The notes under the pieces were generated by a model. It saw only the letters and a list, made by a program, of their open reading frames with translations, did no database searches and had not been told where the DNA came from. A stretch of DNA of 64,000 nt. Source: Williamsia muralis NBRC 105860. Its GTDB lineage: Bacteria; Actinomycetota; Actinomycetes; Mycobacteriales; Mycobacteriaceae. Positions 1-64,000 of the stretch are shown here, in pieces (position 1 is the stretch's first letter; each line of letters begins with the position of its first letter). The DNA is taken from positions 248,001 through 312,000 of the forward strand of contig NZ_BDAP01000004.1 of the NCBI RefSeq assembly GCF_001598915.1, given 5' to 3'. Both the position numbers and the translations under genes were made by a program.

Positions 1-24215
<24,215 letters not shown>

Positions 24216-24650
24216 AGTTTGCCGCTCCAATCTCGAACGCTTGCTCGCCTCGGCCTCAGTGACGATGAATACTTCTATCTGCGAATGTAATGGCGGTGTC
24301 TTCGTTGTTCACATTCAACCCGCAAGTGGTCGTTTAGACAGTAACCAAGCAGGCGAGTCGCAGATATCTGCCACTCGAATGGCATGCCTTTCTGTGACCT
24401 ATCGACCAGATTGTCATAGCCGTTACACCGTCGCTTCAGCGGCCCGGATCAGCTCGACATCGCGGTTCTGGCGAGTCCATCGGGCGTCTCCGGCAGCGCA
24501 GTCAAGTATAGACCAGGCCTTGCGCACCATCGCTGACGTTCGATCGGTGGCTGTCACCAGGACCGACGAGTCCGGCCCCCTCGTACGCGGTGTGCGTGCG
24601 AGGGGGCCGGTGTCGAATATCTGGGGGCCGCTGGGGCCGGTGGTGGTGAA
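24216..24650 (-). other. 435-bp leader region of the NRPS gene
   Basis: No gene is supported here. Visibly less GC-rich than its neighbours. It holds the strong hairpin at 24572-24610 and about 355 bp of probable promoter or leader before the NRPS start. TTGACT followed by AT-richer segments on the minus strand around 24500 is a weak promoter candidate only. A 35-codon minus-strand frame beginning MPFEWQ lies inside, but nothing supports it as a leader peptide. Confidence 0.6.
24572..24610. terminator. Strong hairpin between small gene and NRPS
   Basis: CCGGCCCCCTCG and CGAGGGGGCCGG form a perfect 12-bp stem. The stem continues inward through CGTACGC / GCGTGCG with one mismatch to a tiny loop. 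It lies about 40 nt past the stop of the 24651-25100 gene, as a terminator would, and its symmetry allows action on either strand. No long T-run follows. It implies that the NRPS is transcribed separately or by controlled read-through. Confidence 0.65.
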
Positions 24651-25100
24651 CTACCCGCCTGCGAGCCTGCTGGCGATCACACGGAGGTCGATCTCACTCG
24701 TTCGCCCGGCGGTGACACGCTGCTGGGGCGGTGCCGTCGCGGTGTGCAGCTCGTCGAAGTCGCCGCGGATCTGAGCAAGTGCATCGTCGACGATCGCAGC
24801 GACAACCGAGCCGTCGGTTTCTGCACCGAGAGCCGGGATGCCCGCGAAGATGGCGGCAACGACAGCGGATCGGTCGTCCATGTACTGGTTCCGGGTCACC
24901 GGCATCATCAGATTGATCGCACCGGTGAGGTCGCGGTACGTCAGCGCACGCGATCTGTACCGGACGACCACCCGGTCAGGGGTCACTCGAGTGATCTCGC
25001 CCACCGCGGCAGGCAGGTCCACCCTCTGAGATGAAGGCGCCATAGCCCGCTGTTGCGGCCGAATCGTTGAAATAGCCATCTGCTCACCAACCCTGTGCAT
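24651..25100 (-). CDS. Small stand-alone A-domain-like protein (149 aa), NRPS-linked
   Basis: Not a family I can name. The central part follows the motif order of the two extra units inside the NRPS: a VTPDRVVVRYRSR strand, LTYRDL, then DDRSAVVAAIFAGIPAL and SVVAAIVDDALAQI. The last 40 residues (TAPPQQRV to the C-terminus) look like linker. No signal peptide, membrane helix or catalytic motif is seen. ATG at 25100 has GAGGG 9 nt upstream; ATG at 25079 is an alternative. The gene is co-directional with mbtH and the NRPS and is followed by a strong hairpin. It may act in trans on the synthetase; this is inference from sequence resemblance and position. Confidence 0.7.
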   Translation of the reverse strand: MHRVGEQMAISTIRPQQRAMAPSSQRVDLPAAVGEITRVTPDRVVVRYRSRALTYRDLTGAINLMMPVTRNQYMDDRSAVVAAIFAGIPALGAETDGSVVAAIVDDALAQIRGDFDELHTATAPPQQRVTAGRTSEIDLRVIASRLAGG

Positions 25101-25362
25101 CTGCCTCGACCCTCAATGGGTCGGCGTAGCTAATATTCACAGTACCCGGGCAGTAAGGGAAGGGAAGTATTCCAGCTGTTACAAGATCCGGGTGTGATCT
25201 ACGACACACCTGGAGCGTACGGCCTCTGACCTGGGCAGATGGGCGCGCAGCACGCATCGAAAATGAAACATTCGATGCGAATTCGTGTCATTGTCACCGC
25301 GTGTTTCGGACAGACACCATGACCTTTACGGTGTTGTGGCCCGCAGGCCCGCGGTCGCGCAG

Positions 25363-25584
25363 CTACTGCTGAGAATCGGCTTCCATGGCCTCGATCAGGC
25401 TCTTCGGGCGCAGGTCGGTCCAGTGCTCGTTCACGTAGTCGAGGCACTCGGCGCGCGATGCCTCACCGAAGACCTTGTTCCAGCCGGCCGGGATGTCGGC
25501 GAATGTCGGCCACAGCGAATGCTGGTTCTCGTCGTTGACCAGCACAAAGAATCGGCCGTCTTCGTCGTCGAATGGATTGCTCAT
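25363..25584 (-). CDS. mbtH: MbtH-like NRPS accessory protein
   Basis: A 73-residue protein with the full MbtH signature: [16 protein letters not shown], then the conserved tryptophan motif [13 protein letters not shown], then [17 protein letters not shown]. Family members bind NRPS adenylation domains and are often needed for their solubility or activity. AGGAGAAGGG precedes the ATG at 25584. It sits between two genes for A-like proteins and upstream of the NRPS on the same strand, so its natural partner is almost certainly the synthetase at 1-24215. Confidence 0.97.
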
Positions 25585-25692
25585 GAGCGGACCCTTCTCC
25601 TGTTTCGGTTACGCGTGCACCACGGTCGACACACACCACCGCCGGCGGCCCGTACCCCGCATCGGGTGCACAGACTGCCGGCGGACAGCAGA

Positions 25693-26052
25693 TCAGACCA
25701 GTTCGGCTTCCGCGAGAACCATCATTGCCTGTATGCGTATCCCGGCAAGCGTATCGGCGAGGCCGCGCGGGCCCGACACCGCCAGCCCGGGCACGGAAGT
25801 CATGAGCGCGACGGTGAGGGCGGAATCATCCACCGCGTCGCTCGCCATCGCGATTGCGGCACCCTGTGCCCGTCCCTTGAGTTCGCCGAAATTCACCGCG
25901 TAACCCTGACCCACCACTGCCGGCCGATCACGGCCGATATCAGCAGCAGCCATCACGAGCTGCGTGAGTGTGCGATCCTCTCGGTTACGAGAGCCGCGTG
26001 CGTCGGATCGGGCCGACGACCCCTTGCCATAGCGGCGGAGCTGCAGTACCAC
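25693..26052 (-). CDS. Small stand-alone A-domain-like protein (119 aa), NRPS-linked
   Basis: Unnamed family, with the same motif order as the NRPS-internal units: LTQLVMAAADIGRDRPAVV, NFGELKGRAQ, then DSALTVALMTSVPGL and RGLADTLAGI. The resemblance to the module 5 unit (VTVALSTLLPGLL, GFAEQFAGM) is easy to see. I chose GTG at 26050-26052 because AGGGAGGG ends 4 nt upstream; an ATG at 26118 gives a 22-residue extension that looks non-coding. The N-terminus is basic. It lies about 110 nt upstream of mbtH on the same strand and diverges from the ABC exporter. Confidence 0.65.
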   Translation of the reverse strand: MVLQLRRYGKGSSARSDARGSRNREDRTLTQLVMAAADIGRDRPAVVGQGYAVNFGELKGRAQGAAIAMASDAVDDSALTVALMTSVPGLAVSGPRGLADTLAGIRIQAMMVLAEAELV

Positions 26053-26247
26053 AACGCCCTCCCTCTCAAAACGTGCGCCGAATGCGTTCTTCTCGTGCAA
26101 TTCGTCGGATGCCTGCAAATAGCCCCGTCCAGGTCACCGAAGCATAGCCATTGTCAGGCCATTGAATACCAATTGCCCAACATTCCATTCATACGGACGA
26201 TATCGCTGCGTCGAGCCGTAGCGTTACGGCCGGTTGGGTGCGATAGG

Positions 26248-26258
26248 TTCGTAACGAA
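26248..26258. promoter_or_regulatory. Palindrome in divergent NRPS/exporter intergenic region
   Basis: TTCGTAACGAA is a perfect 11-bp palindrome, 53 bp before the exporter ATPase start and about 190 bp before the divergent small gene. It could be an operator shared by the two directions. No regulator gene is adjacent, so this is only a candidate. Confidence 0.3.
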
Positions 26259-26310
26259 TCATCAGGTGTGATCGCGTCGCCATGGCGACCATGACGATGA
26301 CGGGACGGAC

Positions 26311-27444
26311 ATGCAGGCGAGGCGGGGCCGAGTTACGCAGAACAGCGACGACCAGGACGGCGTACGAGCCTCCTCGGGCGCCCCGTCCGCCTACCAGCAG
26401 TCGGTCGGCGGCGGCCGGATACAGCCCGTCGGCGGCGGCCGGATTCAGCACAGTGTGGTGGCAAACAACCTGGTCAAGACATTCGGTGATTTCACCGCCG
26501 TCGACGGCATCAGTTTCGAGGTGCCGACCGGGACGGTGCTCGGACTCCTGGGCCCGAACGGTGCCGGGAAGACCACAACCGTCAACATGCTGGCGACCCT
26601 GCTGACCCCCGACGGCGGCAGCGCCTCGATCGCCGGTTTCGACGTGGTCAAAGATCGCGCGTCGGTCCGCAAGTCGATCATGCTGACCGGGCAGTTCGCT
26701 GCCCTTGACGAATCTCTCACCGGACGCGAGAACCTCATCTTGTTCGGCAGGTTGATGGGTTTGCGCAAACGCGAGGCGAACGGCCGCGCCGATGAACTCC
26801 TCGAGGCGTTCAATCTTGTGGAGGCTGCGTCGAGGCGAGTGGGGAAGTTCTCCGGCGGAATGCGGCGGCGTATCGACATCGCCTGCGGTCTGGTGGTCCG
26901 GCCGGAGGTGGTCTTCCTCGACGAACCGACCACTGGCCTGGACCCGCGAAGCCGCCAGGATGTCTGGAACATCGTGACGTCGCTGCGCGATCAGGGCATC
27001 ACCACGCTGCTGACCACCCAGTATCTGGAAGAGGCCGACCTCCTCAGCGACCGGATCGTTGTCATCGACAAGGGGCGCGTGATCGCCGAGGGCACGGCTT
27101 CTGCGCTGAAGGAAGAGGTCGGTGGCACCTTCTGCGAGGTGATCCCCAGCTATCCCGACGACCTCAAGAAGCTCAAGCAACTCTTGGCCGACATGGTTCC
27201 ACCGGACCAGATCCGCATCGACATGTCGCGAACCTCGTTGACGATGCCCGCGATCAACGCGACGCAGACGCTCGTGGAGATCGTTCGCCGCACAGACGCC
27301 GCCCGCATCGAACTCACCGACGTCGGCCTCCGTCGTCCGTCGCTGGACGACGTGTTCCTGAAGCTGACCGAGTCGCCGACCGGCGGCTCCCCCACGGCGA
27401 CGTCTCCGGCCACCAGTTCCACGGCAGCCCGGGACCGCCGATGA
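26311..27444 (+). CDS. ABC exporter ATP-binding subunit, DrrA type
   Basis: ATPase of a three-gene ABC-2 exporter of the daunorubicin/PDIM (DrrABC) type. Walker A GPNGAGKTT is at residues 81-89, the signature FSGGMRRR near 180-187, Walker B VVFLDEP at 200-206, and the DrrA-type C-terminal extension ends LRRPSLDDVFLKLT. The N-terminus carries about 50 extra residues with a small tandem repeat, VGGGRIQPVGGGRIQ. A GGGACGG stretch precedes the ATG. The next gene overlaps by 4 nt (ATGA), so the two are coupled. Divergence from the NRPS block suggests export of its product. Confidence 0.93.
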   Translation: MQARRGRVTQNSDDQDGVRASSGAPSAYQQSVGGGRIQPVGGGRIQHSVVANNLVKTFGDFTAVDGISFEVPTGTVLGLLGPNGAGKTTTVNMLATLLTPDGGSASIAGFDVVKDRASVRKSIMLTGQFAALDESLTGRENLILFGRLMGLRKREANGRADELLEAFNLVEAASRRVGKFSGGMRRRIDIACGLVVRPEVVFLDEPTTGLDPRSRQDVWNIVTSLRDQGITTLLTTQYLEEADLLSDRIVVIDKGRVIAEGTASALKEEVGGTFCEVIPSYPDDLKKLKQLLADMVPPDQIRIDMSRTSLTMPAINATQTLVEIVRRTDAARIELTDVGLRRPSLDDVFLKLTESPTGGSPTATSPATSSTAARDRR

Positions 27445-28253
27445 CGACGCTGACCCCGGATCGGGTCGTGTCCTCCGGGAGCGATCGTTCGGTGCATGCC
27501 GGCCAGCAGTGGCTGGCCCTCACCAACCGGTCGCTCCGAGGGATGGCCCGCGAAGGACAGTTCCTTCTGTGCATCGTCTCCCCGGTGCTGCTGACCGTCT
27601 GCTTCTATGTCCCGCTGCGGACGATCATGGATCTGTACCCCGGGATGGACTATGCCCAGTTCCTGATGCCGGTGATCTGCTTGCAGTCCGTGGGGTTCGT
27701 GGCCACCTCCGCTGCCATGCGGGCCGCCACCGACGGCAGCCTGGGATTGAGCAACCGGCTGCGGAGCATGCCGGTGAACATCCTGGTACCGCTCATGGCC
27801 AGGCTCGCCGCGAACGTCGTACTGCTCATCATCTCGTTGTGCTGGGCCATCATCTCGGGGCTGGTGATCGGGTGGAGACCGGAGTCGGGTCTGCTCAATT
27901 TCGCGGGGTTCCTCGGCGTCGCCCTTGTTGTCGGCATAATCCTGGCGTTCGGCGCCGACACGATCGGCGCCCTGTCGCGAAACCCGCAGGCCACCAGCCA
28001 GGCCCTCGCCCTACCGCAGTTGATCCTCGGAATGCTCTCCACCGGATTTGTCCCGGAAGAACGATTCCCCGAGTGGATCAGACCATTCGCACGCAATCAG
28101 CCGATCTCTCAATTCACCGAATTGATGCGGGGATTCGACGGCGGTGAGGTGACCCTGCGGCTCGCGTTGCCCTCGATCTTGTGGGCCACGGGGGTTGTTG
28201 TCGCCGCCATCATCGGCGGGGCCTGGGTGATGATTCGGAGCAGCCGACGTTGA
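27441..28253 (+). CDS. ABC-2 exporter membrane subunit, DrrB type
   Basis: A 270-residue ABC-2 permease with about six hydrophobic segments (starting near LLCIVSPVLLTVCFYVPL) and the conserved end region FVPEERFPEWIRPFARNQPISQF found in DrrB/DrrC proteins. It begins within the DrrA stop (ATGA overlap) and its own stop TGA overlaps the TTG start of the next gene. It pairs with the ATPase at 26311-27444 to move a lipid or lipopeptide across the membrane; the substrate is inferred from neighbours. Confidence 0.92.
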   Translation: MTTLTPDRVVSSGSDRSVHAGQQWLALTNRSLRGMAREGQFLLCIVSPVLLTVCFYVPLRTIMDLYPGMDYAQFLMPVICLQSVGFVATSAAMRAATDGSLGLSNRLRSMPVNILVPLMARLAANVVLLIISLCWAIISGLVIGWRPESGLLNFAGFLGVALVVGIILAFGADTIGALSRNPQATSQALALPQLILGMLSTGFVPEERFPEWIRPFARNQPISQFTELMRGFDGGEVTLRLALPSILWATGVVVAAIIGGAWVMIRSSRR

Positions 28254-29581
28254 GCGAAGACAAACGTCCGCCGCAGGAGCCGCCGGTACCGGTGGTGCCC
28301 CGTCGCCCCCGACACCGGGGCGACGGCGATGCCGCCGGGCTCCAGCACTGGTGGCGCACCGAACAGCCCCCGTCCGGACGACGCCGAAGCCGTCCCGACG
28401 ACCTCCCGACCACACGATTCGAGCGACTCGACCGCAGCGAGGCGGACCAGAGCGATTACGAAGCCCCGGTCACTGCCACCAATCGGACTTTTGTCGGCCC
28501 GTGGACACTTCTGTCCCCTGGTGCCGCAGCCGCGGACTGGACTGCCGAACAAGCAGTCCTTCGCCCGTCGGGCCGTGCGGGAGCCACCGCATACCGAGGT
28601 GAGCAGCTCACCCAGTTCACCGATCCGGGCGCTCTGGACACCAGCCACGTATCGGCCGAACTCCAGCAGGCCCAGACCGTTCGTCTGGACGTGCGGAAGA
28701 TCGCCGCTGCTGCTGCGGCCGTCGACGCGGCCGAGCAGGAGTCGGCGGGCGATCACCGCAAGGACCTCGCGACAGCATTTGCCGATCACCCCGACGCCAG
28801 TGAGCGCGGAGTCAAGGCGTTCCTGCGGCACGCCCGCATCCTCACCGGTCGGCAGTTGCTCGTCGTCACGCGGGACCGACTCACCCTCATGCAGAGCATG
28901 CTGTTCCCGCTGCTGAGCATGGTCATGTTCAAGGTTGTCCTCGGGGACGCCGTCGGACAGGCCACGGGTCAGAACAGTGCCTACGGCACTGTGCCCCTGG
29001 TTGTCCTGGTCGGGGCGATGTTCGGCTCGCTCGCCGTGGGCACCCGGCTGATCAGCGAGCGGCGAACAGGACTGCTGACCCGCCTCTACGTACTACCGGT
29101 ACATCGGGCTGCGGATCTGACGTCGCGTGTCAATGTCGAGCTGATCCGGATCCTGGTCAGTACAGCGATCCTGACAACCGCGGGCCTGGCCATCGGATGG
29201 CGCTTCAACCAAGGTGTCCTGCCGGCAATCGGCATCTTCGGGGTCGCCCTCCTTTACGGTGCGGCCTACTCGACGATCGTTCTGACACTGGCGGTTTCGG
29301 CATCGAACCTCCCCCTGGTGCCCATCATGTCGCTCATCACGAGCCTTTTGATGTTCTTCAATTCGGGGTTCTCTCCGATCGAGGCCTATCCGGAGATCCT
29401 GCAGCCCCTGGTCCGCAACCAGCCCATGACGTGTGCCATCGAGACCATGCGTGCGCTGGCCATCGGCGGACCGGTGGCCGACAGCTTGATCAAGACGGTC
29501 GCCTGGGCTGTGGGGGCGATCGTGATCTTCGCCTACCCGGCATTGCGCGGGTACCGACGAGCCGCGGCCTCGCGAACCTGA
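28250..29581 (+). CDS. ABC-2 exporter membrane subunit, DrrC type, with long N-terminal extension
   Basis: 443 residues. The C-terminal ~245 are an ABC-2 permease (ARILTGRQLLVVTRDRL, then membrane helices, then FSPIEAYPEILQPLVRNQPMT). The first ~190 residues are a proline/arginine-rich, then alanine-rich segment that ordinary ~250-280-residue DrrC proteins lack. I placed the start at TTG 28250, which overlaps the DrrB stop as TTGA; an earlier in-frame start would overlap DrrB by 70 nt and translates to non-protein-like sequence. The extension may be a cytosolic docking domain; no known domain is recognised in it. Confidence 0.88.
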   Translation: MSEDKRPPQEPPVPVVPRRPRHRGDGDAAGLQHWWRTEQPPSGRRRSRPDDLPTTRFERLDRSEADQSDYEAPVTATNRTFVGPWTLLSPGAAAADWTAEQAVLRPSGRAGATAYRGEQLTQFTDPGALDTSHVSAELQQAQTVRLDVRKIAAAAAAVDAAEQESAGDHRKDLATAFADHPDASERGVKAFLRHARILTGRQLLVVTRDRLTLMQSMLFPLLSMVMFKVVLGDAVGQATGQNSAYGTVPLVVLVGAMFGSLAVGTRLISERRTGLLTRLYVLPVHRAADLTSRVNVELIRILVSTAILTTAGLAIGWRFNQGVLPAIGIFGVALLYGAAYSTIVLTLAVSASNLPLVPIMSLITSLLMFFNSGFSPIEAYPEILQPLVRNQPMTCAIETMRALAIGGPVADSLIKTVAWAVGAIVIFAYPALRGYRRAAASRT

Positions 29582-29672
29582 CCGTCCCCTTGGCCGGTCT
29601 GGCCTGTTCGAAAACCGCCGAGTTGGGGTGTTGTTGCCTACGATCAACACCTATGCCACCGAAACCGACGCG

Positions 29673-31058
29673 ATGAAGCAGATCGCGGGACGTGACGCCG
29701 CCTACTTGTATCTCGGCGACGTGAACTCGTCGACCATCGTGTCGTCGTACCTGATGCCCAATCCCGACGGGCTACCGCTGACGATCGACCACACCGCCGC
29801 CGTGGATTGGTTACGCGGACGCCTCGATGTGTCGGATCTGTTCACCAGCAAACTGATGCGTCTCCCCGGCGACGTCGGCTTGCCCTACTGGGTGCCGGAT
29901 CCGGCATTCGACCCCGCCGCACATGTCCGGTTCCATGGCGTGACGGATTGGTCCGCCGCCCGAGACCTGGTGGCAGACATCGCGGCCACACCACTCGACC
30001 CGTCCCGTCCGCTGTGGCTCATGCATGTCATCACCGACATCCCCGACGCACCGGATCAAACCGGGTTGTCGACACTCGTGGCGCTCCACTACCACCACGC
30101 CGCGTTCGATGGGATGTTGTTCAGCACCCTGACGGCCACCATGTTCAGCGACCTGGAGATCACCGACGAAGTCCGTGCCGCAGGCCGGATCGTCGGGGAT
30201 GCCGAAAGAACCCGGGCGGCGGTGGCGCGGAGAGAGCTCGTCCGCCTGCCCGGTCATTTCTGGCGGTTCGCCCGTGTCTGCGGAACGACAATCCGCCGGA
30301 CCCGGGAAAAGGCGAAGACATCCGAGCCCGGGATAGGTCGCAGCTGGCCGGTCATCCGGTTCAACGCGCCGTTCCGGGGACCGCGAATAGCTGACGGCGT
30401 GATGCTCGATCTCCAAGAAGTGCTCGAGTTGCGGTCGCGCGTCCCCGGCGCAACCCTCAACGACCTGATGCTGTCCGTCATCGGAGAGGCGACCAACCGT
30501 TACCTGACCCAGGTGGGAGAGCGCCCCGAGTCCTCGATGTCCGCGCTGGTGCCGATGTCGACGCGGGCGATGCGTGAGTCCGCTTCGGCGAACCAGTTCG
30601 TCCCGATGGTTGTCGACCTGCAGACGGCCGAATCCGATCTCACCACGCGAGTCCGATTGATCTCGGCGGAGACGAGCCGGGAGAAGAAGCGCATCGCCGA
30701 GGAGGCGACTCGGGCAGACCTCGCGGTGGTGGACGCAATGCCCGCACCACTGCTGCGTCTCCTCGGAGTTCTCTCGCGTCGGCAGTCGAAGTCGGCCTCC
30801 ACCGCCCCGGCGTTCAACGTCGTGGTGACCAACGTCAACGGTGTCCAGATGCGACGGAAGATCTTCGGACTGGAAGTGGTGGGCGGCTTCGGGGTCCAGA
30901 CCGTGGCCAGTGGATCGACCCTGGCTCACGTGATGACAAACCGGGCCGACAAGCTCGCGGTGTCCATCACGGCCGATCGTGCGTCGCTCCCCGACATCAC
31001 CGAGTACTGCCGGATCATCGAGCAATCGTTCAAGACCCACCAGGCCGAGGTCGGCTGA
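29673..31058 (+). CDS. WS/DGAT-family acyltransferase (first of tandem pair)
   Basis: 461 residues in the wax ester synthase/diacylglycerol acyltransferase fold. The N-terminal catalytic motif HHAAFDG (histidines 141-142) is followed by the C-terminal domain hallmarks ATLNDLMLSVIGEA and FNVVVTNVNG. The family transfers acyl groups from acyl-CoA to alcohols; the acceptor here is unknown. The start at ATG 29673 (MKQIAGRDAAYLYLGD) is chosen because the tandem paralogue begins the same way; a GTG at 29628 is the alternative. Lying between the exporter and glycosyltransferase, it may acylate the NRPS product. Confidence 0.87.
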   Translation: MKQIAGRDAAYLYLGDVNSSTIVSSYLMPNPDGLPLTIDHTAAVDWLRGRLDVSDLFTSKLMRLPGDVGLPYWVPDPAFDPAAHVRFHGVTDWSAARDLVADIAATPLDPSRPLWLMHVITDIPDAPDQTGLSTLVALHYHHAAFDGMLFSTLTATMFSDLEITDEVRAAGRIVGDAERTRAAVARRELVRLPGHFWRFARVCGTTIRRTREKAKTSEPGIGRSWPVIRFNAPFRGPRIADGVMLDLQEVLELRSRVPGATLNDLMLSVIGEATNRYLTQVGERPESSMSALVPMSTRAMRESASANQFVPMVVDLQTAESDLTTRVRLISAETSREKKRIAEEATRADLAVVDAMPAPLLRLLGVLSRRQSKSASTAPAFNVVVTNVNGVQMRRKIFGLEVVGGFGVQTVASGSTLAHVMTNRADKLAVSITADRASLPDITEYCRIIEQSFKTHQAEVG

Positions 31059-31167
31059 GACTGCCGGCCGACCACCCCACCGTTCGTCCCCGCCCGTCCA
31101 GATCGCGGTCCCGTAGCGCCACAGCGGATCGCGTGGGACGGCCCTGCACATCACCGGAGATCGCCGA

Positions 31168-32562
31168 ATGAAACAGGTCACCGCGCGTGACGCCGCATAC
31201 CTCTACCTCGGGGACGGGGTCGCGACGGCCACGGTGGTCAGCTGCCAGGTTGTCGTGAACCCCGCCGGCCGACCGCTCGAGCTCACCGAGGATCGCCTCC
31301 TGGAGTGGATCAGCGAACGGATCTGGATCTCAGACCTGTTCACCAGCAAGCTGATCCGGCTGCCCTCAGACATCGGTTACCCCTATTGGGTTCCTGATCC
31401 GGATTTCTCCGCAGCCGCCCACCTGCAGGTGCACCGCAACGTCGGCACGTGGGCTTCGGCGATCGAGCTCGTCGAGCGATTCGGAGACTCGCCGATGGAT
31501 CTGGCCCACGCACCCTGGCTCATGCACGTCATCCCCGACGTCACCGGCGTGCCAGGCCACGCCGGCCTGTGCAGTCTCGTGGTGTTCCGGTTCCATCACA
31601 TCGCCTTCGATGGCGTCACCTCGGCGACCTTGGGCGAGAAGGTGTTCGACGACGGTGTCGTGAGCGAGGCAACACGCGCGGAGGGCCGGGTCGTCGGGAA
31701 GGGCACTGCATCTCGCGCGGCGCTGACCCGTCGGGAACTCCGGCGTGGACCCGCGCTCTGGAGCCGGTTCGCACAAGAGGGTATCGGGATCGTGCGGGCA
31801 TCGAGACAGCAGAGGCGAGCACAGGCGGGCGGTGGTCGGCCCCACCGGGTCTGGCCGGTCACCCGCTTCAATCACGACTTCCGCGGCCCCCGCACTGTAG
31901 GCCACATCCTCTTCGACCGCGGCGATGTGCTCGAGATGAAGTCCTCGTTGGGTGGCGCCACGGTCAACGACCTCATGTTGTCCATTGTCGGACAGGCTGT
32001 TCACGACTATCTCGGTCGCAGGAACGAGACCCCGCCATCGTCGCTGTCTGCTCTGGTACCGGTGTCCACGAGGGGAATGCGTGAAGCGGATGCGGCAAAC
32101 CAGTTCGTTCCGGTGGTCGTGGATCTGGTGACCACCGAAACGGATCCCCGGGTGCGGATATCGCTGATCGCCGCGGAGACCGCACGTAAGAAGAACAGGG
32201 TCAAACAGAAGTTGGCGGAACAGACGACGGGGTTCATCGACATCGTGCCCGCCCCGGTCCTCCGGCTGCTCGGTGCCGGGCGGCCGCGCCGCAAGAAGTC
32301 AGTCGCGCCGCCCCGTTTCAACGTGGTGATCACCAACCTGCCCGGGATCGCGAGACACGGTAGTTTCTGCGGGATGAACATCGTGGACAGCTTCACCATG
32401 CAACCGGTCGGCTCGGGTGCAACTCTGGCTCACGCGATCTCCGACCGTGGCGACCACATCGCCATGTCGATCACGGTCGACTCGGCAGTGATGCCCGACA
32501 TCGGCGAATACTGTCAGATCGTCCGCGAGTCATTCGAGACGCACCGAGCCACCATCATCTGA
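31168..32562 (+). CDS. WS/DGAT-family acyltransferase (second of tandem pair)
   Basis: 464 residues, clearly paralogous to the preceding gene (shared MKQ...RDAAYLYLGD start, IWISDLFTSKLIRLP, HHIAFDG at about 143-149, ATVNDLMLSIVGQA, FNVVITNLPG). GGAG lies 8 nt upstream of the ATG. The two copies have diverged strongly between the catalytic motif and the C-terminal domain, which suggests different acyl donors or acceptors. The next gene follows 12 nt later, so they are probably one operon. Confidence 0.88.
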   Translation: MKQVTARDAAYLYLGDGVATATVVSCQVVVNPAGRPLELTEDRLLEWISERIWISDLFTSKLIRLPSDIGYPYWVPDPDFSAAAHLQVHRNVGTWASAIELVERFGDSPMDLAHAPWLMHVIPDVTGVPGHAGLCSLVVFRFHHIAFDGVTSATLGEKVFDDGVVSEATRAEGRVVGKGTASRAALTRRELRRGPALWSRFAQEGIGIVRASRQQRRAQAGGGRPHRVWPVTRFNHDFRGPRTVGHILFDRGDVLEMKSSLGGATVNDLMLSIVGQAVHDYLGRRNETPPSSLSALVPVSTRGMREADAANQFVPVVVDLVTTETDPRVRISLIAAETARKKNRVKQKLAEQTTGFIDIVPAPVLRLLGAGRPRRKKSVAPPRFNVVITNLPGIARHGSFCGMNIVDSFTMQPVGSGATLAHAISDRGDHIAMSITVDSAVMPDIGEYCQIVRESFETHRATII

Positions 32563-32574
32563 GGTCGTCGACCA

Positions 32575-33483
32575 ATGCCCCCTCCACGATCACAGCGCCG
32601 GGGACCGTCTCGTGTCTCGGTGATCATCCCGGTCAGAAATGGCATGCCTTACCTGATCGAGCAGATGAAAGCTCTTGCCGCTCAGGACTATCAAGGCGAC
32701 TGGGAGGTGGTGATCAGCGACAACGGTTCGACCGACGGATTACGCGAGTTCATCGACGGCCCAGCGATCCCCGACGGTCTCCACGTCGTCTACGTCGACA
32801 GTTCTGCGCTGCCGGGGGCGTCGCATGCGCGTAATGCGGGCGCCGAGGCCGCCCGAGGCAATTTTCTCGCGTTCGTCGACAGTGATGACCGGGTACGTCC
32901 ACACTGGCTCAGCAGCATGACGGCCGCCGCAGAAGCCGCCGACCTCGTGTCGGGATCCCTCGACACCGAGGCGCTCAACACCCCTGAGGTTCGGACCTGG
33001 CGGCCGATCCCTTTGCCCGAAGACGGTTGGCCGGTACCGGGCTGGTATCCGACCGCCATCGGCGCGAACATGGGCGTGTGGCGCGATGTCCACGACCGTA
33101 TCGGCGGATTCGACGAGGCCTTTGTCCACACGGCCGAGGACAACGACTACGTATGGCGCGCACAACTGGCGGGGTACGTGCTCGTACACAGCTCTGAAGC
33201 CCTGCTCGACTACCGACTGCGCAACACCTACCGGTCGCTGTGGAAACAGATCTACGTCTATGGGCGGGGGGCGGCGCAGATACATGCCCGCTACCGGGAG
33301 ATGGGGTTCACCCAATACAATCGGCCGCTGCTGTTCCCGCTGGTGGTGACGTCGCTCGCTCTTCGCAATCCTCTTCTGCCGCAAGCAGTCACCCGTATGA
33401 GCACCGGTCGCTGGATTTATCACGTAGCCCACGAGGCGGGCAAGATCCACGGCGGGATCACCCACCGCATGCTGTGCTTGTGA
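32575..33483 (+). CDS. Family 2 glycosyltransferase
   Basis: 302 residues with the GT-A fold signature: VSVIIPVRNGMPYL, then VVISDNGSTDGL, then the DxD-type FVDSDDRV near residue 105, and the acceptor-side EDNDYVWRAQLAGY. The middle includes GGFDEAFVHTAEDNDY, typical of bacterial GT2 enzymes acting on cell-surface glycans or lipids. No clear membrane helix apart from a weak hydrophobic stretch near 250. It follows the acyltransferases at 12 nt with GAGG overlapping the upstream stop. Probably decorates the same product; substrate unknown. Confidence 0.88.
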   Translation: MPPPRSQRRGPSRVSVIIPVRNGMPYLIEQMKALAAQDYQGDWEVVISDNGSTDGLREFIDGPAIPDGLHVVYVDSSALPGASHARNAGAEAARGNFLAFVDSDDRVRPHWLSSMTAAAEAADLVSGSLDTEALNTPEVRTWRPIPLPEDGWPVPGWYPTAIGANMGVWRDVHDRIGGFDEAFVHTAEDNDYVWRAQLAGYVLVHSSEALLDYRLRNTYRSLWKQIYVYGRGAAQIHARYREMGFTQYNRPLLFPLVVTSLALRNPLLPQAVTRMSTGRWIYHVAHEAGKIHGGITHRMLCL

Positions 33484-33513
33484 AGCCTTCGGGCCTCGAG
33501 AGTCGACGGCCGG

Positions 33514-34416
33514 TCAGCGGTGGGCGCGGGGCGTGAGCCGAGTCTGCGGCGGCCGGATCAGGTTCCGAATGGTGAATCGCTGCGAGACGGGATCATATGC
33601 CCGAAAGGGCACCCAGTTGATGAGATAGAAGGGCATGGCGACAACAAGCATCTGCACCACCGCCTTCGCTCGCTCTTTGGGCAGCCCATGCACTTTGAAG
33701 GTTCGCTGATCTCGCAGGCAGTACCTGAAGTATGCCGGGGGCGGGGTGAGGTATCGCCGGCCGGAGATTGTTGCGTCGGCGCCGGGGATCAGGCCGATCC
33801 GGACACCGTTCCGCTTGAGGCACAGGGTCAGATCAAGATCCTCGAACACGTCCGAGCGCATGCAGCTGCACGAGCGCGCCTGCTCCCACGCCGTTTTTGT
33901 CATTGCCATGTTCGACCCGAACAACCGCTGAAGATCTGGCCCCTCGGACCCCGGCCGCTCTGACATCGCGGCCAGTTCGGCCCGCGCATCGTCGGTGATA
34001 CCGATGTGCGATCGGCGAAAGCGATCCTGGAACGGCAGATCATATGAAGTGCACAAGCCGGTGCCCGCTTCGTAAACGTCACCGTACTGGTCGAAGAACT
34101 CGTTGATCGACTGCGCCCACCCGGGACCGACGCGCGAGTCGGCATCGATGCGAGCGATCACATCACCCCGGGCATTGTCGAAACCGACTGTGCGGGCGTG
34201 GATCACGCCCTGTTCGGTGGCCACCACCGACCGGAACTTGCCGTACTTCGAAGCGAATTCCTCAACAAGCGAAGCCGTTTCATCAGTCGAGTTGTTGTCC
34301 ACCACCACGATCTCGTACAGGTGGGTCAGTTGCGGTACCAAGCTGTCGAGGCAACCCCTGAGAGTCTCGGCCTCGTTGTAGGCCGGGATCACGACGGTCA
34401 ACCGAGATTCGTCCAT
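33514..34416 (-). CDS. Family 2 glycosyltransferase downstream of mftG
   Basis: About 300 residues: LTVVIPAYNEAETLRGCL, VVVDNNSTDETASL, the metal-binding ARIDADSRVGP, then EDLDLTLCLKRNG. A hydrophobic segment near the C-terminus (VVQMLVVAMPFYLINW) could anchor it. ATG at 34414-34416 is chosen; a TTG at 34452 would add 12 residues but has no ribosome site. It is 57 nt past the mftG stop on the same strand and faces the GT2 at 32575-33483. It could extend the mycofactocin glycan or serve the lipopeptide; position favours transcription with mftEFG. Confidence 0.82.
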   Translation of the reverse strand: MDESRLTVVIPAYNEAETLRGCLDSLVPQLTHLYEIVVVDNNSTDETASLVEEFASKYGKFRSVVATEQGVIHARTVGFDNARGDVIARIDADSRVGPGWAQSINEFFDQYGDVYEAGTGLCTSYDLPFQDRFRRSHIGITDDARAELAAMSERPGSEGPDLQRLFGSNMAMTKTAWEQARSCSCMRSDVFEDLDLTLCLKRNGVRIGLIPGADATISGRRYLTPPPAYFRYCLRDQRTFKVHGLPKERAKAVVQMLVVAMPFYLINWVPFRAYDPVSQRFTIRNLIRPPQTRLTPRAHR

Positions 34417-34473
34417 GGCCCTACCGTAGCCACCGGCGTTGACGGAGGACAATTGGACATTCAGTTTGGTAAA

Positions 34474-35793
34474 TCAGTAGATCAGATCCACGATGCGAGC
34501 CGCGACCATCATCACCGTCGCGTGCGGCCCGGACGAGCCGGCCGTCGGCAAGATGGAGGCATCGATCACCCTCAGACCATCGACCCCGTTCACCGCTCCG
34601 GCCCAGTCCGTGGCCACCCCCATCGGCAGCGTGCCCCAGGCGTGCTGTGAGGTCCTGAGCACCGGATCGATCTGAGCACTCCCCTTCTCCACGTACGCGG
34701 CAAAGTGATCACCTTCGAGCATCGCCCGCAGTCGCTCGGCCCACACCCCCAGGGTGAGCGTGTCAGCGTCGTCGAGCTCACCGAGGTCGACCTGCAGCCC
34801 GTGCGTCGCATCCCACGAAAGGGATCCGGCGCGGTGCGGACGCATCAGAGCGGCCCCGAAAGCCGGTCCCGTCACCGGCAGACCGTCGATGAAGTCGGCG
34901 AAGTCCCCTCCGTAACACCGTAACTCGACACCGTCGGACGTGTGCACCACAGACTGCAGCAACGCCGGGGGCTTCGCGACGGGCAGCGACGCGGGGCCGA
35001 ACCGCACGAGCACTTCGCGATGCTCCCACACATCCAGGCTCTGAATCTGCACGCCTGGTGACCGAATCAACAGCTCTGCAGTCCCCAGGGTTCCGGCGCA
35101 GACAATTACTTCGTCAGCGGCGAACACATCGTCACCGACGGCGACTCCCGTGACGCGCCCTCCCCGCACCACGAGCTCGGTGGCCGCCGCACCGGTGAGC
35201 AGACGCAGGCTGGGCCGGCCGCCATCGTCAGCCATCCAGTGCGCGGCCGACCGACGTAGGGGGCCGTCCCGATTCGAACGCACCCGGTTGATCCCCAGAT
35301 CGGTCCACGGCGCCTCGACACGCGCAAGACCCATTGATTCCCAATGACTCTCGAACGCCTCGGCATACGCACCGATCTCATCATCGGCAAATGCTGAGAC
35401 ATGCATCGAGCCGCCGCCCTGCGCGCCACCATCAAGACTGTCGTAGGTGTCGGCGATGACCGGCATCGGCCAGATCTCCTCGGACCAGCCGGTGAAATCC
35501 GAACGATGCCAACGCAGGAAATATCCGCCGTTGACCACCGACGAGCCGCCCACACCGCGCCCTCGGGGTAGGTCGAACCCCTGCCTGCTGCGATACCGCG
35601 CCACCCGGTCCGAACCCGGTCCGATCGGAAGTCGGTCCAGGCGGAGCGCGGATGGCCCCGGCGAACCGGGCCCGGCCTCGAGCCACAGGACCCGCCGATC
35701 CGGATCTCGGGAAAGGCGCTCGGCGACAACACTCCCGCTGCTGCCCGCGCCGACAACGATGACGTCCGCGCCGACATCGGCAGCTCCGCTCAT
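34474..35793 (-). CDS. mftG: Mycofactocin-associated GMC oxidoreductase MftG
   Basis: 439 residues of the glucose-methanol-choline oxidoreductase family: FAD dinucleotide fold VIVVGAGSSGSVVAERLS at the N-terminus, GRGVGGSSVVNGGYF, and the family C-terminus VIDASILPTAGSSGPHATVMM. In mycobacteria MftG is linked to re-oxidation of reduced mycofactocin towards the respiratory chain. The ATG at 35793 lies just past the mftF stop at 35798-35800, indicating coupled translation. The long in-frame extension upstream of 35793 overlaps mftF and is not coding. Confidence 0.93.
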   Translation of the reverse strand: MSGAADVGADVIVVGAGSSGSVVAERLSRDPDRRVLWLEAGPGSPGPSALRLDRLPIGPGSDRVARYRSRQGFDLPRGRGVGGSSVVNGGYFLRWHRSDFTGWSEEIWPMPVIADTYDSLDGGAQGGGSMHVSAFADDEIGAYAEAFESHWESMGLARVEAPWTDLGINRVRSNRDGPLRRSAAHWMADDGGRPSLRLLTGAAATELVVRGGRVTGVAVGDDVFAADEVIVCAGTLGTAELLIRSPGVQIQSLDVWEHREVLVRFGPASLPVAKPPALLQSVVHTSDGVELRCYGGDFADFIDGLPVTGPAFGAALMRPHRAGSLSWDATHGLQVDLGELDDADTLTLGVWAERLRAMLEGDHFAAYVEKGSAQIDPVLRTSQHAWGTLPMGVATDWAGAVNGVDGLRVIDASILPTAGSSGPHATVMMVAARIVDLIY

Positions 35794-35797
35794 CAGG

Positions 35798-37303
35798 TCA
35801 TCGAGGGGCGACGCGGGGGCGCGCTTCGGTCGACACCGTATTACTGATCCGCGGATAGAGTGCGTCGATGCTGCGGCCCGCGAGCGCCCCCTGCCACAGA
35901 CCTGCGCCATAGGCCAGATCGTCGAGCCGTTTGAGCACCATGAACCGCCACCAGCCGACGCGAGCACCGGGCTCGGGGTTCACCAGCTCCAACCGGACCC
36001 ACTCGTAAGCTGCCTCCCCGACCGCAACGGTGAGCAGCAGCAGCCGAAAACGCTTGGACACCAAGGCGAGGAGAATCGACAGCGGCCAATAGTGGCGACA
36101 CATCGCAGACGCCGACTGCAACACCCCGAATCCCACCGACTGCGCTGTGAGTTTGGCGGCCGTGCGGGCGGCATCGGGCATGGACGACACCCGGCGGTGC
36201 AGCCGCCCGCCGATCATTCCGAAGACAGCGAGGGCGGCCATGACCCCCCAGACCGTCCCCGTGACCAGAGCCGCCATCGCTGCCGCCATGGGAACGGTGA
36301 GGGCCAAGGGAGCACCCATGCCCGGATGACGGCCCGACAGCAGCGCCGCGCCGGTACCGTAATACCGTTTGCGGTCGAGGCTCTTGGAGAGACGATGCCG
36401 GTGGTCGTGGGCGACGGTGGCGATGGGGTCGTATCGCAGCGACCACCCATCAGCATGAAGCCGCCAGCACAGGTCCACGTCCTCGGCGACCTCCATCGAC
36501 TCGTCGAAACCGCTGAAGCAGTTGCGGCGCACGATCATTGCGGCGCTGGGGACGTAAGGAATTCGCGACCGGGGCGCCACCGGACCTTCTCGGCGGCCCA
36601 TGTCGAGGGAAGAACACAGGGCTTCGTACCGGGAGGTGGCGCCGCCGCCCGGCTCGAGCGCGACGATTCGTGGCGCCGCCAGGGCGACCTTCGGGTCCGA
36701 GAAGTGGCCGAGCAACTTGGTGAGCCAATCATGCTCTGGCACGACGTCGGAGTCGAGGAATGCGAGCAACTCGGTGTCCGCGTGGGCGGCTCCCCTGTTA
36801 CGCGCCGCTGCGGGTCCACGACTGCGCTCGAGGCGGATCACCTGGGCGCCTGGCGCCTGGATCGGTACGGTCGACCCGTCGTCGACGACGATGACCTTGT
36901 GTCCGCCCAGACCCGGTAGCAGTCGGTCGATTCCGGACTGGTTGTCGCGCACCGGGACCACCACGGTGACGTCGGTGTCGGTCGGGCCGAACATCGGCCG
37001 TGGGTGACCGACGCCGGCATCGAGCAACTTCCTGGCCAGTTGCGAGGTGGTGCGGTCGTGCACCGTGAGCCGGCCGTCGGCGTCGAGTAGGCCGCCGGCC
37101 AACTCGGACAGGTTCAGGAGCCGGGTCGGCGACCCCCCGATGATGTGGCGACGATCGTCGGAGATCATGCAGCGTGGATCGAGCTGCACCTGGAATCCGG
37201 GCGGCGGGACCGCGACGTCGGGATCGACCGGGACGTCGACCTGCGATCCGTCCGGATCCCCACCTTCGTCTTCGCGCTCGTCCTGACGACTTCCGGCGAT
37301 CAC
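35798..37303 (-). CDS. mftF: Mycofactocin glycosyltransferase MftF
   Basis: 501 residues. Family 2 glycosyltransferase that adds glucose units to the mycofactocin core. Motifs: VTVVVPVRDN near 112, VIVVDDGST, AAARNRGAAH, FLDSDVVPEHDWL, and VAEDVDLCWRLH. Hydrophobic segments in the last third (MAAAMAALVTGTVWGVMAAL) suggest membrane association. The first 50 residues before MISDDRRHIIGG are low-complexity and may be an extended start. The GTG start overlaps the mftE stop (GTGA), so MftE and MftF are coupled. Confidence 0.94.
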   Translation of the reverse strand: MIAGSRQDEREDEGGDPDGSQVDVPVDPDVAVPPPGFQVQLDPRCMISDDRRHIIGGSPTRLLNLSELAGGLLDADGRLTVHDRTTSQLARKLLDAGVGHPRPMFGPTDTDVTVVVPVRDNQSGIDRLLPGLGGHKVIVVDDGSTVPIQAPGAQVIRLERSRGPAAARNRGAAHADTELLAFLDSDVVPEHDWLTKLLGHFSDPKVALAAPRIVALEPGGGATSRYEALCSSLDMGRREGPVAPRSRIPYVPSAAMIVRRNCFSGFDESMEVAEDVDLCWRLHADGWSLRYDPIATVAHDHRHRLSKSLDRKRYYGTGAALLSGRHPGMGAPLALTVPMAAAMAALVTGTVWGVMAALAVFGMIGGRLHRRVSSMPDAARTAAKLTAQSVGFGVLQSASAMCRHYWPLSILLALVSKRFRLLLLTVAVGEAAYEWVRLELVNPEPGARVGWWRFMVLKRLDDLAYGAGLWQGALAGRSIDALYPRISNTVSTEARPRVAPR

Positions 37304-38025
37304 GTGAGCATCCCGTTCGAGTCAGGCTCCCACCGACCGACAGCGTCGGCCAGCCGCACGGCCATGTCGCTGAGCATTCGCCTCCCTTCGGCGGCCGAAG
37401 CCGCCATCGGATCGCCGAGTATCCCGTTGTCACTCACAGCTGCCACTCCCCCTGCACGCATCGATGCCATCAATTCGGACACCGGAGTCACGTTGCCGCT
37501 GACCATCTCTTCGACGCGCACGGCCATCGGCGAGATGTGCAGCAACAGCGACGTTTCCGTGTAACCGGCATGTGCGTCGGCGCCCGGTGAGGCGCATCCG
37601 AACCATGCCACTTCCCGACCCTCGGTGCGCAGTTGCGACACCGCCGACAGCAACGTTCTCCCGTTGCCACCGTGAGCGTTCACGAACACCAACCGGGCCG
37701 CCCATCGGCAGGCGCTGCGCCCGTACTCGACCAGCACCGAGTGCAGCACCTCGTGCCCGATGGAGATGGTCCCGGGGAATCCCTCGTGCTCCCCGGCCGC
37801 GCCGTAATTGAGCGGTGGCGCAACCATCAGGTCGACCCCCTGAGCCCTTGGCTCCAGGCCCGACCTGGTTGCGGCATCGGCAACGGCAGTCGCTATCCGC
37901 ACATCGGTGTCGAGTGGCAGGTGTGGCCCATGTTGTTCGATGGAACCCAACGGGACGAGGACCGTGGCCGACCGATCATCCAACTCGGTCCAGCTTCGGA
38001 AGCCGAGCCCGCCCGAAGGTGTCAT
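37300..38025 (-). CDS. mftE: Mycofactocin precursor peptide peptidase MftE
   Basis: 241 residues of the creatininase family, which in this pathway releases the C-terminal Val-Tyr-derived dipeptide from the modified MftA peptide. Metal-binding motifs are intact: LGSIEQHGPHLPLDTD near the N-terminus, GEHEGFPGTISI, and VNAHGGNG. It leads the mftE-mftF-mftG run and is divergent from the racemase gene, with 160 bp between, so it must have its own promoter apart from mftABCD. Confidence 0.95.
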   Translation of the reverse strand: MTPSGGLGFRSWTELDDRSATVLVPLGSIEQHGPHLPLDTDVRIATAVADAATRSGLEPRAQGVDLMVAPPLNYGAAGEHEGFPGTISIGHEVLHSVLVEYGRSACRWAARLVFVNAHGGNGRTLLSAVSQLRTEGREVAWFGCASPGADAHAGYTETSLLLHISPMAVRVEEMVSGNVTPVSELMASMRAGGVAAVSDNGILGDPMAASAAEGRRMLSDMAVRLADAVGRWEPDSNGMLT

Positions 38026-38186
38026 TCGGACAATGGTAGACCGTTGCCGCTTCGCCCCGAAGGGCTTTGCCGCCCGAGCATTCGCTCGGCACCTGGTTTA
38101 CTTGGCACCCGACAGTATTTGGATGTGACGCGCTGCGCCCGCCGGGTGGCGTGCGTGGTGGACCACTCGACGATGAGGTGCGATAC

Positions 38187-39278
38187 ATGGCAAAGAACGG
38201 ACCGCTGAGCGGAATACGCGTGATCGAGTTCGCAGGCATCGGCCCCGGGCCGCACGCAGCGATGATGCTGGGAGATCTGGGCGCAGACGTCGTGCGGATC
38301 GAGCGTCCCGGCAAGCTTCCCAAAGAGGGACAGGTCGCCGACCAGCTCTTGCGCAACCGCACGGTGGTCGAGGCGAACTTGAAAGATCCTACGGACAAAG
38401 AGGCGATCATGAATTTGATCGCAAAGGCCGATGTCGTCATCGAAGGCTTCCGTCCCGGCGTCACCGAACGCCTCGGTTTCGGTCCCGATGATGTCGCGGC
38501 CGTCAATCCCCGTGTGGTCTACGGGCGGATGACAGGGTGGGGCCAGGACGGCCCGCTGTCGCAGGTGGCCGGCCACGACATCAACTACATCTCGCTGACC
38601 GGCCTGCTGCATGCCGTCGGCCGGGCCGACGAGGTGCCCACCCCACCGCTCAACCTGTTCGGCGACTTCGGCGGCGGATCCATGTTCCTCGTGCAGGGAA
38701 TCCTGGCGGCGCTCGTGGAGCGCGATAAGTCGGGCAAGGGCCAAACCATCGACGCCGCAATGGTTGACGGTGCCTCGGTGCTCGGCCAGATGATGTGGGC
38801 CTTCCGCGGGACGGGCCTGTGGGGCAATGAGCGCGGCGCCAACCTGCTCGACACCGGCGCCCCGTTCTACGACGTCTACGAGACCTCCGATGGAAAGTAC
38901 TTCGCCGTGGGCGCCATCGAGCCGCAGTTCTATGCCCTCCTGCTCGACGGGATGGGACTCGCCGGTGACGAGACACTCCCCGACCAGCTCGACATGCCTC
39001 AGTGGCCGGCCATGAAGATCCGTTTCGCCGAGGTGTTCAAGTCCAAGACCCGCGACGAGTGGACCGCGATCTTCGACGGAACGGACGCGTGCGCCACGCC
39101 GGTACTCGACTGGGAAGAAGCACCGCAGAACAAGCACCTGGCCAGTCGTGGATCCCTGGTGGAGATCGACGGCGTCATGCAAGCCTCTGTGGCACCGCGC
39201 TTTTCGCGGACAGTGCCCGACACACCCGCCGCACCGGCCCGCACCGCAGCCGACCCCGCCACGCTCTGGCAGGACTGA
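38187..39278 (+). CDS. mcr: Alpha-methylacyl-CoA racemase (CaiB/BaiF family)
   Basis: 363 residues. Motifs of the bacterial Mcr group: [34 protein letters not shown] in two parts, VEGFRPGV-like [13 protein letters not shown], and [17 protein letters not shown], which includes the catalytic His-Asp region; GDFGGGSMF follows. It epimerizes 2-methyl branched acyl-CoA esters so that beta-oxidation of branched lipids or sterol side chains can proceed. The ATG at 38187 follows GAGGTG; in-frame sequence upstream is not protein-like. It is oriented against the surrounding mft genes and ends at a hairpin terminator. Confidence 0.94.
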
Positions 39279-39298
39279 CCGACCGCACACACGAAACG

Positions 39299-39328
39299 AC
39301 GGCCCATCCCGCGTGCGGGGTGGGCCGT
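39299..39328. terminator. Bidirectional hairpin terminator between racemase and SDR genes
   Basis: ACGGCCCA and TGGGCCGT pair, continuing through CCCGC / GCGGG (one unpaired T/G position) to a GT loop. It lies 21 nt after the racemase stop and 28 nt beyond the SDR stop on the other strand, the usual place for a terminator serving two convergent genes. Confidence 0.8.
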
Positions 39329-39355
39329 TGTCGTATCCGCCGGCTGTGTGGCCGC

Positions 39356-40159
39356 CTAGACCTTGGTGGCGCCCATGTCCACCTCGATGGAGGAGGCGGT
39401 GATGAACTTGGCGCGTGTGGAGCACAGGTACATCACCGCGTCGGTGATGTCGCCGGACTTGGCCATACCGGGCAGGATCGGCTCGAAGTGCGCCTTGTAT
39501 TCGGGCATCTCGAACACCTTGAAGGCATCGGCGTCCTCGATGCACATCGGGGTCTCGACGCCGTAGGGGTGAACGGTGTTGACCCTGATCTTGCTGCGGC
39601 CCAGCTCTTTTGCGGTTGTGTGCGCCAGCCCGACCAGGGCATGTTTGGACGCCGAGTAGGACGCCTGCATCGGCATCGACTTGATCCCGGCGACGGAGCT
39701 GATGATCACGATCGAGCCCCCGTTGCCCGCTTCGAGCATCGCCGGGATGGTCGCCTTGAGCGTCTTCCAGGATCCGTTCACGTTGACATCGATGACGTCC
39801 ATGAACTGGCTCTCGGTCATCTCGTGGACGCTGCCCCAGGTGAGCACACCGGCATTGACGATGACGTAGTCGAGTCGGCCGAATTGGGCGACGCCGTCGG
39901 CAACGAGCTGCTGCTGGCCCGCCAGGTCACGGGTATCGAGTTGGCGGGCAAGAATATTGCCCCCCGCGGCCTTGACCTGGCGCACGGTCTCTTCCATGTC
40001 TTCGGCGGTGGCCACCGGATAACCGATCTTGGTGACCTCACCACATACGTCGAGCCCGATGACCGATGCGCCTTCCTCGGCGAATCGGATCGCGTGACTG
40101 CGGCCCTGCCCGCGGGCGATGCCCGTGATGTAGACGACCTTGCCGTCGAAATCTCCCAT
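39356..40159 (-). CDS. Mycofactocin-coupled SDR family dehydrogenase
   Basis: 267 residues. Short-chain dehydrogenase with an altered glycine motif, VVYITGIARGQGRSHAIRFA, which is the form of the mycofactocin-dependent SDR subgroup with non-exchangeable NAD. NAG motif VNAGVLTWG, catalytic Ser in ISSVAG, and YSASKHAL (Tyr, Lys) are intact. The start is ATG 40159 (MGDFDGKVVYITG). It probably oxidises an alcohol and passes electrons to mycofactocin. The 106 bp upstream carry a KstR-type box and an inverted repeat, so it is likely under lipid/steroid control separate from mftD. Confidence 0.93.
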   Translation of the reverse strand: MGDFDGKVVYITGIARGQGRSHAIRFAEEGASVIGLDVCGEVTKIGYPVATAEDMEETVRQVKAAGGNILARQLDTRDLAGQQQLVADGVAQFGRLDYVIVNAGVLTWGSVHEMTESQFMDVIDVNVNGSWKTLKATIPAMLEAGNGGSIVIISSVAGIKSMPMQASYSASKHALVGLAHTTAKELGRSKIRVNTVHPYGVETPMCIEDADAFKVFEMPEYKAHFEPILPGMAKSGDITDAVMYLCSTRAKFITASSIEVDMGATKV

Positions 40160-40204
40160 ATCGGCCACTGCCTCCGTCGATCTGAACGTGGTTGAGTACC
40201 ACGC

Positions 40205-40228
40205 CACGTTACAACAAACTGTAACGTG
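40205..40228. promoter_or_regulatory. 9-bp inverted repeat upstream of the SDR gene
   Basis: CACGTTACA - ACAAAC - TGTAACGTG: perfect 9-bp arms with a 6-bp spacer, 46 bp before the SDR start. The shape fits a TetR-family dimer site. Its right arm overlaps the KstR-type box. Confidence 0.5.
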
Positions 40229-40233
40229 TTCTA
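40220..40233. promoter_or_regulatory. KstR-type operator upstream of the SDR gene
   Basis: TGTAACGTGTTCTA fits the KstR palindrome TnnAACnnGTTnnA at every fixed position. KstR represses steroid-catabolic genes in mycobacteria and rhodococci. The box is 60 bp before the start codon. Binding is inferred from the motif. Confidence 0.6.
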
Positions 40234-40265
40234 GTCGAATCAACCTGCGGGAGGCGCCCCGGGAT

Positions 40266-41453
40266 CTACGAGGTGGTTTCGCCGAATCGCTTCTCGAAGC
40301 CTTCGGGGATGATGATGTCGTCGCGGGTGAGGTCGTGAATGCTGCGGCGGCCCAGTCCCATCAGCGCCGAGTCGATTCCGCCGCGCATGATGTCGAGGAC
40401 GTTCTCGACACCGGTCTGGCCATTGGCGGCCAGGCCCCAGAGGTAGGCGCGGCCGATCATCACCGCATCGGCACCGAGGGCTAGGGCCTTGACGACGTCG
40501 CTGCCGCGCCGCACCCCGCCGTCGAGGAGTACTTCGATGTCCTTGCCGACGGCGTCGGCAATCGGTCCGAGCATCCGGATGGTCGCCGGCGTGCCGTCGA
40601 GGTTGTTGCCACCGTGATTGGAGACGGAGATGGCGGTGGCCCCGATGTCCACGGCGCGTTTGGCGTCGTCGATGCGGGTGATGCCCTTGACCATGAACGG
40701 CCCGCCCCACTCCTCGCGCAGCCACTGCAGGTCTTCCCACCGCGGCGGCGCCGTCTGCATCCACTGCCCGTATGCGCCGAAGAAGGTCGGTGCCTGCTGC
40801 GCCTTGTCCACCACGTTCGGCGCGGTGAGGTCCGGGATGATGGGCTTGCCCTTGTTGAACCAGTCCCAGGCATAACGCGGTCGCATCGCGATCTCGGGAG
40901 CCAGTTTCAGCAGGGCCTTGAGGTCGACCTTCTCCGGGATCTCGGGGCTTCCCCAGTCACGTCCCATCGAGAACGACCAGTCCGTGGTGACGATGAGACC
41001 TTTTGCGCCGGCCTCGCGGGCCCGCTCGGCGCGCTTGAGGATGTCCTCGCGAGAGTTGAGCCAGTAGGCCTGGAAGAAGATCTTGTCGTTGACTGCGGTG
41101 ACCTCCTCGATCGGCTTGGAGGCGAAACTCGACAGACCCATGGCGGTACCGCGGGCGGCGGCCGCCCGAGCGACGGCGACCTCGCCTTCTTTGTCGACGG
41201 CCTGGACACCGGTCGGCGAGATCATCACCGGCATCGAGATGTCTTGACCCATCACGGTTGTCGACAGTTCCCGCTCGGCGTGCGCGCCGACGACGTGGGG
41301 CGCGAACCCGAGTTCGGCAAACGCATCCACGTTGTCGTTGACCGTGATGCCCTTCTCGCTGCCGGCGATCAGTGACGAATACACCGACTTGGGAAGTCGC
41401 TTCTTCGCTCGCCGCTGGGCTTCGGCGACACTCTCGAACCAGGGATTGACCAT
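40266..41453 (-). CDS. mftD: Mycofactocin biosynthesis FMN-dependent deaminase MftD
   Basis: 395 residues of the LldD/FMN alpha-hydroxyacid oxidase fold. MftD oxidises the Val-Tyr-derived intermediate to the redox-active core. The flavin barrel shows the conserved strand-end motifs SPTGVQAVDKEGEVAVA, TTDWSFSMGRDW, MVKGITRIDDA, VSNHGGNNLDG and DGGVRRGSDVV, with GADAVMIGRAYLWGL near the end. It follows mftC by 97 nt on the same strand. Confidence 0.96.
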   Translation of the reverse strand: MVNPWFESVAEAQRRAKKRLPKSVYSSLIAGSEKGITVNDNVDAFAELGFAPHVVGAHAERELSTTVMGQDISMPVMISPTGVQAVDKEGEVAVARAAAARGTAMGLSSFASKPIEEVTAVNDKIFFQAYWLNSREDILKRAERAREAGAKGLIVTTDWSFSMGRDWGSPEIPEKVDLKALLKLAPEIAMRPRYAWDWFNKGKPIIPDLTAPNVVDKAQQAPTFFGAYGQWMQTAPPRWEDLQWLREEWGGPFMVKGITRIDDAKRAVDIGATAISVSNHGGNNLDGTPATIRMLGPIADAVGKDIEVLLDGGVRRGSDVVKALALGADAVMIGRAYLWGLAANGQTGVENVLDIMRGGIDSALMGLGRRSIHDLTRDDIIIPEGFEKRFGETTS

Positions 41454-41550
41454 GGGGTGTTGATTCCTTTGCTCACCGGCGACTTTGCCGGGTTGTGGTG
41501 TGGGAGTTCGCCTTCGGTATCAAAGGCGACTCCGGGTGAAGCCGCGTCGT

Positions 41551-42780
41551 TCAGTGGCAGGCCGAGGCGGCCGCCGGCGTGAATCCCGCCAGCGGGTTCT
41601 CGTCGCAGTCACGCGAGGGCGGACGGGTCATCAGGGTCAGCGGCACACCACGCGAGTGGTCCTTGTTGGCCGAGGGCACGCTGCGGTCGCCGGCCAGCAA
41701 TTCTTCGCCATAACCCTGAACACATTCGGGGTCGGGTCCGGCCAGGGGCAGACCGGTGAAGAACTTGGCGGCCATGCATCCTCCGCGGCACGCGTCGAAG
41801 TGCTGGCACTTGGTGCAGGCGCCGGCGTTCTGGGGTTCGCGGAGTTCGAGGAACAGGTCGGACTGCTGCCAGATCGTCTTGAACCCGCCGTCGGACAAGA
41901 TGTTTCCGGCGAGAAAGTTCTCGTGGATGGCGAATGGGCAGGCGTACACATCACCGACGGGGTCGATCAGGCACACCACGCGGCCGGCGCCACAGAGGTT
42001 CAGACCGGGCAGCGCACCCTGGCCGGACTCGGCGAACGCCGACAGGTGAAAGAACGAGTCGCCGGTGAGTACCCCTTCGCCGTGTGCGACGAGCCAGTTG
42101 TACAGATCGCGCTGCTGTTCGGGAAGCGGGTGCAGGTCGTCCCAGACGTCGGCACCTCGACCGGACGGCCGCATCCTGGTGATACGCAGGGTTGCGCCGT
42201 AACGGTCCGCGAGCGCCTTGAACTCATCGAGCTGGGTGACGTTCTGCCGGGTCACCACCACGCTGATCTTGGCGTCGGCGAACCCCGCCTCGTGCAGGTT
42301 CTCGAGCGCCTTGATCGCCATCGCATACGACCCCGGGCCGCGAACTGCGTCGTTCACCTCGGCGGTCGCGCCATCGAGTGAGATCTGCACGTCGACGTAG
42401 TCGCTGGCCGCGAGACGCTGGGCGACCTTCTTGTCGATCTTGAGGCCGTTGGTGGAGAACTTCACTCCCACTTGGTGATCGGTGGCGTAGTCGACCAATT
42501 CCCAGAAGTCGGGCCGCACCGTCGGCTCGCCGCCACCGATGTTGACGTAGAACACCTGCATGCGCTGCAGCTCGTCGATGATGGCCTTGCACTGCGCGGT
42601 GTCGAGCTCACGTGGGTCGCGCTTGCCCGAGGAGGACAGGCAGTGCACACACGACAGGTTGCACGCGTAGGTCAGCTCCCACGTCAGGCAGATCGGTGCA
42701 TCGAGACCTTTTTCGAACTGGTCGACCAGGCGGCCGACGGGCTGAGACGACGCCGAGGGGCGATCGAGAACAGAAGTCAT
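41551..42780 (-). CDS. mftC: Mycofactocin radical SAM maturase MftC
   Basis: 409 residues. Radical S-adenosylmethionine enzyme that decarboxylates and cross-links the C-terminal Val-Tyr of MftA. The CxxxCxxC cluster motif ACNLSCVHC is at C40, C44 and C47. The SPASM region follows in the C-terminal third: LCGAGRVVCLID, VYACPF, then ACTKCQHFDACRGGCM and PECVQGYG supply the auxiliary cluster cysteines. The last ~60 residues are a variable tail. mftB ends 85 nt upstream. Confidence 0.97.
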   Translation of the reverse strand: MTSVLDRPSASSQPVGRLVDQFEKGLDAPICLTWELTYACNLSCVHCLSSSGKRDPRELDTAQCKAIIDELQRMQVFYVNIGGGEPTVRPDFWELVDYATDHQVGVKFSTNGLKIDKKVAQRLAASDYVDVQISLDGATAEVNDAVRGPGSYAMAIKALENLHEAGFADAKISVVVTRQNVTQLDEFKALADRYGATLRITRMRPSGRGADVWDDLHPLPEQQRDLYNWLVAHGEGVLTGDSFFHLSAFAESGQGALPGLNLCGAGRVVCLIDPVGDVYACPFAIHENFLAGNILSDGGFKTIWQQSDLFLELREPQNAGACTKCQHFDACRGGCMAAKFFTGLPLAGPDPECVQGYGEELLAGDRSVPSANKDHSRGVPLTLMTRPPSRDCDENPLAGFTPAAASACH

Positions 42781-42865
42781 GGGGGTTCCTCACAGAACAC
42801 GTACCGGCGGCAGGGATTTGCCGGACCGCACGCGCCGGGCTGCGACGCGTGCGGCCGTGCCGGAC

Positions 42866-43207
42866 TTAGGAGTTGGGGACGATCATTCCCGAAACAGCCA
42901 GCGCGGAGAGCGCGCTGACATACAGGTGACGGTCGGCATCGCCGATGCCGGCAGCGGCGAGCGCGTCGTCAGCACTGGCGTGATCACCGAGCGACTGCAC
43001 GACCTCGACCACCGTCAGGTTCTTGAGGAACGACAGCTTACGAGTGCCGAAGTGGTACAACAGCGCTCCGAAAGGCTCGGGGCGCAGTGCGACCGACGAG
43101 TTCAGCACCCACGCGCGCTCGGTGTCGAAGGCGGTTGCTCGACCCGACGGAGACGAAGGCGAAGCCGGAGCTCGACCCGTGACGGTGCCAGAGTCGGTGA
43201 CAGTCAC
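42866..43207 (-). CDS. mftB: Mycofactocin peptide-recognition chaperone MftB
   Basis: 113 residues. PqqD-like RiPP recognition element that carries the MftA precursor to MftC. Motifs: FDTERAWVLNSSVALRPEPFGALLYHFGTRKL, given here as two stretches (ERAWVLNSSVALRPEPFGA; LLYHFGTRKLSFL), a clear MftB signature. GTG start at 43205-43207, only 1 nt past the mftA stop, so translation is coupled. The first 25 residues are flexible (SGTVTGRAPASPSSPSG). Confidence 0.95.
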   Translation of the reverse strand: MTVTDSGTVTGRAPASPSSPSGRATAFDTERAWVLNSSVALRPEPFGALLYHFGTRKLSFLKNLTVVEVVQSLGDHASADDALAAAGIGDADRHLYVSALSALAVSGMIVPNS

Positions 43208-43208
43208 G

Positions 43209-43316
43209 TCAGTACACGCCGCACATGCCGTCGATCGACACCTCTTCGACCAGGGATTCGGTGACCAGTTCGGTCTCGGTGGTGGCGTCCGACTGCGAAG
43301 GATTCTGAACTGTCAT
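43209..43316 (-). CDS. mftA: Mycofactocin precursor peptide MftA
   Basis: 35-residue ribosomal precursor. The acidic leader ([14 protein letters not shown]) ends in the invariant core IDGMCGVY, whose final Val-Tyr becomes the redox cofactor. AGGAGGT lies 8 nt before the ATG, the strongest ribosome site in this locus, as fits a peptide needed in excess. It is immediately upstream of mftB. Confidence 0.98.
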
Positions 43317-43381
43317 GGGGATTACCTCCTGTTGTGGGTGTGACGACCACCATAATGGCACTCAGTGCACAAACGCCAGGG

Positions 43382-43397
43382 GTTGAGTCGAATCAAC
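43382..43397. promoter_or_regulatory. Candidate MftR operator upstream of mftA
   Basis: GTTGAGTCGAATCAAC is palindromic at 14 of 16 positions and lies about 66 bp before the mftA start codon. The 11-bp part GTCGAATCAAC recurs at 40234-40244, upstream of the SDR gene. The link to MftR is inference. Confidence 0.45.
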
Positions 43398-43411
43398 ACG
43401 AGAATTCCGCG

Positions 43412-43431
43412 AAAACCGTCCGAAAGGACAG
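43412..43431 (-). terminator. Short hairpin terminator after the acyl-CoA dehydrogenase gene
   Basis: On the minus strand GTCC-TTTC-GGAC is followed by GGTTTT, just past the acyl-CoA dehydrogenase stop at 43435. The stem is short, so read-through into mftA is possible. Confidence 0.4.
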
Positions 43432-43434
43432 GTA

Positions 43435-44577
43435 CTACAGCCCCATGTCGCGGCCGATGATGTCCTTCATGATCTCGGTGGTGCCACCGAAGATGGTCTG
43501 TATCCGCGAGTCGACATAAGCCTTGGCCACGGGATATTCGTTCATGTAGCCGTATCCGCCGTGCAGCTGGACACAGTGGTCGATTACTCGCTTGGCGAGT
43601 TCTGTGGTCCACCACTTGGCCTTCGCCGCGTCCACCGCCGTCAGCTCTCCCGCGACCACGGCAGCCAGGCACCGATCGATGTACTGCTCTGCGATGTCGA
43701 GCTCGGTGCTCATCTCCGCAAGGACGAACCGGTTGTGCTGGAACGTTCCGATCGGTTGCCCGAAGGCCTTGCGGTCCTTGGTGTATTGCAGCGTGTCGGT
43801 GAAGACCTGGCGCGCACCGGCGATGGCACCGATGGCTATCGACAGCCGCTCGGACGGCAGGTTGTGCATCAGGTGGTAGAAACCCTTGTTCACCTCACCC
43901 AGAACGTTCTCGACCGGCACGCGGACGTCGGTGAAGTGCAGTTCGGCGGTGTCCTGCGCGTGCTGGCCCATCTTGTCCAACTTGCGGCCGCGTTCGAATC
44001 CCGGCATTCCGCGTTCGACGACCAGCAGGGTGAACCCCTTGTGCCCACCGTTCGGATCAGTCCTGGTGACAACGATGACCAGGTCGGAGTTGATGCCTGC
44101 CGAGATGAAGGTCTTGGAGCCGTTGAGCACCCAGTGGTCGCCGTCGAGCACTGCGGACGTCTTGATGCCGGCGAGGTCGCTGCCTGCGCCGGGCTCGCTC
44201 ATCGCGATTGCGCCGATCAACTCGCCGGAGGCAAAGCCCCGAAGCCAGCGTTGCTTTTGTTCGTCGTTGGTCAGTTTTGCCATATAGGGCCCGACCACAT
44301 CGTTCTGCAGACTCAACGCAGGCGTTGCGGATCCGAACTTCGCCAGCTCTTCGACGATGACGGCGTTGAACCGGAAATCCTCGATCCCGCCGCCCCCGAA
44401 CTCCTCCGGCAGATTGAACCCGATCAGCCCGTACTTGCCGGCGGCGAGATACGCCGACCGGTCGACCTGGCCTTCCCGTTCCCACTGCTCCGCATGAGGT
44501 GCGATCTCCCGTTCAATGAACTGGCGGGTGGTCTCCCTCAGCTGATCGTGTTCGGTCTCGAATACAGTTCTACGCAT
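43435..44577 (-). CDS. Acyl-CoA dehydrogenase
   Basis: 380 residues, FAD-dependent. Conserved motifs: AMSEPGAGSDLAGIKTSA (flavin and substrate loop), VLNGSKTFISAG, and the C-terminal LHGGYGYMNEYPVAKAY then TIFGGTTEIMKDIIGRDMG. ATG 44577 is chosen because GAGAGGG lies about 6 nt upstream; an ATG 7 codons earlier is possible. It introduces the 2,3-double bond in acyl-CoA or steroid side-chain CoA. It sits between mftR (divergent) and mftA (same strand), an uncommon insertion in this locus. Confidence 0.93.
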   Translation of the reverse strand: MRRTVFETEHDQLRETTRQFIEREIAPHAEQWEREGQVDRSAYLAAGKYGLIGFNLPEEFGGGGIEDFRFNAVIVEELAKFGSATPALSLQNDVVGPYMAKLTNDEQKQRWLRGFASGELIGAIAMSEPGAGSDLAGIKTSAVLDGDHWVLNGSKTFISAGINSDLVIVVTRTDPNGGHKGFTLLVVERGMPGFERGRKLDKMGQHAQDTAELHFTDVRVPVENVLGEVNKGFYHLMHNLPSERLSIAIGAIAGARQVFTDTLQYTKDRKAFGQPIGTFQHNRFVLAEMSTELDIAEQYIDRCLAAVVAGELTAVDAAKAKWWTTELAKRVIDHCVQLHGGYGYMNEYPVAKAYVDSRIQTIFGGTTEIMKDIIGRDMGL

Positions 44578-44867
44578 CGTGTTCCCTCTCAACGTCATTC
44601 ATGCCTGATCACCGTCTGTCCGGAGCGGCATCGATGTGCCCCGACCACGCCGTCGAGGTGAGGGAACGCTCGTTCACTTCATGCCCCGGCAAGTGGGGCA
44701 ATCGTAGTTGATCGGCACCAGGTGGCAGATCGTTTTCAGGCATTGGGGCCAGCCTTTTGAGGCAACAGGAACAGGCCGCTGTTCGACATCTACCATGGGC
44801 GATGTCGCACGTCGGCGACCGCGAGACGCACCGGAGGTGAAGCCGTGCCCAGTGGACGGCGATCGGC

Positions 44868-45485
44868 GTGACCGCTCAGATCGGGCGGCGGCCGAGCACC
44901 ACCAAGGCGAAGATCACCGACGCCGCGATCGACCTGTTCACCGAGGTCGGGTTCGACGAGACCAGTGTCGACGACGTCGCCGCCGCCGCCGGGATCGCCC
45001 GGCGAACTCTGTTTCGCTACTACCCCTCCAAGAACGCGATCGCGTGGGGTGACTTCGACGAGCACCTGCAGGACATGCGCAGGTTGCTTGCCGACCTTCC
45101 CGCCGACATGCCCGTCGCCGACGCGCTGCGCACCGCACTGCTCGCCTTCAACGAGGTGCCGGACGAGCACCTCGAACATCACCGCCGGCGAATGCACCTG
45201 CTGCTGAGCGTTCCGGCCCTGCAGGCGCATTCGATGCTGATGTACACCGGATGGCGTGATGTGGTCGCCGAGTTCGTCGCGATGCGCACCGGCACAGATG
45301 CCTCCGATCACGGCCCCCAGACGGTCGCCTGGATGCTTCTCGCGGTGGCGCTCGCCGCGTACCAGCAGTGGCTGGACCGGCCCGACTCCGATCTGGGCGA
45401 CCTGCTCACGCGCGGTAGCCATATCCTGAGCGTGGGCCTCACAAGCGAGTTGGGGCCGCTCGGACGCACTGGTAATCTCGACTAG
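44868..45485 (+). CDS. mftR: Mycofactocin system TetR regulator MftR
   Basis: 205 residues. The N-terminal TetR helix-turn-helix, VDDVAAAAGIARRTLFRYYPSKNAI, read here in two parts (SVDDVAAAAGIARRTLF; RYYPSKNAIAWGDFDEHL), is the characteristic MftR sequence. MftR represses mycofactocin synthesis and is reported to release DNA on binding long-chain acyl-CoA, which fits its acyl-CoA dehydrogenase neighbour. GTG start with weak spacing. Its stop codon TAG lies inside the KstR-type box that precedes kshB. Confidence 0.93.
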   Translation: MTAQIGRRPSTTKAKITDAAIDLFTEVGFDETSVDDVAAAAGIARRTLFRYYPSKNAIAWGDFDEHLQDMRRLLADLPADMPVADALRTALLAFNEVPDEHLEHHRRRMHLLLSVPALQAHSMLMYTGWRDVVAEFVAMRTGTDASDHGPQTVAWMLLAVALAAYQQWLDRPDSDLGDLLTRGSHILSVGLTSELGPLGRTGNLD

Positions 45486-45496
45486 AACGTGTTCCA
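45483..45496. promoter_or_regulatory. KstR-type operator upstream of kshB
   Basis: TAGAACGTGTTCCA fits the KstR palindrome TnnAACnnGTTnnA exactly. It starts at the mftR stop codon and is 48 bp before the kshB start, a usual repression position. kshB is a known KstR target in mycobacteria. Confidence 0.75.
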
Positions 45497-45543
45497 GTTT
45501 TGTCCGTGGCGTCCGCTATGCCATCAGGCGAGGAGGTAGGCCG

Positions 45544-46593
45544 GTGACCGTGTCCCCGCACAGCACCCGCAGCATTGTGCTGACCGTGGCCGAGGTGATC
45601 GACGAGACCGGCGACGCCAAGTCCCTGGTCTTCGACGTACCGGAAGAGTCGGCCGAACGATTCCACTACAAGCCGGGTCAGTTCCTCACGTTGCGCATAC
45701 CGAGCGATCAGACGGGATCGGTGGCTCGCTGCTACTCGCTCGCCTCGAGCCCGTTCGCCTCGGAGAAGCCCAAGGTGACCGTCAAGCGCACCGCAGATGG
45801 CTACGGATCGAACTGGGTCTGCGACAACGTGTCCGCCGGAGATCAGATCGAGGTGCTGCCGCCCTCAGGTGTCTTCACCCCGGCCGATCTCGGCGCGCCG
45901 ATCCTGCTCCTCGCCGCGGGTAGCGGGATCACGCCCGTGATGTCGATCCTCAAGTCCGCCCTGCTCAAGGGCACCGGGCGCGTCTACCTCTGTTACGCCA
46001 ACCGCAGCGAGAACGACGTGATCTTCGCCGCGGAACTTCGTGCGCTGCAGGAACAGTTCCCCGAACGGCTCACCGTGGTGCATTGGCTGGAGACGGTCCA
46101 GGGCCTCCCGACGATGCAGAAGCTGGCAACACTCTTGCGTCCACTGAAGGCCTACAACGCATACATGTGCGGCCCGGGTCCGTTCATGGACGTGGTGCAC
46201 AAGGCCCTTGCCGAGGTCGGTATGTCGCACCACCAGGTGCATGCCGAGGTGTTCTCGTCACTCTCCGGTGACCCGTTCGAGGACTCCGAGCCCGAAGAAC
46301 TCACCGAGGAACAGATCGCCGACGCCGCATCGGTGGAGGTCGAACTCGACGGCGAGGTGCACGAGTTGTCGTGGCCCCGTAGCCGGACCCTGGTGGACAT
46401 CATGTTGTCGGCCGGGCTGGACGTTCCGTACTCCTGCCGTGAAGGCGAATGCGGGTCGTGCGCGTGTACGGTCACCGAGGGCACCGTGGCGATGGAGAAC
46501 GTCGGGGCTCTCGACGAAGAGGACATCGAAGACGGATACATCCTCGGATGTCAGGCCCGGCCCACGTCCGACACCCTCAAGATCGAGTTCTGA
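45544..46593 (+). CDS. kshB: 3-ketosteroid 9-alpha-hydroxylase reductase subunit KshB
   Basis: 349 residues. Electron-transfer component of the Rieske steroid hydroxylase. Three domains in order: FAD-binding (RCYSLASSPF near 60), NAD-binding (LLAAGSGITPVMSIL near 120) and a plant-type [2Fe-2S] ferredoxin at the C-terminus with cysteines 298, 303, 306 and 336 (CREGECGSC). A strong site GGAGG precedes the GTG start by 7 nt. The KstR box upstream supports a role in sterol degradation. The KshA oxygenase is not in this window. A reductase for a related aromatic dioxygenase cannot be excluded. Confidence 0.9.
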   Translation: MTVSPHSTRSIVLTVAEVIDETGDAKSLVFDVPEESAERFHYKPGQFLTLRIPSDQTGSVARCYSLASSPFASEKPKVTVKRTADGYGSNWVCDNVSAGDQIEVLPPSGVFTPADLGAPILLLAAGSGITPVMSILKSALLKGTGRVYLCYANRSENDVIFAAELRALQEQFPERLTVVHWLETVQGLPTMQKLATLLRPLKAYNAYMCGPGPFMDVVHKALAEVGMSHHQVHAEVFSSLSGDPFEDSEPEELTEEQIADAASVEVELDGEVHELSWPRSRTLVDIMLSAGLDVPYSCREGECGSCACTVTEGTVAMENVGALDEEDIEDGYILGCQARPTSDTLKIEF

Positions 46594-46612
46594 CCCGCGT
46601 CTTCGAAACCCG

Positions 46613-47389
46613 TCACCGCAGTGATCGGTATTGTGCACGCTCCTTCGCGGTGAGGTGTTCGATGGCGTAACTCAGTGCGGTGCGGCCCATCTCGGCGGCA
46701 TGCTGGTCGAGGAAGTCGATCAGCAGACGGCGGTCGACGCGTTTTCCCGTCTCTCGCAACATCCAACCGACCGCTTTCTGGATCAGGTCGCGACGGTCAT
46801 CGAGCAGCGTGGGGGCCAACGCGAGAAGCGTTGTGCCGTCACCGGCTCTGATGAATGCGAAGGTGGCCAGCACGGCCACCCGCCTACGCCAGAGGTCTGT
46901 GTCGGCGGCGAGCCCGAGGAGTAGCGTGTGGTCCTGCTCGCCCCTCTCCCGGTCGCAGCGCAGAAGCCATTGTCCCAGAATGTATTCCGCAGACGAGTCG
47001 ACAAGATCCCAGTTGTTCACCCGGCCCCGGTCCACCGCGGACAGATAGAGGTCCACCCAGGCACGGCGGTCCTGGTCGCTCCGTGCTTTCTCGAAACCGG
47101 AGCGCAGGAGGAACAATCCGGTGAGCCGGTGTTCGTGAATGTCGCTGTCCAGCAGGACGTTCACCTGACTGCGGTCGAGGCCACGAAACCTCTTGGCGAT
47201 CTTCCGTTGCTGCGGGACGGGAACGCCAGCAAAGCGGTCGCCCTCGCCGTAGTCACCCGGCCCCGTCCGGAAGAACTTCGCCGAACTCGCGGCCCGATCC
47301 GGATCCCCCCCCTCATCGATGGCAGCCATCACCGCTGCGGCCGACAGGGTTTCGGCGGTGCCGGCGGCATCCATCAGCTCAGAGTCCAC
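46613..47389 (-). CDS. DNA alkylation repair protein, AlkD-like
   Basis: 258 residues of the HEAT-like AlkD/AlkC superfamily: GVPVPQQRKIAKRFRGL, HEHRLTGLFLL, VNNWDLVDSSAEYILGQWL, and WLLRETGKRVDRRLLIDFLDQHA-type helices (QKAVGWMLRETGKRV). Such proteins excise or bind alkylated bases without base flipping. The first ~45 residues (MDAAGTAETLSAAAVMAAI) are a variable extension. The GTG start directly follows the ferredoxin reductase stop, so the two are co-transcribed. Confidence 0.88.
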   Translation of the reverse strand: MDSELMDAAGTAETLSAAAVMAAIDEGGDPDRAASSAKFFRTGPGDYGEGDRFAGVPVPQQRKIAKRFRGLDRSQVNVLLDSDIHEHRLTGLFLLRSGFEKARSDQDRRAWVDLYLSAVDRGRVNNWDLVDSSAEYILGQWLLRCDRERGEQDHTLLLGLAADTDLWRRRVAVLATFAFIRAGDGTTLLALAPTLLDDRRDLIQKAVGWMLRETGKRVDRRLLIDFLDQHAAEMGRTALSYAIEHLTAKERAQYRSLR

Positions 47390-48592
47390 TCACTCCAGGA
47401 CGTCGGAGATCGGCGCGTGGGCGAGCAGCTTGTTACGCATCTTCATCACCGCTCCGGCCTTGCCAGCCCCGACCACGGCGGTGAGCAGCCCGTCCCGGCT
47501 GTAATAGACCACGAACTTGGTTCCGTCGTCGGAGATCACGTGCACGTCGTCGCCCGGCGAGGGATGGCCCAGTGCCTGGACCTTGATGTCGAACTGGTCG
47601 CTCCAGAAGTAGGGCACAAACGGCCGTGGGTTATCGGCCTCGGTGCCGAGGATCGTGTACGCCACCTTTGCCGCCTGCTCGATGACGTTGTTCCAGTGCT
47701 CGACCCGCGACGGTTTGCCCTGTGCGTCACGCCAATTGGCAACATCACCGATGGCGTACACGTCGGGAGCACTGGTTCGCCCGGTCTCGTCACACGCGAT
47801 ACCACCGCCGTCGCCGCCGTCGGCGAACGCGATACCCGACCCTTCGAGGTAGTCGATCACCGGCGTCGACCCGATGCCGAGAACGACGATGTCGGCGGGT
47901 AGTTCGGTGCCGTCGGCGAGGGTGACGGCGCTGACCTTCTCATCGCCGATGATGTCGGAGACGCCGATCCCGGTCTTGATCGTCACACCGCGTTCGGCGT
48001 GGATCCTGCCGACCATCGCGCCCACCTGCTCACCCAGCGCAACCGCGAGGGGCGCGAGGGCCGGTTCCACCACGGTGACGTCGAGACCTCGGGTGTGCAG
48101 ACTGGCGGCGACCTCGCAGCCGATGAAGCCGGCACCGACCACCACTGCGGTGCGCGCGCCGTCGATCTCCGAACGCAGTGCCAGCGCGTCGTCGACCGTG
48201 CGCAGCACGTGCACGCCCGCCTTCCCGCGGGCGAACGGCAGAGTGCGCGGGTTCAGACCGGTCGCCAGCACGAGCGTGCCGTACGAAAGGGTCTCCGGCG
48301 CGCCGCCGCCGACCGGTTCGGTGGTGACCGTGTGCGACGCGGGATCGACTGCGATGACCCGGGTTCCGGTGCGCAGATCCACCTTCTTGTCGTCGTAGAA
48401 CTCGGCCGGCTTGAGGTCGACCCGGTCCTGATCGCCGATGAGTACCGATTTCGACAGCGGCGGACGATCGTAGGGCGGGTGCTCTTCCTGGCCGATCAGT
48501 ACGAGGTCCCCGTCGTATCCCTCATTACGGAGATCTTCGACCAGTCGGGCTCCCCCGAGCCCGGCTCCGACAATCACGATCGCGGCGCTCAT
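47390..48592 (-). CDS. FAD-dependent ferredoxin reductase (BphA4/ThcD type)
   Basis: 400 residues. NADH:ferredoxin reductase fold: FAD motif IVIVGAGLGGARLVEDLR, YDRPPLSK, a second dinucleotide site TAVVVGAGFIGCEVAASL, VYAIGDVANW, and the C-terminal FVPYFWSDQFDIKVQALG. It typically feeds electrons to a ferredoxin for a P450 or dioxygenase; P450 genes occur at 56102-57439 and 63872-64000, but no ferredoxin gene is adjacent. Start ATG 48592 (MSAAIVIVGAG) is preferred over an upstream in-frame extension. Confidence 0.93.
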   Translation of the reverse strand: MSAAIVIVGAGLGGARLVEDLRNEGYDGDLVLIGQEEHPPYDRPPLSKSVLIGDQDRVDLKPAEFYDDKKVDLRTGTRVIAVDPASHTVTTEPVGGGAPETLSYGTLVLATGLNPRTLPFARGKAGVHVLRTVDDALALRSEIDGARTAVVVGAGFIGCEVAASLHTRGLDVTVVEPALAPLAVALGEQVGAMVGRIHAERGVTIKTGIGVSDIIGDEKVSAVTLADGTELPADIVVLGIGSTPVIDYLEGSGIAFADGGDGGGIACDETGRTSAPDVYAIGDVANWRDAQGKPSRVEHWNNVIEQAAKVAYTILGTEADNPRPFVPYFWSDQFDIKVQALGHPSPGDDVHVISDDGTKFVVYYSRDGLLTAVVGAGKAGAVMKMRNKLLAHAPISDVLE

Positions 48593-48638
48593 CGCCACCT
48601 CACATCCTGGATACGGCCTGCACATTGATTTGACATCT

Positions 48639-49214
48639 TCAGCCCGGTCCCACCGGTTGCAGCCCGGCGAGCAGCCAATTGCCGTCGACCTTACGCATGT
48701 CGGCCCACCGCGAGACAGCCACCACCTGCTGAGCGGGGTCGGCGGTCGGCACGGTGATGTCCTGGTTGACGAACACCAGTACCCGGGCGCTGTCGGAGTC
48801 CATCCGGTTCACCGCCGTCGCCATCACCTGGGCAGACATCTGGGCACCGAGGTCCACGGCCGCCGGCAGTACCACCGCAGGCCCTCTACTACGGAAATCG
48901 AGGAGCAGCCTGCCGGTGAGCCGCGGTCCGACCATTTGTTGCTGATCGGCGAGCGTTTGCGGAGTGAACGTCATCAACGCACTGACCGCGTCCGACGTGG
49001 CGGCTTGAACCTCGCGTCGCTGCCCCTCGCGTTCGTCACCTCGCGTCTGCGGGCCGATGAACCCCACCACGGCGATGGTGACGAGCACGAGGAGGGCGAT
49101 GCCCAGAATCGCCACGACCGTTTTCCGTCGCCGCCCCCGATGCTCGCGGCGAGACGCCGGCGGGGTGTGGCGGGGCCCGGTCATGTCGCGCTCAGGCGGG
49201 TCGTGCTCTGTCAT
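48639..49214 (-). CDS. Mce-associated membrane protein (Mas-like), 1 of 4
   Basis: 191 residues: a charged N-terminus, one membrane helix (VVAILGIALLVLVTIAVVGF near 33-52) and a soluble outer domain with the weak repeat pattern of Mce-associated proteins (DAVSALMTFTPQTLAD, then RVLVFVNQDI, and a final VDGNWLLAGLQPV). Such proteins accompany Mce lipid importers. It is last in a run of four genes overlapping by 4 nt; no mce genes are in the window. Confidence 0.82.
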   Translation of the reverse strand: MTEHDPPERDMTGPRHTPPASRREHRGRRRKTVVAILGIALLVLVTIAVVGFIGPQTRGDEREGQRREVQAATSDAVSALMTFTPQTLADQQQMVGPRLTGRLLLDFRSRGPAVVLPAAVDLGAQMSAQVMATAVNRMDSDSARVLVFVNQDITVPTADPAQQVVAVSRWADMRKVDGNWLLAGLQPVGPG

Positions 49215-49849
49215 TGCAGCTGTGTCCGATCAATCTTCCAGCGACCGTCGTCGGCCTTCATGGTGACCACCAGAGCCACCCGACTCTGTCCCGCACCGGC
49301 ACCGAGCAGCGCCGGGTTCGTGCCCTCGGCAACCACATACACACGGGCGGTGTCGTCGTCGACGTCACCGGTGATGCCTGCGGCGAGCACCTGGCCGGTA
49401 CTGGGTGCCTCGAGTTGACCGACGAGTTCGAGTACCTGGGGCCGTGCGTCCACGAGCCGCTGATGTTGTTCACCGGATGTCACGGCGAGCGCCTCATCGA
49501 GGAATCGTTGAGGTTCGGCGGGATCGATGGTCAGCAGGGTCGCGATCGCCGATCGGGTGTCGTCGAGGACTGCGGAGTCGCGGGCACGGTCCTGCTCGGC
49601 GGCACGGTGCTGCACGGCGAGAACGATTGCTGCGATCAGCAATACGACAGCGACGGCGGCCGCGCACCCGCCTGCGAGAGCGAGCCGGCCACGGCGTCGT
49701 CGGTCTCGCGCGGCGTATGCGGGCGCCGCTGCAGACCGAGCGCTGCGGGCGGTCGCCCGCGCGTCCGCGACACGCTCGCGCGCCAAACGCAGCCTATTGG
49801 AGCCCCCGCCAGTCTCCTCCCCACTGCCGGCTGTGGTCCGCGCGCTCAC
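49211..49849 (-). CDS. Mce-associated membrane protein (Mas-like), 2 of 4
   Basis: 212 residues. A long basic, alanine/arginine-rich N-terminus (ERVADARATARSARSA), one helix (LAGGCAAAVAVVLLIAAIVL), then an outer domain with SAIATLLTIDPAEPQRFLDEA, VYVVAEGTNP and a C-terminal WKIDRTQL. GTG start inside the GTGA overlap with the upstream gene. Paralogous in layout to its three neighbours. Confidence 0.8.
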   Translation of the reverse strand: MSARTTAGSGEETGGGSNRLRLARERVADARATARSARSAAAPAYAARDRRRRGRLALAGGCAAAVAVVLLIAAIVLAVQHRAAEQDRARDSAVLDDTRSAIATLLTIDPAEPQRFLDEALAVTSGEQHQRLVDARPQVLELVGQLEAPSTGQVLAAGITGDVDDDTARVYVVAEGTNPALLGAGAGQSRVALVVTMKADDGRWKIDRTQLQ

Positions 49850-50340
49850 AGCACCTCGTCCGCCCTGGCGAGTTTCCAGTCGCCGCCGACCTTCTCCAGC
49901 CGAACGTCGAGTGCCTTGACGTACCTTGCCGGTTCCGTGCCCGTGCGTGTCTGGGCCACCTCGGCCGACACCACGAGCTCGGCATGATCGGTACCGACGT
50001 CGGAGATCCCGGTCTCGATCGGTGTCCAGCTCACCGAGTAGTCGGGCACCGCCGCCGGATCGAGTGACGTCGCATATTGCTCGGCGAACTCATCGGTCAC
50101 CAGTGAGCGCGCCCGTTCACGGTCCTGCGCATAGGTGTCGGTTGCGAACGAGAACACCTGAGCCACCAGCGGTCCGGCCTGTTGCTGCGCCTGGCTGCGA
50201 TTGGCGGCGAGCAGGTCGTCGTCGCCGTCGACCTGCCAGGCCCAGGTGAGAGCACCGGCGCACAGGACCATCACGAGCACCGCGGCCACCAGCCCGCCCC
50301 AGACAAGGGTGGGCGAACCGCGCTTCGCACCAACGCTCAC
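49846..50340 (-). CDS. Mce-associated membrane protein (Mas-like), 3 of 4
   Basis: 164 residues. Short N-terminus, one helix (VWGGLVAAVLVMVLCAGAL), outer domain with QVFSFATDTYAQDRERARSL, AELVVSAEVAQTRTG and the terminal VGGDWKLARADEVL. Starts at GTG overlapping the upstream stop (GTGA). Confidence 0.8.
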   Translation of the reverse strand: MSVGAKRGSPTLVWGGLVAAVLVMVLCAGALTWAWQVDGDDDLLAANRSQAQQQAGPLVAQVFSFATDTYAQDRERARSLVTDEFAEQYATSLDPAAVPDYSVSWTPIETGISDVGTDHAELVVSAEVAQTRTGTEPARYVKALDVRLEKVGGDWKLARADEVL

Positions 50341-50984
50341 GGGAAGAACTCCAGGTCCGAGATCTTCAGGGACCCGTCCTCGGGAACCACGTCCACCTGG
50401 ATGCGGAACCGCCGATCGTCCGGTCCGCCGCCCGGCTCGGTGTTGGCGGGATCGTCGGTGACCTCGGTACGGGTGGCGATCGCAGCCGTGACCAGCAGAG
50501 TCGCCCGCTCGCCCGATCGCGACGAGATACCCACGCCGTCAACGGTTCCCGCCGCCTGGGCGCCGATCTGCTGAACAAACCTCGTATACGCATCGGCGGA
50601 TTGGGCGAACTCGTCCCGGAACGTCCCCGTGGACCCGGCGAGAATCTTCCGGCTGCGTCCGGCGGCATCGTCGGCAGCCGGAGTCAGCAGCAGCTCGACG
50701 CGTTCACGCGCGGCCCGTTGGTAGTCGGCATCACTGAACCCGCTGTCGGCGGTGACGTATCCGTACCCGCCGGCGACAGCTGCCACGGCCGCCAACGCGA
50801 CCGCAGCGACGAGAATCCGGAACCACACCGGCGATCGAATCGGGTCACGCTCGCCGAGTTCCACCTCCAACGCGGCCAAGGCCGACTCCGCCGCGCGTAG
50901 ATCTGCCCGTGCAGCACGGTCCTTCGCGATGAGGGCACGCTCTTCCGCCGGAGTGGCGGACAGCAGTGCGCGGGCGTTGAGCAC
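50337..50984 (-). CDS. Mce-associated membrane protein (Mas-like), 4 of 4 (first in operon)
   Basis: 215 residues. A predicted coiled coil (RADLRAAESALAALEVELGE) precedes one helix (FRILVAAVALAAVAAVAGGY); the outer domain has the same phase as its neighbours, ending PEDGSLKISDLEFFP. GTG start at 50984. It leads the four-gene operon, divergent from the stress-protein gene with 185 bp between. Confidence 0.8.
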   Translation of the reverse strand: MLNARALLSATPAEERALIAKDRAARADLRAAESALAALEVELGERDPIRSPVWFRILVAAVALAAVAAVAGGYGYVTADSGFSDADYQRAARERVELLLTPAADDAAGRSRKILAGSTGTFRDEFAQSADAYTRFVQQIGAQAAGTVDGVGISSRSGERATLLVTAAIATRTEVTDDPANTEPGGGPDDRRFRIQVDVVPEDGSLKISDLEFFP

Positions 50985-51169
50985 CGGTTCATCCTAGAGA
51001 CCCGGCCGCCGTGCGGGTCCTGCTTCTGGCGGCAGGTCGCGTGTCGGTCGGCAAGAACGGCCCGCCCGACATTCCGACAGGGTGCGCCGGGGTCGGTTAC
51101 ATTCCTTGCGGGGGTGAACGTGGAGATCATCGGAAGAGGCGGACGTATGAACCCAGCACGGCCCCTGCA

Positions 51170-52042
51170 GTGACCGTTGTCGTCGGATATCAGCCCGGGC
51201 GCGGAGGCGATGAGGCGATCGAGCTCGGGTCCGGCCTGGCCGATGCGCTCGGCACCGGCCTGGTATTGGTGATCGCCACCCCCAAGCCGTGGAGGACGCC
51301 ATCGATGGCCCGGGTCGATGCCGAGTTCGCCGAGTACGCACAGCGTTACGGCGACGACGCCGAGGCCGCCGCCCGAACTCACCTGCGGACCCGCGCACCG
51401 GGCACCGGCGTGAGCTTTCGCCGCGTCAGTGAAGGCTCGGTGTCCAAGTCACTGCATGTGGCGCTCGACGAGCTGGACGCGGACGTCCTCGTGCTCGGAA
51501 CCACCCACGGCGACGACGGCGGCCGAATGTCGCTCGGTGCCACCACCAGTCGCCTCATGCACTCCAGCTCCGTACCGCTTGCGCTCGCTCCGAGGGGTTA
51601 CCGTTGCACCGCGATCACCGGTGTCACCTGCGCGTACTCCGGCGACTCACGCGGCGAAGACGTGGTCGTCTCGGCACGTGATCTCGCCGGGCGACTGTCC
51701 GTCCCGCTACGCGTGGCGACGTTCGGGGTTCGGCCGGCGGACATGTTCCCGCCCGAGGTCGGATTCGATGCCGAACGCGGCGTCATGCAGGCATGGCGCG
51801 AGCAGATGGCGGCCTCAATGCAAGAGTTGGTGCACCGCAACGTGATCGACAACAGCGTCCAGACGTTGGTGAGCACCGGCGACAACTGGGACGCGGCTTT
51901 CGACGGCATCGAATGGCCGCAAGGTGAGATCCTCACCATCGGTACGACCCCTCGCGACTCCGTCAAACGCGTATTCCTCGGGTCGACGGCGGCGAAGATC
52001 ATCGCTGCCGCGACCGTTCCCACCATCATCTTCCCCGGCTGA
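51170..52042 (+). CDS. Universal stress protein, tandem UspA domains
   Basis: 290 residues with two Usp folds: residues about 1-135 (TVVVGYQPGRGGDEAIELG, DVLVLGTTHGDDGGRMSLGATTSRLM) and 140-290 (VTCAYSGDSRGEDVVVSA to ILTIGTTPRDSVKRVFLGSTA). The GxxG-type ATP-binding loops are partly conserved. GTG 51170 is chosen because it leads directly into the first Usp strand; upstream in-frame sequence is not protein-like. The permease starts 11 nt after the stop, so the pair is one operon, probably sensing state for transport. Confidence 0.87.
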   Translation: MTVVVGYQPGRGGDEAIELGSGLADALGTGLVLVIATPKPWRTPSMARVDAEFAEYAQRYGDDAEAAARTHLRTRAPGTGVSFRRVSEGSVSKSLHVALDELDADVLVLGTTHGDDGGRMSLGATTSRLMHSSSVPLALAPRGYRCTAITGVTCAYSGDSRGEDVVVSARDLAGRLSVPLRVATFGVRPADMFPPEVGFDAERGVMQAWREQMAASMQELVHRNVIDNSVQTLVSTGDNWDAAFDGIEWPQGEILTIGTTPRDSVKRVFLGSTAAKIIAAATVPTIIFPG

Positions 52043-52052
52043 GGTACCCACC

Positions 52053-53513
52053 ATGGATGTCAACAAGAACCCGGCCTCCGCCGGCGAAGCACCACTGACC
52101 ATCTCCACCCTGTTCCGCCGAAAACCCGTTCCCACCGGTTACCTCGTGGAAGCGGACACCGGCCTCAAACGCACCATCACCACCACACAGCTGGCGTGCT
52201 TCGGTATCGGATCCACCGTCGGTACCGGCATCTTCTTCGTGATGAGCGAAGCGGTGCCCGATGCCGGGCCGTCCGTGGTGATCTCATTCCTCATCGCCGG
52301 CATCGCCGCCGGTCTCGCGGTGATCTGCTACGCCGAGATGGCGTCGGCGGTGCCGGTGTCGGGGTCGACGTATTCCTACGCGTACGCCACGCTCGGCGAG
52401 GTCGTCGCGATGGCTGTCGCGGGTTGTCTGCTGCTCGAGTACGGGGTGGCGACCGCCGCGGTCGCCGTCGGTTGGAGTCAGTACCTCAACGCACTCCTCG
52501 GGTACATCCACCTACCAGCGATCCCACATGCGCTCAGCGCGGCACCGTGGGACGAGAACCCCGGTGTGGTCAATCTGCCCGCGATCATCCTGGTGGCCCT
52601 CTGCGCGGTTCTGCTCATCCGGGGAGCCAGCGAGTCCGCCCGCGCCAACGCGATCATGGTGGCCATCAAGCTGTCGGTGCTGGCCCTGTTCGCAGCGGTC
52701 GCATTCTCCGCCTTCAACACCGACAACATGAGCCCGTTTTTCCTCAACGGCGCCAACGGCGTGACCGCCGCAGCAGGCGTCATCTTCTTCTCGTTCATCG
52801 GACTCGACGCCGTGTCCACGGCAGGCGAAGAGGTGAAGGACCCGCAGCGCACCATGCCCCGGGCACTGATGGCCGCATTGATCACCGTCATCGTTGTGTA
52901 CGTGTTGGTCGCGCTCGCCGCAGTCGGCGCCCAGCAGGCAGACAAGTTCAAGGGGCAGGAAGCCGGCCTGGCCCAGATCCTCGAGGACGTGACCGGGTCG
53001 ACCTGGCCGTCCATCGTGTTGTCGGCGGGTGCCGTCATCTCCATCTTCTCGGTCACCCTGGTCACCTTGTACGGACAGACCCGCATCCTGTTCGCGATGG
53101 GCCGCGACGGCATGCTGCCGAAGTTTTTCACGCGGGTGAACGCCACAACGTTGACGCCGGTGAACAACACGGTTGTGGTGGCCGTCGTCGTGGCCCTGAT
53201 GGCCGGCTTCATCCCCTTGGATTACCTGATCGACATGGTGTCGATCGGCACCCTCACCGCATTCACCGTCGTCAGTCTCGGCGTGATCATCCTGCGCCGC
53301 CGCGAGCCGAATCTGGAAAGGCCGTTCAAGGTCCCGTTCTATCCCGTCACCCCTGTCCTGGCCATCGCGGCGTGCATGTACATCCTGTGGGGACTGCACT
53401 GGTACACCTTCGTCTTCTTCGGACTATGGGTGTCGGTGGTGATCTGCTACTACCTCGCCTACGGGCGTAAGCACTCCAGGCTGAACGTGACCTCTGATCC
53501 GCTGGGTGGGTGA
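52053..53513 (+). CDS. APC-superfamily cationic amino-acid-type permease
   Basis: 486 residues with about twelve membrane helices. N-terminal signature LKRTITTTQLACFGIGSTVGTGIFF and AGIAAGLAVICYAEMASAVPVSGSTYSY mark the CAT-like branch of the APC superfamily; the consensus loop FFSFIGLDAVSTAGEEVKDPQRTMPRAL, split here as FFSFIGLDAVSTAGEEV and KDPQRTMPRAL, is intact. ATG 52053 follows GAGG overlapping the upstream stop. Substrate is likely an amino acid or polyamine. A repeat array lies downstream. Confidence 0.92.
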   Translation: MDVNKNPASAGEAPLTISTLFRRKPVPTGYLVEADTGLKRTITTTQLACFGIGSTVGTGIFFVMSEAVPDAGPSVVISFLIAGIAAGLAVICYAEMASAVPVSGSTYSYAYATLGEVVAMAVAGCLLLEYGVATAAVAVGWSQYLNALLGYIHLPAIPHALSAAPWDENPGVVNLPAIILVALCAVLLIRGASESARANAIMVAIKLSVLALFAAVAFSAFNTDNMSPFFLNGANGVTAAAGVIFFSFIGLDAVSTAGEEVKDPQRTMPRALMAALITVIVVYVLVALAAVGAQQADKFKGQEAGLAQILEDVTGSTWPSIVLSAGAVISIFSVTLVTLYGQTRILFAMGRDGMLPKFFTRVNATTLTPVNNTVVVAVVVALMAGFIPLDYLIDMVSIGTLTAFTVVSLGVIILRRREPNLERPFKVPFYPVTPVLAIAACMYILWGLHWYTFVFFGLWVSVVICYYLAYGRKHSRLNVTSDPLGG

Positions 53514-53553
53514 CGACTGCTGAGGCAGTCTAGGCGTGGGAGCGGGTTTGGGG

Positions 53554-53834
53554 CGCTCGGGAGACTCGCGAACGCTCGGTCTGCGGAGCGAGCAACGACG
53601 AGAATCGCACACAGAGCCGCGGGTCGGCTCGGGAAACTCGCAAACGCTCGGACTACAGACCGAGCAACGGCTAGGACACAGAGCGGGGCCGCTAGCCGGC
53701 TCACCAAACCCGTGAACGCTCGGTCTGCAGGACGAGCAACGACCAGGACACCGAGCGAAGTAGTTCGCCGGCTCGGGAAACCTGCGAACGCTCGGACTAC
53801 AGACCGAGCAACGGCGAGAACACCGAGCGGGGCC
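53554..53834. repeat. Four tandem 72-bp imperfect repeats with internal palindromes
   Basis: Units begin at 53554, 53626, 53698 and 53770, exactly 72 bp apart; the fourth is about 65 bp. Each contains GCTCGG ... CCGAGC separated by 8 bp (best in units 2 and 4, GCTCGGACTACAGACCGAGC) followed by AACG-C and ACACnGAGC. Each can form a small hairpin. The array fills the 328-bp space (53514-53841) between the convergent permease and acyl-CoA ligase genes and nothing else is seen there. Confidence 0.9.
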
Positions 53835-53841
53835 TAACGAC

Positions 53842-55467
53842 CTACGCCGTGTTGTGCTCCTGTGCCAGCGCGTCGAGTGTGGTTTTTGTGACCTTGCCTT
53901 GTGCGCCACGCGGCAGGTCGGGAACCACGATGACGTCGCGAGGAACTCGCGACCGCGACAGCTCGGTACCGATGTAGGTCTTCACGTCGGCGGCTGCCAC
54001 GTCGGCACCGTCTCGGGGCACCACAAATGCCCGGAGTCGTTGGCCGAAGTCCTGATCGGGGACGGCAACAACAGCGGCGTCGACGATGTCGGGATGCTTG
54101 CCGAGCGCCAGTTCCACCTCTTCGGGGAAGACGTTCTCGCCGCCGGAGATGATCATCCCGTCACTGCGGCCCTCGACGAACAGCCTGCCCGCGGCATCGA
54201 GACGTCCGGTGTCCCCGGTGTTCAACATCCCGTGCAGTGTCTCTTTGCTCGTGCCGTTGGTGTACTTGCTGATCTGGCTGCCCGACCGCACGAAGATCTG
54301 TCCGGACTCCCCCGTCGGTACCCGAGCACCGTCTCGGATGATGGCCACCTCGACACCCAGCGGTGGGCGCCCGGCGGTGGTGGGTTCGGCCGCGAGATCG
54401 TCAGGGGTCGCAATGGTGACGTACGAAGCCTCGGTCGCGCCGTAGAGATTGTGCAGCACCGGTCCGAACCGCTCGGCGACGGCAAGCACCAGGGATGAAT
54501 CGAGTTTGGCGCCGCCGGAAGCGATCATCCTGAGCCGGCCGTGGTCGATGCGACGGAGCTGTTCCTCGTCGAGATCCATGAACCGGCGCAGCATGGTGGG
54601 GACCACCATCATTGCGGTGCAACGGTGTTCGACCAGGAGACTCAGCGACTCCGGTGCCCGGAACCGCCGGTCCATCACCACGGTGGCGCCGGTCAGCAGG
54701 CACACCATCGTGGCAAGCAGGCCCCAGCCGTGGAAGGCCGGCGCCGACATCAGCACGGTGTCGGAGCCGCGGATCTGGATTTTGGAGACGAACCCGGCCG
54801 GCAACGACATCGACACGGCGCCGTCGCGCGGCGCGCCCTTCGGTGCTCCGGTGCTGCCGCTCGTGAGGATCACGAGCGACGACTGGTGCTGCGGCGCCCG
54901 CGGCAGTTCGGTCGAGCTCGACGAGATCAGGTGGTCGAGTGTTTCGGGTCCAGGCTCACCCTCAGCCTGGTCGGTCCAGGCGACGTACCGGCGGACACCT
55001 TGGTCGACCAATTCGAGGACGCCGGCGAACTCCGCGTCGTGCAGGATCACGTCGGCCTTCTCGCGAGCGGTCACCTCCGCCATCTGTTTGGCGCCGAGAT
55101 CGGTGTTCAGCAGCACCACACGTGCACCGAGTCCGATGCCGGAGAGCAAACCGATCACCGCGAAGCGACTGTTGCGGCACATCACTCCCACGGTGGGACG
55201 GTCCTGACCTGGCAGGACCTCACCTAGGCCGTTCATCACCGCGTTGCACATCGCGGCCAGTTCGCTGTACGTCACCGGTCCCTGCGGGTCGATCAGCGCA
55301 ACCCGACTGCCGTGGATGGCCGCATAGATCGCGGGTCCCGCGGCTTCCCCTGCCGCACGACGCAGCCTGGCGACCTGCGGCAGTTGACGAACACCCGGCA
55401 TCGCGCCGGCGCGCCTCAGTTCCCGTACCGCTGCCAACTCGGTACGCACATGGTTCAGCTTCGACAC
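53842..55467 (-). CDS. Acyl-CoA synthetase (FadD type)
   Basis: 541 residues of the ANL adenylating family. AMP-binding motif LVILTSGSTGAPKGAPR, the YGATE motif (NLYGATEASYVTI), then the GMLNTGDTGRLDAAGRL hinge region, GRSDGMIISGGENVFPEEVE, and the C-terminal catalytic lysine in PRGAQGKVTKTTLD. It ligates CoA to a fatty or sterol-side-chain acid. GTG 55467 has GAGG 6 nt upstream; a GTG at 55482 overlapping the TetR stop is the alternative. Third in a P450-TetR-FadD operon. Confidence 0.92.
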   Translation of the reverse strand: MSKLNHVRTELAAVRELRRAGAMPGVRQLPQVARLRRAAGEAAGPAIYAAIHGSRVALIDPQGPVTYSELAAMCNAVMNGLGEVLPGQDRPTVGVMCRNSRFAVIGLLSGIGLGARVVLLNTDLGAKQMAEVTAREKADVILHDAEFAGVLELVDQGVRRYVAWTDQAEGEPGPETLDHLISSSSTELPRAPQHQSSLVILTSGSTGAPKGAPRDGAVSMSLPAGFVSKIQIRGSDTVLMSAPAFHGWGLLATMVCLLTGATVVMDRRFRAPESLSLLVEHRCTAMMVVPTMLRRFMDLDEEQLRRIDHGRLRMIASGGAKLDSSLVLAVAERFGPVLHNLYGATEASYVTIATPDDLAAEPTTAGRPPLGVEVAIIRDGARVPTGESGQIFVRSGSQISKYTNGTSKETLHGMLNTGDTGRLDAAGRLFVEGRSDGMIISGGENVFPEEVELALGKHPDIVDAAVVAVPDQDFGQRLRAFVVPRDGADVAAADVKTYIGTELSRSRVPRDVIVVPDLPRGAQGKVTKTTLDALAQEHNTA

Positions 55468-55475
55468 GCGACGCC

Positions 55476-56102
55476 TCACCACACCATCGTCGCGAGATAG
55501 CGCTGCGCGTAGTCGCGGACCGCTTCCGGCTCCGATCTGCTCTCATCCATCGCCGGGGTATCGAGGTACGAGATCACCAGCCGGACAAGGATCTCGGTGA
55601 CCGCGTGCAGATCCTCATCGGGCATCTTCGCGCCCGCCGCCCGCAACGTCTTCATGATCCGTCCGGTCACGATCTCGATGAACAGACCGGTCACCGAGTT
55701 GGTGATGCCCTTGAGTGCGTCGCGTTCGTCGACCATCATGCGGCGGATCAACGGGTCGTTGTTCACCAGCTGCGCACCGGCCAAGAACGCCTCGACGACC
55801 GCTTCCTGCGGTCCGTGGCCGACAGTGGCCTGCTCGAGCAACATCATTCCGTCGAGGTAGATGCGTTCGGCCACGCCGAGCAGCAGCGCCTCCTTGTTCG
55901 GGAACCGCCGATAGAGGGTGCTGCGGCTGACCCCCGCGCGCTTGGCGACATCGTCGACGCCGGTACGGCGAATGCCGTTGTCCTCGAACTCGCCTCGCGC
56001 CGCCTCGAGGATTGCGTCTTCTTGCTCGCGCGGCGATGCGGTGTTGCGCACCTTGCGCGACGATGATGCCCGTTCTTCGGTGGGACTCGACGACCGCGCC
56101 AT
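55476..56102 (-). CDS. TetR-family transcriptional regulator in P450 operon
   Basis: 208 residues. N-terminal helix-turn-helix with GVDDVAKRAGVSRSTLYRRF and PNKEALLLGVAERIY; the ligand domain is alpha-helical with no named motif. The start ATG shares one base with the P450 stop (TGATG). It probably regulates the P450-FadD operon it belongs to. The divergence of ligand domains prevents predicting the inducer. Confidence 0.92.
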   Translation of the reverse strand: MARSSSPTEERASSSRKVRNTASPREQEDAILEAARGEFEDNGIRRTGVDDVAKRAGVSRSTLYRRFPNKEALLLGVAERIYLDGMMLLEQATVGHGPQEAVVEAFLAGAQLVNNDPLIRRMMVDERDALKGITNSVTGLFIEIVTGRIMKTLRAAGAKMPDEDLHAVTEILVRLVISYLDTPAMDESRSEPEAVRDYAQRYLATMVW

Positions 56103-57439
56103 CACACGCGCCGCATGGTGACTGGCAGCTTGTCCTTGGGCACCGGGAGCGAGCTGAAATCCATCGGCATCGTGTACTCCTGCGGCACCGACCATTCGAA
56201 ACCGCGTAACAACTGGTGCATGATCGTCCGGACTTCCATCTGCCCAAAATACAACCCGATGCACTTGTGCACGCCACCGCCGAAGGGCATCCAGGCCATC
56301 CGGTGCTTCTTGTCCTCGGCGCGCTCCTTGGTGAACCGCTCGGGATCGAAGACGAACGGGTTGGACCAGTACTCCGCGTCGTAGTGGTTGGTCAGCGCTG
56401 GAACCGACACGATCGAACCCTTGGGCACATAGTGCCCGAGTACCTCGGTGTCCTTGATCGCCATCCGCGGCTGCCCGGGAACCGGAGCGCACATGCGCAG
56501 CGACTCCTTCATGATCAGGTCGAGATCGGTCAGCTTGGCCAGGTCGTCGTAGCCGAGCTCGGCGCCGAGTTCCATGGACTGCGCACGGGCACGGTCCTGC
56601 CACTCGGGCGACTTGGCCATGCGGTAAGCCATCTGACTCATCGTCATGGTGGAGGTGTCGTGGGCGGCCATCATCACGAAAATCATGTGGTTGACCACGT
56701 CTTCGTCGGTGAACCGATGGCCCTCCTCGCTCTCGGCGTGGCACAGCACCGAGAACAGGTCGGGCGACTCCCCCGCCCGCTTGGCGGCGATGTGGCTCAT
56801 GAAGAACTCTTCGAGGACTTTGCGTGACCGCAGCCCCTTCCACCAGCGACCACCAGGGACCGGCCGACGAACCAGCGCGACACCTGCGCGGACCGTGTCG
56901 ATGAACGCCTTGTTGACGCGGTCGGCTTCCTCTTTGGGCAGTTCCAGACCCATGAAGACCTCGAGTGCCACGTCCAGGGTGAGGGCCTTGAACTCGCTGA
57001 ACAGTTTGACGTCGCCGACGGGGAACTGCTTGATGCGCTCGACGATCATCGGCTGCATCTCTTGCATGTATCCCTTAAGCACGGGCTGGGTGAAAGCCTG
57101 CTGGAGGATCAGCCGATGGTGGCGGTGCTCTTCGAAGTCGAGCAGCATCACACCGCGATTGAAGAACGGGCCGATGAAAAAGCTCCAGGCCGGACCGTTT
57201 GCGAACGCCTTGTCCTTGTTCATCAGGATCTGATCGGCCGCTTCGGGTCCACGGCAGGTGACCAGCTTCTGCCCGAAGGCGTTCATGAAGGAGACACGAC
57301 CGAATGCCGCCTGCTGAGCGTCGCTGAAGGCGAACGGGTCCCGGCGCATCTTCAGGATCTGGATCGCCCCGTTGGTGTCCGAACCCTCGATCGACTTCAG
57401 ACCGCTGCCCGATGGGGCCTCCGCCAGGATGACCGACAT
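56102..57439 (-). CDS. Cytochrome P450 (CYP136-like)
   Basis: 445 residues. The oxygen-activation helix has AAHDTSTMT (His in place of the usual Gly), ExxR is ESLRMC, the PERF region FDPERF is present, and the heme cysteine lies in FGGGVHKCIG. Genomic neighbours (TetR on the same strand) recall the mycobacterial CYP136 locus, but family assignment is tentative. ATG 57439 has GGAGG 7 nt upstream. A close paralogue ends at the right edge of the window. Confidence 0.92.
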   Translation of the reverse strand: MSVILAEAPSGSGLKSIEGSDTNGAIQILKMRRDPFAFSDAQQAAFGRVSFMNAFGQKLVTCRGPEAADQILMNKDKAFANGPAWSFFIGPFFNRGVMLLDFEEHRHHRLILQQAFTQPVLKGYMQEMQPMIVERIKQFPVGDVKLFSEFKALTLDVALEVFMGLELPKEEADRVNKAFIDTVRAGVALVRRPVPGGRWWKGLRSRKVLEEFFMSHIAAKRAGESPDLFSVLCHAESEEGHRFTDEDVVNHMIFVMMAAHDTSTMTMSQMAYRMAKSPEWQDRARAQSMELGAELGYDDLAKLTDLDLIMKESLRMCAPVPGQPRMAIKDTEVLGHYVPKGSIVSVPALTNHYDAEYWSNPFVFDPERFTKERAEDKKHRMAWMPFGGGVHKCIGLYFGQMEVRTIMHQLLRGFEWSVPQEYTMPMDFSSLPVPKDKLPVTMRRV

Positions 57440-57516
57440 TGCTGAACCTCCGCTGTTGGAACGATTTCGCAAAATTGTATCTTCTGGCGACGTCCAGGCA
57501 CAGCCGGTTGCGGTTT

Positions 57517-58488
57517 TCAGTTGTCGGCGAGTATCGCCAGGCAGCGGCGCAGACGCTCCAGCCACCAGTCCCGTCTGTCCTCACCGGCCAGGGGCAGCGC
57601 AGTGGGATCGATGTCGACCAGACGGGGACTGAGCGAACCCATCTCCGGCACAAAGGGCTCGGCGACGTCGGTGACGAACAGTCCACCGGTGCCGAGGCCG
57701 CAGGCAGGGGGTTCGGCAGGCAACGCGACCGCGGTGGCCACACCGGCGGAGATGCCGACTGCGGAATCGAGGGCGCTGGAGATGACCACCGGTACCGGAA
57801 TCCGGCCGGCGAGATCGAGCACCCGCCGCATGCCGCCGAGCGGCGCCACCTTCAGGACGGCGATGTCGGCGGCCTCGGCGGCGATGACCTTGAGAGGGTC
57901 ACTGGCGCGCCGAATGCTCTCATCGGCCGCGATCGGGGTGTCGACGGCGGCCCGGACGGCAGCGAGTTCGTCGATGGTGGCGCAGGGCTGCTCCGCGTAC
58001 TGCAGCTCACCGAGCGCGCGGATCGCTGTGATCGCTTGCTGCACAGTCCATTTACCGTTCGCGTCCACCCGGACATAGTCGATGCGGGACCGGACGGCCT
58101 CCACGCGTGCGACGTCGTCGTCGAGCGTCTGACCCTCCTGCGCCACCTTGACCTTGGCCGTGTGCGCCCCTGGATATCGGGCCAACACTTCGTCCACCTG
58201 GTCGGCCGGGATCGCCGGAACGGTGGCGTTGACCGCAACCGAGTCCCTCACCGCGGATGGCGGTCCGAGGTAGGCGGCTTCGATACCCGCAGCAAGCCAG
58301 GCGGCCGATTCGGCGTCGTCGTATTCGACGAAGGCACCGAACTCACCCCATCCGGCCGGGCCCCGGAACAGCATCACCTCACGAGTGGTGATGTCGCGGA
58401 ACCGCATGCGCATGGGCAGGGCAACCACCACGGCCGACTCCGCGATCTCCTCGTAAGGCGGGACCGGAGACGCGGAGGGGATCGTCAT
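57517..58488 (-). CDS. menC: o-Succinylbenzoate synthase MenC
   Basis: 323 residues, enolase superfamily, menaquinone pathway. Catalytic lysine pair in TAKVKVAQ, metal ligands in VRVDANGKW (Asp), YAEQPCATIDE (Glu) and PIAADESI (Asp), and second catalytic Lys in VLKVAPLGG. ATG 58488 is chosen (MTIPSASPVPPYEEI). No other men gene is in view, so it is separated from the pathway cluster. A TetR gene ends 7 nt upstream. Confidence 0.9.
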   Translation of the reverse strand: MTIPSASPVPPYEEIAESAVVVALPMRMRFRDITTREVMLFRGPAGWGEFGAFVEYDDAESAAWLAAGIEAAYLGPPSAVRDSVAVNATVPAIPADQVDEVLARYPGAHTAKVKVAQEGQTLDDDVARVEAVRSRIDYVRVDANGKWTVQQAITAIRALGELQYAEQPCATIDELAAVRAAVDTPIAADESIRRASDPLKVIAAEAADIAVLKVAPLGGMRRVLDLAGRIPVPVVISSALDSAVGISAGVATAVALPAEPPACGLGTGGLFVTDVAEPFVPEMGSLSPRLVDIDPTALPLAGEDRRDWWLERLRRCLAILADN

Positions 58489-58495
58489 GAACGAT

Positions 58496-59092
58496 TCACC
58501 GATCTGCCGCACCGGCCAGCCAGCCGAGTACCAGTTCGAGCCTCTGCTGCTCCAATTCTGGCTGCGGATTGACCGCCGCCGCAACGGCTTCCCCGTCGAA
58601 GAGATGGACGATGGTCAGCGCCACGAGTTCGACCTGCCCGTCGGGCAATCCCTGCACGGCGGGTACCGTCCGCGCGAACTGAGCTATCTGATCGTGGTAC
58701 TCGGCAAGCATGGGGGCGAGCCGATCCCGGAGCCCCGCGTCGGTCCGCGCGGCGATCAGTAGTTCGTACCAGGCACCGTTGATGGGCGCCCGGCACGCTT
58801 GCCGGACGAGCACGAGGCAGTCCGCCAAGGTACCGGTTCCCAGCAGCGCCAGACTCTGCGAAAAAGCCTCGAACTGTCTGGCACGCACGGAATCGGCGGC
58901 CGCGATCACCAGGTCCAGCCGGGTCGGGAAATGGCGGAACAGCCCACCCTGGGACACTCCGCTACGCGTACAGATCTCACTGATGGTGCTGCGTTGGTAT
59001 CCCAGCTCGCACAGCGACTCCACACACGCATCCACCAGCCGCGCCATCGTGGCTGTCCGGCGCTGCTCCTGGGTGCGGCGTGCCTCTCCCAT
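58496..59092 (-). CDS. TetR-family transcriptional regulator
   Basis: 198 residues. DNA-binding region ISEICTRSGVSQGGLFRHF preceded by LVDACVESLCELGYQRST; C-terminal ligand domain with WYELLIAARTDAGLR. Sandwiched between the amidohydrolase (its start abuts that gene's stop) and menC (7 nt), so all three are probably one transcript with self-regulation. Confidence 0.92.
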   Translation of the reverse strand: MGEARRTQEQRRTATMARLVDACVESLCELGYQRSTISEICTRSGVSQGGLFRHFPTRLDLVIAAADSVRARQFEAFSQSLALLGTGTLADCLVLVRQACRAPINGAWYELLIAARTDAGLRDRLAPMLAEYHDQIAQFARTVPAVQGLPDGQVELVALTIVHLFDGEAVAAAVNPQPELEQQRLELVLGWLAGAADR

Positions 59093-60937
59093 CTACGCGG
59101 TCGACCTCTCGCGTACCGTCCCACGCGCGGCTCCTGCGCGCAGGAACTGGCCGGCCTGCACCGTTGTGCCGAAACCCGGTGCGAAGTTGCCGCGACCGTA
59201 GAGATACTGGCCGCCGACCACGGTCGCAGACACCGCGTCGTCATTGCGATTGACCATGCGCTTGATCCCCCCGAATTCGGTCATGGTTGCTTCAGCGTAT
59301 TCCTTGGTCTGGTCGGTCAGTCCCGCCGGGTCGACGACCACGAAATCGGCGCGGTCCCCCTCACGCAGGAATCCGGCGTCGAGACCGTAGAATTCCCCGA
59401 GTTCACCGGTGAGTTTGTGCACCGCTTCTTCGATGGTGAGAAATGGTGTGCGCGAGCCGTGTTCGGCTTCTTTCACACGTTGCAGCAAACGGATCCCGTA
59501 GTTGTAGAACGCCATGTTGCGCAGATGCGCACCGGCGTCAGAGAAGCCGATGGTCACGCCGTTCTGCTTGATCAACCAGTCGGCGATCTCCGGACGGTCA
59601 TTGGTGATCACGGTGCGCCAGCGGAACTTCGTGCCGTAGTCCACCACGAGGTCGAGGAACATGTCGGTGCTGTGGACCCCGCGTTCGCGGGCCACCTCTT
59701 CCACCGTCTTACCGATCATGGATTCGTCGGGGCACTCGGTGATCTCGGCATCGTCGAAGTCGCGGTGCCAGATCCGTGAGCTGAACTTCGTCTCGAAGTC
59801 CTTGCGGAACCATCGCCGATACTCGGGATCGGCCAGCAGGTCGTTACGGCCCATCTCCTCGCGCAGGTGCAGTGCCGCACGGCCCGAACCGAACTCCTCG
59901 AACACCACGAGATCGATGCCGTCGCTGTACACCTGGAAGGGCACCGGCAGGTGCTGCCAGCGCAGGGCGCCCCGACCCCAGTTGTTGGCCACTGTCGCGA
60001 TCGGTCCGAAGATGCGCCGCACCCACCGGTCCGACTTCGCGTCGGCGGCCGCGAGGACCGAGGTCTTGAGGGGCTTGCGGCCGAGCCCGGTGCTCCCGGC
60101 GAGGAAGAAGAGGATGTCGTATTTGGTGTTCAGGTTGGGGATGGTCTGCAAGACCCGATCACGTTGCCGCAGCACCTTGTTGATCTTGCGGCGCTCGCTC
60201 CAGTGGGCATAGGTCGAGGGCAGTGACCGCGACCGGTAGCGGTCGCCGTCCAGCTTGTCCCAGGGGTTGGTCATCCCCGACACCCCGAGGAATCCCGCGT
60301 CGAGCGCGTCGTTGACCGCCTCGAGCATGGCGTCCATCTCGGCGCGACTCGGTGTGTGCGACCGATCGGTGGAGCGACCGAGCCCCATCACGGCGGTCCG
60401 GATGTCGGAATGACCGAGGAAGGCCGCGATGTTCGGGCCCAGCGGCAAATCGTCGATCGCCTCGACGTAGGACGCAGGATCGGTCCACGTCTTCCCGCCT
60501 TCGAGCGCCTTGATGACGTGATCGCGCGGCAGAGCCTCGACCCGACTGAACAGGTCCGCGGCGTCGACCGGGGTCGTGTACACGGTGGACAGCGAACAGT
60601 TGCCGATGATCGCGGTGGTGATGCCGTGGCGCACCGACTCACCCAGACCCGGTGCCACCAGCACCTCGGCGTCGTAATGGGTGTGCACGTCGATGAATCC
60701 TGGCATCACCCACTGACCGGCAGCGTCGATCAGCTGGGTGTCGGGCCCGGCAGGCAGAGGTGTGGCGGAGACGGAGACGACCCTGCCGTTCCGGATTCCG
60801 AGGTCGCGGCGCAGACCTGGCTGACCGGTGCCGTCGAACCAGGTGCCCCCGCGGACAACCATGTCGTACGGGGCATCGCCGCCTCCCGTATGTCCGTTGC
60901 CGTCGACCGGTGCCGTGGTGTCCGCCTGCAGACTCAT
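59093..60937 (-). CDS. N-acyl-D-amino-acid deacylase-type amidohydrolase
   Basis: 614 residues of the D-aminoacylase group of amidohydrolases. Motifs: DMVVRGGTWFDGTG, metal-binding GFIDVHTHYDAEV, FLGHSDIRTAVMG, and SDAGAHLRNM with the catalytic Asp, then GDRADFVVVDPAGL. Substrate may be an N-acylated D-residue or a cyclic amide; the assignment is by family only. It leads a three-gene minus-strand run with the TetR and menC genes. The NRPS here has an epimerization domain, but no link is shown. Confidence 0.85.
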   Translation of the reverse strand: MSLQADTTAPVDGNGHTGGGDAPYDMVVRGGTWFDGTGQPGLRRDLGIRNGRVVSVSATPLPAGPDTQLIDAAGQWVMPGFIDVHTHYDAEVLVAPGLGESVRHGITTAIIGNCSLSTVYTTPVDAADLFSRVEALPRDHVIKALEGGKTWTDPASYVEAIDDLPLGPNIAAFLGHSDIRTAVMGLGRSTDRSHTPSRAEMDAMLEAVNDALDAGFLGVSGMTNPWDKLDGDRYRSRSLPSTYAHWSERRKINKVLRQRDRVLQTIPNLNTKYDILFFLAGSTGLGRKPLKTSVLAAADAKSDRWVRRIFGPIATVANNWGRGALRWQHLPVPFQVYSDGIDLVVFEEFGSGRAALHLREEMGRNDLLADPEYRRWFRKDFETKFSSRIWHRDFDDAEITECPDESMIGKTVEEVARERGVHSTDMFLDLVVDYGTKFRWRTVITNDRPEIADWLIKQNGVTIGFSDAGAHLRNMAFYNYGIRLLQRVKEAEHGSRTPFLTIEEAVHKLTGELGEFYGLDAGFLREGDRADFVVVDPAGLTDQTKEYAEATMTEFGGIKRMVNRNDDAVSATVVGGQYLYGRGNFAPGFGTTVQAGQFLRAGAARGTVRERSTA

Positions 60938-61116
60938 GTGTGACCTCCATCACTCGCTACAGCAACGATAACATAGAGAGTGCCCACTCGCGAACTAATT
61001 CGCGGTTCTCCCTTCCCACACGGCGCCTTGCCTGCGACCGGGCCGAGACAGACCGCTCCTTCTGCTCTGAGCAGATTCGCGGTGCACCGGTCCGCCCGTC
61101 GATCTACGTTCGGTAG

Positions 61117-61545
61117 ATGGGCCGCAGTCTCACCATCACCGACACCACGTCCGCCGATCTCCGAGCCCGTTCACGGCCTCGCGAACAACCGCAGGAACCC
61201 GAGCCGCTCTGGCGCGACGTCCTCGGGACGTACCTGCGTGATGTCCGCGGGGAGCAGGGCCGGATTCTCACCGGGGTTGCCGCCGAAGCCGGTGTCTCAC
61301 CCCAATATCTGTCCGAGATCGAGCGCGGACGCAAAGAGCCGTCGTCGGAGATCCTCTCCGCTGTCGCCGGCGCCCTCGGCCTCACACTGCTCGACATCAC
61401 CAAAGGCGTCGCCGCGATCATCGAGCGGGCCGCACACGATGCAGCCGGCCAGGTCATCGCGGTAGGCGGACTCCCCCGCAACTCGTCCTCGGTATCGCGA
61501 CCGGCCTCATCCTCGGGCCGCGCTCACCTGCGTCTGGCATCCTGA
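61117..61545 (+). CDS. XRE-family regulator, ClgR/PopR-like
   Basis: 142 residues with one helix-turn-helix (residues about 40-90): LRDVRGEQGRILTGVAAEAGVS, then PQYLSEIERGRKEPSSEIL, which is the signature of ClgR-type regulators of Clp protease genes in actinobacteria. The N-terminal 30 residues are disordered. It faces the clpP operon (25 bp between stops), supporting a role in its control. Confidence 0.87.
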   Translation: MGRSLTITDTTSADLRARSRPREQPQEPEPLWRDVLGTYLRDVRGEQGRILTGVAAEAGVSPQYLSEIERGRKEPSSEILSAVAGALGLTLLDITKGVAAIIERAAHDAAGQVIAVGGLPRNSSSVSRPASSSGRAHLRLAS

Positions 61546-61570
61546 CCTGGCCGTCGGCCATCCGTAGAGG

Positions 61571-62167
61571 TCACCGCATCGGCCGGTACTCCAGGACCTG
61601 GTCGGCCAACCCGTATTCGACGGCGGCCGCCGCGGGCAGGATGAGCTCACGGTCGGTGTCGTGACGGAGGGCGTCGAGGTTCTTACCCGTGTGCCGCGCC
61701 AGCAGTTCCTCGAGTTCGGCACGTACGCGAACCACCTCGTCGGCGTGGATGATCAGGTCGGGAATCGACCCTTGACCCTGAATCGACGGCTGGTGCAACA
61801 CCACTCGGCCGTGCCGGAGGATGGATCGTTGTCCGGCCGCACCTCCGGCGAGCAGGACCGCCGCGGGACCACCGGCCTGACCGACGCAGGTCGTCGCGAC
61901 GTCGGGCCGGATGAACTGCATCGTGTCGTACACGGCGAGCATCGCGGCCGGCGATCCGCCGGGTGAGTTGATATAAAGGTTGATCGGCATCTCCGAGCTG
62001 TCGGACTCCAGATGCAGCAACTGCGCGATCAGTACGTTGGCCACCCCGTCGTCGATCTCGGTGCCCAGGTAGACGATCCGCTCGGAGAGAAGTCGGCTGT
62101 AGACGTCCATCGAACGCTCCCCCGCTGCGGTCTTCTCCACGACGTACGGCACCGTGTACGTGCTCAT
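61571..62167 (-). CDS. clpP: ClpP-family subunit lacking catalytic serine
   Basis: 198 residues with the ClpP fold (INLYINSPGGSPAAMLAVYDTM, VVLHQPSIQGQGS). The catalytic Ser motif GQAASM reads GQAGGP, so Gly100 replaces Ser; His125 is kept; the catalytic Asp of DTDRD is Glu174 (DTDRE). It should be inactive and may form mixed rings with the active partner, as ClpR proteins do in other lineages. Start ATG overlaps the upstream clpP stop (ATGA). Confidence 0.9.
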   Translation of the reverse strand: MSTYTVPYVVEKTAAGERSMDVYSRLLSERIVYLGTEIDDGVANVLIAQLLHLESDSSEMPINLYINSPGGSPAAMLAVYDTMQFIRPDVATTCVGQAGGPAAVLLAGGAAGQRSILRHGRVVLHQPSIQGQGSIPDLIIHADEVVRVRAELEELLARHTGKNLDALRHDTDRELILPAAAAVEYGLADQVLEYRPMR

Positions 62168-62781
62168 CGGACGCCTCCCAGTGCAACCGGGCGGGCCGAC
62201 GCCGGATAGATGTCCGCGACACCGTCGGCGATGCGATCCACGAATCCGTACTCGACTGCCTGTTCCGCCGTGTACCACCGGTCCCGTAACGAGTCGTTCC
62301 AGATCTTCTCGGCGGGCTGTCCGGTGTGCTCGGCGATCAGCGCAAGCACCGTGTCGCGGGTGTGCCGCAAATCGTCGGCCTGCAACTCGACGTCGACCGC
62401 GGTTCCGCCGATGCCGGACGAACCCTGGTGCATCAAGATCCGGGAATGCGTCAGCGCATGACGTTTGCCCGGCGTCCCCGCCGACAACAGGAATTGGCCG
62501 GCGCTGGCCGCGATTCCGAGGGCAAGGGTGCTGACGTCGTTCGGAATGGCCCGCATGACGTCCATGATCGCGAGCATCGCCGGCACCGAGCCCCCAGGCG
62601 AGTTGATCCAGAAGCTGATGTCTTTGCGTGAATCTTCGGCCGACAGCAAGAGCAACTGGCTGCACAGCCTGTTGCCGAGCTTCTGGTCGAGCTGATCGCC
62701 GAGCACGATCACCCGTTGGTGGAAGAGCCGCGTCTGCAATTCGTCGTCGATGATGGCCGGAGGTGTGTAGTTGTCACTCAT
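62164..62781 (-). CDS. clpP: ATP-dependent Clp protease proteolytic subunit (active)
   Basis: 205 residues. Complete triad: Ser93 in GIAASAGQFLL, His118 in ILMHQ, Asp167 in LRDRWYTA. SPGGSVPAMLAIMDVM marks the substrate groove. It is the first gene of the two-subunit operon, and the promoter region upstream holds nested inverted repeats. ATG 62781 is preferred; upstream in-frame residues are not ClpP-like. A second, accessory Clp system distinct from the main clpP1P2 is likely. Confidence 0.93.
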   Translation of the reverse strand: MSDNYTPPAIIDDELQTRLFHQRVIVLGDQLDQKLGNRLCSQLLLLSAEDSRKDISFWINSPGGSVPAMLAIMDVMRAIPNDVSTLALGIAASAGQFLLSAGTPGKRHALTHSRILMHQGSSGIGGTAVDVELQADDLRHTRDTVLALIAEHTGQPAEKIWNDSLRDRWYTAEQAVEYGFVDRIADGVADIYPASARPVALGGVR

Positions 62782-62819
62782 GACCCCACTGTGAACCCAG
62801 CCCGAGGCATGCGAAAGAT

Positions 62820-62870
62820 GTTGCTGCCCAGGGCAGATCAGCCCTGAGCGGTTCTGCCGACGGCAGCAAC
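62820..62870. promoter_or_regulatory. Nested inverted repeats in clpP operon promoter
   Basis: Outer arms GTTGCTGCC (62820-62828) and GGCAGCAAC (62862-62870) are perfect complements. Inside are CAGGGC-6-GCCCTG (62829-62846) and CTGCCGACGGCAG (62854-62866). They lie 39-89 bp before the clpP start, where a ClgR/PopR-like repressor or activator would bind. Confidence 0.55.
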
Positions 62871-62877
62871 GCAAACG

Positions 62878-63795
62878 TCAGAAGTCGTTGAGAATCCTGG
62901 TACGTACCGCGCGGTACTCCTCGAGGCTGATGGTGCCCGCCGCACGCATCGACTCGAGTTCGGCCAGCCGCTGGCCAGGTGTGCGTGGTGGACCGGGCGG
63001 CGCGGTCGGTGGGTGTGTGAACGAAGCCGCGGCCGGCTTGCTCATGTCCGGACGCTCCGATGTCGGCCGGTCCGGCGGCCCCTGCTGGGCGAACCCATCC
63101 GGACGCCCGTGACGTCGCGCGATGTCCATCACCTGCTCACGCACAACCGGATTCGACCGCAGGTCCACCCTGCCTCCGAACGGGATGTTGTTCTCGGCGA
63201 AGACCCTCATGATCTCGATCAGGGCATCACTCTTGCCGGACAGATCGAACTCCTCGCCGGTTTCGGTGTCGGTGAACCGCGCGGGCGACGTCCCGGCCAG
63301 CAGTGCTGTGCGCTGCCAGTCGATGTCGAACTCACCCGAGTAGGTGTCGACGAGCACCGCAACCCTCTGCGACCGCAACGCCGGCAAGAACATGAACGGC
63401 ACCACCACGCGTTTGGTCGCCTCGAACGGGGCGATGCCGTCGCCGGAGATGGCCAGCGAGATCTTCATCATCGGCTGTCCGTTGATGCGCACGTTGGTCT
63501 GGTCCACCGAGCGCACCTCGCCGATGCCGAACCTGCCGTTCTGTTCCAGGTTGTACCGTTTGCGTCGGCGACGGTAGAGCGACTGTGCGACAAAGTATCC
63601 GATGACCACGTCTGCGACCGTGATCCCCAGACCTGCGTAGAACATCCAGCCGGTGAGCGGGTCGTCGATCAGGAAATACGCAACCAGGAAGATCGGACCG
63701 ACGATTCCGCAGAGCAACGTGAACAGCAGGATCGGCACGAACGTCCGTAGGAAACTCGGTTCGCGGTTGCTATCACCCTGTCCGAAAAAGCTCAT
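62878..63795 (-). CDS. Membrane protein with C-terminal SHOCT domain
   Basis: 305 residues. Two membrane helices (FVPILLFTLLCGIVGPIFLV; FYAGLGITVADVVIGYFV) then a beta-rich cytosolic domain (VVVPFMFLPALRSQRVAVLVD) and a proline-rich linker. The last 30 residues (LAELESMRAAGTISLEEYRA) match the short C-terminal SHOCT module. Function unknown; it lies just upstream of the clpP promoter on the same strand. Confidence 0.85.
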   Translation of the reverse strand: MSFFGQGDSNREPSFLRTFVPILLFTLLCGIVGPIFLVAYFLIDDPLTGWMFYAGLGITVADVVIGYFVAQSLYRRRRKRYNLEQNGRFGIGEVRSVDQTNVRINGQPMMKISLAISGDGIAPFEATKRVVVPFMFLPALRSQRVAVLVDTYSGEFDIDWQRTALLAGTSPARFTDTETGEEFDLSGKSDALIEIMRVFAENNIPFGGRVDLRSNPVVREQVMDIARRHGRPDGFAQQGPPDRPTSERPDMSKPAAASFTHPPTAPPGPPRTPGQRLAELESMRAAGTISLEEYRAVRTRILNDF

Positions 63796-63871
63796 GCTGT
63801 GGCACCCTCACCCCGCCGGCCCGGGCGCGGTTCTCGGCCCAACTGTCACCGGCTGTCGAGGTGAATAGATA

Positions 63872-64000
63872 TCACAACCGACGCAGCGTGACCGGGAAAC
63901 TGTCCTTGGGGATCGGCAACGACGCATAGTTCATCGGGATCTCATAGTTGTCGGGCACCGACCACTCGAAGTTGCGCAACAGCTGATGCATGATCGTCTT
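63872..64000 (-). CDS. Cytochrome P450, C-terminal fragment at window edge
   Basis: 42 residues before the stop, starting KTIMHQLLRNFEWSVP and ending PKDSFPVTLRRL. By hand count 28 of 42 positions equal the end of the P450 at 56102-57439, so it is a close paralogue; the heme-binding part lies outside. Confidence 0.88.
   Translation of the reverse strand, partial: KTIMHQLLRNFEWSVPDNYEIPMNYASLPIPKDSFPVTLRRL

Follow-up and report, generated by a model that had tools for sequence, protein, structure and literature searches.

The window analysed here, a 64,000-nucleotide stretch of a genome of the Williamsia group, carries a giant NRPS gene on its minus strand (positions 3..24230), which reads leftward from 24230 as an open frame of 11,316 aa, 8,076 aa of which lie inside the window, and runs past it to G000:C4:238358 (in the handles used below, g stands for a genus, G for a genome and L for a locus, with G000 being the window genome and G000:C4 the window contig). 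Ahead of the start of this gene and on the same strand are three small genes, namely dnN (the downstream free-standing unit), mbtH (25363..25584; Pfam PF03621, E = 4.5e-30) and upN (the upstream free-standing unit), with mbtH placed between the other two, as an earlier note on this DNA had proposed. The size of 119 aa given there for the product of upN (25693..26052) also stands, the best start being GTG 26052, which is preceded by GAGAGGGAGGG. The 149 aa given for dnN, corresponding to a start at 25100, are to be shortened, because the extra N-terminal residues of this reading lack conservation; the preferred start is the conserved ATG 25079, which yields a protein of 142 aa (24651..25079). 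The start context GGGAGGGCGTTGTG is common to the six closest loci. Beyond upN, the opposite strand encodes an ABC-transporter ATPase, two ABC-2 membrane proteins, two WS/DGAT-type acyltransferases and a glycosyltransferase. At its other end the giant NRPS terminates in a C/E-like domain (G000:C4 about 238,358-241,000). A motif scan of this end revealed no thioesterase motif, and hence release or hand-over may occur in trans. Within the NRPS, the C-A intervals of modules 5 and 3 respectively contain the internal units U5 (7908..8189, minus strand; G000:C4:255908-256189) and U3 (14754..15038, minus strand; G000:C4:262754-263038), which match the unit profile A7 with E-values of 1.9e-29 (U5 being itself a row of this profile) and 5.2e-31.

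The best BLASTP matches of both free proteins in the 8,076-aa window part of the NRPS are these internal units rather than complete A domains, with upN aligning to residues 5344-5432 (U5; 33.9 bits, 2e-5) and dnN to residues 3084-3196 (U3; 33.1 bits, 4e-5). None of 300 shuffles of either protein reaches the real scores, the margin for dnN being small (best shuffle 31.6 bits versus 33.1). Profile-profile comparisons were carried out between nine groups of units, comprising upN, dnN, the third free copy described below, U3, U5, and two kinds of C- and N-terminal units. Every one of the 36 pairs aligns, with E-values of 3.7e-5 to 1.6e-22 and probabilities of 71-99.5, and the homology among these groups mostly reaches beyond the A-like part. 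The weakest pair is that of the g9 C-terminal units with dnN (E = 3.7e-5), and the alignment of the N-terminal units outside g9 with dnN spans only 42 columns; the C- and N-terminal units outside g9 are close relatives (E = 7.9e-21). The shuffles, taken together with the 36 profile pairs, indicate that the matches of upN and dnN to the internal units are not due to chance. The shared family membership claimed in the earlier note is thus upheld, and the contrary outcome, in which no profile would link the free proteins to the internal units, was not realised. A direct pairwise comparison of upN with dnN yields no match (E = 0.53), their link being visible by profiles only (E = 8.6e-7 and 1e-7). 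As the dnN rows, along with the N-terminal unit of L136, were left out of profile A7, the placement of dnN in the family rests on its BLASTP match to U3 and on the profile comparisons. In a tree of the units, flagged for its few columns and long branches, upN lies beside the C-terminal units of g9 and g12 with moderate support (90/80), and the third free copy groups with dnN (100/100). Across five giant NRPSs, the spacing from the C motif to A3 is 583-622 residues in modules 3 and 5 versus 465-502 in the other C-A modules, with spacings above 950 residues set aside as due to E domains or chance motifs.

The unit is about 85 residues long and comprises the first ~60-70 positions of an A domain followed by helices unmatched by A domains. 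In a comparison of profile A7 (32 rows, without dnN) with solved A domains, unit positions ~5-73 are matched by the beginning of A domains (E = 3e-16 for LgrA, in two stretches, and 3e-9 for FscH); among the 60 matches listed the alignments stop at position 73 of 100, and none covers the last ~27 positions. The upN and dnN profiles likewise align with the A-domain starts of their own NRPS, over 46 and 42 columns. Given that the A-domain matches end at about position 73 while the family runs on to 100, the unit unites an A-domain start with a distinct helical part, and on the same ground an interpretation as plain A-domain fragments was ruled out. Neither upN nor dnN belongs to any Pfam or NCBIfam family above cut-off. 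A Pfam scan of 32 members at E <= 0.01 recovered AMP-binding in eight (best 8.2e-6), PAS_8 in one and nothing else; the first member scores 18.9 bits against AMP-binding, for which the cut-off is 29.9, and by our arithmetic the best member would reach ~25 bits on that scale. Being ~85 aa in length, ending before the A3 loop and lacking a Pfam match at the gathering score, the units do not qualify as A domains, and since they end before the A-domain core motifs they should not be able to adenylate.

The AlphaFold2 model of upN (44 rows; mean pLDDT 85.7, core 94-97) confidently predicts helices and a hairpin followed by three helices, and the same order of elements is seen for U3 in a separate 1,046-residue model of module 3 (pLDDT about 65-86). 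In the latter the C domain and U3 are modelled, and the A domain is mostly at pLDDT <50, which makes the model uninformative on the packing of U3. Foldseek searches with the upN fold recovered no PDB match with E <= 0.001, the best rows being A domains, and the best Z obtained with VIA is 5.5. A histone fold was considered and not adopted, as the histone-fold dimers attain a VIA Z of at most 4.1 and A domains rank above them. Neither free protein matches Pfam MbtH at E <= 10 (mbtH itself, 4.5e-30), and they are accordingly not counted among the MbtH-like proteins. NRPS-borne units are acidic on average and the free upN and dnN near neutral, with no complementary pattern being apparent in this comparison, for which the sequence windows include linkers.

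The earlier note had suggested completion, stabilisation or gating of particular A domains as the role of upN and dnN; in the form weighed here, MbtH may take part and the two proteins would imitate or replace the N-terminal piece of an A domain. The homology of the unit to the A-domain N-terminus and the location of the internal units directly ahead of A domains agree with this proposal. However, the A domains that follow internal units retain their own N-terminal part, such that a unit is succeeded by a complete A-domain start.

A scan of named genomes with dnN recovered 16 loci, namely 14 from Williamsia, one from Jongsikchunia and one from a genome titled Kitasatospora that is probably misnamed. 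In this last locus (L097, NZ_JNYV01000004.1, titled Kitasatospora arboriphila NRRL B-24581), dnN is 99% identical to the window dnN, as in Williamsia muralis. The order upN-mbtH-dnN, with mbtH recognized by motif, is kept in 15 of the 16 loci; in Jongsikchunia no mbtH motif was found between upN and dnN. The Williamsia faeni locus (L110, genome G004) keeps the order, followed by an NRPS ORF of 2,905 aa that ends in a degenerate-looking A-domain start. In nine species pairs for each gene, pN/pS ranges over 0.13-0.66 for upN, 0.12-0.57 for dnN and 0.14-0.86 for U3, and is below 1 in 27 of 27 comparisons, which points to purifying selection, with synonymous sites being close to saturation in several pairs.

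On the whole, free copies of the unit occur in three contexts, namely around mbtH, behind an NRPS gene, and ahead of a carboxylesterase gene. In the window genome a third free copy (G000:C4:233056-233340) is located outside the window, ~5 kb beyond the end of the NRPS, and has counterparts in seven of the eight other g1 genomes. Adjacent ORFs in this region (L076:5031-6290, minus strand; G000:C4 about 233,030-234,290) read by eye as glycosyltransferases. In four g9 loci, relatives of the third copy lie 0.36-0.49 kb behind an NRPS ORF, and in a fifth the distance is 1.6 kb (five loci from four genomes, one copy being partial). Profile A8, which represents this third type, has matches at E <= 1e-9 in 42 of 251 genomes of the bacterial family, as short ORFs in g1, g9, g12, g16 and g18, together with five NRPS-borne rows, which are the sole kind in g13 and g15. 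In g27, all three listed free copies (L233:6307-6744, L234:6634-7110 and L235:6262-6615) are directly ahead of, and on the same strand as, a carboxylesterase gene (Pfam COesterase), away from the split NRPS pair; this esterase is possibly a trans-acting release or tailoring enzyme. The idea of a family with in-cis and in-trans members around mbtH is borne out, and the family can now be related to A-domain starts, with no description of it having been found; for free copies, the surroundings of mbtH are one of three contexts. For the proposed completion of A domains, the placement around mbtH in 15/16 loci is a favourable sign, although several free copies lie away from mbtH as far as these regions were read.

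The units could also be functionless relics of A-domain recombination or of a failed gene fission, and as partial A-domain starts at C-A linkers they do sit where recombination could plausibly occur. This is countered by purifying selection on upN and dnN, by the conservation of a second half without an A-domain counterpart, and by the presence of the unit in many genera and the retention of paired ends (see below for both), and we regard this explanation as highly improbable.

In relatives, one NRPS subunit has a unit at its C-terminal end, following a C domain, and the next subunit has one at its N-terminal end, ahead of the A domain. In each of 13 loci selected solely because they had a C-terminal unit, the next ORF opens with a unit and an A domain, and in five further systems from other genera both ends are present in 5/5. 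The family thus shows the placement typical of docking domains, with one partner subunit carrying a unit at its C-terminal and the other at its N-terminal end; upN and dnN themselves are not at subunit ends. In 41 further genomes, hand-picked rather than random across 17 genera and contributing no rows to profile A7, this profile has matches at E <= 3e-14 in 36 genomes and 13 genera, by which a peculiarity of Williamsia alone was ruled out. The 95 rows comprise 83 full-length matches and 12 A-domain-like partials ending at position 68-75, which were set aside. The full-length matches include 24 close pairs (326-1,114 bp), spread over 22 genomes, with the members of a pair being in different reading frames in every case; the 35 unpaired ones comprise 18 separate units inside fused NRPSs of ~11,300 aa, five short free ORFs and 12 that are other or unlinked. 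There are ten such fused NRPSs, eight of them with two separate units and two with one listed unit, and in none are the units in tandem. In an order-wide search of 249 genomes, the listed matches that fall outside this bacterial family stop at position 78 or earlier and resemble ordinary A domains. The genomes of g6, g13 and g23 with fused NRPSs yielded no short free ORF at A7 E 3e-14 or A8 E 1e-9, a weak absence in that the former threshold also misses the dnN copy of G131, which is present in other searches. These genomes suggest that internal units may not need a free copy, and the notion of free copies as obligate partners of internal units is weakened by them.

These systems also bear on the completion of A domains, since the C-terminal unit is carried by a subunit ending in a C domain, with no A domain directly after it in cis. 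Given that the unit covers only ~60-70 A-domain positions before continuing into unrelated helices, and that it occurs at the facing ends of split subunits, this part of the earlier note is not supported, and completion, stabilisation or gating of A domains appears unlikely to be the role of upN and dnN.

For the A domains that follow N-terminal units, the closest match was sought among all nine A domains that the window NRPS contains. Outside g9 and g12, the best bit-score match is A5, the A domain that follows U5, in 23 of 23 genomes (two comparison sets of 5 and 19 sharing one genome, with two pairs, that of G131 and the second of G069, left out). The lead of A5 is at least 35 bits in 22 of these, the exception being L226, in which it is narrow at 18 bits and the identity to A1 is higher (48 vs 46%). 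In the seven genomes of g9 and g12 the best match is the A domain A7 at 36-44%, with no clear counterpart. Seven internal units in fused NRPSs precede an A3-like domain; contrary cases are the U3 of G025, which precedes an A domain closest to A5 and not A3, and one internal unit of G131, which precedes a domain only 39% like A5. The A5 match at the split sites implies that one and the same junction exists closed, with one unit, and open, with two, and both forms are present in g6 and in g23. In two genomes the apparent partner subunits are not adjacent. In G170, contig C1 carries the subunit ending in a unit (a 6,283-aa frame) and contig C10 the one starting with a unit (a 7,968-aa frame), the latter among neighbours read by eye as housekeeping genes and with an A5-like A domain (64-67%). 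In G035 the two subunits are ~10.5 kb apart with other genes between them, and the A domain after the N-terminal unit is again A5-like (62%). From their units and the A5 match, the separated subunits of G170 and G035 would appear to be partners. Directly after the C-terminal unit of G170 (G170:C1 about 442,100-444,900; L238) there is an A-domain ORF that lacks a unit, behind which is an mbtH-like gene as read by eye.

The occurrence of the unit at two facing ends of split subunits points to an association of polypeptides. The paired placement, the presence of one unit in the fused and two in the split form, and the unlinked apparent partners, taken together, suggest a docking role as the best reading for the unit family, to which we would assign a probability of roughly three in four on the basis of these sequence comparisons. 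Under this reading, many genera of this bacterial family have two matching units where subunits meet within one module, with one chain ending in C-unit and the next beginning with unit-A, and in other genera the boundary is closed to a single polypeptide with one unit in the C-A linker. Mutual association of the units is the likely mechanism, by which a C domain on one chain would be tied to the A domain of the following chain in the manner of docking domains. The proteins upN and dnN are probably free members of such a docking-type family, in which units would pair C with A across chains and free copies would act in trans on NRPS-borne units. That the free proteins join the same interactions as the NRPS-borne units has perhaps a slightly better than even chance, and they would then most likely associate in trans with U3 and U5 as adaptors or caps. 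Counting against this reading are the A-domain ORF without a unit that follows the C-terminal unit of G170, the A domain after the N-terminal units of g9 and g12, which has no clear counterpart in the window NRPS, the fused-NRPS genomes in which no short free ORF was detected, the moderate support and long branches in the placement of upN beside the g9 C-terminal units, and the Foldseek search without a PDB match at E <= 0.001.

In an alternative scenario, the units self-associate and oligomerise the fused NRPSs by pairing U3 with U5 or one chain with another, and the free copies limit or tune this association. That several genera keep units in their fused NRPSs where no free copy was detected, and that the C- and N-terminal units outside g9 are closely related, could be accommodated in this way. 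The histone-fold dimers among the Foldseek and VIA rows point in the same direction, but these matches are weak and may reflect a common helical arrangement, and we consider such oligomerisation quite unlikely. Returning to the docking role, a more far-reaching version can be put forward tentatively, as somewhat less probable than its negation: the units would represent a new class of assembly-line docking unit, derived from part of an A domain, that joins C and A across polypeptides, and the free adaptors would plug into the lone units of giant NRPSs, recruiting or ordering partners, for example an esterase acting in trans or A domains loaded with MbtH.

The unit family appears to be undescribed. 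In the portions of open-licence full text covered, dealing with A domains described as truncated, partial or inactive, with docking between C and A, with split modules and with the NRPSs of Rhodococcus, Nocardia, Gordonia and Williamsia, no report of the unit was found. The term "truncated adenylation domain" has reportedly been used in one published study.

Compared with the ANL superfamily (PF00501), the unit resembles the N-terminal piece of an A domain over positions ~5-73, and differs from A domains in ending before the core and in having its last ~27 positions to itself. Like MbtH-like proteins, upN and dnN are small and encoded beside an NRPS, where they flank mbtH; unlike them, neither matches Pfam MbtH, and the weak structural matches of upN are led by A domains. 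Like NRPS docking domains, the units occur as matching partners on the ends at which two assembly-line subunits that must work in order face each other. The parts consulted of a 2021 review of docking domains describe COM at E/C, PAX at PCP/C (with C, PCP, ACP and oxidoreductase as further predicted neighbours) and beta-hairpin classes at PCP/C or PCP/Cy, and name no NRPS class at C/A (PMC9113145). As far as these junction descriptions go, the present units are set apart from all three by their position at C/A inside a module, their larger size (~85 aa), their relationship to A domains, and the existence of internal and free forms, the free-standing copies being what would be an unusual addition to docking systems. 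A parallel in position is provided by the synthetic zippers of type S NRPSs, which have been used to join an NRPS split in the C-A linker, although, in the parts of these studies consulted, they are designed coiled coils whereas the units are natural (PMC8362031, PMC10443035). In the sections consulted of the latter study, the C-A split of XtpS, the zipper position with the largest loss of yield before linker optimisation, gave ~30% of the wild-type yield, and added linkers restored it close to wild type (PMC10443035). A natural C/A docking pair, if confirmed, would show how an NRPS can be divided within a module and still keep its C-A contact, and the same junction is available for direct tests in fused, split and unlinked form.
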